DNA of 64,000 nt from Chrysogorgia sp. JL179-B06. Its lineage: Eukaryota; Cnidaria; Anthozoa; Scleralcyonacea; Chrysogorgiidae. The first letter of the stretch is position 1, and each line of letters begins with the position of its first letter. Below, piece by piece: positions 1-64,000 of this stretch. Both the position numbers and the translations under genes were made by a program. The notes under the pieces were generated by a model. It was not told the origin of the DNA. It was given only the letters and a program-made list of their open reading frames with translations, and ran no database searches. Location of the stretch: positions 248,001 to 312,000 of the forward strand of contig JAYKKM010000473.1 in assembly GCA_035772405.1 (NCBI GenBank), written 5' to 3'.

Positions 1-850
1 GCCAGTCAAAATGGTTCATAGATGACCCATGAAGTCGTCAACCGAAAAACACGGCACACACGGTAATGCAAGATTAAAAATTAATTCGACAAGCGTCAGG
101 CACATGAGATCCACTCACACGCCAAGTTTGATTTGATTTCATAAACAACTCTGCTATTGGTGGCATTTTGAATTTTCTTGATGCTACGCGAGAGTGCGAG
201 ATGGGCTTTTCTAGAAAAATGAAAGTTTTTCAACCTGATTTATTAAAATTAATGCTAATTTATATTAACATAATGTGTCTTGTTCGGGAAATTTAAATAA
301 AAAAAAACCCTGGTAAAAGCCGGTTTATTGGGCCTTTTAGAAAATGTATAGCTTTCGCAACAGTTATGGTTTAATATTTCCAAAGATATCAATAGAACAA
401 AGAGCTTGTAGAATTTTGGATCTTTTGACCCGGACAGGAAAGAGTTAAACACATAGATCAAGTTATTTTTAAACGAGAAGATCTTTCGAAAGTTGGTGTT
501 GCGAGAACAAGATGCTAATCAACCTGGAGAAGATAAAGTTCCTTACTATTGGTACAACACAACAACTTATCATCGACTTTAGTTTAACCTATGATTGCCA
601 TATTGCCAAAACTTTGAATACAAAAGAATACGAGACGACCATGCTATTACATTAGTTCATTCCCGAAATATGCAATTATTAGGAACAGTACGCATTCGCG
701 CGCCCTACTTACCTTTCGGGGATTCCTTCTCACTGGTTAAAAATAGTAGCACTAAATTCGTAGAACATTCCAGTTTTTCTGGCTATTCATGTGTATCTAT
801 TTATGTTGCTTATTGTTTATGTCTTTTCGACAGCAATGCGCGCATTTTAG
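1..850. other. Unannotated AT-rich sequence
   Basis: I see no gene, RNA or clear repeat boundary here. The short open frames show no recognisable domain and no similarity to the protein fragments elsewhere in the window. Confidence 0.5.
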
Positions 851-864
851 ACGTTTTTTGTGAC

Positions 865-1215
865 ATTTAAATGAGCACAAATTTGTGTTTGAAGTTGAAC
901 AATAGCTTTCTTTCGTTCATTTACAGGTATATTTCAACATTTGTAACGCAATGACTTCTGACGTTCAAAAGTTTATACTGTTGCCAATAACACAGGCGCA
1001 AAATATTTCCAAAAATTCTTCAATAATGATAATTGTTATTTCAGAAAATACGATTTACTAATGAAAATAATGAAAAATAATGAAACTAGTATGACGTCAT
1101 TGCGACTTCAGAGTCACAGTCAAAGTTTAGTTGTATCACGTGTTATACTTTCTGAACATTTTCGTATATTATCTTTCGTTGTTGTCTATTTCTACCAAAA
1201 TACGAGAACAAAACA
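865..1215. repeat. Dispersed repeat family A, copy 1
   Basis: Two blocks of this stretch recur in the same order near 6645-6770 and 7062-7195. Shared strings include GAGCACAAATTTGT, CTTCTGACGTTCAAA, TATACTTTCTGAACATTTTC and GTTGTCTATTTCTACCAAA. The second copy is interrupted by a SINE, which explains the different spacing. The family is unknown to me and shows no coding capacity. Confidence 0.6.
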
Positions 1216-1220
1216 TTATC

Positions 1221-1265
1221 CCCTCGCCCGGCGCGAAGCGCCGGCCGAAGGCCTGAGGGCGAGGG
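1221..1265. other. GC-rich multibranch hairpin
   Basis: In AT-rich surroundings this 45-bp GC island folds completely. A 9-bp outer stem (CCCTCGCCC at 1221-1229 with GGGCGAGGG at 1257-1265) encloses two hairpins. The first pairs 1229-1234 with 1238-1243 around a GAA loop. The second pairs GGCC with GGCC at 1243-1246 and 1250-1253 around another GAA loop. The CCCTCGCCC end resembles the terminal motif of dispersed repeats at 4886, 43966 and 55367, so it may be the end of a mobile element. Confidence 0.6.
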
Positions 1266-1340
1266 TGCTAATATCGACCGGCGTTTAGTCCCTTATCACG
1301 TGAGATGCAAGCTAATCCTGATCTCGGATCGGATTTATAG

Positions 1341-1365
1341 GTATATATATATATATATATATATA
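1341..1365. repeat. (TA)n microsatellite
   Basis: A short uninterrupted TA dinucleotide run. Confidence 0.9.
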
Positions 1366-1559
1366 TGCATCAACCGTCCTCATGCGGCATCGGAAAATTT
1401 GGCCCTGGATTATCAGCTGATTTCAAGCCGAAACCGTAGTATTGAAGGACAAGATAATCAAAGACAGACACAAGTAAAAGGTAAAAGGACTATTATAATT
1501 ATGTATATTGTGATTGTCAGCGACTCACCGGTCTGTGTTGGTCTGTGCTGAGCAATTAA

Positions 1560-2250
1560 TTTGCCTTTTCTGCATGGGATTAGGGTCAGGTTTAGGATTT
1601 TGGTGATATTTTTACCTGCATTTCGTTGAATTCTAAGAGACTATAGCGTCGTACGGCTACCGTACGAATAGCCATTACCTTCAGTTCAGTGCTTCACTTT
1701 ATCGTTTATTAAACTTTTTGACTTGACTCGCTAATTTTAATGTAATTTAAATAATTGTACACTGTATTGTGTATTTGCTCCAAGCTCCGAAATCTAATAG
1801 ACGCATTTTGAAATACTTAACAGAGAGATTTGGGAAAATTTGAAGGTGTGTAATGTTTTGAATTTTCAAAACATATATGTATAATATTTTGACAGTTGGA
1901 ATTAAATCCATGCAGTTTAAAATATATACCATTTGTTCTTTATAATACTGCAGAATAGTAAGTGGTAGTACAAATTTTGGAATTGCATGTGCAGTATGTT
2001 TATTATTTGATTAAAATTATAAATACTATATATGCTTGATAATTAGCCTATATATACAGTAGTTTAGGGTGAAAAAACATGCATACTATTGCTGTGTTTA
2101 TATGACCTGGGCCTGCAGTCCTACAATTTTGTAGCAATAAACAAGCATTACTATGCATAGTTGTCAATGTTAACACTAATTAATAAATACACTGCTGCAG
2201 TGAATAAGGGAGAGCTCGGGGGGAAACAGACGATACAGTACATGGATGAT
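1560..2250. other. Unannotated AT-rich sequence
   Basis: No gene or RNA is recognised. A small hairpin, GTACGG with CCGTAC, lies near 1652-1667, and TTAGGG-like words occur near 1580. Nothing else stands out. Confidence 0.45.
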
Positions 2251-2254
2251 TGTC

Positions 2255-2365
2255 AAGCAAGCTCATATCCTCAGAAAAATTATTCTCTTTCCCAGACAGG
2301 GATAACTTTCTGATTTCCAGTGAGGTGCTCTGACCATTGAGCTACCAAGACTCAGCTATGGTGAG
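2255..2365 (-). mobile_element. tRNA-derived SINE fragment
   Basis: On the minus strand the sequence reads GGTAGCTCAATGGTCAGAGC, a pol III A-box region like a tRNA D-arm. A degenerate B-box region follows (AAAGTTATCCCTGTCTGG), then TTTCTGAGG. The same head and TTTCTGAGG body recur in the better preserved copy at 47940-48090. The B box is mutated, so this copy is probably inactive. Confidence 0.65.
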
Positions 2366-2504
2366 TGAACGTTACATTGATGTACTGATTCTATTGATAT
2401 AACAGCAGTGTATATATTAACACACCCAATCATTAGTCATTATACTGAAATATATAGTAACTGCTGTGCATAGGCAGTAACATATATCATTAGAACCAGT
2501 GCAT

Positions 2505-2605
2505 CATTGTAACCTCTCTCCATCTGAATCTCGATGGCTCAATGGTTAGAGGCCGTCACTGGCAATAAGAAGGTTATATTTTTTTCAACCAGGAATATTA
2601 TGTTT
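2505..2605 (+). mobile_element. tRNA-derived SINE fragment
   Basis: On the plus strand GATGGCTCAATGGTTAGAGG (2533-2552) matches the A-box head of the SINE at 47940-48090. The following CACTGGCAATAAGAAGGTTAT parallels the segment leading to the B box there, but the B box itself is not intact. It lies about 150 bp from an oppositely oriented member of the same family. Confidence 0.55.
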
Positions 2606-2979
2606 CTGACGATATGATCTTGACGTCCATGTTTTGTATACTGGCATATGTATTCCATATAATTAATATAATCTGTGTTTACAGTTCTCCATCCATTATG
2701 GATCATGTTAGACATACAAATTTGTTCATAATGATACTTAGCTGGCCTAGTGGGTCACAACTTATTCTGTCAATGTAAAATACAGTTTATTATTATTATG
2801 TTCACATTGGGTATGTTGACACTACTATGTGTGTTAGCTAGATCATTGTCGACAGGCAGACTAGGCATGGCATTCTGAATATAGGTTATAATATATATAC
2901 AGTATGTGCATAAAGTGCACGGTGATGTAATTTAGATACTATAGTACACAATGTCATATATATGCTTTGTGCATTGGGC

Positions 2980-3023
2980 ATTATTATTATTAGTATTATT
3001 GTTAATGCATTATTATTATTAGT

Positions 3024-3058
<35 letters not shown>

Positions 3059-3064
3059 AATAAT
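2980..3064. repeat. (TTA)n/(AAT)n microsatellite
   Basis: Imperfect TTATTA runs pass into a clean (AAT)n run near 3025-3056. The switch from TTA to AAT makes the tract partly self-complementary. Confidence 0.85.
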
Positions 3065-3654
3065 ATTTATACAGGATAGCCCCTTCAATGCTAACACTGG
3101 TATCAATATATGGGGTCTTGTTTTCTTACAAATTACAGTTGTTACAAATGTACAGTACAATGTTACAAAAACTAATTTTAACTCAAAAGTTGTATATCCT
3201 TCACATATTGTCAATTAAGGCAATAGATAATGGTGCTGTAACATGTATGAACAGATTAATTGAAACATGGAAAATAGCTATTTACTGGTAGATATGATGT
3301 TAAAATGCCATGGAATTTCCTAACTAGCATTACACAATGTAACTTGCTTCTAATACAAGAGGTACAAAACTTGGGATTTCTATTAACCAATCAGTTTCAA
3401 TTCCCGACTTGAGGAAAGATCAGTTTCCCTGACATACATAGAGACCTCTGATTATGACCATCAATATTTAGTTATCCATATTCCTGCCAGCTCCACATCA
3501 CAGTAGTCCAATGTGGGTAGAATTATCAACTTACTGTATATAATCTATCCACACCAACAATTGGAGTAGAATCCCTAATACGTCTTAGTAAATCTAATTT
3601 GAATGGACCCCTATACATTTGTACTATATGCATGCAATCCGTAGACATTTGAAC

Positions 3655-3845
3655 GAATTTGATTTTTTTAAAGGACACTCATTGTATGATAGAGATGCAC
3701 TTTCTTCCTAACAGCCTTTGGTGTCTATATACAAAATACTGCATTGATTATTTCGTGAGTCATCAATATTGTGATAAATTAATTTCTTTCTTAGTGATTG
3801 ATGGTAGAAACAGCACTATTCTGTTGCTGCACTCAAAAATTTAAA
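3655..3845. repeat. Dispersed repeat family B, copy 1
   Basis: It shares TCATCAATATTGTGA, TTTCTTAGTGATT and ATGGTAGAAAC, in the same order and at similar spacing, with 4565-4640. It is a diverged non-coding duplicate of unknown family. Confidence 0.5.
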
Positions 3846-4249
3846 AATGCCAAAATGCCCGGGTCTTGCAAGAGGCCCGCATCAATCACTTGTGATTGGT
3901 GTATTCTGCAGACCAATGAAATGTTGCAACCATTATGCGTATTGCGTACCTACCAGTAACACAAAGTACCGGCCGTTCATCTCAACACTTTCTCCAATTC
4001 CGCTGGCTAAAAGTATTTATTATACATTCAAAATTCATTCTCGTTTCCTATTGGTCAATTCCAGTGAATTCTTAATCTCTGGCAGGTGCGACCTCATTTT
4101 TGTTGAATACTGTGAATTATTGCACGAAGGTGTCCAAAACAAACATTATTTAACGCTGATCACGTCACTAGGTCCAAGCGTGCAAAAATTACAAATTAAA
4201 AAATGCCTGTAGTAGATTTGTTTGTATATTTTTAGTAAGACTATCTTGA

Positions 4250-4413
4250 ACAATGTATAATAAAACAATTATTGGATTCGGCTTATGCATGAGATTAAGA
4301 GTTATCCAGACCTCGGTCAAAGTTATCTGCTTTGGCAGGTAACATTGACCTCGGTCTGGATAATTCTTGATATCATGATGCTCAACCTCATCCAATAATT
4401 GTATATTATGCTG
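4250..4413. mobile_element. Fold-back (MITE-like) element
   Basis: This is an inverted repeat of about 160 bp. The outer arms are AACAATTATTGGA (4264-4276) and TCCAATAATTGTA (4390-4402). The inner arms are TTATCCAGACCTCGGTCAA and its near complement around 4358-4371. No coding sequence lies between the arms. It is probably a non-autonomous DNA transposon; no clear target-site duplication could be fixed. Confidence 0.6.
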
Positions 4414-4559
4414 TACTGTTACTACCATACAATAACATTATAAAGGTATGAGGTGTCTAAAAATATATATTGCAATTAATGGTTCATTCATACATCTCAT
4501 GGAAATTTATGGGAGGGGTACACATGTCAGTCCTGGGGCCCGAGTTTTGCTCTCGCTGG

Positions 4560-4925
4560 CCTTGATGAATCATCAATATTGTGAGACAAGTGCTGTAATT
4601 TATTTCTTAGTGATTTATGGTAGAAACGGCAGTAAACTTCCCCATTATTCTGTTCAGTGCAGGTGCCAGGTACTGCACCCCAAAAAAGTTTACGCTATTT
4701 AGTTTGATGTCCTATGGAAGAATTAAATTCAAACAACACAAAACTCTCAGAGATATTGTCCACTGCAAATTTATTCAGTTTTGCAAATAAATGGGCTAAT
4801 ACCTAATTCAAGTAAAGGAACTACAGTACTGTATTACAGTAGTAAATTAACAACTACGCTATAAAAGTTTCAAACAGTATAAGCGGGCGAGGGGTGTTGC
4901 GTGTAACGTATTTCTAGTATTAGTA
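4560..4925. repeat. Dispersed repeat families B and D
   Basis: The first part (4565-4640) is the second copy of family B. The rest (about 4660-4925) resembles 43745-44012. Shared features are the order TGCACCC, ATTTAGTT(T/C)GATGTC, ACAACACAA, CTCTCAGAGATA, ATGGG(C/T)TA, CTA(C/T)G, GCGGGC(G/A)AGGGG and GTATTTCTAGTAT. The end GCGGGCGAGGGG is the complement of the CCCTCGCC motif at 1221. Confidence 0.6.
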
Positions 4926-5149
4926 TAAAACAGGCCAAAAGAACTTGTTGAATGACGTCATTGTGACCTCATCAACGATTTGGAATTAATTAGCACATAG
5001 ATGTACAATACAATTTTGGTTAACAACTATACTGTTAAATTGTAATTTAAATGGGCTAATAATAACGATTTTATGAGCAAGGACGATTTCCGTCCAATCG
5101 GGCCTCTGACAGCAAAAATGGCCCGGCCGAATAGAATTAATCTGCAGAT

Positions 5150-5590
5150 TTCTACTCGTTGCAGTGACTGTGGTAACTTAATTGTCTTGCGATAATTTAT
5201 ACCATTTTATAGTTTTGATTTCACTTCGGTCGAGCTTCCGCTCGCACAGATTCTGCACACTCCTCCATCATTGCCGTTCTGCGCTTTTCAGATCTGATAT
5301 CCTGCCTCAGTGTGTCTATGTATGTGACACTCAATCGTCGATCGGTATAACTTGTCTGGAATTTCGCTGTGAGACACGATGCTTTAACGCAATGAAACAT
5401 CGATTAAACATTGATTTAATGCAAGCATATTTTTACTTGTTGCAATGAATGTGGTATATCTCAATTACCGCACGATAATTTTGAGCTTTGTATAGTTGTA
5501 CAAACACTCAATATTCGGTACTACTTGTCTTGAATTTCGCTGAGCATTATAACACATTAAAACATCAGAACAATCTAATTTATAAGCTGA
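5150..5590. repeat. Dispersed tandem repeat family C, two units
   Basis: Two related units start at about 5155 (CTCGTTGCAGTGACTGTGG) and 5436 (CTTGTTGCAATGAATGTGG), a period near 281 bp. Each continues through ACGATAATTT, a TTGTATAG/TTTTATAG block, ACTCAAT, CTTGTCTGGAATTTCGCTG and TTAAACATTGATTTAA-like strings. Related units occur at 7385-7590, directly abutting the large minisatellite. Confidence 0.6.
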
Positions 5591-6300
5591 TATCGACTTA
5601 GTGTTCCAATCAATGTAGTATGACCAACCAAGACCACTTCATTATGGCTGACTAGCGCAAGACAAATGTAGTTGTAAACGAGGAAGATGGCTGTCTGGGT
5701 ACTGTGGTTAGCACGGTGTACCGACTGCATTCTAGAAAATAAATTATTTACATGGAGATGATATTCATTCAGCTGCATCAATACAATGCGTTCAATTATC
5801 TTTGAGAGGAAAGACCGGCATGTAAAAGGACTGCAGTAATTAAACTTCTCATAATAATGATGATATTCTTGAGCAGCGCATAATTAACTAGCCGTGGTTA
5901 AGGGATGTTGGAAAGTCTCCATTATTCAACGACGTGTTAATTATTCTGGTGATCGGACAAGATAATTTATCAATGAACTTCTTGATAAGTACATTTGGAC
6001 GTGATCGAGGGAACAAGATTTTAACTTGGTTTATTGAAGTTCGATTTAAGTATAGACTGACAAGTCCGGACTCCTCTCAGCAGCTTTAAGAGTCAAACGA
6101 CTTTCAAACCAGTGAAGACACAGGCTTCACGTTGTTATTCGCTTCATCCGACCTGTGAAGACTTTAAAAGCATGCGATTCCTTCCACCAGAAACGTAGCC
6201 AAAATACTATAACATATTTGAATATTTTAGTATGGTAGTCGAAAGAGAGAGTTAATCTTTTTATTTTGTACTACTTGAAAGCGAAGAATTAAACAATAAA
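5590..6300. other. Unannotated sequence
   Basis: I see no gene, RNA or clear repeat structure in this stretch. Confidence 0.4.
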
Positions 6301-6301
6301 A

Positions 6302-6324
6302 GAATATATATATATATATATATA
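6302..6324. repeat. (TA)n microsatellite
   Basis: A short uninterrupted TA run. Confidence 0.9.
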
Positions 6325-6576
6325 AATCGAGAGAGCTCAATAGAAGCAACCATTTTGGCACTAATTTACATTACATGTTGCTCACTATTTATGTCTCATC
6401 TAGAGCAATAAATTTTGGGAGGTTTTCTGTAATAACTAAATGGACTCAAATTAAATTTGTTTCTATAACAACATTTGGGTTTTGTATTCAGGTTTGTTCA
6501 ATAATAGTACGCAAGCAATTCTGCAGATTTTCTTTATCTCAATGTCAAAAACTAAAGAGATATAAGGTTTTCTTTC

Positions 6577-6590
6577 GTTACCATGGTAAC
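6577..6590. promoter_or_regulatory. Palindromic X-box-like site
   Basis: GTTACCATGGTAAC is a perfect 14-bp palindrome that fits the X-box pattern bound by RFX proteins (GTNRCC-type half site, spacer, inverted half site). Similar palindromes occur at 62021 and 62696. There is no nearby gene, so function is speculative. Confidence 0.3.
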
Positions 6591-6639
6591 TATTTAAGTT
6601 ATTTTAATTTTCGCTTATTGTTGGAAAAAAATTTCGGAA

Positions 6640-7200
6640 AAAATTACTGAGCACAAATTTGTATTTGCAGTTGAACAATGTTTTTTTTTATTCAGTTAAC
6701 AACTAAAATTCTATTAAATTTTGTGTCACAGTTACTTCTGACGTTCAAAGTTTTATATGACGTCATTGATACGTGATATTGTTTCGTTAAATATATATGT
6801 AAACAATTGAAACTTTGTTGTGTTCTATTAGATGGGAGACACACAGGTTCAAATCCCCTGGGTCGACGGACCTCTACTCAGGCTCTTAAAAAAATGAGAA
6901 AGTGCTGCCTTTGCAATAATATCAGCAAATGTTAAGACTTTCAAGTCTTCTCGGATAACGATATTAAATCGTAGGCCCTCTGAACCCCTATCATACATAT
7001 GCTTCTAGCATGTTGGGGTATTCCGTTCAACTAAAAGAGTTATAAATCTGATAAACTAAACAAAATGATGACGTTGTTGTGATATCAGAGTCTCAGACAA
7101 TTTTTATTTGCTTCACGTATTATACTTTCTGAACATTTTCTTACTGATTATACCTTCCTTTGTTGTCTATTTCTACCAAACTACGCGAAAAACATTAGAT
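6640..7200. repeat. Dispersed repeat family A, copy 2, split by a SINE
   Basis: 6645-6770 matches 865-1010 and 7062-7195 matches 1090-1215. The block between them (about 6826-7062) carries a pol III B box and has no counterpart in copy 1, so it is an insertion. Confidence 0.6.
6826..7062 (+). mobile_element. tRNA-derived SINE, second family
   Basis: GGTTCAAATCC at 6846-6856 is a perfect pol III B box in a tRNA T-arm-like context. The body contains TCTTCTCGGATAACGATATT and ATCGTAGGCCCTCTG. The tail GGGTATTCCGTTCAACTAAA...TAAACTAAAC recurs at 56350-56420 as a separate 3' fragment. No A box is clear, so the 5' end is truncated or diverged. The body invites comparison with conserved eumetazoan SINE cores such as Nin-DC; I did not verify this. 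Confidence 0.6.
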
Positions 7201-7384
7201 TGGTGTTTAAATCATGGTAAGTAAGAAAATAAGTGCCAACAAATCATTCCTCTTGTCCTTAATATACAAGAAACTGTTTTCTTGTCCTTAACATGCATTT
7301 GCAGGCGCTCTGGGAGAACAGTCAATGTAACTAAGTTGAGTTACCCTGTTGATATACTTACTAAACCATAAATCGGTTTAATTA

Positions 7385-7600
7385 ATCGCAGTGTATAAAC
7401 GCATCTTTAATTGTCTCACGATAACTAAACCATTTTATAGCTGTACTCAATCGTTAGTGCAACTTGCCTGGAAACTCGTTGTAAAACCTGATGCATACAT
7501 TAAAACATCACAGCATTGATTAAAACATTGATTTAATAGCAGCTAATTTTACTTGTTGTCATGAATGTGGGAACTTGATTGCCCCACGAAAATATTTTCT
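7385..7600. repeat. Repeat family C units beside the minisatellite
   Basis: Strings such as AACCATTTTATAGCTGTACT, AACTTGCCTGGAAACTCG, AACATTGATTTAAT and TACTTGTTGTCATGAATGTG match family C at 5150-5590. The block ends at CCCCACG just before the first recognisable 11-mer units of the satellite, so it forms the left flank of that array. Confidence 0.55.
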
Positions 7601-7975
7601 GAACAGTTTCTCCTCTACAGTTTCTTCATAGTTTCAGAATAGCTTCTCAAAAGTTTCTTAATTGTTTCTCAATAGTTTCTCAACAATTTCTCAATATGTT
7701 TCCAATAGTTTTTAATAATTTTTTCTCAAAGGTTTTGCTATAGTTTCTCAATAGTTTCTCAATAATTTCTTAATAGTTTCTAAATAGTTTCTCAATAGTT
7801 TCCCAATGGTTTTGGTATAGTTTCTCAATAGTTTCTCAATAATTTCTTAATAGTTTCCCAATAGATTCGCAATAGTTTCTCAATAGTTTCTCAATAGTTT
7901 CCCAATAGTTTCTCAATATTTTCTCAATAGTTTCTCAACAATTTCTCAATATTTTATGAATAGTTTTTAAATAGT
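7600..7975. repeat. 11-bp minisatellite, left edge segment
   Basis: Units of TAGTTTCTCAA type begin here in degenerate form (ACAGTTTCTCC, ACAGTTTCTTC, TAGTTTCAGAA) and become more regular to the right. Many units carry substitutions or length changes. Higher divergence at an array edge is expected where unequal exchange homogenises mainly the interior. The segment is cut off from the main array by a LINE fragment. Confidence 0.9.
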
Positions 7976-8640
7976 TTAATAATTTAATAATAATAATTTG
8001 AAAATTTATATAGCGCTTTTTGCATAAAAATGATCAAAGCCGCTTTACAACATTGTTAATAAGTACAATTAATGATAAAAAGCCTGTTTAAAAAGATAAG
8101 TCTTAATATTACGCTTAAAAATTTCCAACAATGTAATGTCCCTGATATTTGGAGGTAAGGCGTTCCAAATTGTAGGTGCACCTGAGGCAAATGACCTGTC
8201 ACCTAGTGTGGTGAGTAATTTACTTCTGGGAGGTACTAAGAGTGTCCTACTGTTATTACGTAAATTATAATACCTAGAAAGACTCTTATAGTAATTAGGT
8301 CAACGATATAAAACGGAGCGATGACTTGATTGGCCTTAAATGTAAGAAGTAAAGTTTTATAGTCTATGCGAAAACGAATTGGGAGCCAATGAAGTTCTCG
8401 AAGAACTGGCATAATTGTGCAAAATTTAGGCATTCTACAAATAAGCCTAGCTGCTGTATTTTGTACTCTCTGTAGTTTAATCAGCTGTATCTGCGGCAAA
8501 CCATAAAGTAGACTGTTACAATAATACGTGTTACAATAATACGTGAGTAAGGATTTCCGCGGAATCACGAGACAAATACTTCCTTATGCTTCTGATGTTG
8601 TGCAGATGGTAAAACGATACACTGCAGATTTTGTCAATCA
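7976..8640 (-). pseudogene. CR1/L2-like LINE fragment, RT C-terminus
   Basis: On the minus strand, frames from about 8640 down to 8090 encode the C-terminal part of a LINE reverse-transcriptase ORF. Visible motifs are IRKYLSRDSAE, NSLLYGLPQIQLIKLQRVQN, TAARLICRMPK and LRELHWLPIRFRIDYKTLLL; after a frame break, FASGAPTIWNALPPNIRD and IKTYLFKQAF follow. This order is typical of CR1/L2-type RT ends. The 3' UTR (TATATAGCGCTTTTTGC region in complement) and an AAT-rich tail lie at 7976-8090. A 16-bp tandem duplication around 8517-8545 shifts the frame. The 5' end is truncated inside RT. It sits between two blocks of the 11-bp satellite, so it inserted into the array or was trapped by its growth. 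It is not functional. Confidence 0.85.
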
Positions 8641-11600
8641 AATAGTTTCTCAATAGTTTCTCATTAGTTTCTCAATAGTTTCTTAATAGTTTCTCAATTA
8701 GTTTCTCAATAGTTTCTCCATAGTTTCTCAATTAGTTTCTCAATAATTTCTCAATAGTTTCTCAATAGTTTTTCAATAGTTTCTCAATAATTTCTCAATA
8801 GTTTCTCAATAGTTTCTCAATAGTTTTTCAATAGTTTCTCAATATAGTTTCTGAATAGTTTCTGAATAGTTTCTCAATAGTTTCTCAATAGATTCTCAAT
8901 AGTTTCTCAATAGTTTCTCAATAGTTTCTCAATATATAGTTTCTCAATTAGTTTCTCAATAATTTCTCGATAGTTTCTCAATAATTTCTCAATAGTTTTT
9001 CAATAGTTTATCAATAATTTCTCACTAGTTTCTCAATAGTTTATCAATTGTTTCTCAATAATTTCTAAATAGTCTCTCAATAGTTTCTCAATAGTTTCTC
9101 AATAAAATCTCAATAGTTTCTCAATAGTTTCTCAATAATTTCTCACTAGTTTCTCAATAGTTTCTCAATAGTTTCTCAATAGTTTCTCAATAGTTTCTCA
9201 ATAATTTCTCAATAGTTTCTCAATAGTTTCTCGATAGTTTCTCAATTAGTTTCTCAATAGTTTCTCAATAGTTTCTCAATTAGTTTCTCAATAGTTTCTC
9301 AATAGTTTCTCAATTAGTTTCTCAATTAGTTTCTCAATAGTTTCTCAATAGTTTCACAATAGTTTCTTCTCAGTAATTTCACAATAGTTTCACAATACTT
9401 TCTCAATAGTTTCTCAATAGTTTCTAAATAGTCTCGCAATAATTTCTCACTAGTTTCTCAATAGTTTCTCCATAGTTTCTCAATAGTTTCTCAATAATTT
9501 CTCAATAGTTTCTCAATAGTTTCTCAATAGTTTTTCAATTAGTTTCTCAATAGTTTCTCAATTAGTTTCTCAATAGTTTCTCAATAGTTTCTCAATTAGT
9601 ATCTCAATTAGTTTCTCAATAGTTTCCCAATAGTTTCACAATAGTTTCTTCTCAGTAATTTCACAATAGTTTCACAATACTTTCTCAATAGTTTCTCAGT
9701 AGTTTCTAAATAGTCTCTCAATAATTTCTCAATAGTTTCTCAATAGTTTCTCCATAGTTTCTCAATATAAATTTCTCAATATTTTCTCAATAGTTTCTAA
9801 ATAGTTTCTAAATAGTTTCTTAATAGTTTCTCAATAGTTTCTCAATAGTTTCTCAATAGTTTCTCAATAGTTTTGTAATAGTTTCTCAATAGTTTCTCAA
9901 TAGTTTCTCAATAGTTTCTCAACTAGTTTCTCAATAGTTTCTCAATAGTTTCACAATAGTTTCACAATAGTTTCTCAAAGTTTCTCAATAGTTTCTCAAT
10001 AGTTTCTCAATTGTTTCTCAATAGTTTCTCAATAGTTTCTCAATAATTTCTCAATAGTCTCTCAATAGTTTCACAATAGTTTCTCACTAGTTTCTCAATA
10101 GTTTCTCAATAGTTTCACAATAGTTTCTCAATAATTTCTCAATAGTTTATCAATAGTTTTCAATAGGTTTTCAATAGTTTCACAATAGTTTCTCAATAGT
10201 TTCTCAATAATTTCTCAATAGTTTCTCAATAGTTGCTCAATAATTTCTCAATAGTTTCTCAATAGTTTCTCAATAGTTTCTCAATAGTTTCACAATAGTT
10301 TCTCATGCAATAGTTTCTCAATAATTTCACAATAGTTTCACAATAGTTTCTCAATAGTTTCTCAATAGTTTCTCAATAATTTCTCAATAGTTTCTCAATA
10401 ATTTCTCAATAGTTTCTCAATAGTTTCTCAATAGTTTCTAAATAGTTTCTCAATAGTTTCTCAATAGTTTCTCAATAGTTTCTCAATAGTTTCTCAATAG
10501 TTTCTCAATAGTTTCTCAATAGTTTCTCAATTAGTATCTCAATTAGTTTCTCAATAGTTTCTCAATAATTTCTCAATAGTTTCTCAATAGTTTCTCAATT
10601 TATAATTTCTCAATAGTTTCTCAATAGTTTCTCAATAGTTTCTTAATAATTCCTCAATAGTTTCTCAATAGTTTCTCAATAATTTCTCAATAGTTTCTCA
10701 ATAGTTTCTCGATAGTTTCTCAATTAGTTTCTCAATAGTTTCTCAATAGTTTCTCAATTAGTTTCTCAATAGTTTCTCAATAGTTTCTCAATTAGTTTCT
10801 CAATAGTTTCTCAATAGTTTCACAACAGTTTCTTCTCAGTAATTTCACAATAGTTTCACAATACTTTCTCACTAGTTTCTCACTAGTTTCTCCATAGTTT
10901 CTCAATAGTTTCTCAATAATTTCTCAATAGTTTCACAATAGTTTCTCAATAGATTTTCAATTAGTTTCTCAATAGTTTCTCAATAGTTTCTCAATTAGTT
11001 TCTCAATTAGTTTCTCAATAGTTTCTCAATAGTTTCATAATAGTTTCTTCTCAGTAATTTCACAATAGTTTCACAATACTTTCTCAATAGTTTCTCAATA
11101 GTTTCTAAATAGTCTCTCAATAATTTCTCAATAGTTTCTCAATAGTTTCACAATACTTTCTCAATAGTTTCTCAATAGTTTCTCAATAGTTTCTCAATTA
11201 GTTTCTCAATTAGTTTCTCAATAGTTTCTCAATAGTTTCACAATAGTTTCTTCTCAATAATTTCTCAATAGTTTCACAATACTTTCTGAATAGTTTCTCA
11301 ATAGTTTCTCCATAGTTTCTCAATAGTTTCTCAATATTTTCTCAATAGTTTCTAAATAGTTTCTCAATAGTTTCTTAATAGTTTCTAAATAGTTTCTCAA
11401 TAGTTTCTCAATAGTTTCTCAATAGTTTCTCAATAGTTTCTCAATAGTTTTGTAATAGTTTCTCAATAGTTTCACCATAGTTTCTCATGCAATAGTTTCT
11501 CAATAATTTCACAATAGTTTCACAATAGTTTCACAATAGTTTCTCATGCAATAGTTTCTCAATAATTTCTCAATAATTTCTCAATAGTTTCTCAATAATT

Positions 11601-12309
11601 TCTCAATAGTTTCTCAATAGTTTCTCAATAGTTTCTAAATAGTCTCTCAATAGTTTCTCAATAATTTTGCAAAAGTTTCTCAATAGTTTCTCAATAGTTT
11701 CTCAATAATTCTTCAATAGTTTCTCAATAGTTTCTCAATAGTTTCTCAATAGTTTCTCAATAATTTCACAATAGTTTCACGATAGTTTCTCAATAGTTTC
11801 TCAATAGTTTCTCAATAGTTTCTCAATAGTTTCTCAATAGTTTTTCAATAGTTTCTCAATAGTTTTTCAATAGTTTCACAATAGTTTCTCAATAATTTCT
11901 CAATAATTTCTTAATAGTTTCTCAATAGTTTTTCAATAGTTTCTCAATAGTTTCTCAATAGTCTCACAATAGTTTCTCAATAATTTCTTAATAATTTCTC
12001 AATAGTTTCTCAATAGTTTTTCAATGGTCTCTCAATAGTTTCTCAATAGTTTCTCAATAGTTTCTCAATAGTTTCTCAATAGTTTTTCAATAATTTCACA
12101 ATAGTTTTACGATAGTTTCTCAATAGTTTCACAATAGTTTCACGATAGTTTCTCAATAGTTTCTCAATAATTTCTCAATAGTTTCTCAATAGTTTCACAA
12201 TAGTTTCACAATAGTTTCTCAATAGTTACTCAATAGTTTCTCAATAGTTTCACAATAGTTTCACGATAGTTTCTCAATAGTTTCACAATAGTTTCTCAAT
12301 AGTTTCTCA

Positions 12310-13560
12310 ATAATTTCAAAATAGTTTCACGATAGTTTCGCAGTAGTTTCACAATAGTTTCACGATAGTTTCTCAATAGTTTCTCAATAGTTTCACGATA
12401 GTTTCTCAATAATTTCTCAATAGTTTCACGATAGTTTCTCAATAGTTTCACAATAGTTTCACAATAGTTTCACAATAGTTTCTCAATAGTTTCACAATAG
12501 TTTCGCGATAGTTTCACAATAGTTTCTCAATAGTTTCACAATAGTTTCTCAATAGTTTCTCAATAGTTTCACAATAGTTTCACGATAGTTTCTCAATAGT
12601 TTCTCAATAGTTTCTCAATAGTTTCTCAATAATTTCACAATAGTTTCTCAATAGTTTCACAATAGTTTCACAATAGTTTCACAATAGTTTCACAATAGTT
12701 TCTCAATAGTTACTCAATAGTTTCACAATAGTTTCTCAATAGTTTCTCAATAGTTTCTCAATAGTTTGTCAATAGTTTCTCAATAGTTTCTCAATAATTT
12801 CACAATAGTTTCACGATAGTTTCTCAATAGTTTCTCAATAATTTCTTAATAGTTTGTCAATAGTTTTTCAATAGGTTCTCAATAGTTTCTCAATAGTTTC
12901 TAAATAGTCTCTCAATAGTTTCTCAATAATTTCTTAATAATTTCTCAATAGTTTCTCAATAGTTTTTCAATAGTTTCTCAATAGTTTCACAATAGTTTCA
13001 CGATAGTTTCTCAATAGTTTCTCAATAGTTTCTCAATTGTTTCTCAATAATTTCACAATAGTTTCACGATAGCTTCTCAATAGTTTCTCAATAGTTTCTC
13101 AATAGTTTCTAAATAGTTTCTCAATAGTTTCTCAATAGTTTCTCAATAGTTTCTCAATAATTTCACAATAGTTTCACGATAGTTTCTCAATAGTTTCTCA
13201 ATAGTTTCTCAATAGTTTCTCAATAGTTTCACAATAGTTTCACGATAGTTTCTCAATAATTTCTCAATAGTTACTCAATAGTTTTTAAATAGTTTCTCAA
13301 TAGTTTCTCTATATTTTCCCAATAGTTTCACGATAGTTTCTCAATAGTTTCTCAATAATTTCTTAATAGTTTCTCAATAGTTTTCCAATAGTTTCTCAAT
13401 AGTTTCGCAATAGTTTCTCAATAGTTTATAGTTTCTCAATAGTTTCTCAATAATTTCTTAATAATTTCTCAATAGTTTCTCGATAGTTTTTCAATGGTTT
13501 CTCAATAGTTACTCAATAGTTTCTCAATAGTTTCTCAATAGTTTCTCAATACTTTTTCAA
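12310..13560. repeat. CACAA/CACGA-rich subarray, left copy
   Basis: This block carries the rare variants TTTCGCGATAG (12501), TAATTTCAAAATAG and AGTTTATAGTTTCTC (about 13427). The same variants recur in the same order at 40.6-41.7 kb, offset by about 28.27 kb, and partly at 38.7-38.9 kb. It therefore represents an ancestral subarray duplicated to the other end of the satellite. Confidence 0.7.
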
Positions 13561-15369
13561 TAGTTTCTCAATAGTTTCTCAATAATTTCACAATAGTTTC
13601 ACAATAGTTTCTCAATAGTTGCTCAATAGTTGCTCAATAATTTCTTAATAGTTTCTCAATAGTTTCTCAATAGTTTCTCAATAGTTTCTCAATAATTTCT
13701 CACTAGTTTCTCAATAGTTTCTCAATAGTTTCTCAATAGTTTCTCAATAGTTTCTTAATAATTCCTCAATAGTTTCTCAATAGTTTCTCAATAATTTCTC
13801 AATTAGTTTCTCAATAGTTTCTCAATAGTTTCTCAATATATAATTTCTCAATAGTTTCTCAATAGTTGCTCAATAGTTGCTCAATAATTCCTCAATAGTT
13901 TCTCAATAGTTTCTCAATAGTTTTCTCAATTAGTTTCTCAATAGATTCTCAATAGTTTCTCAATTAGTTTCTCAATAGTTTCTCAATAGTTTCACAATAG
14001 TTTCTTCTCAGTAATTTCACAATAGTTTCACAATACTTTCTCAATAGTTTCTCAATAGTTTCTAAATAGTCTCGCAATAATTTCTCACTAGTTTCTCAAT
14101 AGTTTCTCCATAGTTTCTCAATAGTTTCTCAATAATTTCTCAATAGTTTCTCAATAGTTTCTCAATAGTTTTTCAATTAGTTTCTCAATAGTTTCTCAAT
14201 AGTTTCTCAATTAGTTTCTCAATAGTTTCTCAATAGTTTCTCAATTAGTTTCTCAATTAGTTTCTCAATAGTTTCTCAATAATTTCACAATAGTTTCTTC
14301 TCAGTAATTTCACAATAGTTTCACAATACTTTCTCAATAGTTTCTCAATAGTTTCTAAATAGTCTCTCAATAATTTCTCAATAGTTTCTCAATAGTTTCT
14401 CCATAGTTTCTAAATAGTTTCTCAATAGTTTCTTAATAGTTTCTAAATAGTTTCTCAATAGTTTCTCAATAGTTTCTCAATAGTTTTGTAATAGTTTCTC
14501 AATAGTTTCTCAATAGTTTCTCAATAGTTTCTCCATAGTTTCTCAATAGTTTCTCAATAATTTCTCAATAGTTTCTCAATAGTTTCTCAATAGTTTTTCA
14601 ATTAGTTTCTCAATAGTTTCTCAATTAGTTTCTCAATAGTTTCTCAATAGTTTCTCAATTAGTATCTCAATTAGTTTCTCAATAGTTTCCCAATAGTTTC
14701 ACAATAGTTTCTTCTCAGTAATTTCACAATAGTTTCACAATACTTTCTCAATAGTTTCTCAGTAGTTTCTAAATAGTCTCTCAATAATTTCTCAATAGTT
14801 TCTCAATAGTTTCTCCATAGTTTCTCAATATAAATTTCTCAATATTTTCTCAATAGTTTCTAAATAGTTTCTAAATAGTTTCTTAATAGTTTCTCAATAG
14901 TTTCTCAATAGTTTCTCAATAGTTTCTCAATAGTTTTGTAATAGTTTCTCAATAGTTTCTCAATAGTTTCTCAATAGTTTCTCAACTAGTTTCTCAATAG
15001 TTTCTCAATAGTTTCACAATAGTTTCACAATAGTTTCTCAAAGTTTCTCAATAGTTTCTCAATAGTTTCTCAATTGTTTCTCAATAGTTTCTCAATAGTT
15101 TCTCAATAATTTCTCAATAGTTTCTCAATAGTTTCACAATAGTTTCTCACTAGTTTCTCAATAGTTTCTCAATAGTTTCACAATAGTTTCTCAATAATTT
15201 CTCAATAGTTTATCAATAGTTTTCAATAGGTTTTCAATAGTTTCACAATAGTTTCTCAATAGTTTCTCAATAATTTCTCAATAGTTTCTCAATAGTTGCT
15301 CAATAATTTCTCAATAGTTTCTCAATAGTTTCTCAATAGTTTCTCAATAGTTTTCACAATAGTTTCTCA

Positions 15370-18300
15370 TGCAATAGTTTCTCAATAATTTCACAATAGT
15401 TTCACAATAGTTTCTCAATAGTTTCTCAATAGTTTCTCAATAATTTCTCAATAGTTTCTCAATAATTTCTCAATAGTTTCTCAATAGTTTCTCAATAGTT
15501 TCTAAATAGTTTCTCAATAGTTTCTCAATAGTTTCTCAATAGTTTCTCATTAGTTTCTCAATAGTTTCTTAATAGTTTCTCAATAGTTTCTCAATATTAT
15601 TTCTCAATAGTTTCTTAATAGTTTCTCAATAGTTTCTCAATAGTTACTCAATAGTTTCTCAATAGTTTCTTGCTAGTTTATCAATAGTTTCTCAATAATT
15701 TCTCAATAGTTTCTCAATAGTTTCTCATTAGTTTCCCAATAGTTTCTCAATAGTTTCTCAATTAGTTTCTCAATAATTTCTCAATATTTCTCAATAGTTT
15801 CCCAATAGTTTCCCAATAGTTTCTCAATAGTTTCTCAATAGTTTCTCAATAGTTTCCCAATGGTTCCCCAATAGTCTCCCAATAGTTTCTCAATAGTTTC
15901 TCAATAGTTTCTTAATAATTTCTCAATAGTTTCTCAATAATTTCTCAATAGTTTCTCAATAGTTTCTCAATAGTTTTTCAATAGTTTCTCAATATAGTTT
16001 CTGAATAGTTTCTGAATAGTTTCTCAATAGTTTCTCAATAGTTTCTCAATAGTTTCTCAATTGTTTCTCAATAGTTTCTCAATATATAGTTTCTCAATTA
16101 GTTTCTCAATAATTTCTCGATAGTTTCTCAATAATTTCTCAATAGTTTTTCAATAGTTTATCAATAATTTCTCACTAGTTTCTCAATAGTTTATCAATTG
16201 TTTCTCAATAATTTCTAAATAGTCTCTCAATAGTTTCTCAATAGTTTCTCAATAAAATCTCAATAGTTTCTCAATAGTTTCTCAATAATTTCTCACTAGT
16301 TTCTCAATAGTTTCTCAATAGTTTCTCAATAGTTTCTCAATAGTTTCTCAATAGTTTCTCAATAATTTCTCAATAGTTTGTCAATAGTTTCTCAATATAT
16401 AATTTCTCAATAGTTTCTCAATAGTTTCTCAATAGTTTCTCAATAGTTTCTCAATAGTTTCTCAATTAGTATCTCAATTAGTTTCTCAATAGTTTCTCAA
16501 TAATTTCTCAATAGTTTTCTCAATAGTTTCTCAATATATAATTTCTCAATAGTTTCTCAATAGTTTCTCAATAGTTTCTTAATAATTCCTCAATAGTTTC
16601 TCAATAGTTTCTCAATAATTTCTCAATAGTTTCTCAATAGTTTGTCGATAGTTTCTCAATTAGTTTCTCAATAGTTTCTCAATAGTTTCTCAATTAGTTT
16701 CTCAATAGTTTCTCAATAGTTTCTCAATTAGTTTCTCAATAGTTTCTCAATAGTTTCACAATAGTTTCTTCTCAGTAATTTCACAATAGTTTCACAATAC
16801 TTTCTCAATAGTTTCTCAATAGTTTCTAAATAGTCTCGCAATAACTTCTCACTAGTTTCTCAATAGTTTCTCCATAGTTTCTCAATAGTTTCTCAATAAT
16901 TTCTCAATAGTTTCTCAATAGTTTCTCAATAGATTTTCAATTAGTTTCTCAATAGTTTCTCAATAGTTTCTCAATTAGTTTCTCAATTAGTTTCTCAATA
17001 GTTTCTCAATAGTTTCATAATAGTTTCTTCTCAGTAATTTCACAATAGTTTCACAATACTTTCTCAATAGTTTCTCAATAGTTTCTAAATAGTCTCTCAA
17101 TAATTTCTCAATAGTTTCTCAATAGTTTCACAATACTTTCTCAATAGTTTCTCAATAGTTTCTCAATAGTTTCTCAATTAGTTTCTCAATTAGTTTCTCA
17201 ATAGTTTCTCAATAGTTTCTCAATTAGTTTCTCAATAGATTCTCAATAGTTTCTCAATTAGTTTCTCAATAGTTTCTCAATAGTTTCACAATAGTTTCTT
17301 CTCAGTAATTTCACAATAGTTTCACAATACTTTCTCAATAGTTTCTCAATAGTTTCTAAATAGTCTCGCAATAATTTCTCACTAGTTTCTCAATAGTTTC
17401 TCCATAGTTTCTCAATAGTTTCTCAATAATTTCTCAATAGTTTCTCAATAGTTTCTCAATAGTTTTTCAATTAGTTTCTCAATAGTTTCTCAATAGTTTC
17501 TCAATTAGTTTCTCAATAGTTTCTCAATAGTTTCTCAATTAGTTTCTCAATTAGTTTCTCAATAGTTTCTCAATAATTTCACAATAGTTTCTTCTCAGTA
17601 ATTTCACAATAGTTTCACAATACTTTCTCAATAGTTTCTCAATAGTTTCTAAATAGTCTCTCAATAATTTCTCAATAGTTTCTCAATAGTTTCTCCATAG
17701 TTTCTAAATAGTTTCTCAATAGTTTCTTAATAGTTTCTAAATAGTTTCTCAATAGTTTCTCAATAGTTTCTCAATAGTTTTGTAATAGTTTCTCAATAGT
17801 TTCTCAATAGTTTCTCAATAGTTTCTCCATAGTTTCTCAATAGTTTCTCAATAATTTCTCAATAGTTTCTCAATAGTTTCTCAATAGTTTTTCAATTAGT
17901 TTCTCAATAGTTTCTCAATTAGTTTCTCAATAGTTTCTCAATAGTTTCTCAATTAGTATCTCAATTAGTTTCTCAATAGTTTCCCAATAGTTTCACAATA
18001 GTTTCTTCTCAGTAATTTCACAATAGTTTCACAATACTTTCTCAATAGTTTCTCAGTAGTTTCTAAATAGTCTCTCAATAATTTCTCAATAGTTTCTCAA
18101 TAGTTTCTCCATAGTTTCTCAATATAAATTTCTCAATATTTTCTCAATAGTTTCTAAATAGTTTCTAAATAGTTTCTTAATAGTTTCTCAATAGTTTCTC
18201 AATAGTTTCTCAATAGTTTCTCAATAGTTTTGTAATAGTTTCTCAATAGTTTCTCAATAGTTTCTCAATAGTTTCTCAACTAGTTTCTCAATAGTTTCTC

Positions 18301-21300
18301 AATAGTTTCACAATAGTTTCACAATAGTTTCTCAAAGTTTCTCAATAGTTTCTCAATAGTTTCTCAATTGTTTCTCAATAGTTTCTCAATAGTTTCTCAA
18401 TAATTTCTCAATAGTTTCTCAATAGTTTCTCAATTAGTTTCTCAATAGTTTCTCAATAGTTTCACAATAGTTTCTTCTCAGTAATTTCACAATAGTTTCA
18501 CAATACTTTCTCAATAGTTTCTCAATAGTTTCTAAATAGTCTCGCAATAATTTCTCACTAGTTTCTCAATAGTTTCTCCATAGTTTCTCAATAGTTTCTC
18601 AATAATTTCTCAATAGTTTCTCAATAGTTTCTCAATAGTTTTTCAATTAGTTTCTCAATAGTTTCTCAATAGTTTCTCAATTAGTTTCTCAATAGTTTCT
18701 CAATAGTTTCTCAATTAGTTTCTCAATTAGTTTCTCAATAGTTTCTCAATAATTTCACAATAGTTTCTTCTCAGTAATTTCACAATAGTTTCACAATACT
18801 TTCTCAATAGTTTCTCAATAGTTTCTAAATAGTCTCTCAATAATTTCTCAATAGTTTCTCAATAGTTTCTCCATAGTTTCTAAATAGTTTCTCAATAGTT
18901 TCTCAATAGTTTCTAAATAGTTTCTCAATAGTTTCTCAATAGTTTCTCAATAGTTTCTCATTAGTTTCTCAATAGTTTCTTAATAGTTTCTCAATAGTTT
19001 CTCAATATTATTTCTCAATAGTTTCTTAATAGTTTCTCAATAGTTTCTCAATAGTTACTCAATAGTTTCTCAATAGTTTCTTGCTAGTTTATCAATAGTT
19101 TCTCAATAATTTCTCAATAGTTTCTCAATAGTTTCTCATTAGTTTCCCAATAGTTTCTCAATAGTTTCTCAATTAGTTTCTCAATAATTTCTCAATATTT
19201 CTCAATAGTTTCCCAATAGTTTCCCAATAGTTTCTCAATAGTTTCTCAATAGTTTCTCAATAGTTTCCCAATGGTTCCCCAATAGTCTCCCAATAGTTTC
19301 TCAATAGTTTCTCAATAGTTTCTTAATAATTTCTCAATAGTTTCTCAATAATTTCTCAATAGTTTCTCAATAGTTTCTCAATAGTTTTTCAATAGTTTCT
19401 CAATATAGTTTCTGAATAGTTTCTGAATAGTTTCTCAATAGTTTCTCAATAGTTTCTCAATAGTTTCTCAATTGTTTCTCAATAGTTTCTCAATATATAG
19501 TTTCTCAATTAGTTTCTCAATAATTTCTCGATAGTTTCTCAATAATTTCTCAATAGTTTTTCAATAGTTTATCAATAATTTCTCACTAGTTTCTCAATAG
19601 TTTATCAATTGTTTCTCAATAATTTCTAAATAGTCTCTCAATAGTTTCTCAATAGTTTCTCAATAAAATCTCAATAGTTTCTCAATAGTTTCTCAATAAT
19701 TTCTCACTAGTTTCTCAATAGTTTCTCAATAGTTTCTCAATAGTTTCTCAATAGTTTCTCAATAGTTTCTCAATAATTTCTCAATAGTTTGTCAATAGTT
19801 TCTCAATATATAATTTCTCAATAGTTTCTCAATAGTTTCTCAATAGTTTCTCAATAGTTTCTCAATAGTTTCTCAATTAGTATCTCAATTAGTTTCTCAA
19901 TAGTTTCTCAATAATTTCTCAATAGTTTCTCAATAGTTTCTCAATATATAATTTCTCAATAGTTTCTCAATAGTTTCTCAATAGTTTCTTAATAATTCCT
20001 CAATAGTTTCTCAATAGTTTCTCAATAATTTCTCAATAGTTTCTCAATAGTTTGTCGATAGTTTCTCAATTAGTTTCTCAATAGTTTCTCAATAGTTTCT
20101 CAATTAGTTTCTCAATAGTTTCTCAATAGTTTCTCAATTAGTTTCTCAATAGTTTCTCAATAGTTTCACAATAGTTTCTTCTCAGTAATTTCACAATAGT
20201 TTCACAATACTTTCTCAATAGTTTCTCAATAGTTTCTAAATAGTCTCGCAATAACTTCTCACTAGTTTCTCAATAGTTTCTCCATAGTTTCTCAATAGTT
20301 TCTCAATAATTTCTCAATAGTTTCTCAATAGTTTCTCAATAGATTTTCAATTAGTTTCTCAATAGTTTCTCAATAGTTTCTCAATTAGTTTCTCAATTAG
20401 TTTCTCAATAGTTTCTCAATAGTTTCATAATAGTTTCTTCTCAGTAATTTCACAATAGTTTCACAATACTTTCTCAATAGTTTCTCAATAGTTTCTAAAT
20501 AGTCTCTCAATAATTTCTCAATAGTTTCTCAATAGTTTCACAATACTTTCTCAATAGTTTCTCAATAGTTTCTCAATAGTTTCTCAATTAGTTTCTCAAT
20601 TAGTTTCTCAATAGTTTCTCAATAGTTTCTCAATTAGTTTCTCAATAGATTTCTCAATAGTTTCTCAATTAGTTTCTCAATAGTTTCTCAATAGTTTCAC
20701 AATAGTTTCTTCTCAGTAATTTCACAATAGTTTCACAATACTTTCTCAATAGTTTCTCAATAGTTTCTAAATAGTCTCGCAATAATTTCTCACTAGTTTC
20801 TCAATAGTTTCTCCATAGTTTCTCAATAGTTTCTCAATAATTTCTCAATAGTTTCTCAATAGTTTCTCAATAGTTTTTCAATTAGTTTCTCAATAGTTTC
20901 TCAATAGTTTCTCAATTAGTTTCTCAATAGTTTCTCAATAGTTTCTCAATTAGTTTCTCAATTAGTTTCTCAATAGTTTCTCAATAATTTCACAATAGTT
21001 TCTTCTCAGTAATTTCACAATAGTTTCACAATACTTTCTCAATAGTTTCTCAATAGTTTCTAAATAGTCTCTCAATAATTTCTCAATAGTTTCTCAATAG
21101 TTTCTCCATAGTTTCTAAATAGTTTCTCAATAGTTTCTTAATAGTTTCTAAATAGTTTCTCAATAGTTTCTCAATAGTTTCTCAATAGTTTTGTAATAGT
21201 TTCTCAATAGTTTCTCAATAGTTTCTCAATAGTTTCTCCATAGTTTCTCAATAGTTTCTCAATAATTTCTCAATAGTTTCTCAATAGTTTCTCAATAGTT

Positions 21301-24300
21301 TTTCAATTAGTTTCTCAATAGTTTCTCAATTAGTTTCTCAATAGTTTCTCAATAGTTTCTCAATTAGTATCTCAATTAGTTTCTCAATAGTTTCCCAATA
21401 GTTTCACAATAGTTTCTTCTCAGTAATTTCACAATAGTTTCACAATACTTTCTCAATAGTTTCTCAGTAGTTTCTAAATAGTCTCTCAATAATTTCTCAA
21501 TAGTTTCTCAATAGTTTCTCCATAGTTTCTCAATATAAATTTCTCAATATTTTCTCAATAGTTTCTAAATAGTTTCTAAATAGTTTCTTAATAGTTTCTC
21601 AATAGTTTCTCAATAGTTTCTCAATAGTTTCTCAATAGTTTTGTAATAGTTTCTCAATAGTTTCTCAATAGTTTCTCAATAGTTTCTCAACTAGTTTCTC
21701 AATAGTTTCTCAATAGTTTCACAATAGTTTCACAATAGTTTCTCAAAGTTTCTCAATAGTTTCTCAATAGTTTCTCAATTGTTTCTCAATAGTTTCTCAA
21801 TAGTTTCTCAATAATTTCTCAATAGTTTCTCAATAGTTTCTCAATTAGTTTCTCAATAGTTTCTCAATAGTTTCACAATAGTTTCTTCTCAGTAATTTCA
21901 CAATAGTTTTCACAATACTTTCTCAATAGTTTCTCAATAGTTTCTAAATAGTCTCGCAATAATTTCTCACTAGTTTCTCAATAGTTTTCCATAGTTTCTC
22001 AATAGTTTCTCAATAATTTCTCAATAGTTTCTCAATAGTTTCTCAATAGTTTTTCAATTAGTTTCTCAATAGTTTCTCAATAGTTTCTCAATTAGTTTCT
22101 CAATAGTTTCTCAATAGTTTCTCAATTAGTTTCTCAATTAGTTTCTCAATAGTTTCTCAATAATTTCACAATAGTTTCTTCTCAGTAATTTCACAATAGT
22201 TTCACAATACTTTCTCAATAGTTTCTCAATAGTTTCTAAATAGTCTCTCAATAATTTCTCAATAGTTTCTCAATAGTTTCTCCATAGTTTCTAAATAGTT
22301 TCTCAATAGTTTCTTAATAGTTTCTAAATAGTTTCTCAATAGTTTCTCAATAGTTTCTCAATAGTTTTGTAATAGTTTCTCAATAGTTTCTCAATAGTTT
22401 CTCAATAGTTTCTCCATAGTTTCTCAATAGTTTCTCAATAATTTCTCAATAGTTTCTCAATAGTTTCTCAATAGTTTTTCAATTAGTTTCTCAATAGTTT
22501 CTCAATTAGTTTCTCAATAGTTTCTCAATAGTTTCTCAATTAGTATCTCAATTAGTTTCTCAATAGTTTCCCAATAGTTTCACAATAGTTTCTTCTCAGT
22601 AATTTCACAATAGTTTCACAATACTTTCTCAATAGTTTCTCAGTAGTTTCTAAATAGTCTCTCAATAATTTCTCAATAGTTTCTCAATAGTTTCTCCATA
22701 GTTTCTCAATATAAATTTCTCAATATTTTCTCAATAGTTTCTAAATAGTTTCTAAATAGTTTCTTAATAGTTTCTCAATAGTTTCTCAATAGTTTCTCAA
22801 TAGTTTCTCAATAGTTTTGTAATAGTTTCTCAATAGTTTCTCAATAGTTTCTCAATAGTTTCTCAACTAGTTTCTCAATAGTTTCTCAATAGTTTCACAA
22901 TAGTTTCACAATAGTTTCTCAAAGTTTCTCAATAGTTTCTCAATAGTTTCTCAATTGTTTCTCAATAGTTTCTCAATAGTTTCTCAATAATTTCTCAATA
23001 GTTTCACAATAGTTTCACAATAGTTTCTCACTAGTTTCTCAATAGTTTCTCAATAGTTTCACAATAGTTTCTCAATAATTTCTCAATAGTTTATCAATAG
23101 TTTTCAATAGGTTTTCAATAGTTTCACAATAGTTTCTCAATATTTTCTCAATAATTTCTCAATAGTTTCTCAATAGTTGCTCAATAATTTCTCAATAGTT
23201 TCTCAATAGTTTCTCAATAGTTTCTCAATAGTTTCACAATAGTTTCTCATGCAATAGTTTCTCAATAATTTCACAATAGTTTCACAATAGTTTCTCAATA
23301 GTTTCTCAATAGTTTCTCAATAATTTCTCAATAGTTTCTCAATAATTTCTCAATAGTTTCTCAATAGTTTCTCAATAGTTTCTAAATAGTTTCTCAATAG
23401 TTTCTCAATAGTTTCTCAATAGTTTCTCATTAGTTTCTCAATAGTTTCTTAATAGTTTCTCAATAGTTTCTCAATATTATTTCTCAATAGTTTCTTAATA
23501 GTTTCTCAATAGTTTCTCAATAGTTACTCAATAGTTTCTCAATAGTTTCTTGCTAGTTTATCAATAGTTTCTCAATAATTTCTCAATAGTTTCTCAATAG
23601 TTTCTCATTAGTTTCCCAATAGTTTCTCAATAGTTTCTCAATTAGTTTCTCAATAATTTCTCAATATTTCTCAATAGTTTCCCAATAGTTTCCCAATAGT
23701 TTCTCAATAGTTTCTCAATAGTTTCTCAATAGTTTCCCAATGGTTCCCCAATAGTCTCCCAATAGTTTCTCAATAGTTTCTCAATAGTTTCTTAATAATT
23801 TCTCAATAGTTTCTCAATAATTTCTCAATAGTTTCTCAATAGTTTCTCAATAGTTTTTCAATAGTTTCTCAATATAGTTTCTGAATAGTTTCTGAATAGT
23901 TTCTCAATAGTTTCTCAATAGTTTCTCAATAGTTTCTCAATAGTTTCTCAATAGTTTCTCAATATATAGTTTCTCAATTAGTTTCTCAATAATTTCTCGA
24001 TAGTTTCCCAATAATTTCTCAATAGTTTTTCAATAGTTTATCAATAATTTCTCACTAGTTTCTCAATAGTTTATCAATTGTTTCTCAATAATTTCTAAAT
24101 AGTCTCTCAATAGTTTCTCAATAGTTTCTCAATAAAATCTCAATAGTTTCTCAATAGTTTCTCAATAATTTCTCACTAGTTTCTCAATAGTTTCTCAATA
24201 GTTTCTCAATAGTTTCTCAATAGTTTCTCAATAGTTTCTCAATAATTTCTCAATAGTTTGTCAATAGTTTCTCAATATATAATTTCTCAATAGTTTCTCA

Positions 24301-27300
24301 ATAGTTTCTCAATAGTTTCTCAATAGTTTCTCAATAGTTTCTCAATTAGTATCTCAATTAGTTTCTCAATAGTTTCTCAATAATTTCTCAATAGTTTCTC
24401 AATAGTTTCTCAATATATAATTTCTCAATAGTTTCTCAATAGTTTCTCAATAGTTTCTTAATAATTCCTCAATAGTTTCTCAATAGTTTCTCAATAATTT
24501 CTCAATAGTTTCTCAATAGTTTGTCGATAGTTTCTCAATTAGTTTCTCAATAGTTTCTCAATAGTTTCTCAATTAGTTTCTCAATAGTTTCTCAATAGTT
24601 TCTCAATTAGTTTCTCAATAGTTTCTCAATAGTTTCACAATAGTTTCTCAATATATAATTTCTCAATAGTTTCTCAATAGTTTCTCAATAGTTTCTTAAT
24701 AATTCCTCAATAGTTTCTCAATAGTTTCTCAATAATTTCTCAATAGTTTCTCAATAGTTTGTCGATAGTTTCTCAATTAGTTTCTCAATAGTTTCTCAGT
24801 AATTTCACAATAGTTTCACAATACTTTCTCAATAGTTTCTCAATAGTTTCTAAATAGTCTCGCAATAACTTCTCACTAGTTTCTCAATAGATTCTCAATA
24901 ATTTCTCAATAGTTTCTCAATAGTTTCTCAATAGTTTCTCAATAGTTTCTCAATTAGTTTCTCAATAATTTCTCACTAGTTTCTCAATAGTTTCTCAATA
25001 ATTTCTCAATAGTTTCTCAATAATTTCTCACTAGTTTCTCAATAATTTCTCAATAGTTTCTCAATAGTTTCTCAATAATTTCTCAATAGTTTCTCAATAG
25101 TTTCTCAATAGATTTTCAATTAGTTTCTCAATAGTTTCTCAATAGTTTCTCAATTAGTTTCTCAATTAGTTTCTCAATAGTTTCTCAATAGTTTCATAAT
25201 AGTTTCTTCTCAGTAATTTCACAATAGTTTCACAATACTTTCTCAATAGTTTCTCAATAGTTTCTAAATAGTCTCTCAATAATTTCTCAATAGTTTCTCA
25301 ATAGTTTCACAATACTTTCTCAATAGTTTCTCAATAGTTTCTCAATAGTTTCTCAATTAGTTTCTCAATTAGTTTCTCAATAGTTTCTCAATAGTTTCAC
25401 AATAGTTTCTTCTCAATAATTTCTCAATAGTTTCACAATACTTTCTCAATAGTTTCTCAATAGTTTCTCCATAGTTTCTCAATAGTTTCTCAATATTTTC
25501 TCAATAGTTTCTAAATAGTTTCTCAATAGTTTCTTAATAGTTTCTAAATAGTTTCTCAATAGTTTCTCAATAGTTTCTCAATAGTTTCTCAATAGTTTCT
25601 CAATAGTTTTGTAATAGTTTCTCAATAGTTTCACAATAGTTTCTCATGCAATAGTTTCTCAATAATTTCACAATAGTTTCACAATAGTTTCACAATAGTT
25701 TCTCATGCAATAGTTTCTCAATAATTTCTCAATAATTTCTCAATAGTTTCTCAATAATTTCTCAATAGTTTCTCAATAGTTTCTCAATAGTTTCTAAATA
25801 GTCTCTCAATAGTTTCTCAATAATTTTGCAAAAGTTTCTCAATAGTTTCTCAATAGTTTCTCAATAGTTCTTCAATAGTTTCTCAATAGTTTCTCAATAG
25901 TTTCTCAATAGTTTCTCAATAATTTCACAATAGTTTCACGATAGTTCTCAATAGTTTCTCAATAGTTTCTCAATAGTTTCTCAATTAGTTTCTCAATAGT
26001 TTCTCAATAGTTTCTCAATTAGTTTCTCAATTAGTTTCTCAATAGTTTCTCAATAGTTTCACAATAGTTTCTTCTCAGTAATTTCACAATAGTTTCACAA
26101 TACTTTCTCAATAGTTTCTCAATAGTTTCTAAATAGTCTCTCAATAATTTCTCAATAGTTTCTCAATAGTTTCTCCATAGTTTCTAAATAGTTTCTCAAT
26201 AGTTTCTTAATAGTTTCTAAATAGTTTCTCAATAGTTTCTCAATAGTTTCTCAATAGTTTTGTAATAGTTTCTCAATAGTTTCTCAATAGTTTCTCAATA
26301 GTTTCTCCATAGTTTCTCAATAGTTTCTCAATAATTTCTCAATAGTTTCTCAATAGTTTCTCAATAGTTTTTCAATTAGTTTCTCAATAGTTTCTCAATT
26401 AGTTTCTCAATAGTTTCTCAATAGTTTCTCAATTAGTATCTCAATTAGTTTCTCAATAGTTTCCCAATAGTTTCACAATAGTTTCTTCTCAGTAATTTCA
26501 CAATAGTTTCACAATACTTTCTCAATAGTTTCTCAATAGTTTCTAAATAGTCTCTCAATAATTTCTCAATAGTTTCTCAATAGTTTCTCCATAGTTTCTC
26601 AATATAAATTTCTCAATATTTTCTCAATAGTTTCTAAATAGTTTCTAAATAGTTTCTTAATAGTTTCTCAATAGTTTCTCAATAGTTTCTCAATAGTTTC
26701 TCAATAGTTTTGTAATAGTTTCTCAATACTTTCTCAATAGTTTCTCAATAGTTTCTCAACTAGTTTCTCAATAGTTTCTCAATAGTTTCACAATAGTTTC
26801 ACAATAGTTTCTCAATAGTTTCTCAATAGTTTCTCAATAGTTTCTCAATTGTTTCTCAATAGTTTCTCAATAGTTTCTCAATAATTTCTCAATAGTTTCT
26901 CAATAGTTTCACAATAGTTTCTCACTAGTTTCTCAATAGTTTCTCAATAGTTTCACAATAGTTTCTCAATAATTTCTCAATAGTTTATCAATAGTTTTCA
27001 ATAGGTTTTCAATAGTTTCACAATAGTTTCTCAATAGTTTCTCAATAATTTCTCAATAGTTTCTCAATAGTTGCTCAATAATTTCTCAATAGTTTCTCAA
27101 TAGTTTCTCAATAGTTTCTCAATAGTTTCACAATAGTTTCTCATGCAATAGTTTCTCAATAATTTCACAATAGTTTCACAATAGTTTCTCAATAGTTTCT
27201 CAATAGTTTCTCAATAATTTCTCAATAGTTTCTCAATAATTTCTCAATAGTTTCTCAATAGTTTCTCAATAGTTTCTAAATAGTTTCTCAATAGTTTCTC

Positions 27301-30300
27301 AATAGTTTCTCAATAGTTTCTCATTAGTTTCTCAATAGTTTCTTAATAGTTTCTCAATAGTTTCTCAATATTATTTCTCAATAGTTTCTTAATAGTTTCT
27401 CAATAGTTTCTCAATAGTTACTCAATAGTTTCTCAATAGTTTCTTGCTAGTTTATCAATAGTTTCTCAATAATTTCTCAATAGTTTCTCAATAGTTTCTC
27501 ATTAGTTTCCCAATAGTTTCTCAATAGTTTCTCAATTAGTTTCTCAATAATTTCTCAATATTTCTCAATAGTTTCCCAATAGTTTCCCAATAGTTTCTCA
27601 ATAGTTTCTCAATTGTTTCTCAATAGTTTCCCAATGGTTCCCCAATAGTTTCCCAATAGTTTCTCAAAAGTTTCTCAATAGTTTCTTAATAATTTCTCAA
27701 TAGTTTCTCAATAATTTCTCAATAGTTTCTCAGTAGTTTCTCAATAGTTTTTCAATAGTTTCTCAATATAGTTTCTGAATAGTTTCTGAATAGTTTCTCA
27801 ATAGTTTCTCAATAGTTTCTCAATAGTTTCTCGATAGTTTCTCAATATATAGTTTCTCAATTAGTTTCTCAATAATTTCTCGATAGTTTCTCAATAATTT
27901 CTCAATAGTTTTTCAATAGTTTTATCAATAATTTCTCACTAGTTTCTCAATAGTTTATCAATTGTTTCTCAATAATTTCTAAATAGTCTCTCAATAGTTT
28001 CTCAATAGTTTTTCAATAAAATCTCAATAGTTTCTCAATAGTTTCTCAATAATTTCTCACTAGTTTCTCAATAGTTTCTCAATAGTTTCTCAATAGTTTC
28101 TCAATAGTTTCTCAATAGTTTCTCAATAATTTCTCAATAGTTTCTCAATAGTTTCTCAATATATAATTTCTCAATAGTTTCTCAATAGTTTCTCAATAAT
28201 TTCTCAATAGTTTCTCAATAGTTTCTCAATTAGTATCTCAATTAGTTTCTCAATAGTTTCTCAATAATTTCTCAATAGTTTCTCAATAGTTTCTCAATAT
28301 ATAATTTCTCAATAGTTTCTCAATAGTTTCTCAATAGTTTCTTAATAATTCCTCAATAGTTTCTCAATAGTTTCTCAATAATTTCTCAATAGTTTCTCAA
28401 TAGTTTCTCGATAGTTTCTCAATTAGTTTCTCAATAGTTTCTCAATAGTTTCTCAATTAGTTTCTCAATAGTTTCTCAATAGTTTCTCAATTAGTTTCTC
28501 AATAGTTTCTCAATAGTTTCTCAATAACTTCTCACTAGTTTCTCAATAGTTTCTCCATAGTTTCTCAATAGTTTCTCAATAATTTCTCAATAGTTTCTCA
28601 ATAGTTTCTCAATAGATTTTCAATTAGTTTCTCAATAGTTTCTCAATAGTTTCTCAATAGTTTCTCAATATATAATTTCTCAATAGTTTCTCAATAGTTG
28701 CTCAATAGTTGCTCAATAATTCCTCAATAGTTTCTCAATAGTTTCTCAATAGTTTCTCAATTAGTTTCTCAATAGATTCTCAATAGTTTCTCAATTAGTT
28801 TCTCAATAGTTTCTCAATAGTTTCACAATAGTTTCTTCTCAGTAATTTCACAATAGTTTCACAATACTTTCTCAATAGTTTCTCAATAGTTTCTAAATAG
28901 TCTCGCAATAATTTCTCACTAGTTTCTCAATAGTTTCTCCATAGTTTCTCAATAGTTTCTCAATAATTTCTCAATAGTTTCTCAATAGTTTCTCAATAGT
29001 TTTTCAATTAGTTTCTCAATATTTTCTCCATAGTTTCTCAATTAGTTTCTCAATAGTTTCTCAATAGTTTCTCAATTAGTTTCTCAATTTGTTTCTCAAT
29101 AGTTTCTCAATAGTTTCACAATAGTTTCTTCTCAGTAATTTCACAATAGTTTCACAATACTTTCTCAATAGTTTCTCAATAGTTTCTAAATAGTCTCTCA
29201 ATAATTTCTCAATAGTTTCTCAATAGTTTCACAATAGTTTCTCACTAGTTTCTCAATAGTTTCTCAATAGTTTCACAATAGTTTCTCAATAATTTCTCAA
29301 TAGTTTATCAATAGTTTTCAATAGGTTTTCAATAGTTTCACAATAGTTTCTCAATAGTTTCTCAATAATTTCTCAATAGTTTCTCAATAGTTGCTCAATA
29401 ATTTCTCAATAGTTTCTCAATAGTTTCTCAATAGTTTCTCAATAGTTTCACAATAGTTTCTCATGCAATAGTTTCTCAATAATTTCACAATAGTTTCACA
29501 ATAGTTTCTCAATAGTTTCTCAATAGTTTCTCAATAATTTCTCAATAGTTTCTCAATAATTTCTCAATAGTTTCTCAATAGTTTCTCAATAGTTTCTAAA
29601 TAGTTTCTCAATAGTTTCTCAATAGTTTCTCAATAGTTTCTCATTAGTTTCTCAATAGTTTCTTAATAGTTTCTCAATAGTTTCTCAATATTATTTCTCA
29701 ATAGTTTCTTAATAGTTTCTCAATAGTTTCTCAATAGTTACTCAATAGTTTCTCAATAGTTTCTTGCTAGTTTATCAATAGTTTCTCAATAATTTCTCAA
29801 TAGTTTCTCAATAGTTTCTCATTAGTTTCCCAATAGTTTCTCAATAGTTTCTCAATTAGTTTCTCAATAATTTCTCAATATTTCTCAATAGTTTCCCAAT
29901 AGTTTCCCAATAGTTTCTCAATAGTTTCTCAATAGTTTCTCAATAGTTTCCCAATGGTTCCCCAATAGTTTCCCAATAGTTTCTCAATAGTTTCTCAATA
30001 GTTTCTTAATAATTTCTCAATAGTTTCGCAATAATTTCTCAATAGTTTCTCAATAGTTTCTCAATAGTTTTTCAATAGTTTCTCAATATAGTTTCTGAAT
30101 AGTTTCTGAATAGTTTCTCAATAGTTTCTCAATAGTTTCTCAATAGTTTCTCAATAGTTTCTCAATAGTTTCTCAATATATAGTTTCTCAATTAGTTTCT
30201 CAATAATTTCTCGATAGTTTCTCAATAATTTCTCAATAGTTTTTCAATAGTTTATCAATAATTTCTCACTAGTTTCTCAATAGTTTATCAATTGTTTCTC

Positions 30301-33300
30301 AATAATTTCTAAATAGTCTCTCAATAGTTTCTCAATAGTTTCTCAATAAAATCTCAATAGTTTCTCAATAGGTTCTCAATAATTTCTCAATAGTTTCTCA
30401 ATAGTTTCTCAATAGTTTCTCAATAGTTTCTCAATAGTTTCTCAATAGTTTTTCAATAGTTTCTTAATAATTCCTCAATAGTTTCTCAATAGTTTCTCAA
30501 TAATTTCTCAATTAGTTTCTCAATAGTTTCTCAATAGTTTCTCAATATATAATTTCTCAATAGTTTCTCAATAGTTGCTCAATAGTTGCTCAATAGTTTC
30601 TCAATAGTTTCTCAATTAGTATCTCAATTAGTTTCTCAATAGTTTCTCAATAATTTCTCAATAGTTTCTCAATAGTTTCTCAATATATAATTTCTCAATA
30701 GTTTCTCAATAGTTTCTCAATAGTTTCTTAATAATTCCTCAATAGTTTCTCAATAGTTTCTCAATAATTTCTCAATAGTTTCTCAATAGTTTGTCGATAG
30801 TTTCTCAATTAGTTTCTCAATAGTTTCTCAATAGTTTCTCAATTAGTTTCTCAATAGTTTCTCAATAGTTTCTCAATTAGTTTCTCAATAGTTTCTCAAT
30901 AGTTTCACAATAGTTTCTCAATATATAATTTCTCAATAGTTTCTCAATAGTTTCTCAATAGTTTCTAAATAATTCCTCAATAGTTTCTCAATAGTTTCTC
31001 AATAATTTCTCAATAGTTTCTCAATAGTTTGTCGATAGTTTCTCAATTAGTTTCTCAATAGTTTCTCAGTAATTTCACAATAGTTTCACAATACTTTCTC
31101 AATAGTTTCTCAATAGTTTCTAAATAGTCTCGCAATAACTTCTCACTAGTTTCTCAATAGTTTCTCAATAATTTCTCAATAGTTTCTCAATAGTTTCTCA
31201 ATAGATTTTCAATTAGTTTCTCAATAGTTTCTCAATAGTTTCTCAATTAGTTTCTCAATTAGTTTCTCAATAGTTTCTCAATAGTTTCATAATAGTTTCT
31301 TCTCAGTAATTTCACAATAGTTTCACAATACTTTCTCAATAGTTTCTCAATAGTTTCTAAATAGTCTCTCAATAATTTCTCAATAGTTTCTCAATAGTTT
31401 CACAATACTTTCTCAATAGTTTCTCAATAGTTTCTCAATAGTTTCTCAATTAGTTTCTCAATTAGTTTCTCAATAGTTTCTCAATAGTTTCACAATAGTT
31501 TCTTCTCAATAATTTCTCAATAGTTTCACAATACTTTCTCAATAGTTTCTCAATAGTTTCTCCATAGTTTCTCAATAGTTTCTCAATATATTCTCAATAG
31601 TTTCTAAATAGTTTCTCAATAGTTTCTTAATAGTTTCTAAATAGTTTCTCAATAGTTTCTCAATAGTTTCTCAATAGTTTCTCAATAGTTTCTCAATAGT
31701 TTTGTAATAGTTTCTCAATAGTTTCACAATAGTTTCTCATGCAATAGTTTCTCAATAATTTCACAATAGTTTCACAATAGTTTCACAATAGTTTCTCATG
31801 CAATAGTTTCTCAATAATTTCTCAATAATTTCTCAATAGTTTCTCAATAATTTCTCAATAGTTTCTCAATAGTTTCTCAATAGTTTCTAAATAGTCTCTC
31901 AATAGTTTCTCAATAATTTTGCAAACGTTTCTCAATAGTTTCTCAATAGTTTCTCAATAGTTCTTCAATAGTTTCTCAATAGTTTCTCAATAGTTTCTCA
32001 ATAGTTTCTCAATAATTTCACAATAGTTTCACGATAGTTTCTCAATAGTTTTCTCAATAGTTTCTCAATAGTTTCTCAATTAGTTTCTCAATAGTTTCTC
32101 AATAGTTTCTCAATTAGTTTCTCAATTAGTTTCTCAATAGTTTCTCAATAGTTTCACAATAGTTTCTTCTCAGTAATTTCACAATAGTTTCACAATACTT
32201 TCTCAATAGTTTCTCAATAGTTTCTAAATAGTCTCTCAATAATTTCTCAATAGTTTCTCAATAGTTTCTCCATAGTTTCTAAATAGTTTCTCAATAGTTT
32301 CTTAATAGTTTCTAAATAGTTTCTCAATAGTTTCTCAATAGTTTCTCAATAGTTTTGTAATAGTTTCTCAATAGTTTCTCAATAGTTTCTCAATAGTTTC
32401 TCCATAGTTTCTCAATAGTTTCTCAATAATTTCTCAATAGTTTCTCAATAGTTTCTCAATAGTTTTTCAATTAGTTTCTCAATAGTTTCTCAATTAGTTT
32501 CTCAATAGTTTCTCAATAGTTTCTCAATTAGTATCTCAATTAGTTTCTCAATAGTTTCCCAATAGTTTCACAATAGTTTCTTCTCAGTAATTTCACAATA
32601 GTTTCACAATACTTTCTCAATAGTTTCTCAATAGTTTCTAAATAGTCTCTCAATAATTTCTCAATAGTTTCTCAATAGTTTCTCCATAGTTTCTCAATAT
32701 AAATTTCTCAATATTTTCTCAATAGTTTCTAAATAGTTTCTAAATAGTTTCTTAATAGTTTCTCAATAGTTTCTCAATAGTTTCTCAATAGTTTCTCAAT
32801 AGTTTTGTAATAGTTTCTCAATACTTTCTCAATAGTTTCTCAATAGTTTCTCAACTAGTTTCTCAATAGTTTCTCAATAGTTTCACAATAGTTTCACAAT
32901 AGTTTCTCAATAGTTTCTCAATAGTTTCTCAATAGTTTCTCAATTGTTTCTCAATAGTTTCTCAATAGTTTCTCAATAATTTCTCAATAGTTTCTCAATA
33001 GTTTCACAATAGTTTCTCACTAGTTTCTCAATAGTTTCTCAATAGTTTCACAATAGTTTCTCAATAATTTCTCAATAGTTTATCAATAGTTTTCAATAGG
33101 TTTTCAATAGTTTCACAATAGTTTCTCAATAGTTTCTCAATAATTTCTCAATAGTTTCTCAATAGTTGCTCAATAATTTCTCAATAGTTTCTCAATAGTT
33201 TCTCAATAGTTTCTCAATAGTTTCACAATAGTTTCTCATGCAATAGTTTCTCAATAATTTCACAATAGTTTCACAATAGTTTCTCAATAGTTTCTCAATA

Positions 33301-34830
33301 GTTTCTCAATAATTTCTCAATAGTTTCTCAATAATTTCTCAATAGTTTCTCAATAGTTTCTCAATAGTTTCTAAATAGTTTCTCAATAGTTTCTCAATAG
33401 TTTCTCAATAGTTTCTCATTAGTTTCTCAATAGTTTCTTAATAGTTTCTCAATAGTTTCTCAATATTATTTCTCAATAGTTTCTTAATAGTTTCTCAATA
33501 GTTTCTCAATAGTTACTCAATAGTTTCTCAATAGTTTCTTGCTAGTTTATCAATAGTTTCTCAATAATTTCTCAATAGTTTCTCAATAGTTTCTCATTAG
33601 TTTCCCAATAGTTTCTCAATAGTTTCTCAATTAGTTTCTCAATAATTTTCTCAATATTTCTCAATAGTTTCCCAATAGTTTCCCAATAGTTTCTCAATAG
33701 TTTCTCAATAGTTTCTCAATAGTTTCCCAATGGTTCCCCAATAGTTTCCCAATAGTTTCTCAATAGTTTCTCAATAGTTTCTTAATAATTTCTCAATAGT
33801 TTCTCAATAATTTCTCAATAGTTTCTCAGTAGTTTCTCAATAGTTTTTCAATAGTTTCTCAATATAGTTTCTGAATAGTTTCTGAATAGTTTCTCAATAG
33901 TTTCTCAATAGTTTCTCAATAGTTTCTCAATAGTTTCTCAATATATAGTTTCTCAATTAGTTTCTCAATAATTTCTCGATAGTTTCTCAATAATTTCTCA
34001 ATAGTTTTTCAATAGTTTATCAATAATTTCTCACTAGTTTCTCAATAGTTTATCAATTGTTTCTCAATAATTTCTAAATAGTCTCTCAATAGTTTCTCAA
34101 TAGTTTTTCAATAAAATCTCAATAGTTTCTCAATAGTTTCTCAATAATTTCTCACTAGTTTCTCAATAGTTTCTCAATAGTTTCTCAATAGTTTCTCAAT
34201 AGTTTCTCAATAGTTTCTCAATAATTTCTCAATAGTTTCTCAATAGTTTCTCAATATATAATTTCTCAATAGTTTCTCAATAGTTTCTCAATAATTTCTC
34301 AATAGTTTCTCAATAGTTTCTCAATTAGTATCTCAATTAGTTTCTCAATAGTTTCTCAATAATTTCTCAATAGTTTCTCAATAGTTTCTCAATATATAAT
34401 TTCTCAATAGTTTCTCAATAGTTTCTCAATAGTTTCTTAATAATTCCTCAATAGTTTCTCAATAGTTTCTCAATAATTTCTCAATAGTTTCTCAATAGTT
34501 TCTCGATAGTTTCTCAATTAGTTTCTCAATAGTTTCTCAATAGTTTCTCAATTAGTTTCTCAATAGTTTCTCAATAGTTTCTCAATAGTTTCTCAATAGT
34601 TTCTCAATAGTTTCTCAATAGTTTCTCAATATATAGTTTCTCAATTAGTTTCTCAATAATTTCTCGATAGTTTCTCAATAATTTCTCAATAGTTTTTCAA
34701 TAGTTTATCAATAATTTCTCACTAGTTTCTCAATAGTTTATCAATTGTTTCTCAATAATTTCTAAATAGTCTCTCAATAGTTTCTCAATAGTTTCTCAAT
34801 AAAATCTCAATAGTTTCTCAATAGGTTCTC
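15370..34830. repeat. Higher-order repeat zone of the minisatellite
   Basis: A multi-kilobase block recurs six times. The marker TTTCTTGCTAGTTTATC occurs at about 15668, 19079, 23548, 27441, 29761 and 33538. The marker AATAAAATCTCAATAG follows each one about 580 bp later (16251, 19661, 24131, 28013, 30343, 34111), with extra copies at 9101 and 34796. Block lengths are about 3411, 4469, 3893, 2320 and 3777 bp. A third marker, TTTCTCATGCAATAG, keeps the same spacing. Length differences reflect internal gain or loss of units. Confidence 0.8.
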
Positions 34831-36579
34831 AATAATTTCTCAATAGTTTCTCAATAGTTTCTCAATAGTTTCTCAATAGTTTCTCAATAGTTTCTCAATA
34901 GTTTCTCAATAGTTTTTCAATAGTTTCTTAATAATTCCTCAATAGTTTCTCAATAGTTTCTCAATAATTTCTCAATTAGTTTCTCAATAGTTTCTCAATA
35001 GTTTCTCAATATATAATTTCTCAATAGTTTCTCAATAGTTGCTCAATAGTTGCTCAATAATTCCTCAATAGTTTCTCAATAGTTTCTCAATAGTTTCTCA
35101 ATTACTTTCTCAATAGATTCTCAATAGTTTCTCAATTGGTTTCTCAATAGTTTCTCAATAGTTTCACAATAGTTTCTTCTCAGTAATTTCACAATAGTTT
35201 CACAATACTTTCTCAATAGTTTCTCAATAGTTTCTAAATAGTCTCGCAATAATTTCTCACTAGTTTCTCAATAGTTTCTCCATAGTTTCTCAATAGTTTC
35301 TCAATAATTTCTCAATAGTTTCTCAACAGTTTCTCAATAGTTTTTCAATTAGTTTCTCAATAGTTTCTCAATAGTTTCTCAATTAGTTTCTCAATAGTTT
35401 CTCAATAGTTTCTCAATTAGTTTCTCAATTAGTTTCTCAATAGTTTCTCAATAGTTTCACAATAGTTTCTTCTCAGTAATTTCACAATAGTTTCACAATA
35501 CTTTCTCAATAGTTTCTCAATAGTTTCTAAATAGTCTCTCAATAATTTCTCAATAGTTTCTCAATAGTTTCTCCATAGTTTCTAAATAGTTTCTCAATAG
35601 TTTCTTAATAGTTTCTAAATAGTTTCTCAATAGTTTCTCAATAGTTTCTCAGTAGTTTTGTAATAGTTTCTCAATAGTTTCTCAATAGTTTCTCAATAGT
35701 TTCTCACTTAGTTTCTCAATAGTTTCTCAATAGTTTCACAATAGTTTCACAATAGTTTCTCAATAGTTTCTCAATAGTTTCTCAATAGTTTCTCAATTGT
35801 TTCTCAATAGTTTCTCAATAGTTTCTCAATATTTTTTCAATAGTTTCTCAATAGTTTCTCAATAGTTTCACAATAGTTTCTCAATAATTTCTCAATAGTT
35901 TCTCAATAGTTTCACAATAGTTTCTTCTCAGTAATTTCACAATAGTTTCACAATACTTTCTCAATAGTTTCTCAATAGTTTCTAAATAGTCTCTCAATAA
36001 TTTCTCAATAGTTTCTCAATAGTTTCTCCATAGTTTCTAAATAGTTTCTCAATAGTTTCTTAATAGTTTCTAATTAGTTTCTCAATAGTTTCTCAATAGT
36101 TTCTCAGTAGTTTTGTAATAGTTTCTCAATAGTTTCTCAATAGTTTCTCAATAGTTTCTCACTTAGTTTCTCAATAGTTTCTCAATAGTTTCACAATAGT
36201 TTCACAATAGTTTCTCAATAGTTTCTCAATAGTTTCTCAATAGTTTCTCAATTGTTTCTCAATAGTTTCTCAATAGTTTCTCAATATTTTTCAATAGTTT
36301 CTCAATAGTTTCTCAATAGTTTCACAATAGTTTCTCAATAATTTCTCAATAGTTTCTCAATAGTTTTCAATAGGTTTTCAATAGTTTCACAATAGTTTCT
36401 CAATAGTTTCTCAATAATTTCTCAATAGTTTCTCAATAGTTGCTCAATAATTTCTCAATAGTTTCTCAATAGTTTCTCAATAGTTTCTCAATAGTTTCAC
36501 AATAGTTTCTCATGCAATAGTTTCTCAATAATTTCACAATAGTTTCACAATAGTTTCTCAATAGTTTCTCAATAGTTTC

Positions 36580-39500
36580 TCAATAGTTTCTAAATAGTCT
36601 CTCAATAGTTTCTCAATAATTTTGCAAAAGTTTCTCAATAGTTTCTCAATAGTTTCTCAATAGTTTTTCAATAGTTTCTCAATAGTTTCTCAATAGTTTC
36701 TCAATAGTTTCTCAATAATTTCACAATAGTTTCACGATAGTTTCTCAATAATTTCTCAATAATTTCTTAATAGTTTCTCAATAGTTTTTCAATAGTTTCT
36801 CAATAGTTTCTCAATAGTCTCTCATTAGTTTCTCAATAATTTCTTAATAATTTCTCAGTAGTTTCTCAATAATTTCTCAATAGTTTCTCAATAGTTTCTC
36901 AATAGTTTTTCAATTAGTTTCTCAATAGTTTCTCAATAGTTTCTCAATTAGTTTCTCAATAGTTTCTCAATAGTTTCTCAATTAGTTTCTCAATTAGTTT
37001 CTCAATAGTTTCTCAATAGTTTCACAATAGTTTCTTCTCAGTAATTTCACAATAGTTTCACAATACTTTCTCAATAGTTTCTCAATAGTTTCTAAATAGT
37101 CTCTCAATAATTTCTCAATAGTTTCTCAATAGTTTCTCCATAGTTTCTAAATAGTTTCTCAATAGTTTCTTAATAGTTTCTAAATAGTTTCTCAATAGTT
37201 TCTCAATAGTTTCTCAGTAGTTTTGTAATAGTTTCTCAATAGTTTCTCAATAGTTTCTCAATAGTTTCTCACTTAGTTTCTCAATAGTTTCTCAATAGTT
37301 TCACAATAGTTTCACAATAGTTTCTCAATAGTTTCTCAATAGTTTCTCAATAGTTTCTCAATTGTTTCTCAATAGTTTCTCAATAGTTTCTCAATATTTT
37401 TCAATAGTTTCTCAATAGTTTCTCAATAGTTTCACAATAGTTTCTCAATAATTTCTCAATAGTTTCTCAATAGTTTCACAATAGTTTCTTCTCAGTAATT
37501 TCACAATAGTTTCACAATACTTTCTCAATAGTTTCTCAATAGTTTCTAAATAGTCTCTCAATAATTTCTCAATAGTTTCTCAATAGTTTCTCCATAGTTT
37601 CTAAATAGTTTCTCAATAGTTTCTTAATAGTTTCTAAATAGTTTCTCAATAGTTTCTCAATAGTTTCTCAGTAGTTTTGTAATAGTTTCTCAATAGTTTC
37701 TCAATAGTTTCTCAATAGTTTCTCACTTAGTTTCTCAATAGTTTCTCAATAGTTTCACAATAGTTTCACAATAGTTTCTCAATAGTTTCTCAATAGTTTC
37801 TCAATAGTTTCTCAATTGTTTCTCAATAGTTTCTCAATAGTTTCTCAATATTTTTCAATAGTTTCTCAATAGTTTCTCAATAGTTTCACAATAGTTTCTC
37901 AATAATTTCTCAATAGTTTCTCAATAGTTGCTCAATAATTTCTCAATAGTTTCTCAATAGTTTCTCAATAGTTTCTCAATAGTTTCACAATAGTTTCTCA
38001 TGCAATAGTTTCTCAATAATTTCACAATAGTTTCACAATAGTTTCTCAATAGTTTCTCAATAGTTTCTCAATAGTTTCTCAATAATTTCTCAATAGTTTG
38101 TCAATAATTTCTCAATAGTTTCTCAATAGTTTCTCAATAGTTTCTAAATAGTCTCTCAATAGTTTCTCAATAATTTTGCAAAAGTTTCTCAATAGTTTCT
38201 CAATAGTTTCTCAATAGTTTTTCAATAGTTTCTCAATAGTTTCTCAATAGTTTCTCAATAGTTTCTCAATAATTTCACAATAGTTTCACGATAGTTTCTC
38301 AATAATTTCTCAATAATTTCTTAATAGTTTCTCAATAGTTTTTCAATAGTTTCTCAATAGTTTCTCAATAGTCTCTCATTAGTTTCTCAATAATTTCTTA
38401 ATAATTTCTCAATAGTTTCTCAATAATTTTTCAATGGTCTCTCAATAGTTTCTCAATAGTTTCTCAATTGTTTCTCAATAGTTTTTCAATAATTTCACAA
38501 TAGTTTTACGATAGTTTCTCAATAGTTTCACAATAGTTTCACGATAGTTTCTCAATAGTTTCTCAATAATTTCTCAATAGTTTCTCAATAATTTAACAAT
38601 AGTTTCACAATAGTTTCTCAATAGTTACTCAATAGTTTCTCAATAGTTTCACAATAGTTTCACGATAGTTTCTCAATAGTTTCACAATAGTTTCTCAATA
38701 GTTTCTGAATAATTTCAAAATAGTTTCACGATAGTTTCTCAATAGCTTCACAATAGTTTCACGATAGTTTCTCAATAGTTTCTCAATAGTTTCACGATAG
38801 TTTCTCAATAATTTCTCAATAGTTTCACGATAGTTTCTCAATAGTTTCACAATAGTTTCACAATAGTTTCACAATAGTTTCTCAATAGTTTCACAATAGT
38901 TTCGCGATAGTTTCACAATAGTTTCTCAATGGTTTCACAATTAGTTTCTCAATAGTTTCTCAATAGTTTCTCAATTAGTTTCTCAATTAGTTTCTCAATA
39001 GTTTCTCAATAGTTTCACAATAGTTTCTTCTCAGTAATTTCACAATAGTTTCACAATACTTTCTCAATAGTTTCTCAATAGTTTCTAAATAGTCTCTCAA
39101 TAATTTCTCAATAGTTTCTCAATAGTTTCTCCATAGTTTCTAAATAGTTTCTCAATAGTTTCTTAATAGTTTCTAAATAGTTTCTCAATAGTTTCTCAAT
39201 AGTTTCTCAGTAGTTTTGTAATAGTTTCTCAATAGTTTCTCAATAGTTTCTCAATAGTTTCTCACTTAGTTTCTCAATAGTTTCTCAATAGTTTCACAAT
39301 AGTTTCACAATAGTTTCTCAATAGTTTCTCAATAGTTTCTCAATAGTTTCTCAATTGTTTCTCAATAGTTTCTCAATAGTTTCTCAATATTTTTCAATAG
39401 TTTCTCAATAGTTTCTCAATAGTTTCACAATAGTTTCTCAATAATTTCTCAATAGTTTCTCAATAGTTTCACAATAGTTTCTTCTCAGTAATTTCACAAT

Positions 39501-40210
39501 AGTTTCACAATACTTTCTCAATAGTTTCTCAATAGTTTCTAAATAGTCTCTCAATAATTTCTCAATAGTTTCTCAATAGTTTCTCCATAGTTTCTAAATA
39601 GTTTCTCAATAGTTTCTTAATAGTTTCTAAATAGTTTCTCAATAGTTTCTCAATAGTTTCTCAGTAGTTTTGTAATAGTTTCTCAATAGTTTCTCAATAG
39701 TTTCTCAATAGTTTCTCACTTAGTTTCTCAATAGTTTCTCAATAGTTTCACAATAGTTTCACAATAGTTTCTCAATAGTTTCTCAATAGTTTCACAATAG
39801 TTTCTCAATAATTTCTCAATAGTTTCTCAATAGTTGCTCAATAATTTCTCAATAGTTTCTCAATAGTTTCTCAATAGTTTCTCAATAGTTTCACAATAGT
39901 TTCTCATGCAATAGTTTCTCAATAATTTCACAATAGTTTCACAATAGTTTCTCAATAGTTTCTCAATAGTTTCTCAATAGTTTCTCAATAATTTCTCAAT
40001 AGTTTGTCAATAATTTCTCAATAGTTTCTCAATAGTTTCTCAATAGTTTCTAAATAGTCTCTCAATAGTTTCTCAATAATTTTGCAAAAGTTTCTCAATA
40101 GTTTCTCAATAGTTTCTCAATAGTTTTTTCAATAGTTTCTCAATAGTTTCTCAATAGTTTCTCAATAGTTTCTCAATAATTTCACAATAGTTTCACGATA
40201 GTTTCTCAAT
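36580..40210. repeat. Second higher-order repeat zone, 1.5-1.9 kb
   Basis: The rare string TTTTGCAAAAGTTTCTC occurs near 36625, 38175 and 40083. The shared context GTAGTTTTGTAATAG, CTCACTTAGTTTCTC and CTTCTCAGTAATTTCAC repeats between these points. Spacings are about 1550 and 1908 bp. The string also occurs near 11668 and 25827, linking this zone to older parts of the array. Confidence 0.7.
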
Positions 40211-41923
40211 AATTTCTCAATAATTTCTTAATAGTTTCTCAATAGTTTTTCAATAGTTTCTCAATAGTTTCTCAATAATCTCTCATTAGTTTCTCAATAA
40301 TTTCTTAATAATTTCTCAATAGTTTCTCAATAATTTTTCAATGGTCTCTCAATAGTTTCTCAATAGTTTCTCAATAGTTTCTCAATAGTTTTTCAATAAT
40401 TTCACAATAGTTTTACGATAGTTTCTCAATAGTTTCACAATAGTTTCACGATAGTTTCTCAATAGTTTCTCAATAATTTCTCAATAGTTTCTCAATAGTT
40501 TCACAATAGTTTCACAATAGTTTCTCAATAGTTACTCAATAGTTTCTCAATAGTTTCACAATAGTTTCACGATAGTTTCTCAATAGTTTCACAATAGTTT
40601 CTCAATAGTTTCTGAATAATTTCAAAATAGTTTCACGATAGTTTCTCAATAGCTTCACAATAGTTTCACGATAGTTTCTCAATAATTTCTCAATAGTTTC
40701 ACGATAGTTTCTCAATAGTTTCACAATAGTTTCACAATAGTTTCACAATAGTTTCTCAATAGTTTCACAATAGTTTCGCGATAGTTTCACAATAGTTTCT
40801 CAATGGTTTCACAATAGTTTCTCAATAGTTTCTCAATAGTTTCACAATAGTTTCACGATAGTTTCTCAATAGTTTCTCAATAGTTTCTCAATAATTTCAC
40901 AATAGTTTCTCAATAGTTTCACAATAGTTTCACAATATTTTCACAATAGTTTCACAATAGTTTCTCAATAGTTACTCAATAGTTTCACAATAGTTTCTCA
41001 ATAGTTTCTCAATAGTTTCTCAATAGTTTGTCAATAGTTTCTCAATAGTTTCTCAATAATTTCACAATAGTTTCACGATAGTTTCTCAATAGTTTCTCAA
41101 TAATTTTTTAATAGTTTGTCAATAGTTTTTCAATAGGTTCTCAATAGTTTCTCAATAGTTTCTAAATATTCTCTCAATAGTTTCTCAATAATTTCTTAAT
41201 AATTTCTCAATAGTTTCTCAATAGTTTTTCAATAGTTTCTCAATAGTTTCACAATAGTTTCACGATAGTTTCTCAATAGTTTCTCAATATTTTCTCAATA
41301 GTTTCTCAATAATTTCACAATAGTTTCACGATAGTTTCTCAATAGTTTCTCAATAGTTTCTCGATAGTTTCTAAATAGTTTCTCAATAGTTTCTTAATAG
41401 TTTCTCAATAGTTTCTCAATAGTTTCTCAATAATTTCACAATAGTTTCACGATAGTTTCTCAATAGTTTCTCAATAGTTTCTCAATAGTTTCTCAATAGT
41501 TTCACAATAGTTTCACGATAGTTTCTCAATAATTTCTCAATAGTTACTCAATAGTTTTTAAATAGTTTCTCAATAGTTTCTCCATAATTTCACAATAGTT
41601 CACGATAGTTTCTCAATAGTTTCTCAATAATTTCTTAATAGTTTCTCAATAGTTTTCCAATAGTTTCTCAATAGTTTCGCAATAGTTTCTCAATAATTTA
41701 TAGTTTCTCAATAGTTTCTCAATAATTTCTTAATAATTTCTCAATAGTTTCTCAATAGTTTTTCAATGGTTTCTCAATAGTTACTCAATAGTTTCTCAAT
41801 AGTTTTTCAATAGTTTCTCAATAGTTTTTCAATAGTTTCTCAATAGTTTCTCAATAATTTCACAATAGTTTCACAATAGTTTCTCAATAGTTTCTCAATA
41901 GTTTCTCAATAATTTCTCAATAG

Positions 41924-42025
41924 TGAGAAATTATTGAGAAATTATTGAGAAACTATTGAGAAACTATTAAGAACCTATTGAGAAACTATTGAGAAACTAT
42001 TGAGAAACCATTGAGAATCTATTGA
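41924..42025. repeat. Inverted patch within the minisatellite
   Basis: For about 100 bp (nine units) the array runs in reverse orientation (TTGAGAAACTA on the + strand). The left junction is a perfect hairpin, AATTTCTCA-ATAG-TGAGAAATT. The right junction is CTATTGA next to TCTCAATA. The units beyond it to 42414 carry variants such as TAGTTACTCAA and TAGTTCCTCAA that are uncommon elsewhere. Confidence 0.95.
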
Positions 42026-42417
42026 ATTTCTCAATATAGTTTCTCAATAGTTTCTCAATATTTTCTCAATAGTTTCTCAATAGTTACTCAATAGGTTCTC
42101 AATAATTTCTCAATAGTTTCTCAATAGTTTCTTAATAGTTTCTCAATAGTTCCTCAATAGTTTCTCAATAGTTTCTCAATAGTTCCTCAATAGTTTCTCA
42201 ATAATTTCTCAATAGTTTCTCAATAGTTACTCAATAGTTTCTCAATAGTTTCTCAATAGTTTCTCAATATAGTTTGTCAATAGTTTCTCAATAGTTTCTC
42301 AATAGTTACTCAATAATTTCTCAATAGTTTCTCAATAGTTTCTCAATAGTTTCTCAATAGTTTCTCAATAGTTTCTCAATAGTTTCTCAATAGTTTACCA
42401 ACAGTTTGTCAATATAG

Positions 42418-42981
42418 ATTCTTAATAAAGGGCGATCTGCATGCAGATATCCTGAAACGTCAGCCATTTTCACCGATAACCCTTTGGTATCTTTTCGCCG
42501 TAATAAAAACATTCGTGACTCCTTAGTACATAGTGCCCTTAAGCAAAATACCTCGGCACCAGCGGGAACATTTTCTTGCGGTCGTTCCCGCTGTAACACA
42601 TGCGCTTTTCTCAATCCCACTACAGTTATTACTACCCCCAAATTCAACCACACAATCCGTCATACTTTTTTGTGCATTGCAACCAACATAATTTATTGCA
42701 TTTCTTGCGATAAATGCCCTAAAATATACATCGGTGAAACTGGGCAATGCCTTTCAGACAGGTTTGCTGAACATCTTCGTTCCGTGAGGATCAATGATGT
42801 TGACAAACCTGTAGCCCGCCATTTCAACAGCTCTAACCATTTGGTTTCAGACATGAAAGTCTGTGCCATCCTGCCCATCTCAGGTGGCATCGATAACCGC
42901 AAACGGCGAGAGAAGCGTCTCATTTTTAAACTTGGCACCACACATCCTCTTGGTCTTAACGAACGTTTTTCCTTTATTTAA
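42418..42981 (+). CDS. Penelope-like GIY-YIG endonuclease, 5'-partial
   Basis: An open frame of 187 codons with no start of its own; it runs out of the satellite junction and ends at TAA 42979-42981. Penelope-like elements encode one polyprotein of reverse transcriptase followed by a GIY-YIG endonuclease that nicks the target; only the C-terminal portion remains. The pre-endonuclease motif DNPLVSFRRNKNIRDSLVHS is clear. A cysteine cluster (CGRSRCNTC, then CISCDKC) is the zinc-binding-like region typical of these enzymes. The nuclease core has the KIYIGETGQ motif with an Arg (SDRFAEHL) and His downstream, a Glu in RREKRLIF, and an Asn near the end (GLNERF). The GIY half is degenerate (NIIYCISC), as is usual in this family. 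No internal stop or frameshift is seen in the remaining part, so this copy is fairly young. Reverse transcriptase is absent here. Confidence in the family is high; activity is impossible without the missing part. Confidence 0.88.
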   Translation: MLNKGRSACRYPETSAIFTDNPLVSFRRNKNIRDSLVHSALKQNTSAPAGTFSCGRSRCNTCAFLNPTTVITTPKFNHTIRHTFLCIATNIIYCISCDKCPKIYIGETGQCLSDRFAEHLRSVRINDVDKPVARHFNSSNHLVSDMKVCAILPISGGIDNRKRREKRLIFKLGTTHPLGLNERFSFI

Positions 42982-43271
42982 TTTCCTACAAGTTTTTTGT
43001 TATTTTAGTTTGCTTGGAACTTTTTATTATTATCTTATGCATTTCAAGTTTTGTTTCTTACTGCTTTAATATCATCTAATCCCCTTAATATTGGACCTGT
43101 CATTTCTCCTTCCTCCTCTGATCGACTGTAAAAATAGCAAATGATTTAACTTTTCGCATCTCATTAATTATTACTTTGTTTATCTGCAGAGAAAGTAGCC
43201 ATAATTTCTACTTGTGACACCGTTTTGGCATATATATAAGCCCTATTTATTTTATTTCATCTCGTCTTACT
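42982..43271 (+). other. Penelope-like 3' UTR
   Basis: Non-coding sequence between the endonuclease stop and the hammerhead-like motif. CGCATCTCATTAAT (about 43156) and GTGACACCGTTTTGGCATAT (about 43213) recur in the fragment at 55236-55345, which supports assignment to the element. Confidence 0.65.
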
Positions 43272-43320
43272 CTGATGAAGGGCTCCGCTCGAAACATCAG
43301 TATCTCGTCACTAAATTATT
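43262..43320 (+). ncRNA. Hammerhead-like ribozyme motif in Penelope 3' UTR
   Basis: The conserved core CTGATGA (43272-43278), a short stem II GGGC/GCTC with a TCC loop, GAAAC (43291-43295) and GTC (43307-43309) occur in the expected order. Penelope-like elements are known to carry hammerhead motifs. Stem I and stem III pair only weakly by eye, and an extra A precedes stem II, so self-cleavage is uncertain. A second copy with the same layout is at 58799-58837. Confidence 0.55.
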
Positions 43321-43345
43321 GGCAGTTTACCACCTTTTCACTTTG

Positions 43346-43717
<372 letters not shown>

Positions 43718-43744
43718 CACTGTACATGTTTTTTATACAGTGTG

Positions 43745-44012
43745 ACAATCTTAATTAGTGCAGCTATATTGCACCCAGAAATTAAAGACTGAGTTATTTA
43801 GTTATTTAGTTCGATGTCTAATTATGAATCAATGAAATTCAGAACAACACAAGCTTGATAGTTTAAAGGCTCTCAGAGATACATGTGGTGTCTATAAGTC
43901 GATTCGATTGGCAAATTAATGGGTTATATATTTGTAAAATAACTAATTAGTACTAAGCTATGACGGCGGGCAAGGGGGTTGTACATGTATTTCGTACATG
44001 TATTTCTAGTAT
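43745..44012. repeat. Dispersed repeat family D
   Basis: It resembles 4660-4925 over its whole length, with shared strings in the same order (TGCACCC, GATGTC, ACAACACAA, CTCTCAGAGATA, GCGGGC.AGGGG, GTATTTCTAGTAT). It is non-coding. Confidence 0.6.
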
Positions 44013-46180
44013 ATATTTTTAATAAAGAGTGAATACTACTCATTAGGATAGATAAATGAATTCAACTCCTCATTAGAAAATTAAAATTAGAGTCGTTTTG
44101 TTGTGGGATAGGAAAGTAATGAAATATATGATTAAGATTAGACATTGCGGTAAACTTTATCGCACTTAATCAAAACGTGAACTTGACCGAATTAGATGAA
44201 CTAGACCTTAGTAAGTAGCAAAACAACACTTTTGCAATAACAATTTGTTATCTTTTAGGAACTTTAAAGGAAATACGTCAGAGATAGGGAATGCTTTCCT
44301 ATGCTCTAGCTATAGAAAAGTAACCTGTAAACATAGCAAATAAGTGAGTTTCGTTGAGTTATATTAATAATTGTAATTGTAAACCCTATACATTAAACGC
44401 GTTCAGGGAAGGCAGTCTTAAGTGTCGACGAATCAACGAGCCAACATGGATATGATATGCAATCACAAATAGTTTAAACTTTCAATAACAGTTAGTTTGC
44501 ACTTTGTGGTAAGAGTCAAATTTACTCCTGATAAAGAGTATATTTTTACCCTAAAATAATGATCAAATCACCCGCAATGGAGTGGCGTAAAACTAACTTC
44601 CATTTAGCAATAATTATGTTGGAAACATTACTAAAAAACGAGTGATTCCGTACCGTTTTTACTCCATTTTTGGAGTTAAAATAACTCCATGAGAACAACA
44701 GTGTTAACATTAGATATATATTTTTATATTCATATTTAATTCCCTATTACAATAGTATAAGCTATTTATTATCCGTATTTAATTAAAGAATTAAAGGAAG
44801 TTGTCTTTGGCGGGTGAGAGGCCAGTTTGCCTCAAGCAGTAAGAGTGGATGAAGGGTTATTGCTTCAAGAAACACCAGAGAGATTTCATGGGATTGGAGT
44901 GGCGATCAGCCTATGTGGCCGTCACTATATTTTTATTACATTTTCAGTAATGTTTGTATGAATCCTACATCCGTGAACCAATTTGCGATGGCTGGTTCCA
45001 TCAAATCTCTATATCGAAAGACTCAGACATTCAGTCGTGTTTTCCCGTCACATGAATACATTACGTTGGCGACGATTGTGCAAAATCACCGGATTTCCTT
45101 ATATTAAAGAAAAATTATAACACAAACAATCGTCCCAAGAACGCCTTTTATTTTGCATAATCACGAATAAAATAACAATAAAAAAGTTAAAAAGTACAAA
45201 AGTAGGAATTGTTGTGATTAATACAATTTAACCTCGTTTTTATAAAGGAAATGTACAAACAGTAAAATGTGGAGAAATAAAATTCAGTTGTTTATTATCT
45301 CATGCAGCCAGGAGAAAATACTACATTATCCTAATGCAGTATCAAGATAAAAGCAAACTGATTTTACGTGACAAAAAATCTAGGATTTGAAGAGAAAATG
45401 TAGCAAAATTAAGGCATCCTTCAACAAAAAGTAGGAAAGTACAAAATAGGAAAATTTTAAAGTAACAAAATTAGGATTTCAAGAAAGCCCGCCACATACA
45501 TGAAGATAAAAAGTGATCCCATTCGCTTCTGCTCTCGTATTACAAATCTTTAGTAGTTATTGATGCGATATTGGAACGTAACGTACTGCTCGTATAAGAA
45601 GCAGTACTCTTGAAGATTGAAGAATAACTCATATCTAGTGGATGTCTGCCTTATAAGCTCCATTATATTATCGAAACAATAGTAGATACATCATTTAGTT
45701 ATTTTAGTAACTGCGACAATTACTATAAAATCTTATAACTAATATTGTCGAACATATAAGCCATCATGCAGATTCCAGATTCTCTGTAACACTACTATGG
45801 CGAGAGTTTTTATTTATTTATTTATATTTCCGACTTATATTTCAAAAAGAAAAACATTTCAACAAATACTATGCTGCGGACCGCATATCTAAGGTGGTTT
45901 TGAGGTTGGTATACAATCATATTTTTTTACATCTAAACATACGCATGGTCAAACAAGCAATCAATTCTTAAAGGCCTATTAACGGTGAAATAATCTGTTG
46001 CGTTTTTTCCCAGTAAAAATCAAAGTACAAAATAAGTACACACTCACTAAATATTAAAGCAACATTTTAACTTTAAGGATGCAATCTTTGAGCTTCTCTT
46101 TCACAAATGGCGACAATCTACTAATATAACATGAAAAGGAGAAATAAAAGAATTTCAATATGTCAAAAAAACACTGAAGT
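44013..46180. other. Unannotated AT-rich stretch
   Basis: No gene, RNA or transposon end is recognised. Sparse paired words (GAGTAAAA/TTTACTCC type, 44520-44690) hint at an old inverted repeat but cannot be bounded. The short open frame at 44913-45107 has no recognisable domain. Confidence 0.4.
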
Positions 46181-46183
46181 AGG

Positions 46184-46285
46184 AGTAATTACGTATATTA
46201 ATGCATGGAAGACGTTTCGGACATCTGACCTGACGAAGGACACATCGTTCAAAACGTCGTTCATTAATATACGTAAGTACTCTTT
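46184..46285 (+). repeat. Short inverted repeat with degenerate hammerhead core
   Basis: Arms AGTAATTACGTATATTAATG (46184) and CATTAATATACGTAAGTACT (46262) enclose GACGTTT (46211) pairing with AAACGTC (46252). CTGACGA (46230-46236) and a 4-bp stem GGAC/GTTC lie between. The layout resembles the hammerhead cores of Penelope 3' ends, but the invariant GAAA has become AAAA, which should abolish cleavage. Confidence 0.45.
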
Positions 46286-46940
46286 AATTTAATGTAAGTA
46301 CTCATTAATATATCTCCTTTTCATATTTTATCCAGTTCTTTTGAGAACTTAGCAGCTTTCATATTTATTCTGACAAAATCTACTAATTGTGGACATACAA
46401 AATTGTCAAATTTGAGAAAAAAAACAGCTCAAAGTTTGTCGACTTAAATATATTATTTCACTGGTAATCAATATCAAGTTGGAGAAAAATTCAAAACCCA
46501 ATTTTGATCGAAGTATAGCTCCATAGTTTCGCTATGAATATGTTTTCCATGGAGATTGGATGGATAGAATGGATGAACCTATTGTGGCGTCAAAGCGATA
46601 AAACGTATGACGTTCCACTTTAATTGAAAGAACCAAAAGTGTCCTAAAGAACACGACATTTATACGTGCAACTTTCACTCAAGAACATTCTACCACAACT
46701 GCTCCAAAATACATTGATGTTTGCTGCGAATGCTTAATATATAATTAAGAGCAAAATTTCCATTTCTAAACTGCCAATTTCTTACAAGAAGATCGACTTT
46801 GCATGAAGCTCGGAGTAACAAACAATATTATTTTTACACCTTTAAAATACCCGTTGTAGCAGTTTATGTATTGAACACTCTTACCCAATAGCGATCAATA
46901 AAGATTAAGTTGGACGAACATGGGCGATTGTCAAGAACAT
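46286..46940. other. Unannotated sequence
   Basis: No gene or clear repeat is visible in this stretch. Confidence 0.4.
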
Positions 46941-47017
46941 TGGGGTTAGGGTTAGAAAACCCATTAGGCGGGGGGTTAGGGTTAGAAAACCCATTAGGCG
47001 GGGGAGTTAGGGTTAGG
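46941..47017. repeat. Telomere-like TTAGGG tandem repeat
   Basis: Two and a half copies of a 30-bp unit carry GGTTAGGGTTAG followed by AAAACCCATTAGGCGGGG. The TTAGGG words match the animal telomere repeat, but the unit is composite and interstitial. A shorter TTAGGG cluster is at 54249-54285. Confidence 0.7.
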
Positions 47018-47140
47018 ATCTTTGTTGTGTTGGGGTTGGGTTCTAGCATTAAATTAACAAGTCGCTCTTAATTTGATCATTATCATCATTTTAACAGGAA
47101 TGGTTGATTGATCATTATAGTCATTATAAGAGTGAGGATA

Positions 47141-47401
<261 letters not shown>

Positions 47402-47465
47402 CTATTATTTGCTCTAACTATATGTTGTTGAGCACTCTTTGCATTTCGTAGACCAAAACCTACAC

Positions 47466-47497
<32 letters not shown>
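47466..47497. repeat. (TA)n microsatellite
   Basis: A TA run of about 30 bp. Confidence 0.95.
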
Positions 47498-47499
<2 letters not shown>

Positions 47500-47656
47500 C
47501 GTGTATTTTTCATTAAAGTCTGTCTGACGATCGCGTAAGCGTGAAACTCGGAGTAACAGCAAAGTGATGTCTTGTCTTTAATTTAACTACAATTTATTAC
47601 GCTCTGCAAATTAATGCATTGAGGACTCTACCGACAGTATAAACTCAATTCACCAG

Positions 47657-47920
<264 letters not shown>

Positions 47921-47939
47921 GTATATATATGTAATATAT

Positions 47940-48090
47940 ATGTAATATATGTGAGTAGATATGCATCTAGCCTATATACCTCAGAAACATTTTCTGAGTC
48001 CCTGATGGGAATCGAACCCGTAACCTACTGATTGCCGGTGAGACGCTCTAACCATTGAGCCACACGAACTAAGACGGAGAGCGAAGGGTT
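47940..48090 (-). mobile_element. tRNA-derived SINE, best copy
   Basis: On the minus strand a tRNA-like head contains an A box TGGCTCAATGG (complement of 48052-48062) and a perfect B box GGTTCGATTCC (complement of 48008-48018), about 34 bp apart as in a tRNA promoter. A body follows: CAGGGACTCAGAAAATG, TTTCTGAGGTATATAGGC, ATGCATATCT. The tail runs into ATATTACATATAT and (TA)n. It cannot be a tRNA gene because no acceptor stem closes the structure. Related fragments lie at 2255-2365, 2505-2605 and 48185-48395. RNA polymerase III would transcribe it if active. Confidence 0.8.
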
Positions 48091-48184
48091 ATGGTCCGAT
48101 GTGATATGTGTGATATGCCTACTCTTGCGAGTCTCAACGTATCGTGTTCAGTTAATATTAACTGAAAGTTATATGTGAATATAA

Positions 48185-48395
48185 TAGAACTGGTGAAGTG
48201 ACGGCTTTGTGAAATTATATGTAATATATATATATATATATATGTGTAGATACCATCAAGCCTATATATACCTCAGAAAAATTTTCTCGGAGTCGATTCC
48301 GGCCGTCAGGGACTCAGAAAAATTTTCTGAGGTATATAGGCTTGATGCATATCTATACACATATATATTACATATAATTTTCACCAGTTCTAATA
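48185..48395. repeat. Inverted pair of SINE 3' fragments
   Basis: This is a large imperfect palindrome. GAACTGGTGAA at the left end pairs with TTCACCAGTTC at the right; ATTATATGTAATATAT, TGTGTAGATA, ATCAAGCCTATAT and CCTCAGAAAAATTTTCT pair further in. The arms are the 3' part of the SINE at 47940-48090 in opposite orientation. A CGGAGTCGATTCCGG remnant of the B-box region sits near the centre. Confidence 0.7.
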
Positions 48396-48509
48396 TATAT
48401 AAATAAACTGTTGAGTCTCTTAAATTCAACTATAATATGCTCTGGATCTCCATTGAGCACTCTGCCAACTGTTTTTACACCATCTGTTGTATTGCTCTCT
48501 CTCTCTCTA

Positions 48510-48515
<6 letters not shown>

Positions 48516-48602
<87 letters not shown>
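48516..48602. repeat. (TA)n microsatellite flanking a ribozyme element
   Basis: The TA run directly abuts the left end of the hammerhead element at 48603. Confidence 0.95.
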
Positions 48603-48836
48603 CGGCCTTTTGGGACTCATCAGTGTAGTGCTGATGAGCAGGATGAAGATAACTGCTATTTACAGTCACCCTTGATGCACACAAAATGTGGGACATCAAA
48701 AATCATGCCAGAGCGCTCAAACTGCAAGCAGTGAGCGTGCGCACAATGGTTCATCCTGTAGAGCGCTCAATATGACCTAAAGGACATAGAGCGTATCTAA
48801 CTACAGACGGTACCGTTTCGGCCTTTTGGGCCTCAT
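48603..48836 (-). mobile_element. Retrozyme-like element with split hammerhead
   Basis: This 234-bp insertion lies in (TA)n and is bounded by 18-bp direct repeats: CGGCCTTTTGGGACTCAT at 48603-48620 and CGGCCTTTTGGGCCTCAT at 48819-48836, one mismatch, 216 bp apart. Each repeat is stem II of a hammerhead ribozyme on the minus strand. The right copy supplies ATGA, stem II GGCC-CAAAA-GGCC, GAAAC, stem III ACGGT/ACCGT and the GTC cleavage triplet (complement of 48806-48808), followed by TGTAG. The left copy supplies CTACA and CTGATGA (complement of 48617-48623), stem II, then GA. Joining the ends as a 216-nt circle gives a complete hammerhead, and CTACA/TGTAG forms stem I. This is the structure expected of a linear copy made from a ribozyme-bearing circular RNA. 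It has no ORF. Retrozyme is my inference; the hammerhead parts are directly visible. Confidence 0.78.
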
Positions 48837-48853
48837 ATATATATATATATATA
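48837..48853. repeat. (TA)n microsatellite flanking a ribozyme element
   Basis: The TA run directly abuts the right end of the hammerhead element. Confidence 0.9.
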
Positions 48854-49440
48854 CAGTATAGATACTCACCTTGCCACGATATTGATTTTTAAATGAAAAT
48901 AATCGAAGCGGTCTCAGGCATATAGATTCTAGTGGTTCGGCTGCTAGTATTTAAATCGCGACACGTATATACGAGTTTATATATGAATCTCGTTGTATAC
49001 ATGCATCATAACATCTTCAGTGATTACAGTGATCTGTACGTCACTATAATTGTCAATATGATTTTTATATGAGTATGACAAACGGCATTGTATTCATAAC
49101 CATATCTATCGCCACATCAATGAACTAGATCATGTGTTGCTTATCTAGATTTTGCTATGCGGAACTCGTAAATAATTCAAAACGTAGCAGACGTGAAGTT
49201 ACACCCAAGATTTTAAAAGATGATATAGCTAAACACAATATGTCCCTTACAACGGATGTTTCCCAAGATCATTTGTGCTCGTGTTTTATCGGTGTTTCTC
49301 CAAAAGCAATTATAATCAATGAAACTGTCAATAACATCATCGACGTTTTACATAAAAGTAATTAAAATAATTGTATTTATTTGTCATTAACTAGATAGTG
49401 TTAACTCTTGTTGCGCGAAGAAAGAAAAACGTTAAAAAAG
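48854..49440. other. Unannotated sequence
   Basis: A 77-codon open frame at 49132-49365 has no recognised domain or transposon similarity, and I cannot support it as a gene or exon. Nothing else stands out. Confidence 0.4.
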
Positions 49441-49449
49441 TAAACATTA

Positions 49450-49970
49450 AAATATTATCATTATAGGAGTCACTGCATGCATGCATGCTCTTGATAATTC
49501 GTTTTTCACCGCAATATATATTTTTAATATTACTCATATGTTTATTTCTATTACATTTTATCTCGATCTTTTATTACTTTGACATTGAGGTTTAGACGAA
49601 TGTGAGCTCTGTGCCCCAAGTTATTATGTAATTACGACATACAGTTTAATATTGCCTATAACAATGCTCCACTAAATTTCCTTATATATATAACAATCTC
49701 ACATGTTTGAAATGTCAGGAAAATTAAATCTGTTTGATATACGTACGGCTAAAAGTCAAAGCTAAATGCAAACTGTTTGTAAATGTGGTAATAAAGTCCA
49801 TAAATTAAGCCAGCTTTTTCCTCAAATTTCTCTTAAAATACTGCTTCGTTTGAAAAGTTATATCATGCACTCGGAAGGCGTTTATTATTTGATTCGAAAA
49901 CACTAAATTTCCGTATATGTACCATTTTCACATGATTGAAACATCTGGAAAATTAAGTTTCAGAAATAAT
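49450..49970 (+). repeat. Tandem 5' UTR-like units of the LINE
   Basis: Two related stretches about 229 bp apart share the same order: AAATTTCC.TATAT, TCACATG.TTGAAA, GGAAAATTAA (about 49675-49730 and 49904-49957). They lie just upstream of the LINE ORF. Tandem 5' UTR monomers with promoter activity are known in some LINEs; that role here is inference. Confidence 0.5.
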
Positions 49971-49971
49971 C

Positions 49972-50023
49972 AAAACCATCGCGTTTTCATTAAAACCATC
50001 GCGTTTTCATTAAAACCATCGCG
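49972..50023 (+). repeat. 20-bp tandem repeat before the LINE ORF
   Basis: 2.6 copies of AAAACCATCGCGTTTTCATT with an exact 20-bp period end 9 bp before the first ATG of the LINE ORF. Confidence 0.9.
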
Positions 50024-50031
50024 CATTAGTA

Positions 50032-50502
50032 ATGGCGGAAAGACGTCTAATTTTGAGCTCTGTTATTTTTGTGATTTTAGTCATAAAATTCGTTCTAGTT
50101 TCATCTGACACTTGTTGTGATGTATTTACATCTAAGAGGTCCTATCTATTGTGGAGGTTTTGCAAGCCAAATTTCCCAAACAAGGAAGGAAATGTCGATT
50201 GCAGAATGGGCATTCGATTCCGATATTCTCGTGACTTTACAAGCTTTAGCGGGTATGTCTTTGGCCTATTACTCTTGTGCGGCGATATCGCGACACAGCC
50301 TGGCCCTGGTCGATCAACAAACGCGGTTTCTCCCACTTACAAGTGCATGGTCTTAAATGCAAGAAGTTTGAAGAGTCTACACAAAATCACAGGCACTGAT
50401 GGGCAGACAGAACTATGCAATCTACATCGTTTTCAGGACTTTGTATACTCGGAGTACTCGGATATCGTGTGCGTTAACGAACATGGCTCAACGACAGCTT
50501 AG
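50032..50502 (+). pseudogene. LINE ORF, N-terminus with 2A-like motif and endonuclease start
   Basis: The frame opens with MAERRLILSSVIFVILVIKF, a signal- or membrane-like hydrophobic stretch. A second hydrophobic run (YVFGLLLLCGD) follows and leads into GDIATQPGPG at residues 84-93. This matches the 2A-like pattern D(V/I)ExNPGP found at the N-terminus of some APE-type LINEs, with Gln in place of the critical Asn and Ala in place of Glu. Canonical 2A causes the ribosome to skip one peptide bond; this variant is probably weak or dead. After it, MVLNARSL is the first APE-endonuclease motif and DIVCVNE carries the catalytic Glu. A one-base loss near 50478 then shifts the frame to an early stop. 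The ATG at 50032 is the first in-frame start after the tandem repeats. Confidence 0.8.
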
Positions 50503-50942
50503 ATAGTTCGGAAATTCTTCACGACGGTTATATTATATTTAGAAAGGATCGACCGCTTCGACGTGCAGGCGGTGTTTTGATTGCTATCAAAGCGAGTACT
50601 TTTAAAACTGTTCGTTAATTTCGCCTACCATCTAATTTGGCAGAATTAGAGATTGTATCGGCTGCAGTTGAAACGGTTACAGGTCAGAAAATCCTATTTT
50701 GCTCATGTTATCATCCGGAATTGGGAACAAGTTGGGTAGATTTATTCAATACCTTCTTAAATCTAGCCTGTGATCATTTTAATAATATCGTGTTATGTGG
50801 TGATTGCAATTTACCGGGAATCCCTTGGGACGCGACGGCTAGTGCAGCTGGTGCTAGTGAATTGCTGTTTGTTGACGCGTTAAATGACCACTTTTTATCA
50901 CAAATTAATAAGACGCCCACCCGAGGCAATAATTTTTCTTGA
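50478..50942 (+). pseudogene. LINE APE-type endonuclease, continuation
   Basis: In the shifted frame the endonuclease continues directly (TWLNDSLDSSEI, then RRAGGVLIAIK). An in-frame TAA at about 50617 interrupts it. It continues with CSCYHPELGTSW, NNIVLCGDCNLPGIPWD (the GDxN active-site motif, here GDCN) and TRGNN. A frameshift near 50940 separates it from the catalytic-domain end (LDLVITSNNDL), after which a fold-back element is inserted. In family members this domain nicks the target DNA. It is non-functional here. Confidence 0.82.
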
Positions 50943-50980
50943 CCTCGTGATCACTAGTAACAATGATCTCACCAAAGTAA

Positions 50981-51099
50981 GGCCCGTTTCAAACGTCGAA
51001 CTTCACATGTGCCGAACTCAATGCAAATGAAGTAGTCTTTTGTTTAAGCTCATTTGCATTGAGTTCGGCACATGAAAAGTTCGACGTTTGAAACGGGCC
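50981..51099. mobile_element. 119-bp MITE with TAA target duplication
   Basis: Long inverted repeats start GGCCCGTTTCAAACGTCGAA and end in the complement. The 3-bp TAA at 50978-50980 is repeated at 51100-51102. Removing the element and one TAA restores the LINE reading (TKV then TEVLSSESL), which proves it is an insertion. A second 119-bp member lies at 56673-56791 with TTA on both sides. A TWA duplication with GGCC-type ends suggests a PIF/Harbinger-derived (Tourist-like) element. Confidence 0.9.
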
Positions 51100-51270
51100 T
51101 AACTGAAGTATTGTCGTCTGAGAGCCTGAACAGGTATCTTTACAGATTACTCTGCCATTGTTTTCGAAATTAATTCCTTCGTGAAGGCGCCCTTAAAAAC
51201 AAGCAGGTCAGTTTTTGATTATGCTAACGGTGACCTTGAAAGCCTGCGAAATTCCTTACACGCGATCAAC

Positions 51271-51448
51271 AGGCGCGGATTTAGAAGTTAGTCGCATAAA
51301 TTAGATTTAGAATTTGCAATTCAAAATACCTGTGAATAACAATCCTATTGGATAGGTTTTTGTTCCGAATTATTCTTAAGAAAAGCATAACCAATAGGGT
51401 TGTTCATGAAGTGTCTAATTTATGCGACTAACTTCTAAATCCGCGCCT
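51271..51448. mobile_element. 178-bp MITE with 7-bp target duplication
   Basis: Inverted repeats begin AGGCGCGGATTTAGAAGTTA and extend about 34 bp through GTCGCATAAATTAG. GATCAAC precedes (51264-51270) and follows (51449-51455) the element. Removing it rejoins the LINE frame (LHAIN with LSSILDGDSDI). Because CAGG/CCTG also pairs, the exact end, and so a 5- to 7-bp duplication, is ambiguous. It has no coding capacity. Confidence 0.88.
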
Positions 51449-51455
51449 GATCAAC

Positions 51456-52142
51456 CTTTCGTCAATTTTAGACGGCGATAGTGATATCGATGAAGATTGG
51501 CAGCAATGGAAGGTGGTTTCTTGGCTGCTGTGAACGATTATATACCATCTAAGAAACTAAAGGGTCGCAACCCCATTACCATGGATAAACGGCACTATTT
51601 TGAATATGATTAAAAGCAAAAATACCCTTCGCCAAAAGTTAAGATCTCATCTTACAAAAAGTCTGAAATATAAATTCAGATGTATGCGGACCGAAGTTAA
51701 AAAGTCACTTAAAGAAGCCCGTGAAAGTTACTTTGAGTTGGCAAATGCTGATTTTAGAACAAATCCAAAGCGCTTGTGGTCAATTCTGAAATTAAAATCA
51801 AAATCCAGAGATATACCTGGTCTAGTTTCTATGGAAAATGAAATACACAGTCATCAAACAGCAGAGCAGTCAAGTCCAAGAGAAAATGCTGACACTCCAG
51901 AGGGAATTGCGAACTTGTTTAACAGGTACTTTAGTTCCGTATACACCATCACAGAGGACTCAAGTCTAGATACATCGTGCGAAGTTACTGAATGTATTGC
52001 AGACACGTTGATTCTTTCAGTCACAGAAGTTGAAGAAACTCTTAAAACTCTCGATATTAGTCAAGCTACAGGACCGGACGGAATTCCTGCCAAATTGCTC
52101 AAGGAAACTGCATCGGTAATTGCACCATCTTTGTGCAAATAA
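51456..52142 (+). pseudogene. LINE endonuclease-RT linker and RT start
   Basis: Frames here encode the linker typical of CR1/Jockey elements. After a shift near 51510, AAVNDYIPSKKLKG appears; after another, GTILNMIKSKN, then ESYFELANADFRTNPKRLWS and PEGIANLFNRYFSSVY. The RT fingers begin with ISQATGPDGIPAKLLKE, the first conserved RT motif. A stop at 52140-52142 interrupts it just before the next motif. Confidence 0.78.
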
Positions 52143-52154
52143 TTTAATAAATCT

Positions 52155-53256
52155 TTAAGGACTGGAGAAATGCCGGGAGATTGGAAATTAGCCAACGTGG
52201 TTCCTATTTACAAAAAGAACGAACGAGAACATGTAGAAAAACTATCGTCCAATATCTCTATTGTCAATAATTTCAAAAGTCTTAGAACGTTGCATATTAA
52301 ACAACATCAAAGATCAGTGGTACAAGTCAATTCCAGCATGTCAACATGGATATTTAACTTGAAAGTCGTGTGTGTTACTAATTTACTCGAGGCTCTAGAT
52401 CATTATTGGTTCATCACTCGACCATGGAGAACAGACAGATCTTGTGTATTTGGACATGTCAAAGGCCTTCGACAAGGTCAGCCACAATCGATTGATACAT
52501 AAATTATACAAGGCGGGTTTCAGTGGCAATTTGCTTAAGTGGTTTCGCTCATACCTATCTGAACGTCGTCAACGTGTCACAGTTATGGGTGCTACTTCGG
52601 ATGAGCTTCCTGTTACTTCCGGAGTGCCCCAAGGATCCATATTGGTTCCTGTTTTCTTCTTGTTGTACGTTAGCAATTTACCAAAAGCAATTTCTAATTG
52701 TCGTGCTACAATGTATGCTGACGACATAAAGATGGGCAGACAAATTAGAAATCCGGAGGATGCTATTCACTACAGTCTGATCTTGATAACTTGCAAACCT
52801 GGTCCGTTGCCTCAGGCCTTGTTTTTAATGCAACGAAGTGCAAAGCAATGAGTGTTACCAGAAAAATCAAGGCGGTTTCAACCACATACAGACTTGCTAA
52901 TACTGATCTCGAAATGATTGAAGATGAACGAGATCTTGGTGTATGGACTACAAACAGATTAACTTGGGATAAACAAGTCTCAGAACAAGCTGGCAAAGCC
53001 AATAAACTTTTAGGATATATTAAGCGAAACACCATTTATATCAAAGGTGTCTCGATCAGGCGTACGCTCTATCTAGGGTTGATTCGACCTCATTTAGGTT
53101 ATGCCACCCAGGTGTGGGCTCCGCAGTTCGTCCAATTGATTGGAAAATTAGAGCGCATACAAAGGCGTGCAATGAGATATATTCTTAGCATACCATATAG
53201 TTATAATGTAGATTACAATCTTCGATTGAACAAATTGAATCTTATCCCTATTACCT
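52155..53256 (+). pseudogene. LINE reverse transcriptase core
   Basis: The RT continues with GEMPGDWKLANVVPIYKK. A scrambled stretch (about 52220-52440) follows, where the NYRPIS-type motif is lost through small deletions. The frame then recovers with YLDMSKAFDKVSHNRLI, SGVPQGSIL and MYADD. YADD at 52714-52725 is the catalytic motif with both aspartates kept. A further shift near 52775 leads to LQTWSVASGLVFNATKCKAM, DLGVWTTNRLTWDKQ, IRPHLGYATQVWAP and LERIQRRAMRYI. These are the thumb and C-terminal features of CR1-like RTs. The catalytic residues are intact but the frame is broken at several places. Confidence 0.88.
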
Positions 53257-53559
53257 AGTGGCATGAAACTACAGGATATGATATTTTTCTTCAAGATTAT
53301 TCATGGACTAGTCATTATAGATCATACCATTATACCTACGGCCAGAAACACCAGGTCGACCAGATCATCTGCGAGCAATGTGATAACGTTTGAAATGCCA
53401 AAATACAAGACAACTACATATCAGCGTTCTTATTTTGTACGAACATGTAGAGTGTGGAACGCTTTGGCAGATGAACTTTGTTTGAGTACTAACAATCTAA
53501 TCTCTTTTAAAACAATTATGCTCAATTATTACAAAGCATCATTGTCAAATTATCAATAG
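53257..53559 (+). pseudogene. LINE ORF C-terminal end
   Basis: After a stop at 53256 and a frame change, the C-terminus reads LQDMIFFFKIIHGL, RSYFVRTCRVWNALADEL and FKTIMLNYY, ending at a stop at 53557-53559. This layout is typical of the last 100 residues of CR1/Jockey RT proteins. The 3' UTR (53560-53800) follows, with an A/T-rich tail. Confidence 0.8.
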
Positions 53560-53800
53560 GACGATCCACGCTCTTTCAAAACGGTTCGCATCCAGTGTAA
53601 TCGAGGACGTTCGCTGAACAAACCAATTTTTTGCTGCATGTAAGAACATTTTTTTTAACATTTTTTTAAACATAGGGCCCACGGTAATTGGCGATTTCTG
53701 TTGTGGTGTCCCTGCCATTTTTCTTTCTAGGCTAGCTTTGTAGTTTTCTGTATTTGTAATGTACATTTTTCGTTGGCAAATTTAATAAAATCAAAAATCA

Positions 53801-54470
53801 AATCAATAAATTTTAGATAAAAAATGTAATATTTCATTAAATTTGCTCCATATTTGCGCATATAGTAAATTTGAGTAAATCCATTTTTTCGTGCAGTGAT
53901 TAAAAACATAAACCTGTATAAAGTATTGAAAGAAAGATCAAATTAATGAAATATTTCGCTCTTCAAATATGTGCATTAAATAGAATGTTTATAATTAAAA
54001 AATGGGAGCAATAAACACTTTAGTAAAATATTTTTTGATATCAGATGATACGAAAATGCATTTTACTCGTTTTAATTGATTCAAAACTTGTAAAATACCT
54101 GAACAATAATCTGGCAAAGCATCGGGTAAGATATATGCGAGCTTTAATAAGAATTTTTATAAAAAAAAAAAAAAAAAATGGCGCCCAAACGAAACTTTTA
54201 TAGATGATAAACCAGCAAGAGAGAAGGATTATGCTTTGAACTTGGATTATAGGGTTAGGGTTTGTGTTAGGGTCAGGCTACAGTTACAAATCTAAAACAT
54301 TATTAGTTAAACGCTTATACAGCTTCGTTATACCTTTTGAACAAAACACTAGGGTGACAACTAATAATCGACGTTCAAATTGTCATTGATACAGCAATTT
54401 GCATTTTAAATTAGTGTATACAATCAACATGTTGCTGAATGGGTGAACAAATATAATAAAATTTTCTTAA
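53801..54470. other. Unannotated AT-rich sequence
   Basis: Contains an A-homopolymer (54161-54178) that could be the tail of an old retroposon, and a short TTAGGG-like cluster at 54249-54285 (GGGTTAGGGTTTGTGTTAGGG). No gene is seen. Confidence 0.45.
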
Positions 54471-54725
54471 TTTTTATTATGGAAATATTTCTTGTTGAGA
54501 TAATTTTTCTAGAAAAGGGACAAGAAAATATTTCTTGATCTAAGAAAAGTTAATGTAATAATTTCTTGGTTTAAAAAATATTTTAAGAAAATATTACATG
54601 AAATAAGAAAACATTTGGCTTCTCATAAATACTTGTCCAGATAATCTTTCCTACAGAGGGAAAATATCTTTTAATTTAAGAAATATTTGCTTGAAACAAG
54701 TTTCAATCCTTTGAAACAAGTTTTG
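54470..54725. repeat. Degenerate AAGAAATATTTCTTG repeat
   Basis: AAGAAA and TTTCTT words alternate irregularly (ATTTCTTGTTGAG, CAAGAAAATATTTCTTGATC, AATTTCTTGG, AAGAAAATATT, TTAAGAAATATTTGC), giving many small palindromes. The origin is unclear. Confidence 0.5.
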
Positions 54726-54736
54726 GAGTTGTTGCA

Positions 54737-55198
54737 CAACCTCGTTCCCACGGAATTTTGCCATCACGGTGGAAGGTAGGCAAAAATGGGATCGGCTGGT
54801 CACATGAAACCCATAATATCTGCGTGTTTTGATATGATAATTTATGATAATTCAGGTCATTTGTCTAATTTGTTTACTCTGTTGATGTGATAATGAATGA
54901 GAAATATGCAACGCTCTGTAGACTTGTTTATGTAAAGCATTCATCCTAAAAGCAACTAATTCGTAATATGTCCATGATTATCCCATATAAATATCATGGA
55001 GGTACAAGTATATATCAAATGTAGTTCTTGACAATTAACCTAAGAGCTTATATTTCTTATATGCGGTAAAATTTAAAGGCGATGAAATTTCTTAACATGT
55101 GGGTTTAGATGAATAAATTATACTCTAGCTGAATTAATGAGTTTTAGAAATTCACCGACCTTCTACCGTTGAGGAAAAATGTCCTGGGAACGAGGTTG
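54737..55198. mobile_element. 462-bp TIR element with 10-bp target duplication
   Basis: The ends are CAACCTCGTTCCCA and TGGGAACGAGGTTG, with imperfect pairing continuing for about 40 bp. AGTTGTTGCA (54727-54736) and AGTTATTGCA (55199-55208) flank it as a near-perfect 10-bp duplication. There is no ORF. A 9- to 10-bp duplication is typical of Mutator-like elements, so a MULE-derived MITE is likely. Confidence 0.85.
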
Positions 55199-55208
55199 AG
55201 TTATTGCA

Positions 55209-55236
55209 GTGAATATATATATATATATATATATAT
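55209..55236. repeat. (TA)n microsatellite
   Basis: A short TA run between a TIR element and a Penelope 3' UTR fragment. Confidence 0.9.
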
Positions 55237-55345
55237 AACAAATTCTTTAAATTTTCGCATCTCATTAATCATTAGTTTGTTTATCTCCCGTGTATTTTTG
55301 ATTGGCTACTTTCTACTAGTGACACCCTTTTGGCATATATACTAG
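55237..55345 (+). mobile_element. Penelope-like 3' UTR fragment
   Basis: It matches 43147-43242 in order: TTTTCGCATCTCATTAAT, TTTGTTTATCT, then after a small difference GTGACACCCTTTTGGCATAT. It lies directly after a (TA)n tract and lacks the hammerhead end. Confidence 0.7.
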
Positions 55346-55385
55346 AAATACGAATCCGCAATTAATAATCCCCTCGCTCGCCTTT
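55342..55385. repeat. Terminus of dispersed repeat family D
   Basis: ACTAGAAATACG followed by CCCCTCGCTCGCC matches in complement the ends at 4886-4920 and 43966-44010. Confidence 0.45.
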
Positions 55386-55660
55386 TCTACCACTACCCCC
55401 CACCCCACCCCTAGAGTTTCTTTTCCCCATTCATGTTCCCCAGAGCGGTTCGTCGTACGTAGATTTTGAACGCTATCTCGGCCAATATTTGGAATTACCG
55501 AATCTAAATACATAACATACGTTTCTATCATATTACGATAATGTACATATCCTTCGTAAAAAACGGTTTAGTTACTAAGAAATTATTGGGCAATCAGCCC
55601 AACCCAGCTGCCTCGTCGTATATTATTAGCTCGCCTGCACGTTAGTGCAGAAGAGCTATT

Positions 55661-56048
55661 AGGGACCTTAAGCTCTACGACGGCAACCTAGGACGGCGAC
55701 GGCAGCGAAAGCAATATAAATCTTAGTATTTGAATGAAACCACTGTCGATTGACTAGCGTATTTAACACTCAAAGTTTGTTTTATGATCTCCAAAACGCT
55801 TCAATATTTCTAAAACGATTGTAGTGTCTGTGTTTAAGTCAGTCTTAAGGAACAGCTCTCATCTCTCCGCGAGTTACCGTCGTCCTGGAGACGTGAAAAT
55901 GTTCTCAGTGGCGTTGTAAACAGAACGAGGACGGCGTTGAAGTTACTCTTGGGAATAAAAATTATTCATTCTTTTTGTTTCGCATAAAGATTCTTTTGTT
56001 TGAACGACGTCGCCGTCCAAGGTTGCCGTCGTAGAGCTTAAGGTCTCT
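55661..56048. mobile_element. ~388-bp TIR element
   Basis: The terminal inverted repeats span about 40 bp. The left end reads GGGACCTTAAGCTCTACGAC and continues GGCAACCTAGGACGGCGACG. The right end is the complement, with CAAGGTTGCCGTCGTAGAGC, then TTAAGGTCTCT. The target duplication is short and uncertain (TATT on both sides). The interior is non-coding, with a GTCGTCCTGG hairpin region. It is a non-autonomous DNA transposon of unassigned superfamily. Confidence 0.8.
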
Positions 56049-56339
56049 ATTGCTATACCCTCGGCGCCGCGTCCGTGTGCGCGTCTGTGTCTGCGTACAG
56101 GTCAGCGTTAAGATAAGATCAACATTATGAAATAATAAGGTCAGCGTTAAGATGTTGAATTTTCAATGTGTTTAGCATTGAACCAGACGTATATACCCTA
56201 CACGATAACAAGCTTTTTCCCGAGCTTTCACTATTTTGTAAATTGGTTAACTGTTAAGTAGTCCTTCTAATACTGATCAGTGGCGAAGCAGGCCATAGCA
56301 ACTGGTCATGATATGTAAACTCTAAGATGAATTATATAT

Positions 56340-56425
56340 TCTTATTCTTCTAGCCTATTGGGTTATTCCGTTCACCAAAGAGTGATACATCTAATAAATT
56401 AAAATAAACTAAACTAAACTAAAAT
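56340..56425 (+). mobile_element. SINE 3' tail fragment
   Basis: CTTCTAGC.T.TTGGG.TATTCCGTTCA and GAT.AA.TCTAATAAA, followed by an (ACTAA)-like tail, match the 3' end of the SINE at 6826-7062. The 5' part is missing. Confidence 0.6.
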
Positions 56426-56672
56426 TCAGAAATATATTGTTTACAAAATATGCAGATGATCATAATTTAGCATAGCATGACCACATGCTATGGCCAGGAG
56501 CGATTATAGATATATCCGTCAACTTTTTAACTTAAATTTACTGACATAAATCGTATTTATTGATTAATTTTAGCTATGAATTGGACGAATAATGTAATTC
56601 TAAAGAACGAAGCAATTCTATTATGAGTCTATGACAATTTTCAACAATTTGACACGGTTTAAATGAGAGTTA

Positions 56673-56791
56673 GGCCCGGGTCAAACGTCGAACTTTTCAT
56701 GAGTCGAACTCAATGTAAATTTGGAAACTATTTTGTTTATGTCATTTGCATTGAGTTCGACTCATGAAAAGTTCGACGTTTGACCTGGGCC
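56673..56791. mobile_element. 119-bp MITE, second copy, TTA duplication
   Basis: Same family, length and end sequence as 50981-51099. It starts GGCCCGGGTCAAACGTCGAA, with AACTCAATG and its complement nearer the centre. It is flanked by TTA at 56670-56672 and 56792-56794. The two copies differ in parallel on both arms, as expected for independently drifting members. Confidence 0.88.
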
Positions 56792-56933
56792 TTATAGATA
56801 CAAAGAACGGAGGCCTTGTGCATATACAGTACGTGTATCTATATGAGCCGACGTCATGAGCCGACGTTCAAATTTTAGAAGGTTTTCTGTCAACGTTTTC
56901 TATAGACGAAGAACAAGGTTGAGCAATTTAATT

Positions 56934-57027
56934 GAATAGATAATTAAAAATTCACGGGATGTATATGGATACAGCCCTCGGGTTGTATACACATCCGGTT
57001 AATTTTTAATTATCTAATTCATCAACC
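56934..57027. mobile_element. Short fold-back element
   Basis: Arms TGAATAGATAATTAAAAATT and the complement AATTTTTAATTATCTAATTC enclose CGGGATGTATATG and TATACACATCCGG. The total is about 94 bp. No target duplication is clear. Confidence 0.65.
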
Positions 57028-57242
57028 TGCATTTCCTTGGAAATGCATTTCATTTCAAATTCAAATTTCCTGCATTTCAAACCCCTTCAAGCTTTAGTGA
57101 TGTATAGGATATACATCCCTATAAATAACATAGAAAAAAACAACTAAAATTCGAAGTAATGACCATTTAATAGTAATTAGCGTTACTGGTTACACTAGAG
57201 CGCTAGATTAGTAGAAACAGAAACCTGACACAGAAATTAGCA

Positions 57243-57425
57243 CTAGTGTATAAAAATATTAGTTGCATCTGATATAAAATTCCCTCGTTCTTTAAAAAAT
57301 CCCGTTTATTTTTGTCCTGGAATTGTCCAATTCATGAATTAAACCTATTATAGATAAAATAAACGGGATTTTTTAAAGAACGAGGCAATTTTAAATAAGA
57401 TGCTAACTAATATTTTACTCATACA
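57243..57425. mobile_element. ~180-bp fold-back element
   Basis: The inner arms pair almost perfectly (CCTCGTTCTTTAAAAAATCC with GGATTTTTTAAAGAACGAGG, 57284 and 57364). The outer arms (GTATAAAAATATTAGTTGCA against its complement near 57403-57422) pair with some mismatches. Confidence 0.75.
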
Positions 57426-57638
57426 AATTATGCTGTATACACGATGTATAAGCCAATCTAGCCCTTATGTGATTCTAGAAGACTTAATATTATCGAGTAT
57501 TTCTAGCTAACTTTTCAATTTCTGGTTTTCCCTCTGTCTTCTTTCCATAACTGCGTGTCTTAGAAGGGTTTCTATTCTGATAAGTTTCAGGCATAAGCTC
57601 CCTGATTCTGTTTTGCTTCAGTGTTTACGTTTCTAAAT

Positions 57639-57751
57639 ATAAAACTTATTTCAATTCATAACATCAGGCTGGGGAATTCAGTATAACGAATTTGCTAGTG
57701 TAAATAGAAAATGTAAATTAGCCTGATGTTATGAATTAAAATAAGTTTTAT
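57639..57751. mobile_element. 113-bp fold-back element
   Basis: Thirty-two-base arms pair with one mismatch: ATAAAACTTATTTCAATTCA...AGGCT (57639-57670) with AGCCT...TGAATTAAAATAAGTTTTAT (57720-57751). Confidence 0.75.
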
Positions 57752-57869
57752 CCCGACGCAGAACACGTCATTTTGATGCTTCCAAATATTGTCCGATTCA
57801 AACAGATCACCCAAAACAACTTTTTACTTCCTTATAAGGAGTAGCAGCTGGTTCTACCATGTTCCGCTC

Positions 57870-57900
<31 letters not shown>

Positions 57901-57901
57901 A

Positions 57902-57934
<33 letters not shown>
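57870..57934. repeat. Two (TA)n tracts flanking a ribozyme element
   Basis: TA runs at 57870-57896 and 57905-57934 are separated by GTACAATG. The same GTACAAT starts the ribozyme element at 57935. Confidence 0.9.
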
Positions 57935-57938
<4 letters not shown>

Positions 57939-57998
57939 AATATCTACAGACACGTGTTTCGCTGTTCCACAGCTCATCAGTGTAGCTTGGTACAATCT
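57935..57998 (-). ncRNA. Type I hammerhead ribozyme, well formed
   Basis: Minus strand, in order: stem I strand CTACA, CTGATGA (complement of 57974-57980), 5-bp stem II GCTGT-GGA-ACAGC, GAAAC (57956-57960), stem III ACAC/GTGT, GTC (57949-57951) and stem I partner TGTAG (57944-57948). Distal stem I continues with GTAC pairing beyond an internal loop. All core nucleotides are present. The self-complementary stem III with no loop is like the short stem III of retroelement hammerheads that act best as dimers. Predicted cleavage follows the C pairing with position 57949. Confidence 0.85.
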
Positions 57999-58107
57999 AG
58001 ATATGGGCATGAGTACTAATTATACACAAACGATTGCCAGTGACAACCGCTTGTGGGATAAACAGCGGTCAATCGCACATCCAGAGAGCGTGAAGCGGTA
58101 TAGGGCC

Positions 58108-58110
<3 letters not shown>
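57935..58110 (-). mobile_element. Retrozyme-like element with complete hammerhead
   Basis: A 176-bp insertion sits between two (TA)n tracts. On the minus strand it ends with a complete hammerhead ribozyme (separate entry). The rest has no ORF and no tRNA-like promoter boxes. A single ribozyme copy means it is one monomer or a truncated copy. Its 3' side (minus strand) ends at GATATTGTAC just past the cleavage site, close to the TA junction. Confidence 0.75.

Positions 58111-58160
<50 letters not shown>
58111..58160. repeat. (TA)n microsatellite between two ribozyme elements
   Basis: A TA run of about 50 bp separating oppositely oriented hammerhead elements. Confidence 0.95.
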
Positions 58161-58165
<5 letters not shown>

Positions 58166-58198
58166 TGACTGTGATGATGTATATACCTTTTTGATGTG

Positions 58199-58277
58199 CT
58201 GGCTTATCATCAGCTACACTGTGCTGACGAGCTCCAAGAGAGCGAAACAGCTGTCCACAGTTGCTGATGATAGCCAG
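58199..58277 (+). ncRNA. Type I hammerhead ribozyme, unit 1
   Basis: Core CTGACGA (58224-58230); stem II GCTC-CAAGA-GAGC (58231-58243); GAAAC (58244-58248); stem III ACAG/CTGT (58247-58254); GTC with predicted cleavage after 58255. Stem I is CTGTG (58219-58223) with CACAG (58256-58260), then an internal loop, then CTGGCTTATCATCAGC (58199-58214) pairing with GCTGATGATAGCCAG (58263-58277) with one bulged base. The internal loop in stem I opposite loop II is the arrangement that supports tertiary contacts in natural hammerheads. Confidence 0.92.
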
Positions 58278-58436
58278 ACACTGCAATTATGTTTTGTCAT
58301 TTCAGCCAGTAAAAGTGCGCAATGCACACTGAGTTGATATAGACTATAACGTTCTTGATGGTTTATAATTTATGCAGTGTGGTATATCCCACATCAAGTC
58401 CTTTGACTGTGATGATGTATATACCTTTTTGATGTG

Positions 58437-58515
58437 CTGGCTTATCATCAGCTACACTGTGCTGACGAGCTCCAAGAGAGCGAAACAGCTGTCCACAGTT
58501 GCTGATGATAGCCAG
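58437..58515 (+). ncRNA. Type I hammerhead ribozyme, unit 2
   Basis: A copy of the unit-1 ribozyme shifted by 238 bp: CTGACGA at 58462-58468, GAAAC at 58482-58486, predicted cleavage after 58493. Cleavage at both sites would release a 238-nt RNA (58256-58493). Confidence 0.92.
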
Positions 58516-58655
58516 ACACTGCAATTATGTTTTGTCATTTCAGCCAGTAAAAGTGCGCAATGCACACTGAGTTGATATAGACTATAACGTTCTTGATGGT
58601 TTATAATTTATGCAGTGTGGTATATCCCACATCAAGTCCTTTGACTGTGATGATG

Positions 58656-58676
58656 TATATATATATATATATATAT
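58656..58676. repeat. (TA)n microsatellite
   Basis: The TA run replaces the rest of the third retrozyme unit and precedes a Penelope-type 3' end. Confidence 0.9.
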
Positions 58677-58677
58677 A

Positions 58678-58862
58678 GGTAATATTTGGCATTTCCCTAT
58701 GGATCCCTGCCGCGGCGAGATTATCACCGTCGCTTGCATTTGATGGACTAACTGTTGTGATCAATGGCTTATGGATTTATTGCATCTCGACTTATACTCT
58801 GATGAAAGGGCTACGCTCGAAACGTAAATATTTCGTCATTAAAAATCTTGGCAGTTTACCAT
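58678..58862 (+). mobile_element. Penelope-type 3' end fragment
   Basis: From about 58783 (CATCTCGACTTATACTCTG) to 58862 (GGCAGTTTACCA) it matches the 3' end of the Penelope-like element at 43258-43333. The preceding 100 bp is not clearly similar. The fragment starts against (TA)n. No coding sequence remains. Confidence 0.65.
58790..58850 (+). ncRNA. Hammerhead-like motif, Penelope type
   Basis: CTGATGA (58799-58805), stem II GGGC/GCTC around TAC, GAAAC (58819-58823), stem III ACG/CGT around an A/T-rich loop, and GTC (58835-58837). Stem III pairs better than in the 43272 copy. Stem I is weak, so cleavage is uncertain. Confidence 0.55.
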
Positions 58863-58902
58863 ATTTTTACCACCTTGGTTTGTTTTCTGCGGTAATTCAG
58901 TC

Positions 58903-59390
58903 TCCATCACTGTAGCCTGTGTACAGCCTGAATATACACCTGCAATACAGTCTGTGAAAATTCGCACGATAGCTTGTCGACCCCCCACTGAGCTACTCAT
59001 ATCTGAGTAGTAGATTTTGAGTGGTTTAATACACATATCATTCATAATTGTTTGTTTGATTGGATTATTTGATCTCACACGAATTCCCAGAGAACCAATT
59101 GTAACTGGAATAAGACAAGAGTTGTGATTTGGACAATCATAATCTACTTCTTAGATCTGAGTAGCTCAGCGGGGGTCGACAAGCTATCGTGCGAGTTTTC
59201 ACAGACTGTATTACAGGTGTATATTCAGGCTGTACACAGGCTACATCACTGGGGCAGTTGGATTTGACCGGCAATTTCAGGATTTTTCAACTTTGCAATT
59301 GATTTACTTAAATCTAATGAATCGTAAACCGTTGAAAAATATAGATATTTCCGGTCAAAATCCGACTGCCCCATTGATGGAGATTGCTTA
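58903..59390. mobile_element. Fold-back element with ~110-bp arms
   Basis: The left arm (58903-59015) and right arm (about 59142-59245, resuming after 59377) are complementary over long stretches. Examples are GTGTACAGCCTGAATATACA with TGTATATTCAGGCTGTACAC, and CGATAGCTTGTCGACCCCC with GGGGGTCGACAAGCTATCG. About 125 bp of non-coding spacer separates them. The outer end of the right arm is split by another fold-back element; TGATGGAGA resumes after it. Confidence 0.82.
59253..59376. mobile_element. Nested ~124-bp fold-back element
   Basis: Arms GGGGCAGTTGGATTTGACCGG and CCGGTCAAAATCCGACTGCCCC bound it, with TTTTTCAACTTT and TTGAAAAATAT paired further in. It interrupts the right arm of the surrounding fold-back element, so it is the younger insertion. 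Confidence 0.8.
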
Positions 59391-59399
59391 ACGAGGAAT

Positions 59400-60980
59400 C
59401 TTGTCCACAAAGTCACGATATTAGGGACATTTAGCATGGCGTTTTTTCAGACAAACGGAAAACCTCGAGATGTCAATTGACCATGGTCTTACCGTCGCGT
59501 TTGCCGTTCGCAGTTCGCGAGCCCTTAGAGACAGGTGACTTACGGCAAGGGTTTTTAGCAACTTAAAATAAATACACTCGCGTTTAAGGCTAAAATTTAG
59601 GTTTTTGTATTATTGTAAGTTTTTAACGTTAATTTAACTACGGATAATAAAAACCTGGATAAGAAGCTAACTGACCTAGTTGACTGAAAATTGTGATATC
59701 ACGAAGATGTCACGAGTATGCAGATTTTGCTGAGTTACTCTTTGACTACTCCATATTTTCGTATTCAGGTAGCTATATTAAGATACCAAAAAGTTTCATC
59801 GTCTCACAAACCTGCCTAAGCTATATATACGACTACGTGTTCGAGGTAAATGTTGCTCGTCTTTGTTTCAGCTGTTTTCTTTTTGTTGTGAAGAAACTGG
59901 CGTCGCAAAAACTACCGTTGTTTTAGTTGAAATTTGCGATGCGTTTTTCACCGTCTAAAGTTGGAACTTTTCGCCTAAAATGAGTAATGGTAGTCGGATA
60001 TTCCATCGTAAAGTGGCATTGTTATATATTTTTTGGTATTTTGACTATTATTTTTAGCTGTATTCTTGCTAAAAGGTGCGATTTATGGAGATTTTGTGAC
60101 ATCACGATTTTCAATTACAATTCTGGACAAAATTCATGTGGACACTGCGCGTGCGTTTGCATTATTAAAAGCATTTTTCTTGGAACCAACAAAATACGGT
60201 CTCCCCTCCGCCTAGGCAATGTTGGTATATCTACACGCGCAAAAACCGAGCATTTGTTTTTGTTTATCGTTGAATTAATAACACAACATTGACGTATAAG
60301 TGAAAGTGGAAGTTTAATTTGGGCACAAATTGGGCAATAAAAAGAAAGCAGGTAATTAACGTTGTATGTTTTGTCAGGTAATTTTGTCCAGGATTGTAGG
60401 TTTTCACGCGATCAACTGGTGCGTTAACCAATCAGCATGCTGGAAACATCACACGTGATCTTAGTTTCCTATCCAGTCTTTCTATACTATCCATGGTTTG
60501 ACATTGAATTATATATGGATTTGAGCATTTACATAAAGTAGTGTGAGCGAAGGGAAAACAAATATGGCGGCTCTGCTAAATTATGTGATTGAAGTGGACC
60601 GTCATGCTAAAGTTGATTATACATTGTTACGGTACACCGCTAAGCACTAACTGCTGTGCAGTTTGCCGGGATTAACGTAATACTAAATGTCCCTATCATA
60701 ACAGAGAGGGATTATTATTAAAGTTCTCTCTTAATAGTTAATTATAAAGAATTTCGAAATTCAATGTGAAAAATTACGCTTGTATATTATAGTAAAACCT
60801 GCTTTACAAGTTATATGTAGCTGCCTCAGCTTATCAATATCGAGATACAGAATGCTGCGGTGTTCAAACTTTTTATCTATTAGTATTTATTATTTATTTA
60901 CTTTTATTCATTGATTTTTTGTTATTTTTATTGGAAGATGTGTTAAGGGCCGGGAGCTTCACTACACCAGATTTGGTCGA
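59400..60980. other. Unannotated sequence
   Basis: Open frames at 59693-59926 and 59987-60292 show no recognised domain. No transposon ends, RNA genes or clear tandem repeats are seen. Confidence 0.4.
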
Positions 60981-61079
60981 TTATGAGGTAAAAGTCAAAC
61001 TTTGGAAAACATCACTATAAGGTACCTAAACATCTCGTCTTTCAACTGGTATAGTCTTTTTAGGACATCACCAACTGGT

Positions 61080-61760
61080 GTACTATGAATGGTCTTATAT
61101 ATGCAATCCAAGTAAAACCGAGATTCTAATGTCAATGATGTGATAATCGAACCGGCTCCGGTTGCACGTGATCTCGGTGTTGCTGTTGATAGACATCTAA
61201 CATTAAATACTCATGTAAATAACATTTGTAAATCAGCCACTTTGGCTATCAGAAATATCGGCAAGATCAGGAAATATTTGAGTAAAAAAGGACTGTGAGA
61301 AATTGGTGCATGCATTCATAACATCAAAACTTGACAGCTGTAATATCATCCTATATGTCTTACCAGAAGCTTAATTGAGTAAGTTACAACGAATTCAAAA
61401 TACAGCTGCTAGACTTGTTGCAGGGGTTAAAAATTGGAGCATATCTCCCCTACGCTTCGTAATCTTCACTGGTGGCCGGTGAGATCAAGGATTGTTTTTT
61501 AAAATACTAATAATTACATTCAAGGCTTTGCATTGCCTGCAGGCGCCTGTTTATATTACTGATTTGCTAACTAAATATAAACCTACTCGTGCTTTGAGAT
61601 CATCTGACCGAAATCCGCTACTTGAGCCAAAATCCAAAAACGGTGACTCATGGATCGAGACAGAACATTCTTGGGTGCCGCACCAAAACTGTGGAATTCA
61701 TTACCACAGGAAATTAGAAGCTTTATATGTTAAGTAATTTTAAGTCAGCACTTAAGACTT
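61080..61760 (+). pseudogene. CR1/L2-like LINE fragment, RT C-terminal part
   Basis: Broken frames encode, in order, NPSKTEILM, EPAPVARDLGVAVDRHLTLN, ICKSATLAIRNIGKIRKYLS, LQRIQNTAARLVAG, LHWWPVRSRIVFKILIITFK and ITDLLTKYKPTRALRSSD. This is the thumb and C-terminal portion of an L2/CR1-like reverse transcriptase. It has several stops and frameshifts (for example near 61298, 61335, 61375 and 61455). The 5' part with the catalytic YADD is missing. The ending resembles the 7976-8640 fragment more than the LINE at 50-53.8 kb. The (TTA)n run at 61918-61946 may mark its 3' end. Confidence 0.82.
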
Positions 61761-61916
61761 TTCTTTTTTAAAATTAATATTTTTTTTGTTCATATAGTAG
61801 TAATATATGTAGTAGGCTTTATCTTATAATGAAACTGTAATTTATAGTTGTATAAGTAAAATTAATAATATATTGTTGTTAGAGCATTGAGACTATTGTA
61901 TAGTGCTCCTAATACG

Positions 61917-61946
61917 TCTTTTATTATTATTATTATTATTATTTTA
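61917..61946. repeat. (TTA)n microsatellite
   Basis: About nine TTA repeats, possibly the 3' tail of the LINE fragment upstream. Confidence 0.85.
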
Positions 61947-62020
61947 AATTACCACCCGTTTCACATAGAGAAATAGGTTTTAGCGAAAAGAGTCGCCAAT
62001 TTACTGATTGTTTACACCAG

Positions 62021-62034
62021 GTTACCTTGGCAAC
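62021..62034. promoter_or_regulatory. X-box-like site
   Basis: GTTACCTTGGCAAC fits the RFX X-box pattern (two inverted half sites with a 2-bp spacer). There is no adjacent gene. Confidence 0.3.
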
Positions 62035-62620
62035 GGGTTTAAAAATACGCGAGTTTTTTATTTGACTGTGAAAATGTTATGCCGGGTTACTATGCCAAAG
62101 GAGTACATTTATGACACGAGAGCACACACAGGGACCACGGAGACAAACTATAATTGCGTAATTTTCATATAGCTTTCGTTTCAAGTGCATGTTTTGCGGC
62201 AGATATTTGGTTAGATTTTTCATTATGTCGCTTAATATATTTGGTTTGTAAGCGAGACAGAAAATTCGACAAGCAAAATTGGCGGCGGAGGAGAGATTAA
62301 AGGCTACAGAAGGAGTAACATACATGAGAGTGGGGCATTTAAGGAGGATTTATTGTACTGTTCAAGGAAGCGAAAGAGACAGACAGGCCAAAATTCTGCT
62401 GGCCCAAGCAAAACCAAGCGTGCAAGAAAAAAATAGAACTTGGAACTGCTTGAAAACACCAAAACATCTAGATATAATGAAACTCAAACTTTAACTGTCG
62501 ATTTCTTAAAACCTTATTTTCAGACCTATATGTGAACTGCCCCCCCTAACATTTCTCACTTCAGTTTTGATGAAAATGAACCATTTTTTGCACAGGTCTA
62601 GCTTTAGGTATGTAGCATGC

Positions 62621-62743
62621 ACCTATTAGCCATTTTTATATCTACTTTCTAACAGGAGTTATAGTAAATATCATGTTTGCAATTTTATTTTTCCCGTTGC
62701 TATAGCAACCATAGTGAAAAACAAAAAAATGGCTAATAGGGAC
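62621..62743. repeat. Short inverted repeat with a central palindrome
   Basis: CCTATTAGCCATTTTT and AAAAAATGGCTAATAGG form the outer arms. Between them lies GTTGCTATAGCAAC (62696-62709), a perfect 14-bp palindrome that also fits the RFX X-box pattern. Confidence 0.5.
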
Positions 62744-63111
62744 AATGTTCGACATCTTAGCTGTTATATGGTGCATTTTTACCTAGATACACTAGATAAT
62801 ATTTGTGAGATTTTGTGGCGGCGTAGGTTGCCTGTAAAATCAAGTTTTCCATATACCAGTTGATTCTACAGTGTCAGATTACAGTCCGATGTTCCGAATT
62901 AAAAAAAAAATTGTTTCAGCATCTATAGCTGGAGTTCAACAGTTTCTAAAAATATGTAAGTTCTGCATATTAGAGTTAAAAAACCTGCTAAATAGTGATG
63001 GTCCATGTTTTGTGAATTTTCGTGAACAACTGGGGTGTTTTCGTGAACAACAATGGAATGTTGACATATATCCGTGGGGGCTTACTGTATAATCGAAAGA
63101 TATTTTCTTTT

Positions 63112-63864
63112 GAAGTGCCTCCAACCCCAAAAATGATGTTATGTTTGAAAGGGCACTTAAAATGATGACAAATGGCGCTAACAGTTCGTCGATATATCTT
63201 TTCGTTCTCGAGTTATTCGGTTATACTGTATGTTAATGAGGCACAAGGTGACGTCAAAGCAGGCAAACATTGTGGTAATTCTAAAATTCGTGCATATCTT
63301 CAAAGTTATGCAACGAAATTACTTTAAACTTTGCACGTGCAGGATGTATACTACCAAACTAAAGAACATGGTTCAATTTATGTTATCACTTATCACCATA
63401 GTAACAGATTAGTTTCCATACTTCTTAGTTTCTAAAACAAAATAATTTATTTTCTCTCACATGCAGAACATGTTGAGATTGGCAGTTCTCAATAACTCTT
63501 TTAATAACTTTTCCAATGCAATACCCATGTTTGAAATAGAAAACCTTGCTTGCGACGACAGAAAATGAATGTTTCTGTATGGAACGGAGAAGTTCTGTTA
63601 CTATGGTTACAGCATAACTTGAATCATGTTCTTTACTTTGGTGGTATGTATCCACGGGCAAAGTTTCAAGTAATTTCGTTGGAAAACTTTGAAGATATGC
63701 ACAAATTTTAGAATTGCCACAATTTTGTTTTCCTACTTTAACTGAATAACTCAAGAACGAAAATAGATATCGAAGAGCTGTTAGCGCCATTCTTTATAAT
63801 TTTGAGCGCCCTTTCAAACATAGAATTATCATTTGGGGGGTTAGGTGCACTTTAACAAACAGGG
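63112..63864. repeat. Large diverged inverted repeat
   Basis: Arms of about 270-300 bp (63112-63412 and about 63590-63864) are complementary with moderate divergence. Paired strings include TGTTTGAAAGGGC, ATGGCGCTAACAG, GTGCATATCTTCAAAG, CAACGAAATTACTT, TAAAGAACATG and CCATAGTAACAGA. The spacer (63413-63590) has no ORF with a known domain. It may be an old fold-back element or an inverted duplication. The small open frames on both arms exist only because of this symmetry. Confidence 0.7.
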
Positions 63865-63954
63865 GGCCTATAACTGGGTTGGGGGCTTATAAGCAGAATC
63901 GTACTGTATTTTATGATTGGGTAGTCTGATGCACTCACTGTGTTATGAGAAAAT

Positions 63955-64000
63955 GTTAGGGATTGAACATATGTTGTCATCTCACTGGCGACAATGCAAG
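63955..64000 (-). mobile_element. Possible SINE, cut by the window end
   Basis: GGGATTGAAC (63959-63968) is the complement of a B-box-like GTTCAATCCC. CTCACTGGCGACAATGCA follows, comparable to CTCACCGGCAATCAG in the SINE at 47940-48090. The A box would lie beyond the window. Confidence 0.35.

Follow-up and report, generated by a model that had tools for sequence, protein, structure and literature searches.

The family A array and its neighbours

The window analysed here comprises 64,000 nucleotides of the genome of Chrysogorgia sp. JL179-B06 (C473:248001-312000 of a 781-Mb assembly with 522 contigs), and all coordinates refer to it unless stated otherwise. Towards its right end lies a tandem array of 238-bp units, referred to here as retrozyme family A, with the following features:

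58110-58160: (TA)n tract on the 5' side of the array, common to the 5' side of element D
58161..58661, + strand: family A array, two 238-bp units followed by 22 bp of a third; exact period over 58164-58661
58199..58277, + strand: type I hammerhead of unit 1, predicted cut at 58255/58256 (Rfam HH9, descriptor, pairing)
58437..58515, + strand: type I hammerhead of unit 2, predicted cut at 58493/58494 (Rfam HH9, descriptor, pairing)
58656..58661, + strand: TATATA, unit positions 163-168, putative main cDNA start, located where the 3' end meets (TA)n; further copies at 58418-58423 and 58180-58185
58362..58367, + strand: TTTATA, unit positions 107-112, putative second cDNA start; again at 58600-58605
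58656-58677: (TA)n tract at the 3' junction, overlapping the TATATA of the unit

An earlier note had described an exact tandem that runs on into the start of a third unit and is bounded by (TA)n, and this description holds throughout (TRF, 58164-58661: 2.1 copies, period 238, 100% matches; 22 bp of the third unit). Mapped on the unit, in which position 1 is the base after the cut, the array starts at position 147 and ends at position 168. The unit has a GC content of 41% (i.e. below 50%) and no LTR, primer-binding site, or polypurine tract apparent by eye in its 238 bp. Its RNA is predicted to fold stably, both as a linear molecule (z -5.7) and as a circle (z -6.1, 67% paired).

The type I hammerhead proposed for each unit was recovered by the Rfam model Hammerhead_HH9 in E-value mode (58205-58278 and 58443-58516, 37.0 bits, E 8.4e-8) and by a core-and-stem descriptor, which finds both copies with 12 stem pairs. 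Based on 172 Mb of simulated first-order Markov sequence, 0.008 descriptor matches of 12-pair strength and 0.10 of any strength are expected by chance per window on both strands. The Rfam gathering score of HH9 is 52, so that the default gathering-mode scan, with a tRNA as its sole entry in the window, is silent on both ribozymes; the covariance-model test suggested in the earlier note thus formally fails on score, although the E-value is strong. The open stem is stem I, making the ribozyme type I and not type III, and the predicted cleavage sites are those given previously. Two details of the helices needed correction. The inner part of stem I has 6 bp instead of 5 (descriptor and pairing analysis), and a 4-bp stem III is impossible within one copy because ACAGCUGU is a palindrome without a loop. 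Within a single copy, stem III shortens to 2 bp with AGCU as its loop, and pairing over the full length requires a second copy. The z-score for folding of the 79-nt motif is -6.5; in a folding model without tertiary contacts, the minimum-energy fold of a single motif (-37.8) is 5.9 kcal/mol below the hammerhead fold (-31.9), and in none of A, B, and D is the plain hammerhead the structure of lowest energy, B and D being the families introduced below. The ribozyme core is intact in 135 of 142 family A units, taken from arrays among the best 40 of 501 candidate places, and transcripts of the array are predicted to cleave themselves at each hammerhead.

Two further hammerhead elements are found in the window:

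57932..58110, - strand: element D, from a second retrozyme family with a 280-bp unit, of which 0.64 is present; 3' end at unit position 17, adjoining (TA)n at 57870-57934
57937..57995, - strand: hammerhead of D, predicted cut at 57949/57948 (descriptor, 12 pairs, at 57980-57950)
48604..48836, - strand: element B, one unit (216 bp here) plus a 19-nt terminal redundancy, between (TA)n tracts

Elements D and A stand back to back across 58110-58160, with their 3' ends pointing outward. The hammerhead of D is weaker than those of A (HH9 19.8 bits, E 0.015) and its folding energy is not unusual. A first reading of D as a Penelope-like fragment was abandoned, since arrays of 280-bp units show it to be a tandem hammerhead family. 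The terminal redundancy of B contains one mismatch, and terminal repeats of at least 17 nt occur in only one of 894 control segments; in this copy the break falls within the hammerhead core, so that the two ends have to be joined to make the core whole. A local alignment of A and B scores above all 500 shuffles only if the hammerhead is part of it; without the core, 228 of 1000 shuffles reach the score, and A and B are therefore treated as separate families. No shared origin is claimed for A and D, whose score is reached by 12 of 500 shuffles, or for B and D, with 19 of 500.

The window also contains an 11-bp satellite with the unit AATAGTTTCTC, which forms a 33.8-kb array (8641-42414) and recurs at 7619-7977, and a LINE-like retrotransposon (50014-53258, + strand, RVT_1 58.9 bits) with an A-rich end, not (TA)n. 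A tRNA-Ala (GGC) match at 47996-48069 (- strand), located between inverted repeats and (TA)n tracts, may be the head of a SINE rather than a tRNA gene. Nearby are a 30-bp repeat (46942-47016, 2.5 copies with TTAGGG-type motifs in each), a near-perfect palindromic element flanked by two (TA)n tracts (47250-47466), and, judged by eye, a hammerhead-like hairpin at 47524 (+ strand) whose stem II has a U-U mismatch at its base. The segment containing this hairpin (47498-47659), again between two (TA)n tracts, has no further copy among 75 sequences compared. To the right of the family A array, a MITE-like inverted repeat (58911-59245) has 75-nt arms that are 97% complementary and 185 nt apart. A scan of viral contigs with ribozyme patterns gave no matches, and a pattern scan of genome contigs gave two bacterial matches.

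Junctions of dispersed copies

The earlier note had proposed a search of the genome for other tandem copies, and 501 candidate places were found in the assembly with the family A array as query. The best 40 were scored (125 match rows, 93-100% identity), and 39 further loci were read. One locus, on contig C385, was left out as a copy of the window locus. The order of Penelope-like, B, D, and A elements on this contig (L011, L051, L080) is that of the window, pointing to an alternative haplotype or a segmental duplication. The window and the remaining 38 loci yielded 44 blocks of at least 50 nt, 40 of them with readable flanks. Six of these were dropped for shared flanks, some perhaps needlessly, leaving 34 inserts. 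Loci that share flanks include the window and C385, L022 and L030, and L036 and L040. The junctions of these dispersed copies provide evidence for retrotransposition beyond what one locus could give.

The 3' ends are confined to two internal UA-rich sites of the unit in 31 of the 34 inserts (among the best 40 of 501 places), at position 168 in 21 and position 112 in 10, with the last three at 163, 137, and 23. A (TA)n tract of at least 8 nt lies within 3 nt of the 3' end in 28/34 inserts and at the 5' end in 16/34, compared with a background of 990 among 28,800 non-satellite window positions (3.4%), and 13 inserts have (TA)n on the 3' side alone. Any target-site duplication at A is masked by (TA)n on both sides. 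The 5' ends are spread across 28 positions of the unit, all more than 2 nt away from the cut site, and an early idea that the left junction arose via a CCTTT deletion was dropped once this scatter was found. Fixed 3' and loose 5' ends are a mark of target-primed reverse transcription. All 34 inserts, 1.56 to 14.95 units long, cross the cut site, indicating that the template is a circular or an uncut RNA, and their 5' ends away from this site likewise exclude the cut linear monomer. Two other UA-rich stretches of the unit, ATATA (82-86) and TATAT (128-132), never serve as 3' ends in these inserts, and the start sequence of family D (UACUAU) is not the longest UA run of its unit; thus, UA matching alone does not choose the start.

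Some arrays occur as inverted pairs. Two family A arrays are joined 5' to 5' with their 3' ends outward in L020 and L028, and L024 has the same arrangement with a 353-bp gap between the arrays; in L049, a start-site 3' end is found in only one of the two arms. The pairs in L020 and L024 have one start site of each kind, L028 nearly so, and the complete units of both arms of L028 (G000:C38:620660-624510) are identical; in its minus arm, (GT)n precedes (TA)n. These start-site pairs and the identical L028 units suggest that cDNA synthesis can begin from each of the two strands of a single target, perhaps with one circle as the common template.

Families D and B appear to use the same route as A, judging from their junctions. 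For D, with 1946 candidate places of which the best 40 were scored, 20 of the 24 listed loci besides the window and C385 were read. Together with the window they gave 29 blocks, and 27 were kept after two had been dropped for shared flanks. The 3' end falls at position 17, just past the cut site, in 23/27 inserts; (TA)n is found on the 3' side in 21/27 (in 7 inserts on this side alone) and on the 5' side in 16/27. Most D inserts span the cut site (25/27), only one has its 5' end within 2 nt of it, and the 5' ends scatter, with 8/27 at positions 79-83. Family B forms arrays of ~230-bp units elsewhere (1362 candidate places, best 40 scored), and in 30 of these 40 the last match stops at query positions 37-44, just past the cut site, a tally counted by eye in which the last few letters can be TA flank. 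Of the seven B copies read directly, five end at this site (four into long (TA)n and one into TATATA), and the copies in the window and L021 end elsewhere.

Sequence uniformity within arrays was assessed in 142 complete family A units from 40 arrays (C385 excluded, shared-flank loci included), using seven positions that separate subfamilies. Across the 30 arrays with at least two complete units, only 2 of 210 array-by-site cells were mixed, both due to gaps, whereas random dealing of the units gave a mean of 82 mixed cells and never fewer than 62 (1000 permutations). The median difference between units was 0.4% within arrays vs. 2.1% between arrays (C385 included), and L015 contains 8 identical complete units and L023 contains 7. 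Examples with more difference inside the array than to the nearest neighbour (L013, L024+, L030) are as later mutation would give. Crossing-over could homogenise arrays too, and this uniformity is thus by itself no proof of a circle. Divergence is low overall, and the ribozyme was not seen to be better conserved than other parts of the unit.

A Penelope-like element as candidate helper

The candidate for a helper enzyme in the window is a Penelope-like element, represented by two pieces:

42418..43346, + strand: 3' part of a Penelope-like element, with a GIY-YIG frame (42418-42981) followed by an untranslated end that runs into (TA)n at 43347
58776..58870, + strand: degenerate fragment of the Penelope-like 3' end, 82% identical

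The first piece adjoins the right end of the 11-bp satellite at 42418. Its frame matches GIY-YIG with an E-value of 0.0027 and has 137 protein relatives, and a sequence search of the PDB with this frame returned no relative. A fuller relative in L077 encodes both RVT_1 (E 8.5e-7, 29.3 bits vs. a cut-off of 29.6) and GIY-YIG (E 0.0009, 19.9 bits vs. a cut-off of 22.6) in consecutive frames of a frameshifted copy, and the relatives P0053, P0057, and P0094 exceed the GIY-YIG cut-off. The Penelope-like 3' end also contains CTGATGA...CGAAAC hairpins at 43272 (+ strand) and 58799 (+ strand), which by eye resemble the minimal hammerheads without helix III reported for Penelope-like elements.

Among 3636 candidate copies of this element, the best 40 were scored and 3' ends were retrieved for 20 of the 38 additional copies in the list; the anchor motif was present in 18 of these 20, giving 19 ends. 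Eight of the 19 end at CACTTTGC followed by (TA)n (site 1), and five end ~40 nt further on, again followed by (TA)n (site 2), with four of the latter close together on C334; the other six lie off both sites. Site 2 is also present in L024, L035, and L077. The two sites together account for 13/19 ends, and their spacing agrees with the optional tail of 30-40 nt between two start sites that marks Penelope-like elements. Moreover, in 105 sequences, some of them overlapping, we found five (TA)n tracts at which the 3' ends of two elements meet face to face: Penelope-like and A in L021 and L024, B and A in L025 and L034, and Penelope-like and D in L072.

The biochemistry of a purified Penelope-like enzyme from an anole offers a precedent for this pattern. 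It starts cDNA at two adjacent internal sites, which explains the tail of its element, prefers AT-rich DNA, and extends both strands (PMC11167929). As reported in the same source, its start site is not homologous to the cut DNA, uncut RNA is its main substrate, and hammerhead mutants were inserted equally well (PMC11167929). The non-homologous start and the preference for uncut RNA count against parts of a reading that combines a circle with (TA)n.

Proposed copying through circular RNA and relation to known retrozymes

We consider it likely that the array in the window is a non-autonomous retrozyme copied through circular RNA, by Penelope-like priming at nicked (TA)n. In this model, the array transcript would cut itself at each hammerhead, perhaps aided by palindromic stem III pairing between copies, and a host ligase would close the 238-nt monomer into a circle. 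A Penelope-like protein with reverse transcriptase and GIY-YIG endonuclease would nick a (TA)n microsatellite, and a free 3' end of the nicked DNA, in some cases one on each strand, would prime cDNA synthesis at UAUAUA (ending at 168) or UUUAUA (ending at 112) of the circle. The enzyme would then run round the circle without a fixed stop, yielding the observed 1.6 to 15 units, before the cDNA end is joined to the target. The junctions indicate that reverse transcription at (TA)n is target-primed and probably rolling-circle, and the helper is probably the Penelope-like enzyme; the circular intermediate, the cleavage, and this enzyme are deduced from sequence patterns. The broader proposition that hammerhead RNA circles of several unrelated families serve as substrates of one Penelope-like machine, primed from nicked (TA)n and copied by rolling circle, seems to us evenly balanced.

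The most direct challenge to a circular template is that a long uncut transcript of an existing array was copied by an otherwise identical mechanism for which the hammerhead is not needed. The behaviour of the anole enzyme on unprocessed RNA and mutated hammerheads (PMC11167929) speaks for this option, any uncut multimer would span the cut site as well, and copies of an already homogeneous array would likewise be homogeneous. Such a template leaves unexplained, however, how long arrays of identical units as in L015 and L023 originated and why the ribozyme core was kept in almost all units, and circles of such elements are known in coral, mussel, and axolotl (PMC7229834), so that we regard it as unlikely. 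Ordinary satellite DNA, spread by unequal crossing-over and segmental duplication without retrotransposition, would fit the tandem form of the units, the loci with shared flanks, and the homogeneity within arrays, which crossing-over also yields. It is nevertheless very improbable in view of the 34 inserts, which differ in their flanks and combine fixed 3' with scattered 5' ends, of the inverted 5'-to-5' pairs, and of the same junction pattern in three unrelated families.

The (TA)n tracts could themselves be tails that arose when the reverse transcriptase slipped on UAUAUA as it began to copy, as the inserts with (TA)n on the 3' side alone (13/34 in A, 7/27 in D) would suggest, rather than the target. 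This is quite improbable considering that 5'-side tracts accompany about half of the inserts (16/34 in A and 16/27 in D) against the 3.4% background, that five tracts are common to facing 3' ends of two elements, and that a long UA run is absent from the start sites of the B and D RNAs. The helper, in turn, might be a LINE-type retrotransposon instead of a Penelope-like element. A LINE reverse transcriptase is encoded in the window itself (52399-52848, RVT_1 58.9 bits), and hammerhead repeats of Nematostella carry target duplications of 15 bp that resemble the duplications of LINEs (PMC4918200). We find a LINE helper doubtful, as the 3' end of the one LINE examined is A-rich, not (TA)n, and both the arrays joined 5' to 5' and the use of two start sites match a Penelope-like enzyme.

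We conclude that family A is a new family of the animal non-LTR retrozymes described by Cervera and de la Peña in 2020, e.g. in the coral Acropora, the mussel Mytilus, and the axolotl (PMC7229834). Like these, it has a small non-coding unit (238 bp vs. 220-240 bp in corals), a type I hammerhead whose weak stem III carries a palindromic tetraloop, low-GC arrays of two to many units, a predicted self-paired circle, and Penelope-like elements in the same genome (PMC7229834). Family A also has the dispersed tandem units of this group (~150-450 bp, dimers to many-mers), and the retrozyme reading of the earlier note gains support from unit size, hammerhead type, arrays, GC content, and the stable self-paired circle. 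Unlike the published families, the sequence of A is new to the searches made. The cited account of animal retrozymes, as far as it was available, does not describe a fixed internal 3' end, (TA)n, scattered 5' ends, or inverted pairs, and it reports target duplications of more than 4 bp when present (PMC7229834), which at A are masked by (TA)n. Hammerhead satellite DNAs of newts and salamanders share the type I motif in tandem units and a weak stem III, through which the dimer is favoured as the active form, but their units measure 330-350 bp (PMC7229834). Plant LTR retrozymes are similarly non-coding, with hammerheads flanking the unit and a circular RNA intermediate (the circle of A being a prediction), yet they differ in their type III hammerhead, LTRs, primer-binding site, polypurine tract, and 4-bp duplications (PMC4918200); the type I hammerhead rules out a plant-type LTR retrozyme. 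Poseidon, a Penelope-like element of the green anole, resembles A in that its 3' ends are confined to a pair of neighbouring internal sites, its targets are AT-rich and used on both strands, and it has tandem copies and hammerhead motifs (PMC11167929). Family A differs from it in that the unit lacks a reading frame of its own and in that its start sites resemble the target, whereas that of the anole enzyme is not homologous to the cut DNA (PMC11167929).

The kind of element is known, and the start rule common to four elements was not found in the literature searched. This search revealed no link of retrozymes to (TA)n or microsatellite targets, although Penelope-like insertion into microsatellites may already be described. 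A 2020 review, in the portion available, states that retrozyme repeats show no motif pointing to a helper (PMC7761336), and the route by which animal retrozyme circles return to DNA, and the enzyme used, have so far been left open. Here, three hammerhead families and one Penelope-like element in a single genome have a common target and start rule, which defines an assay with this circle, that protein, and a (TA)n primer. The junction rule can also be checked in the genomes of coral, mussel, and axolotl. If the proposition of one shared machine is true, TA microsatellites would be landing pads for a guild of circular-RNA parasites.
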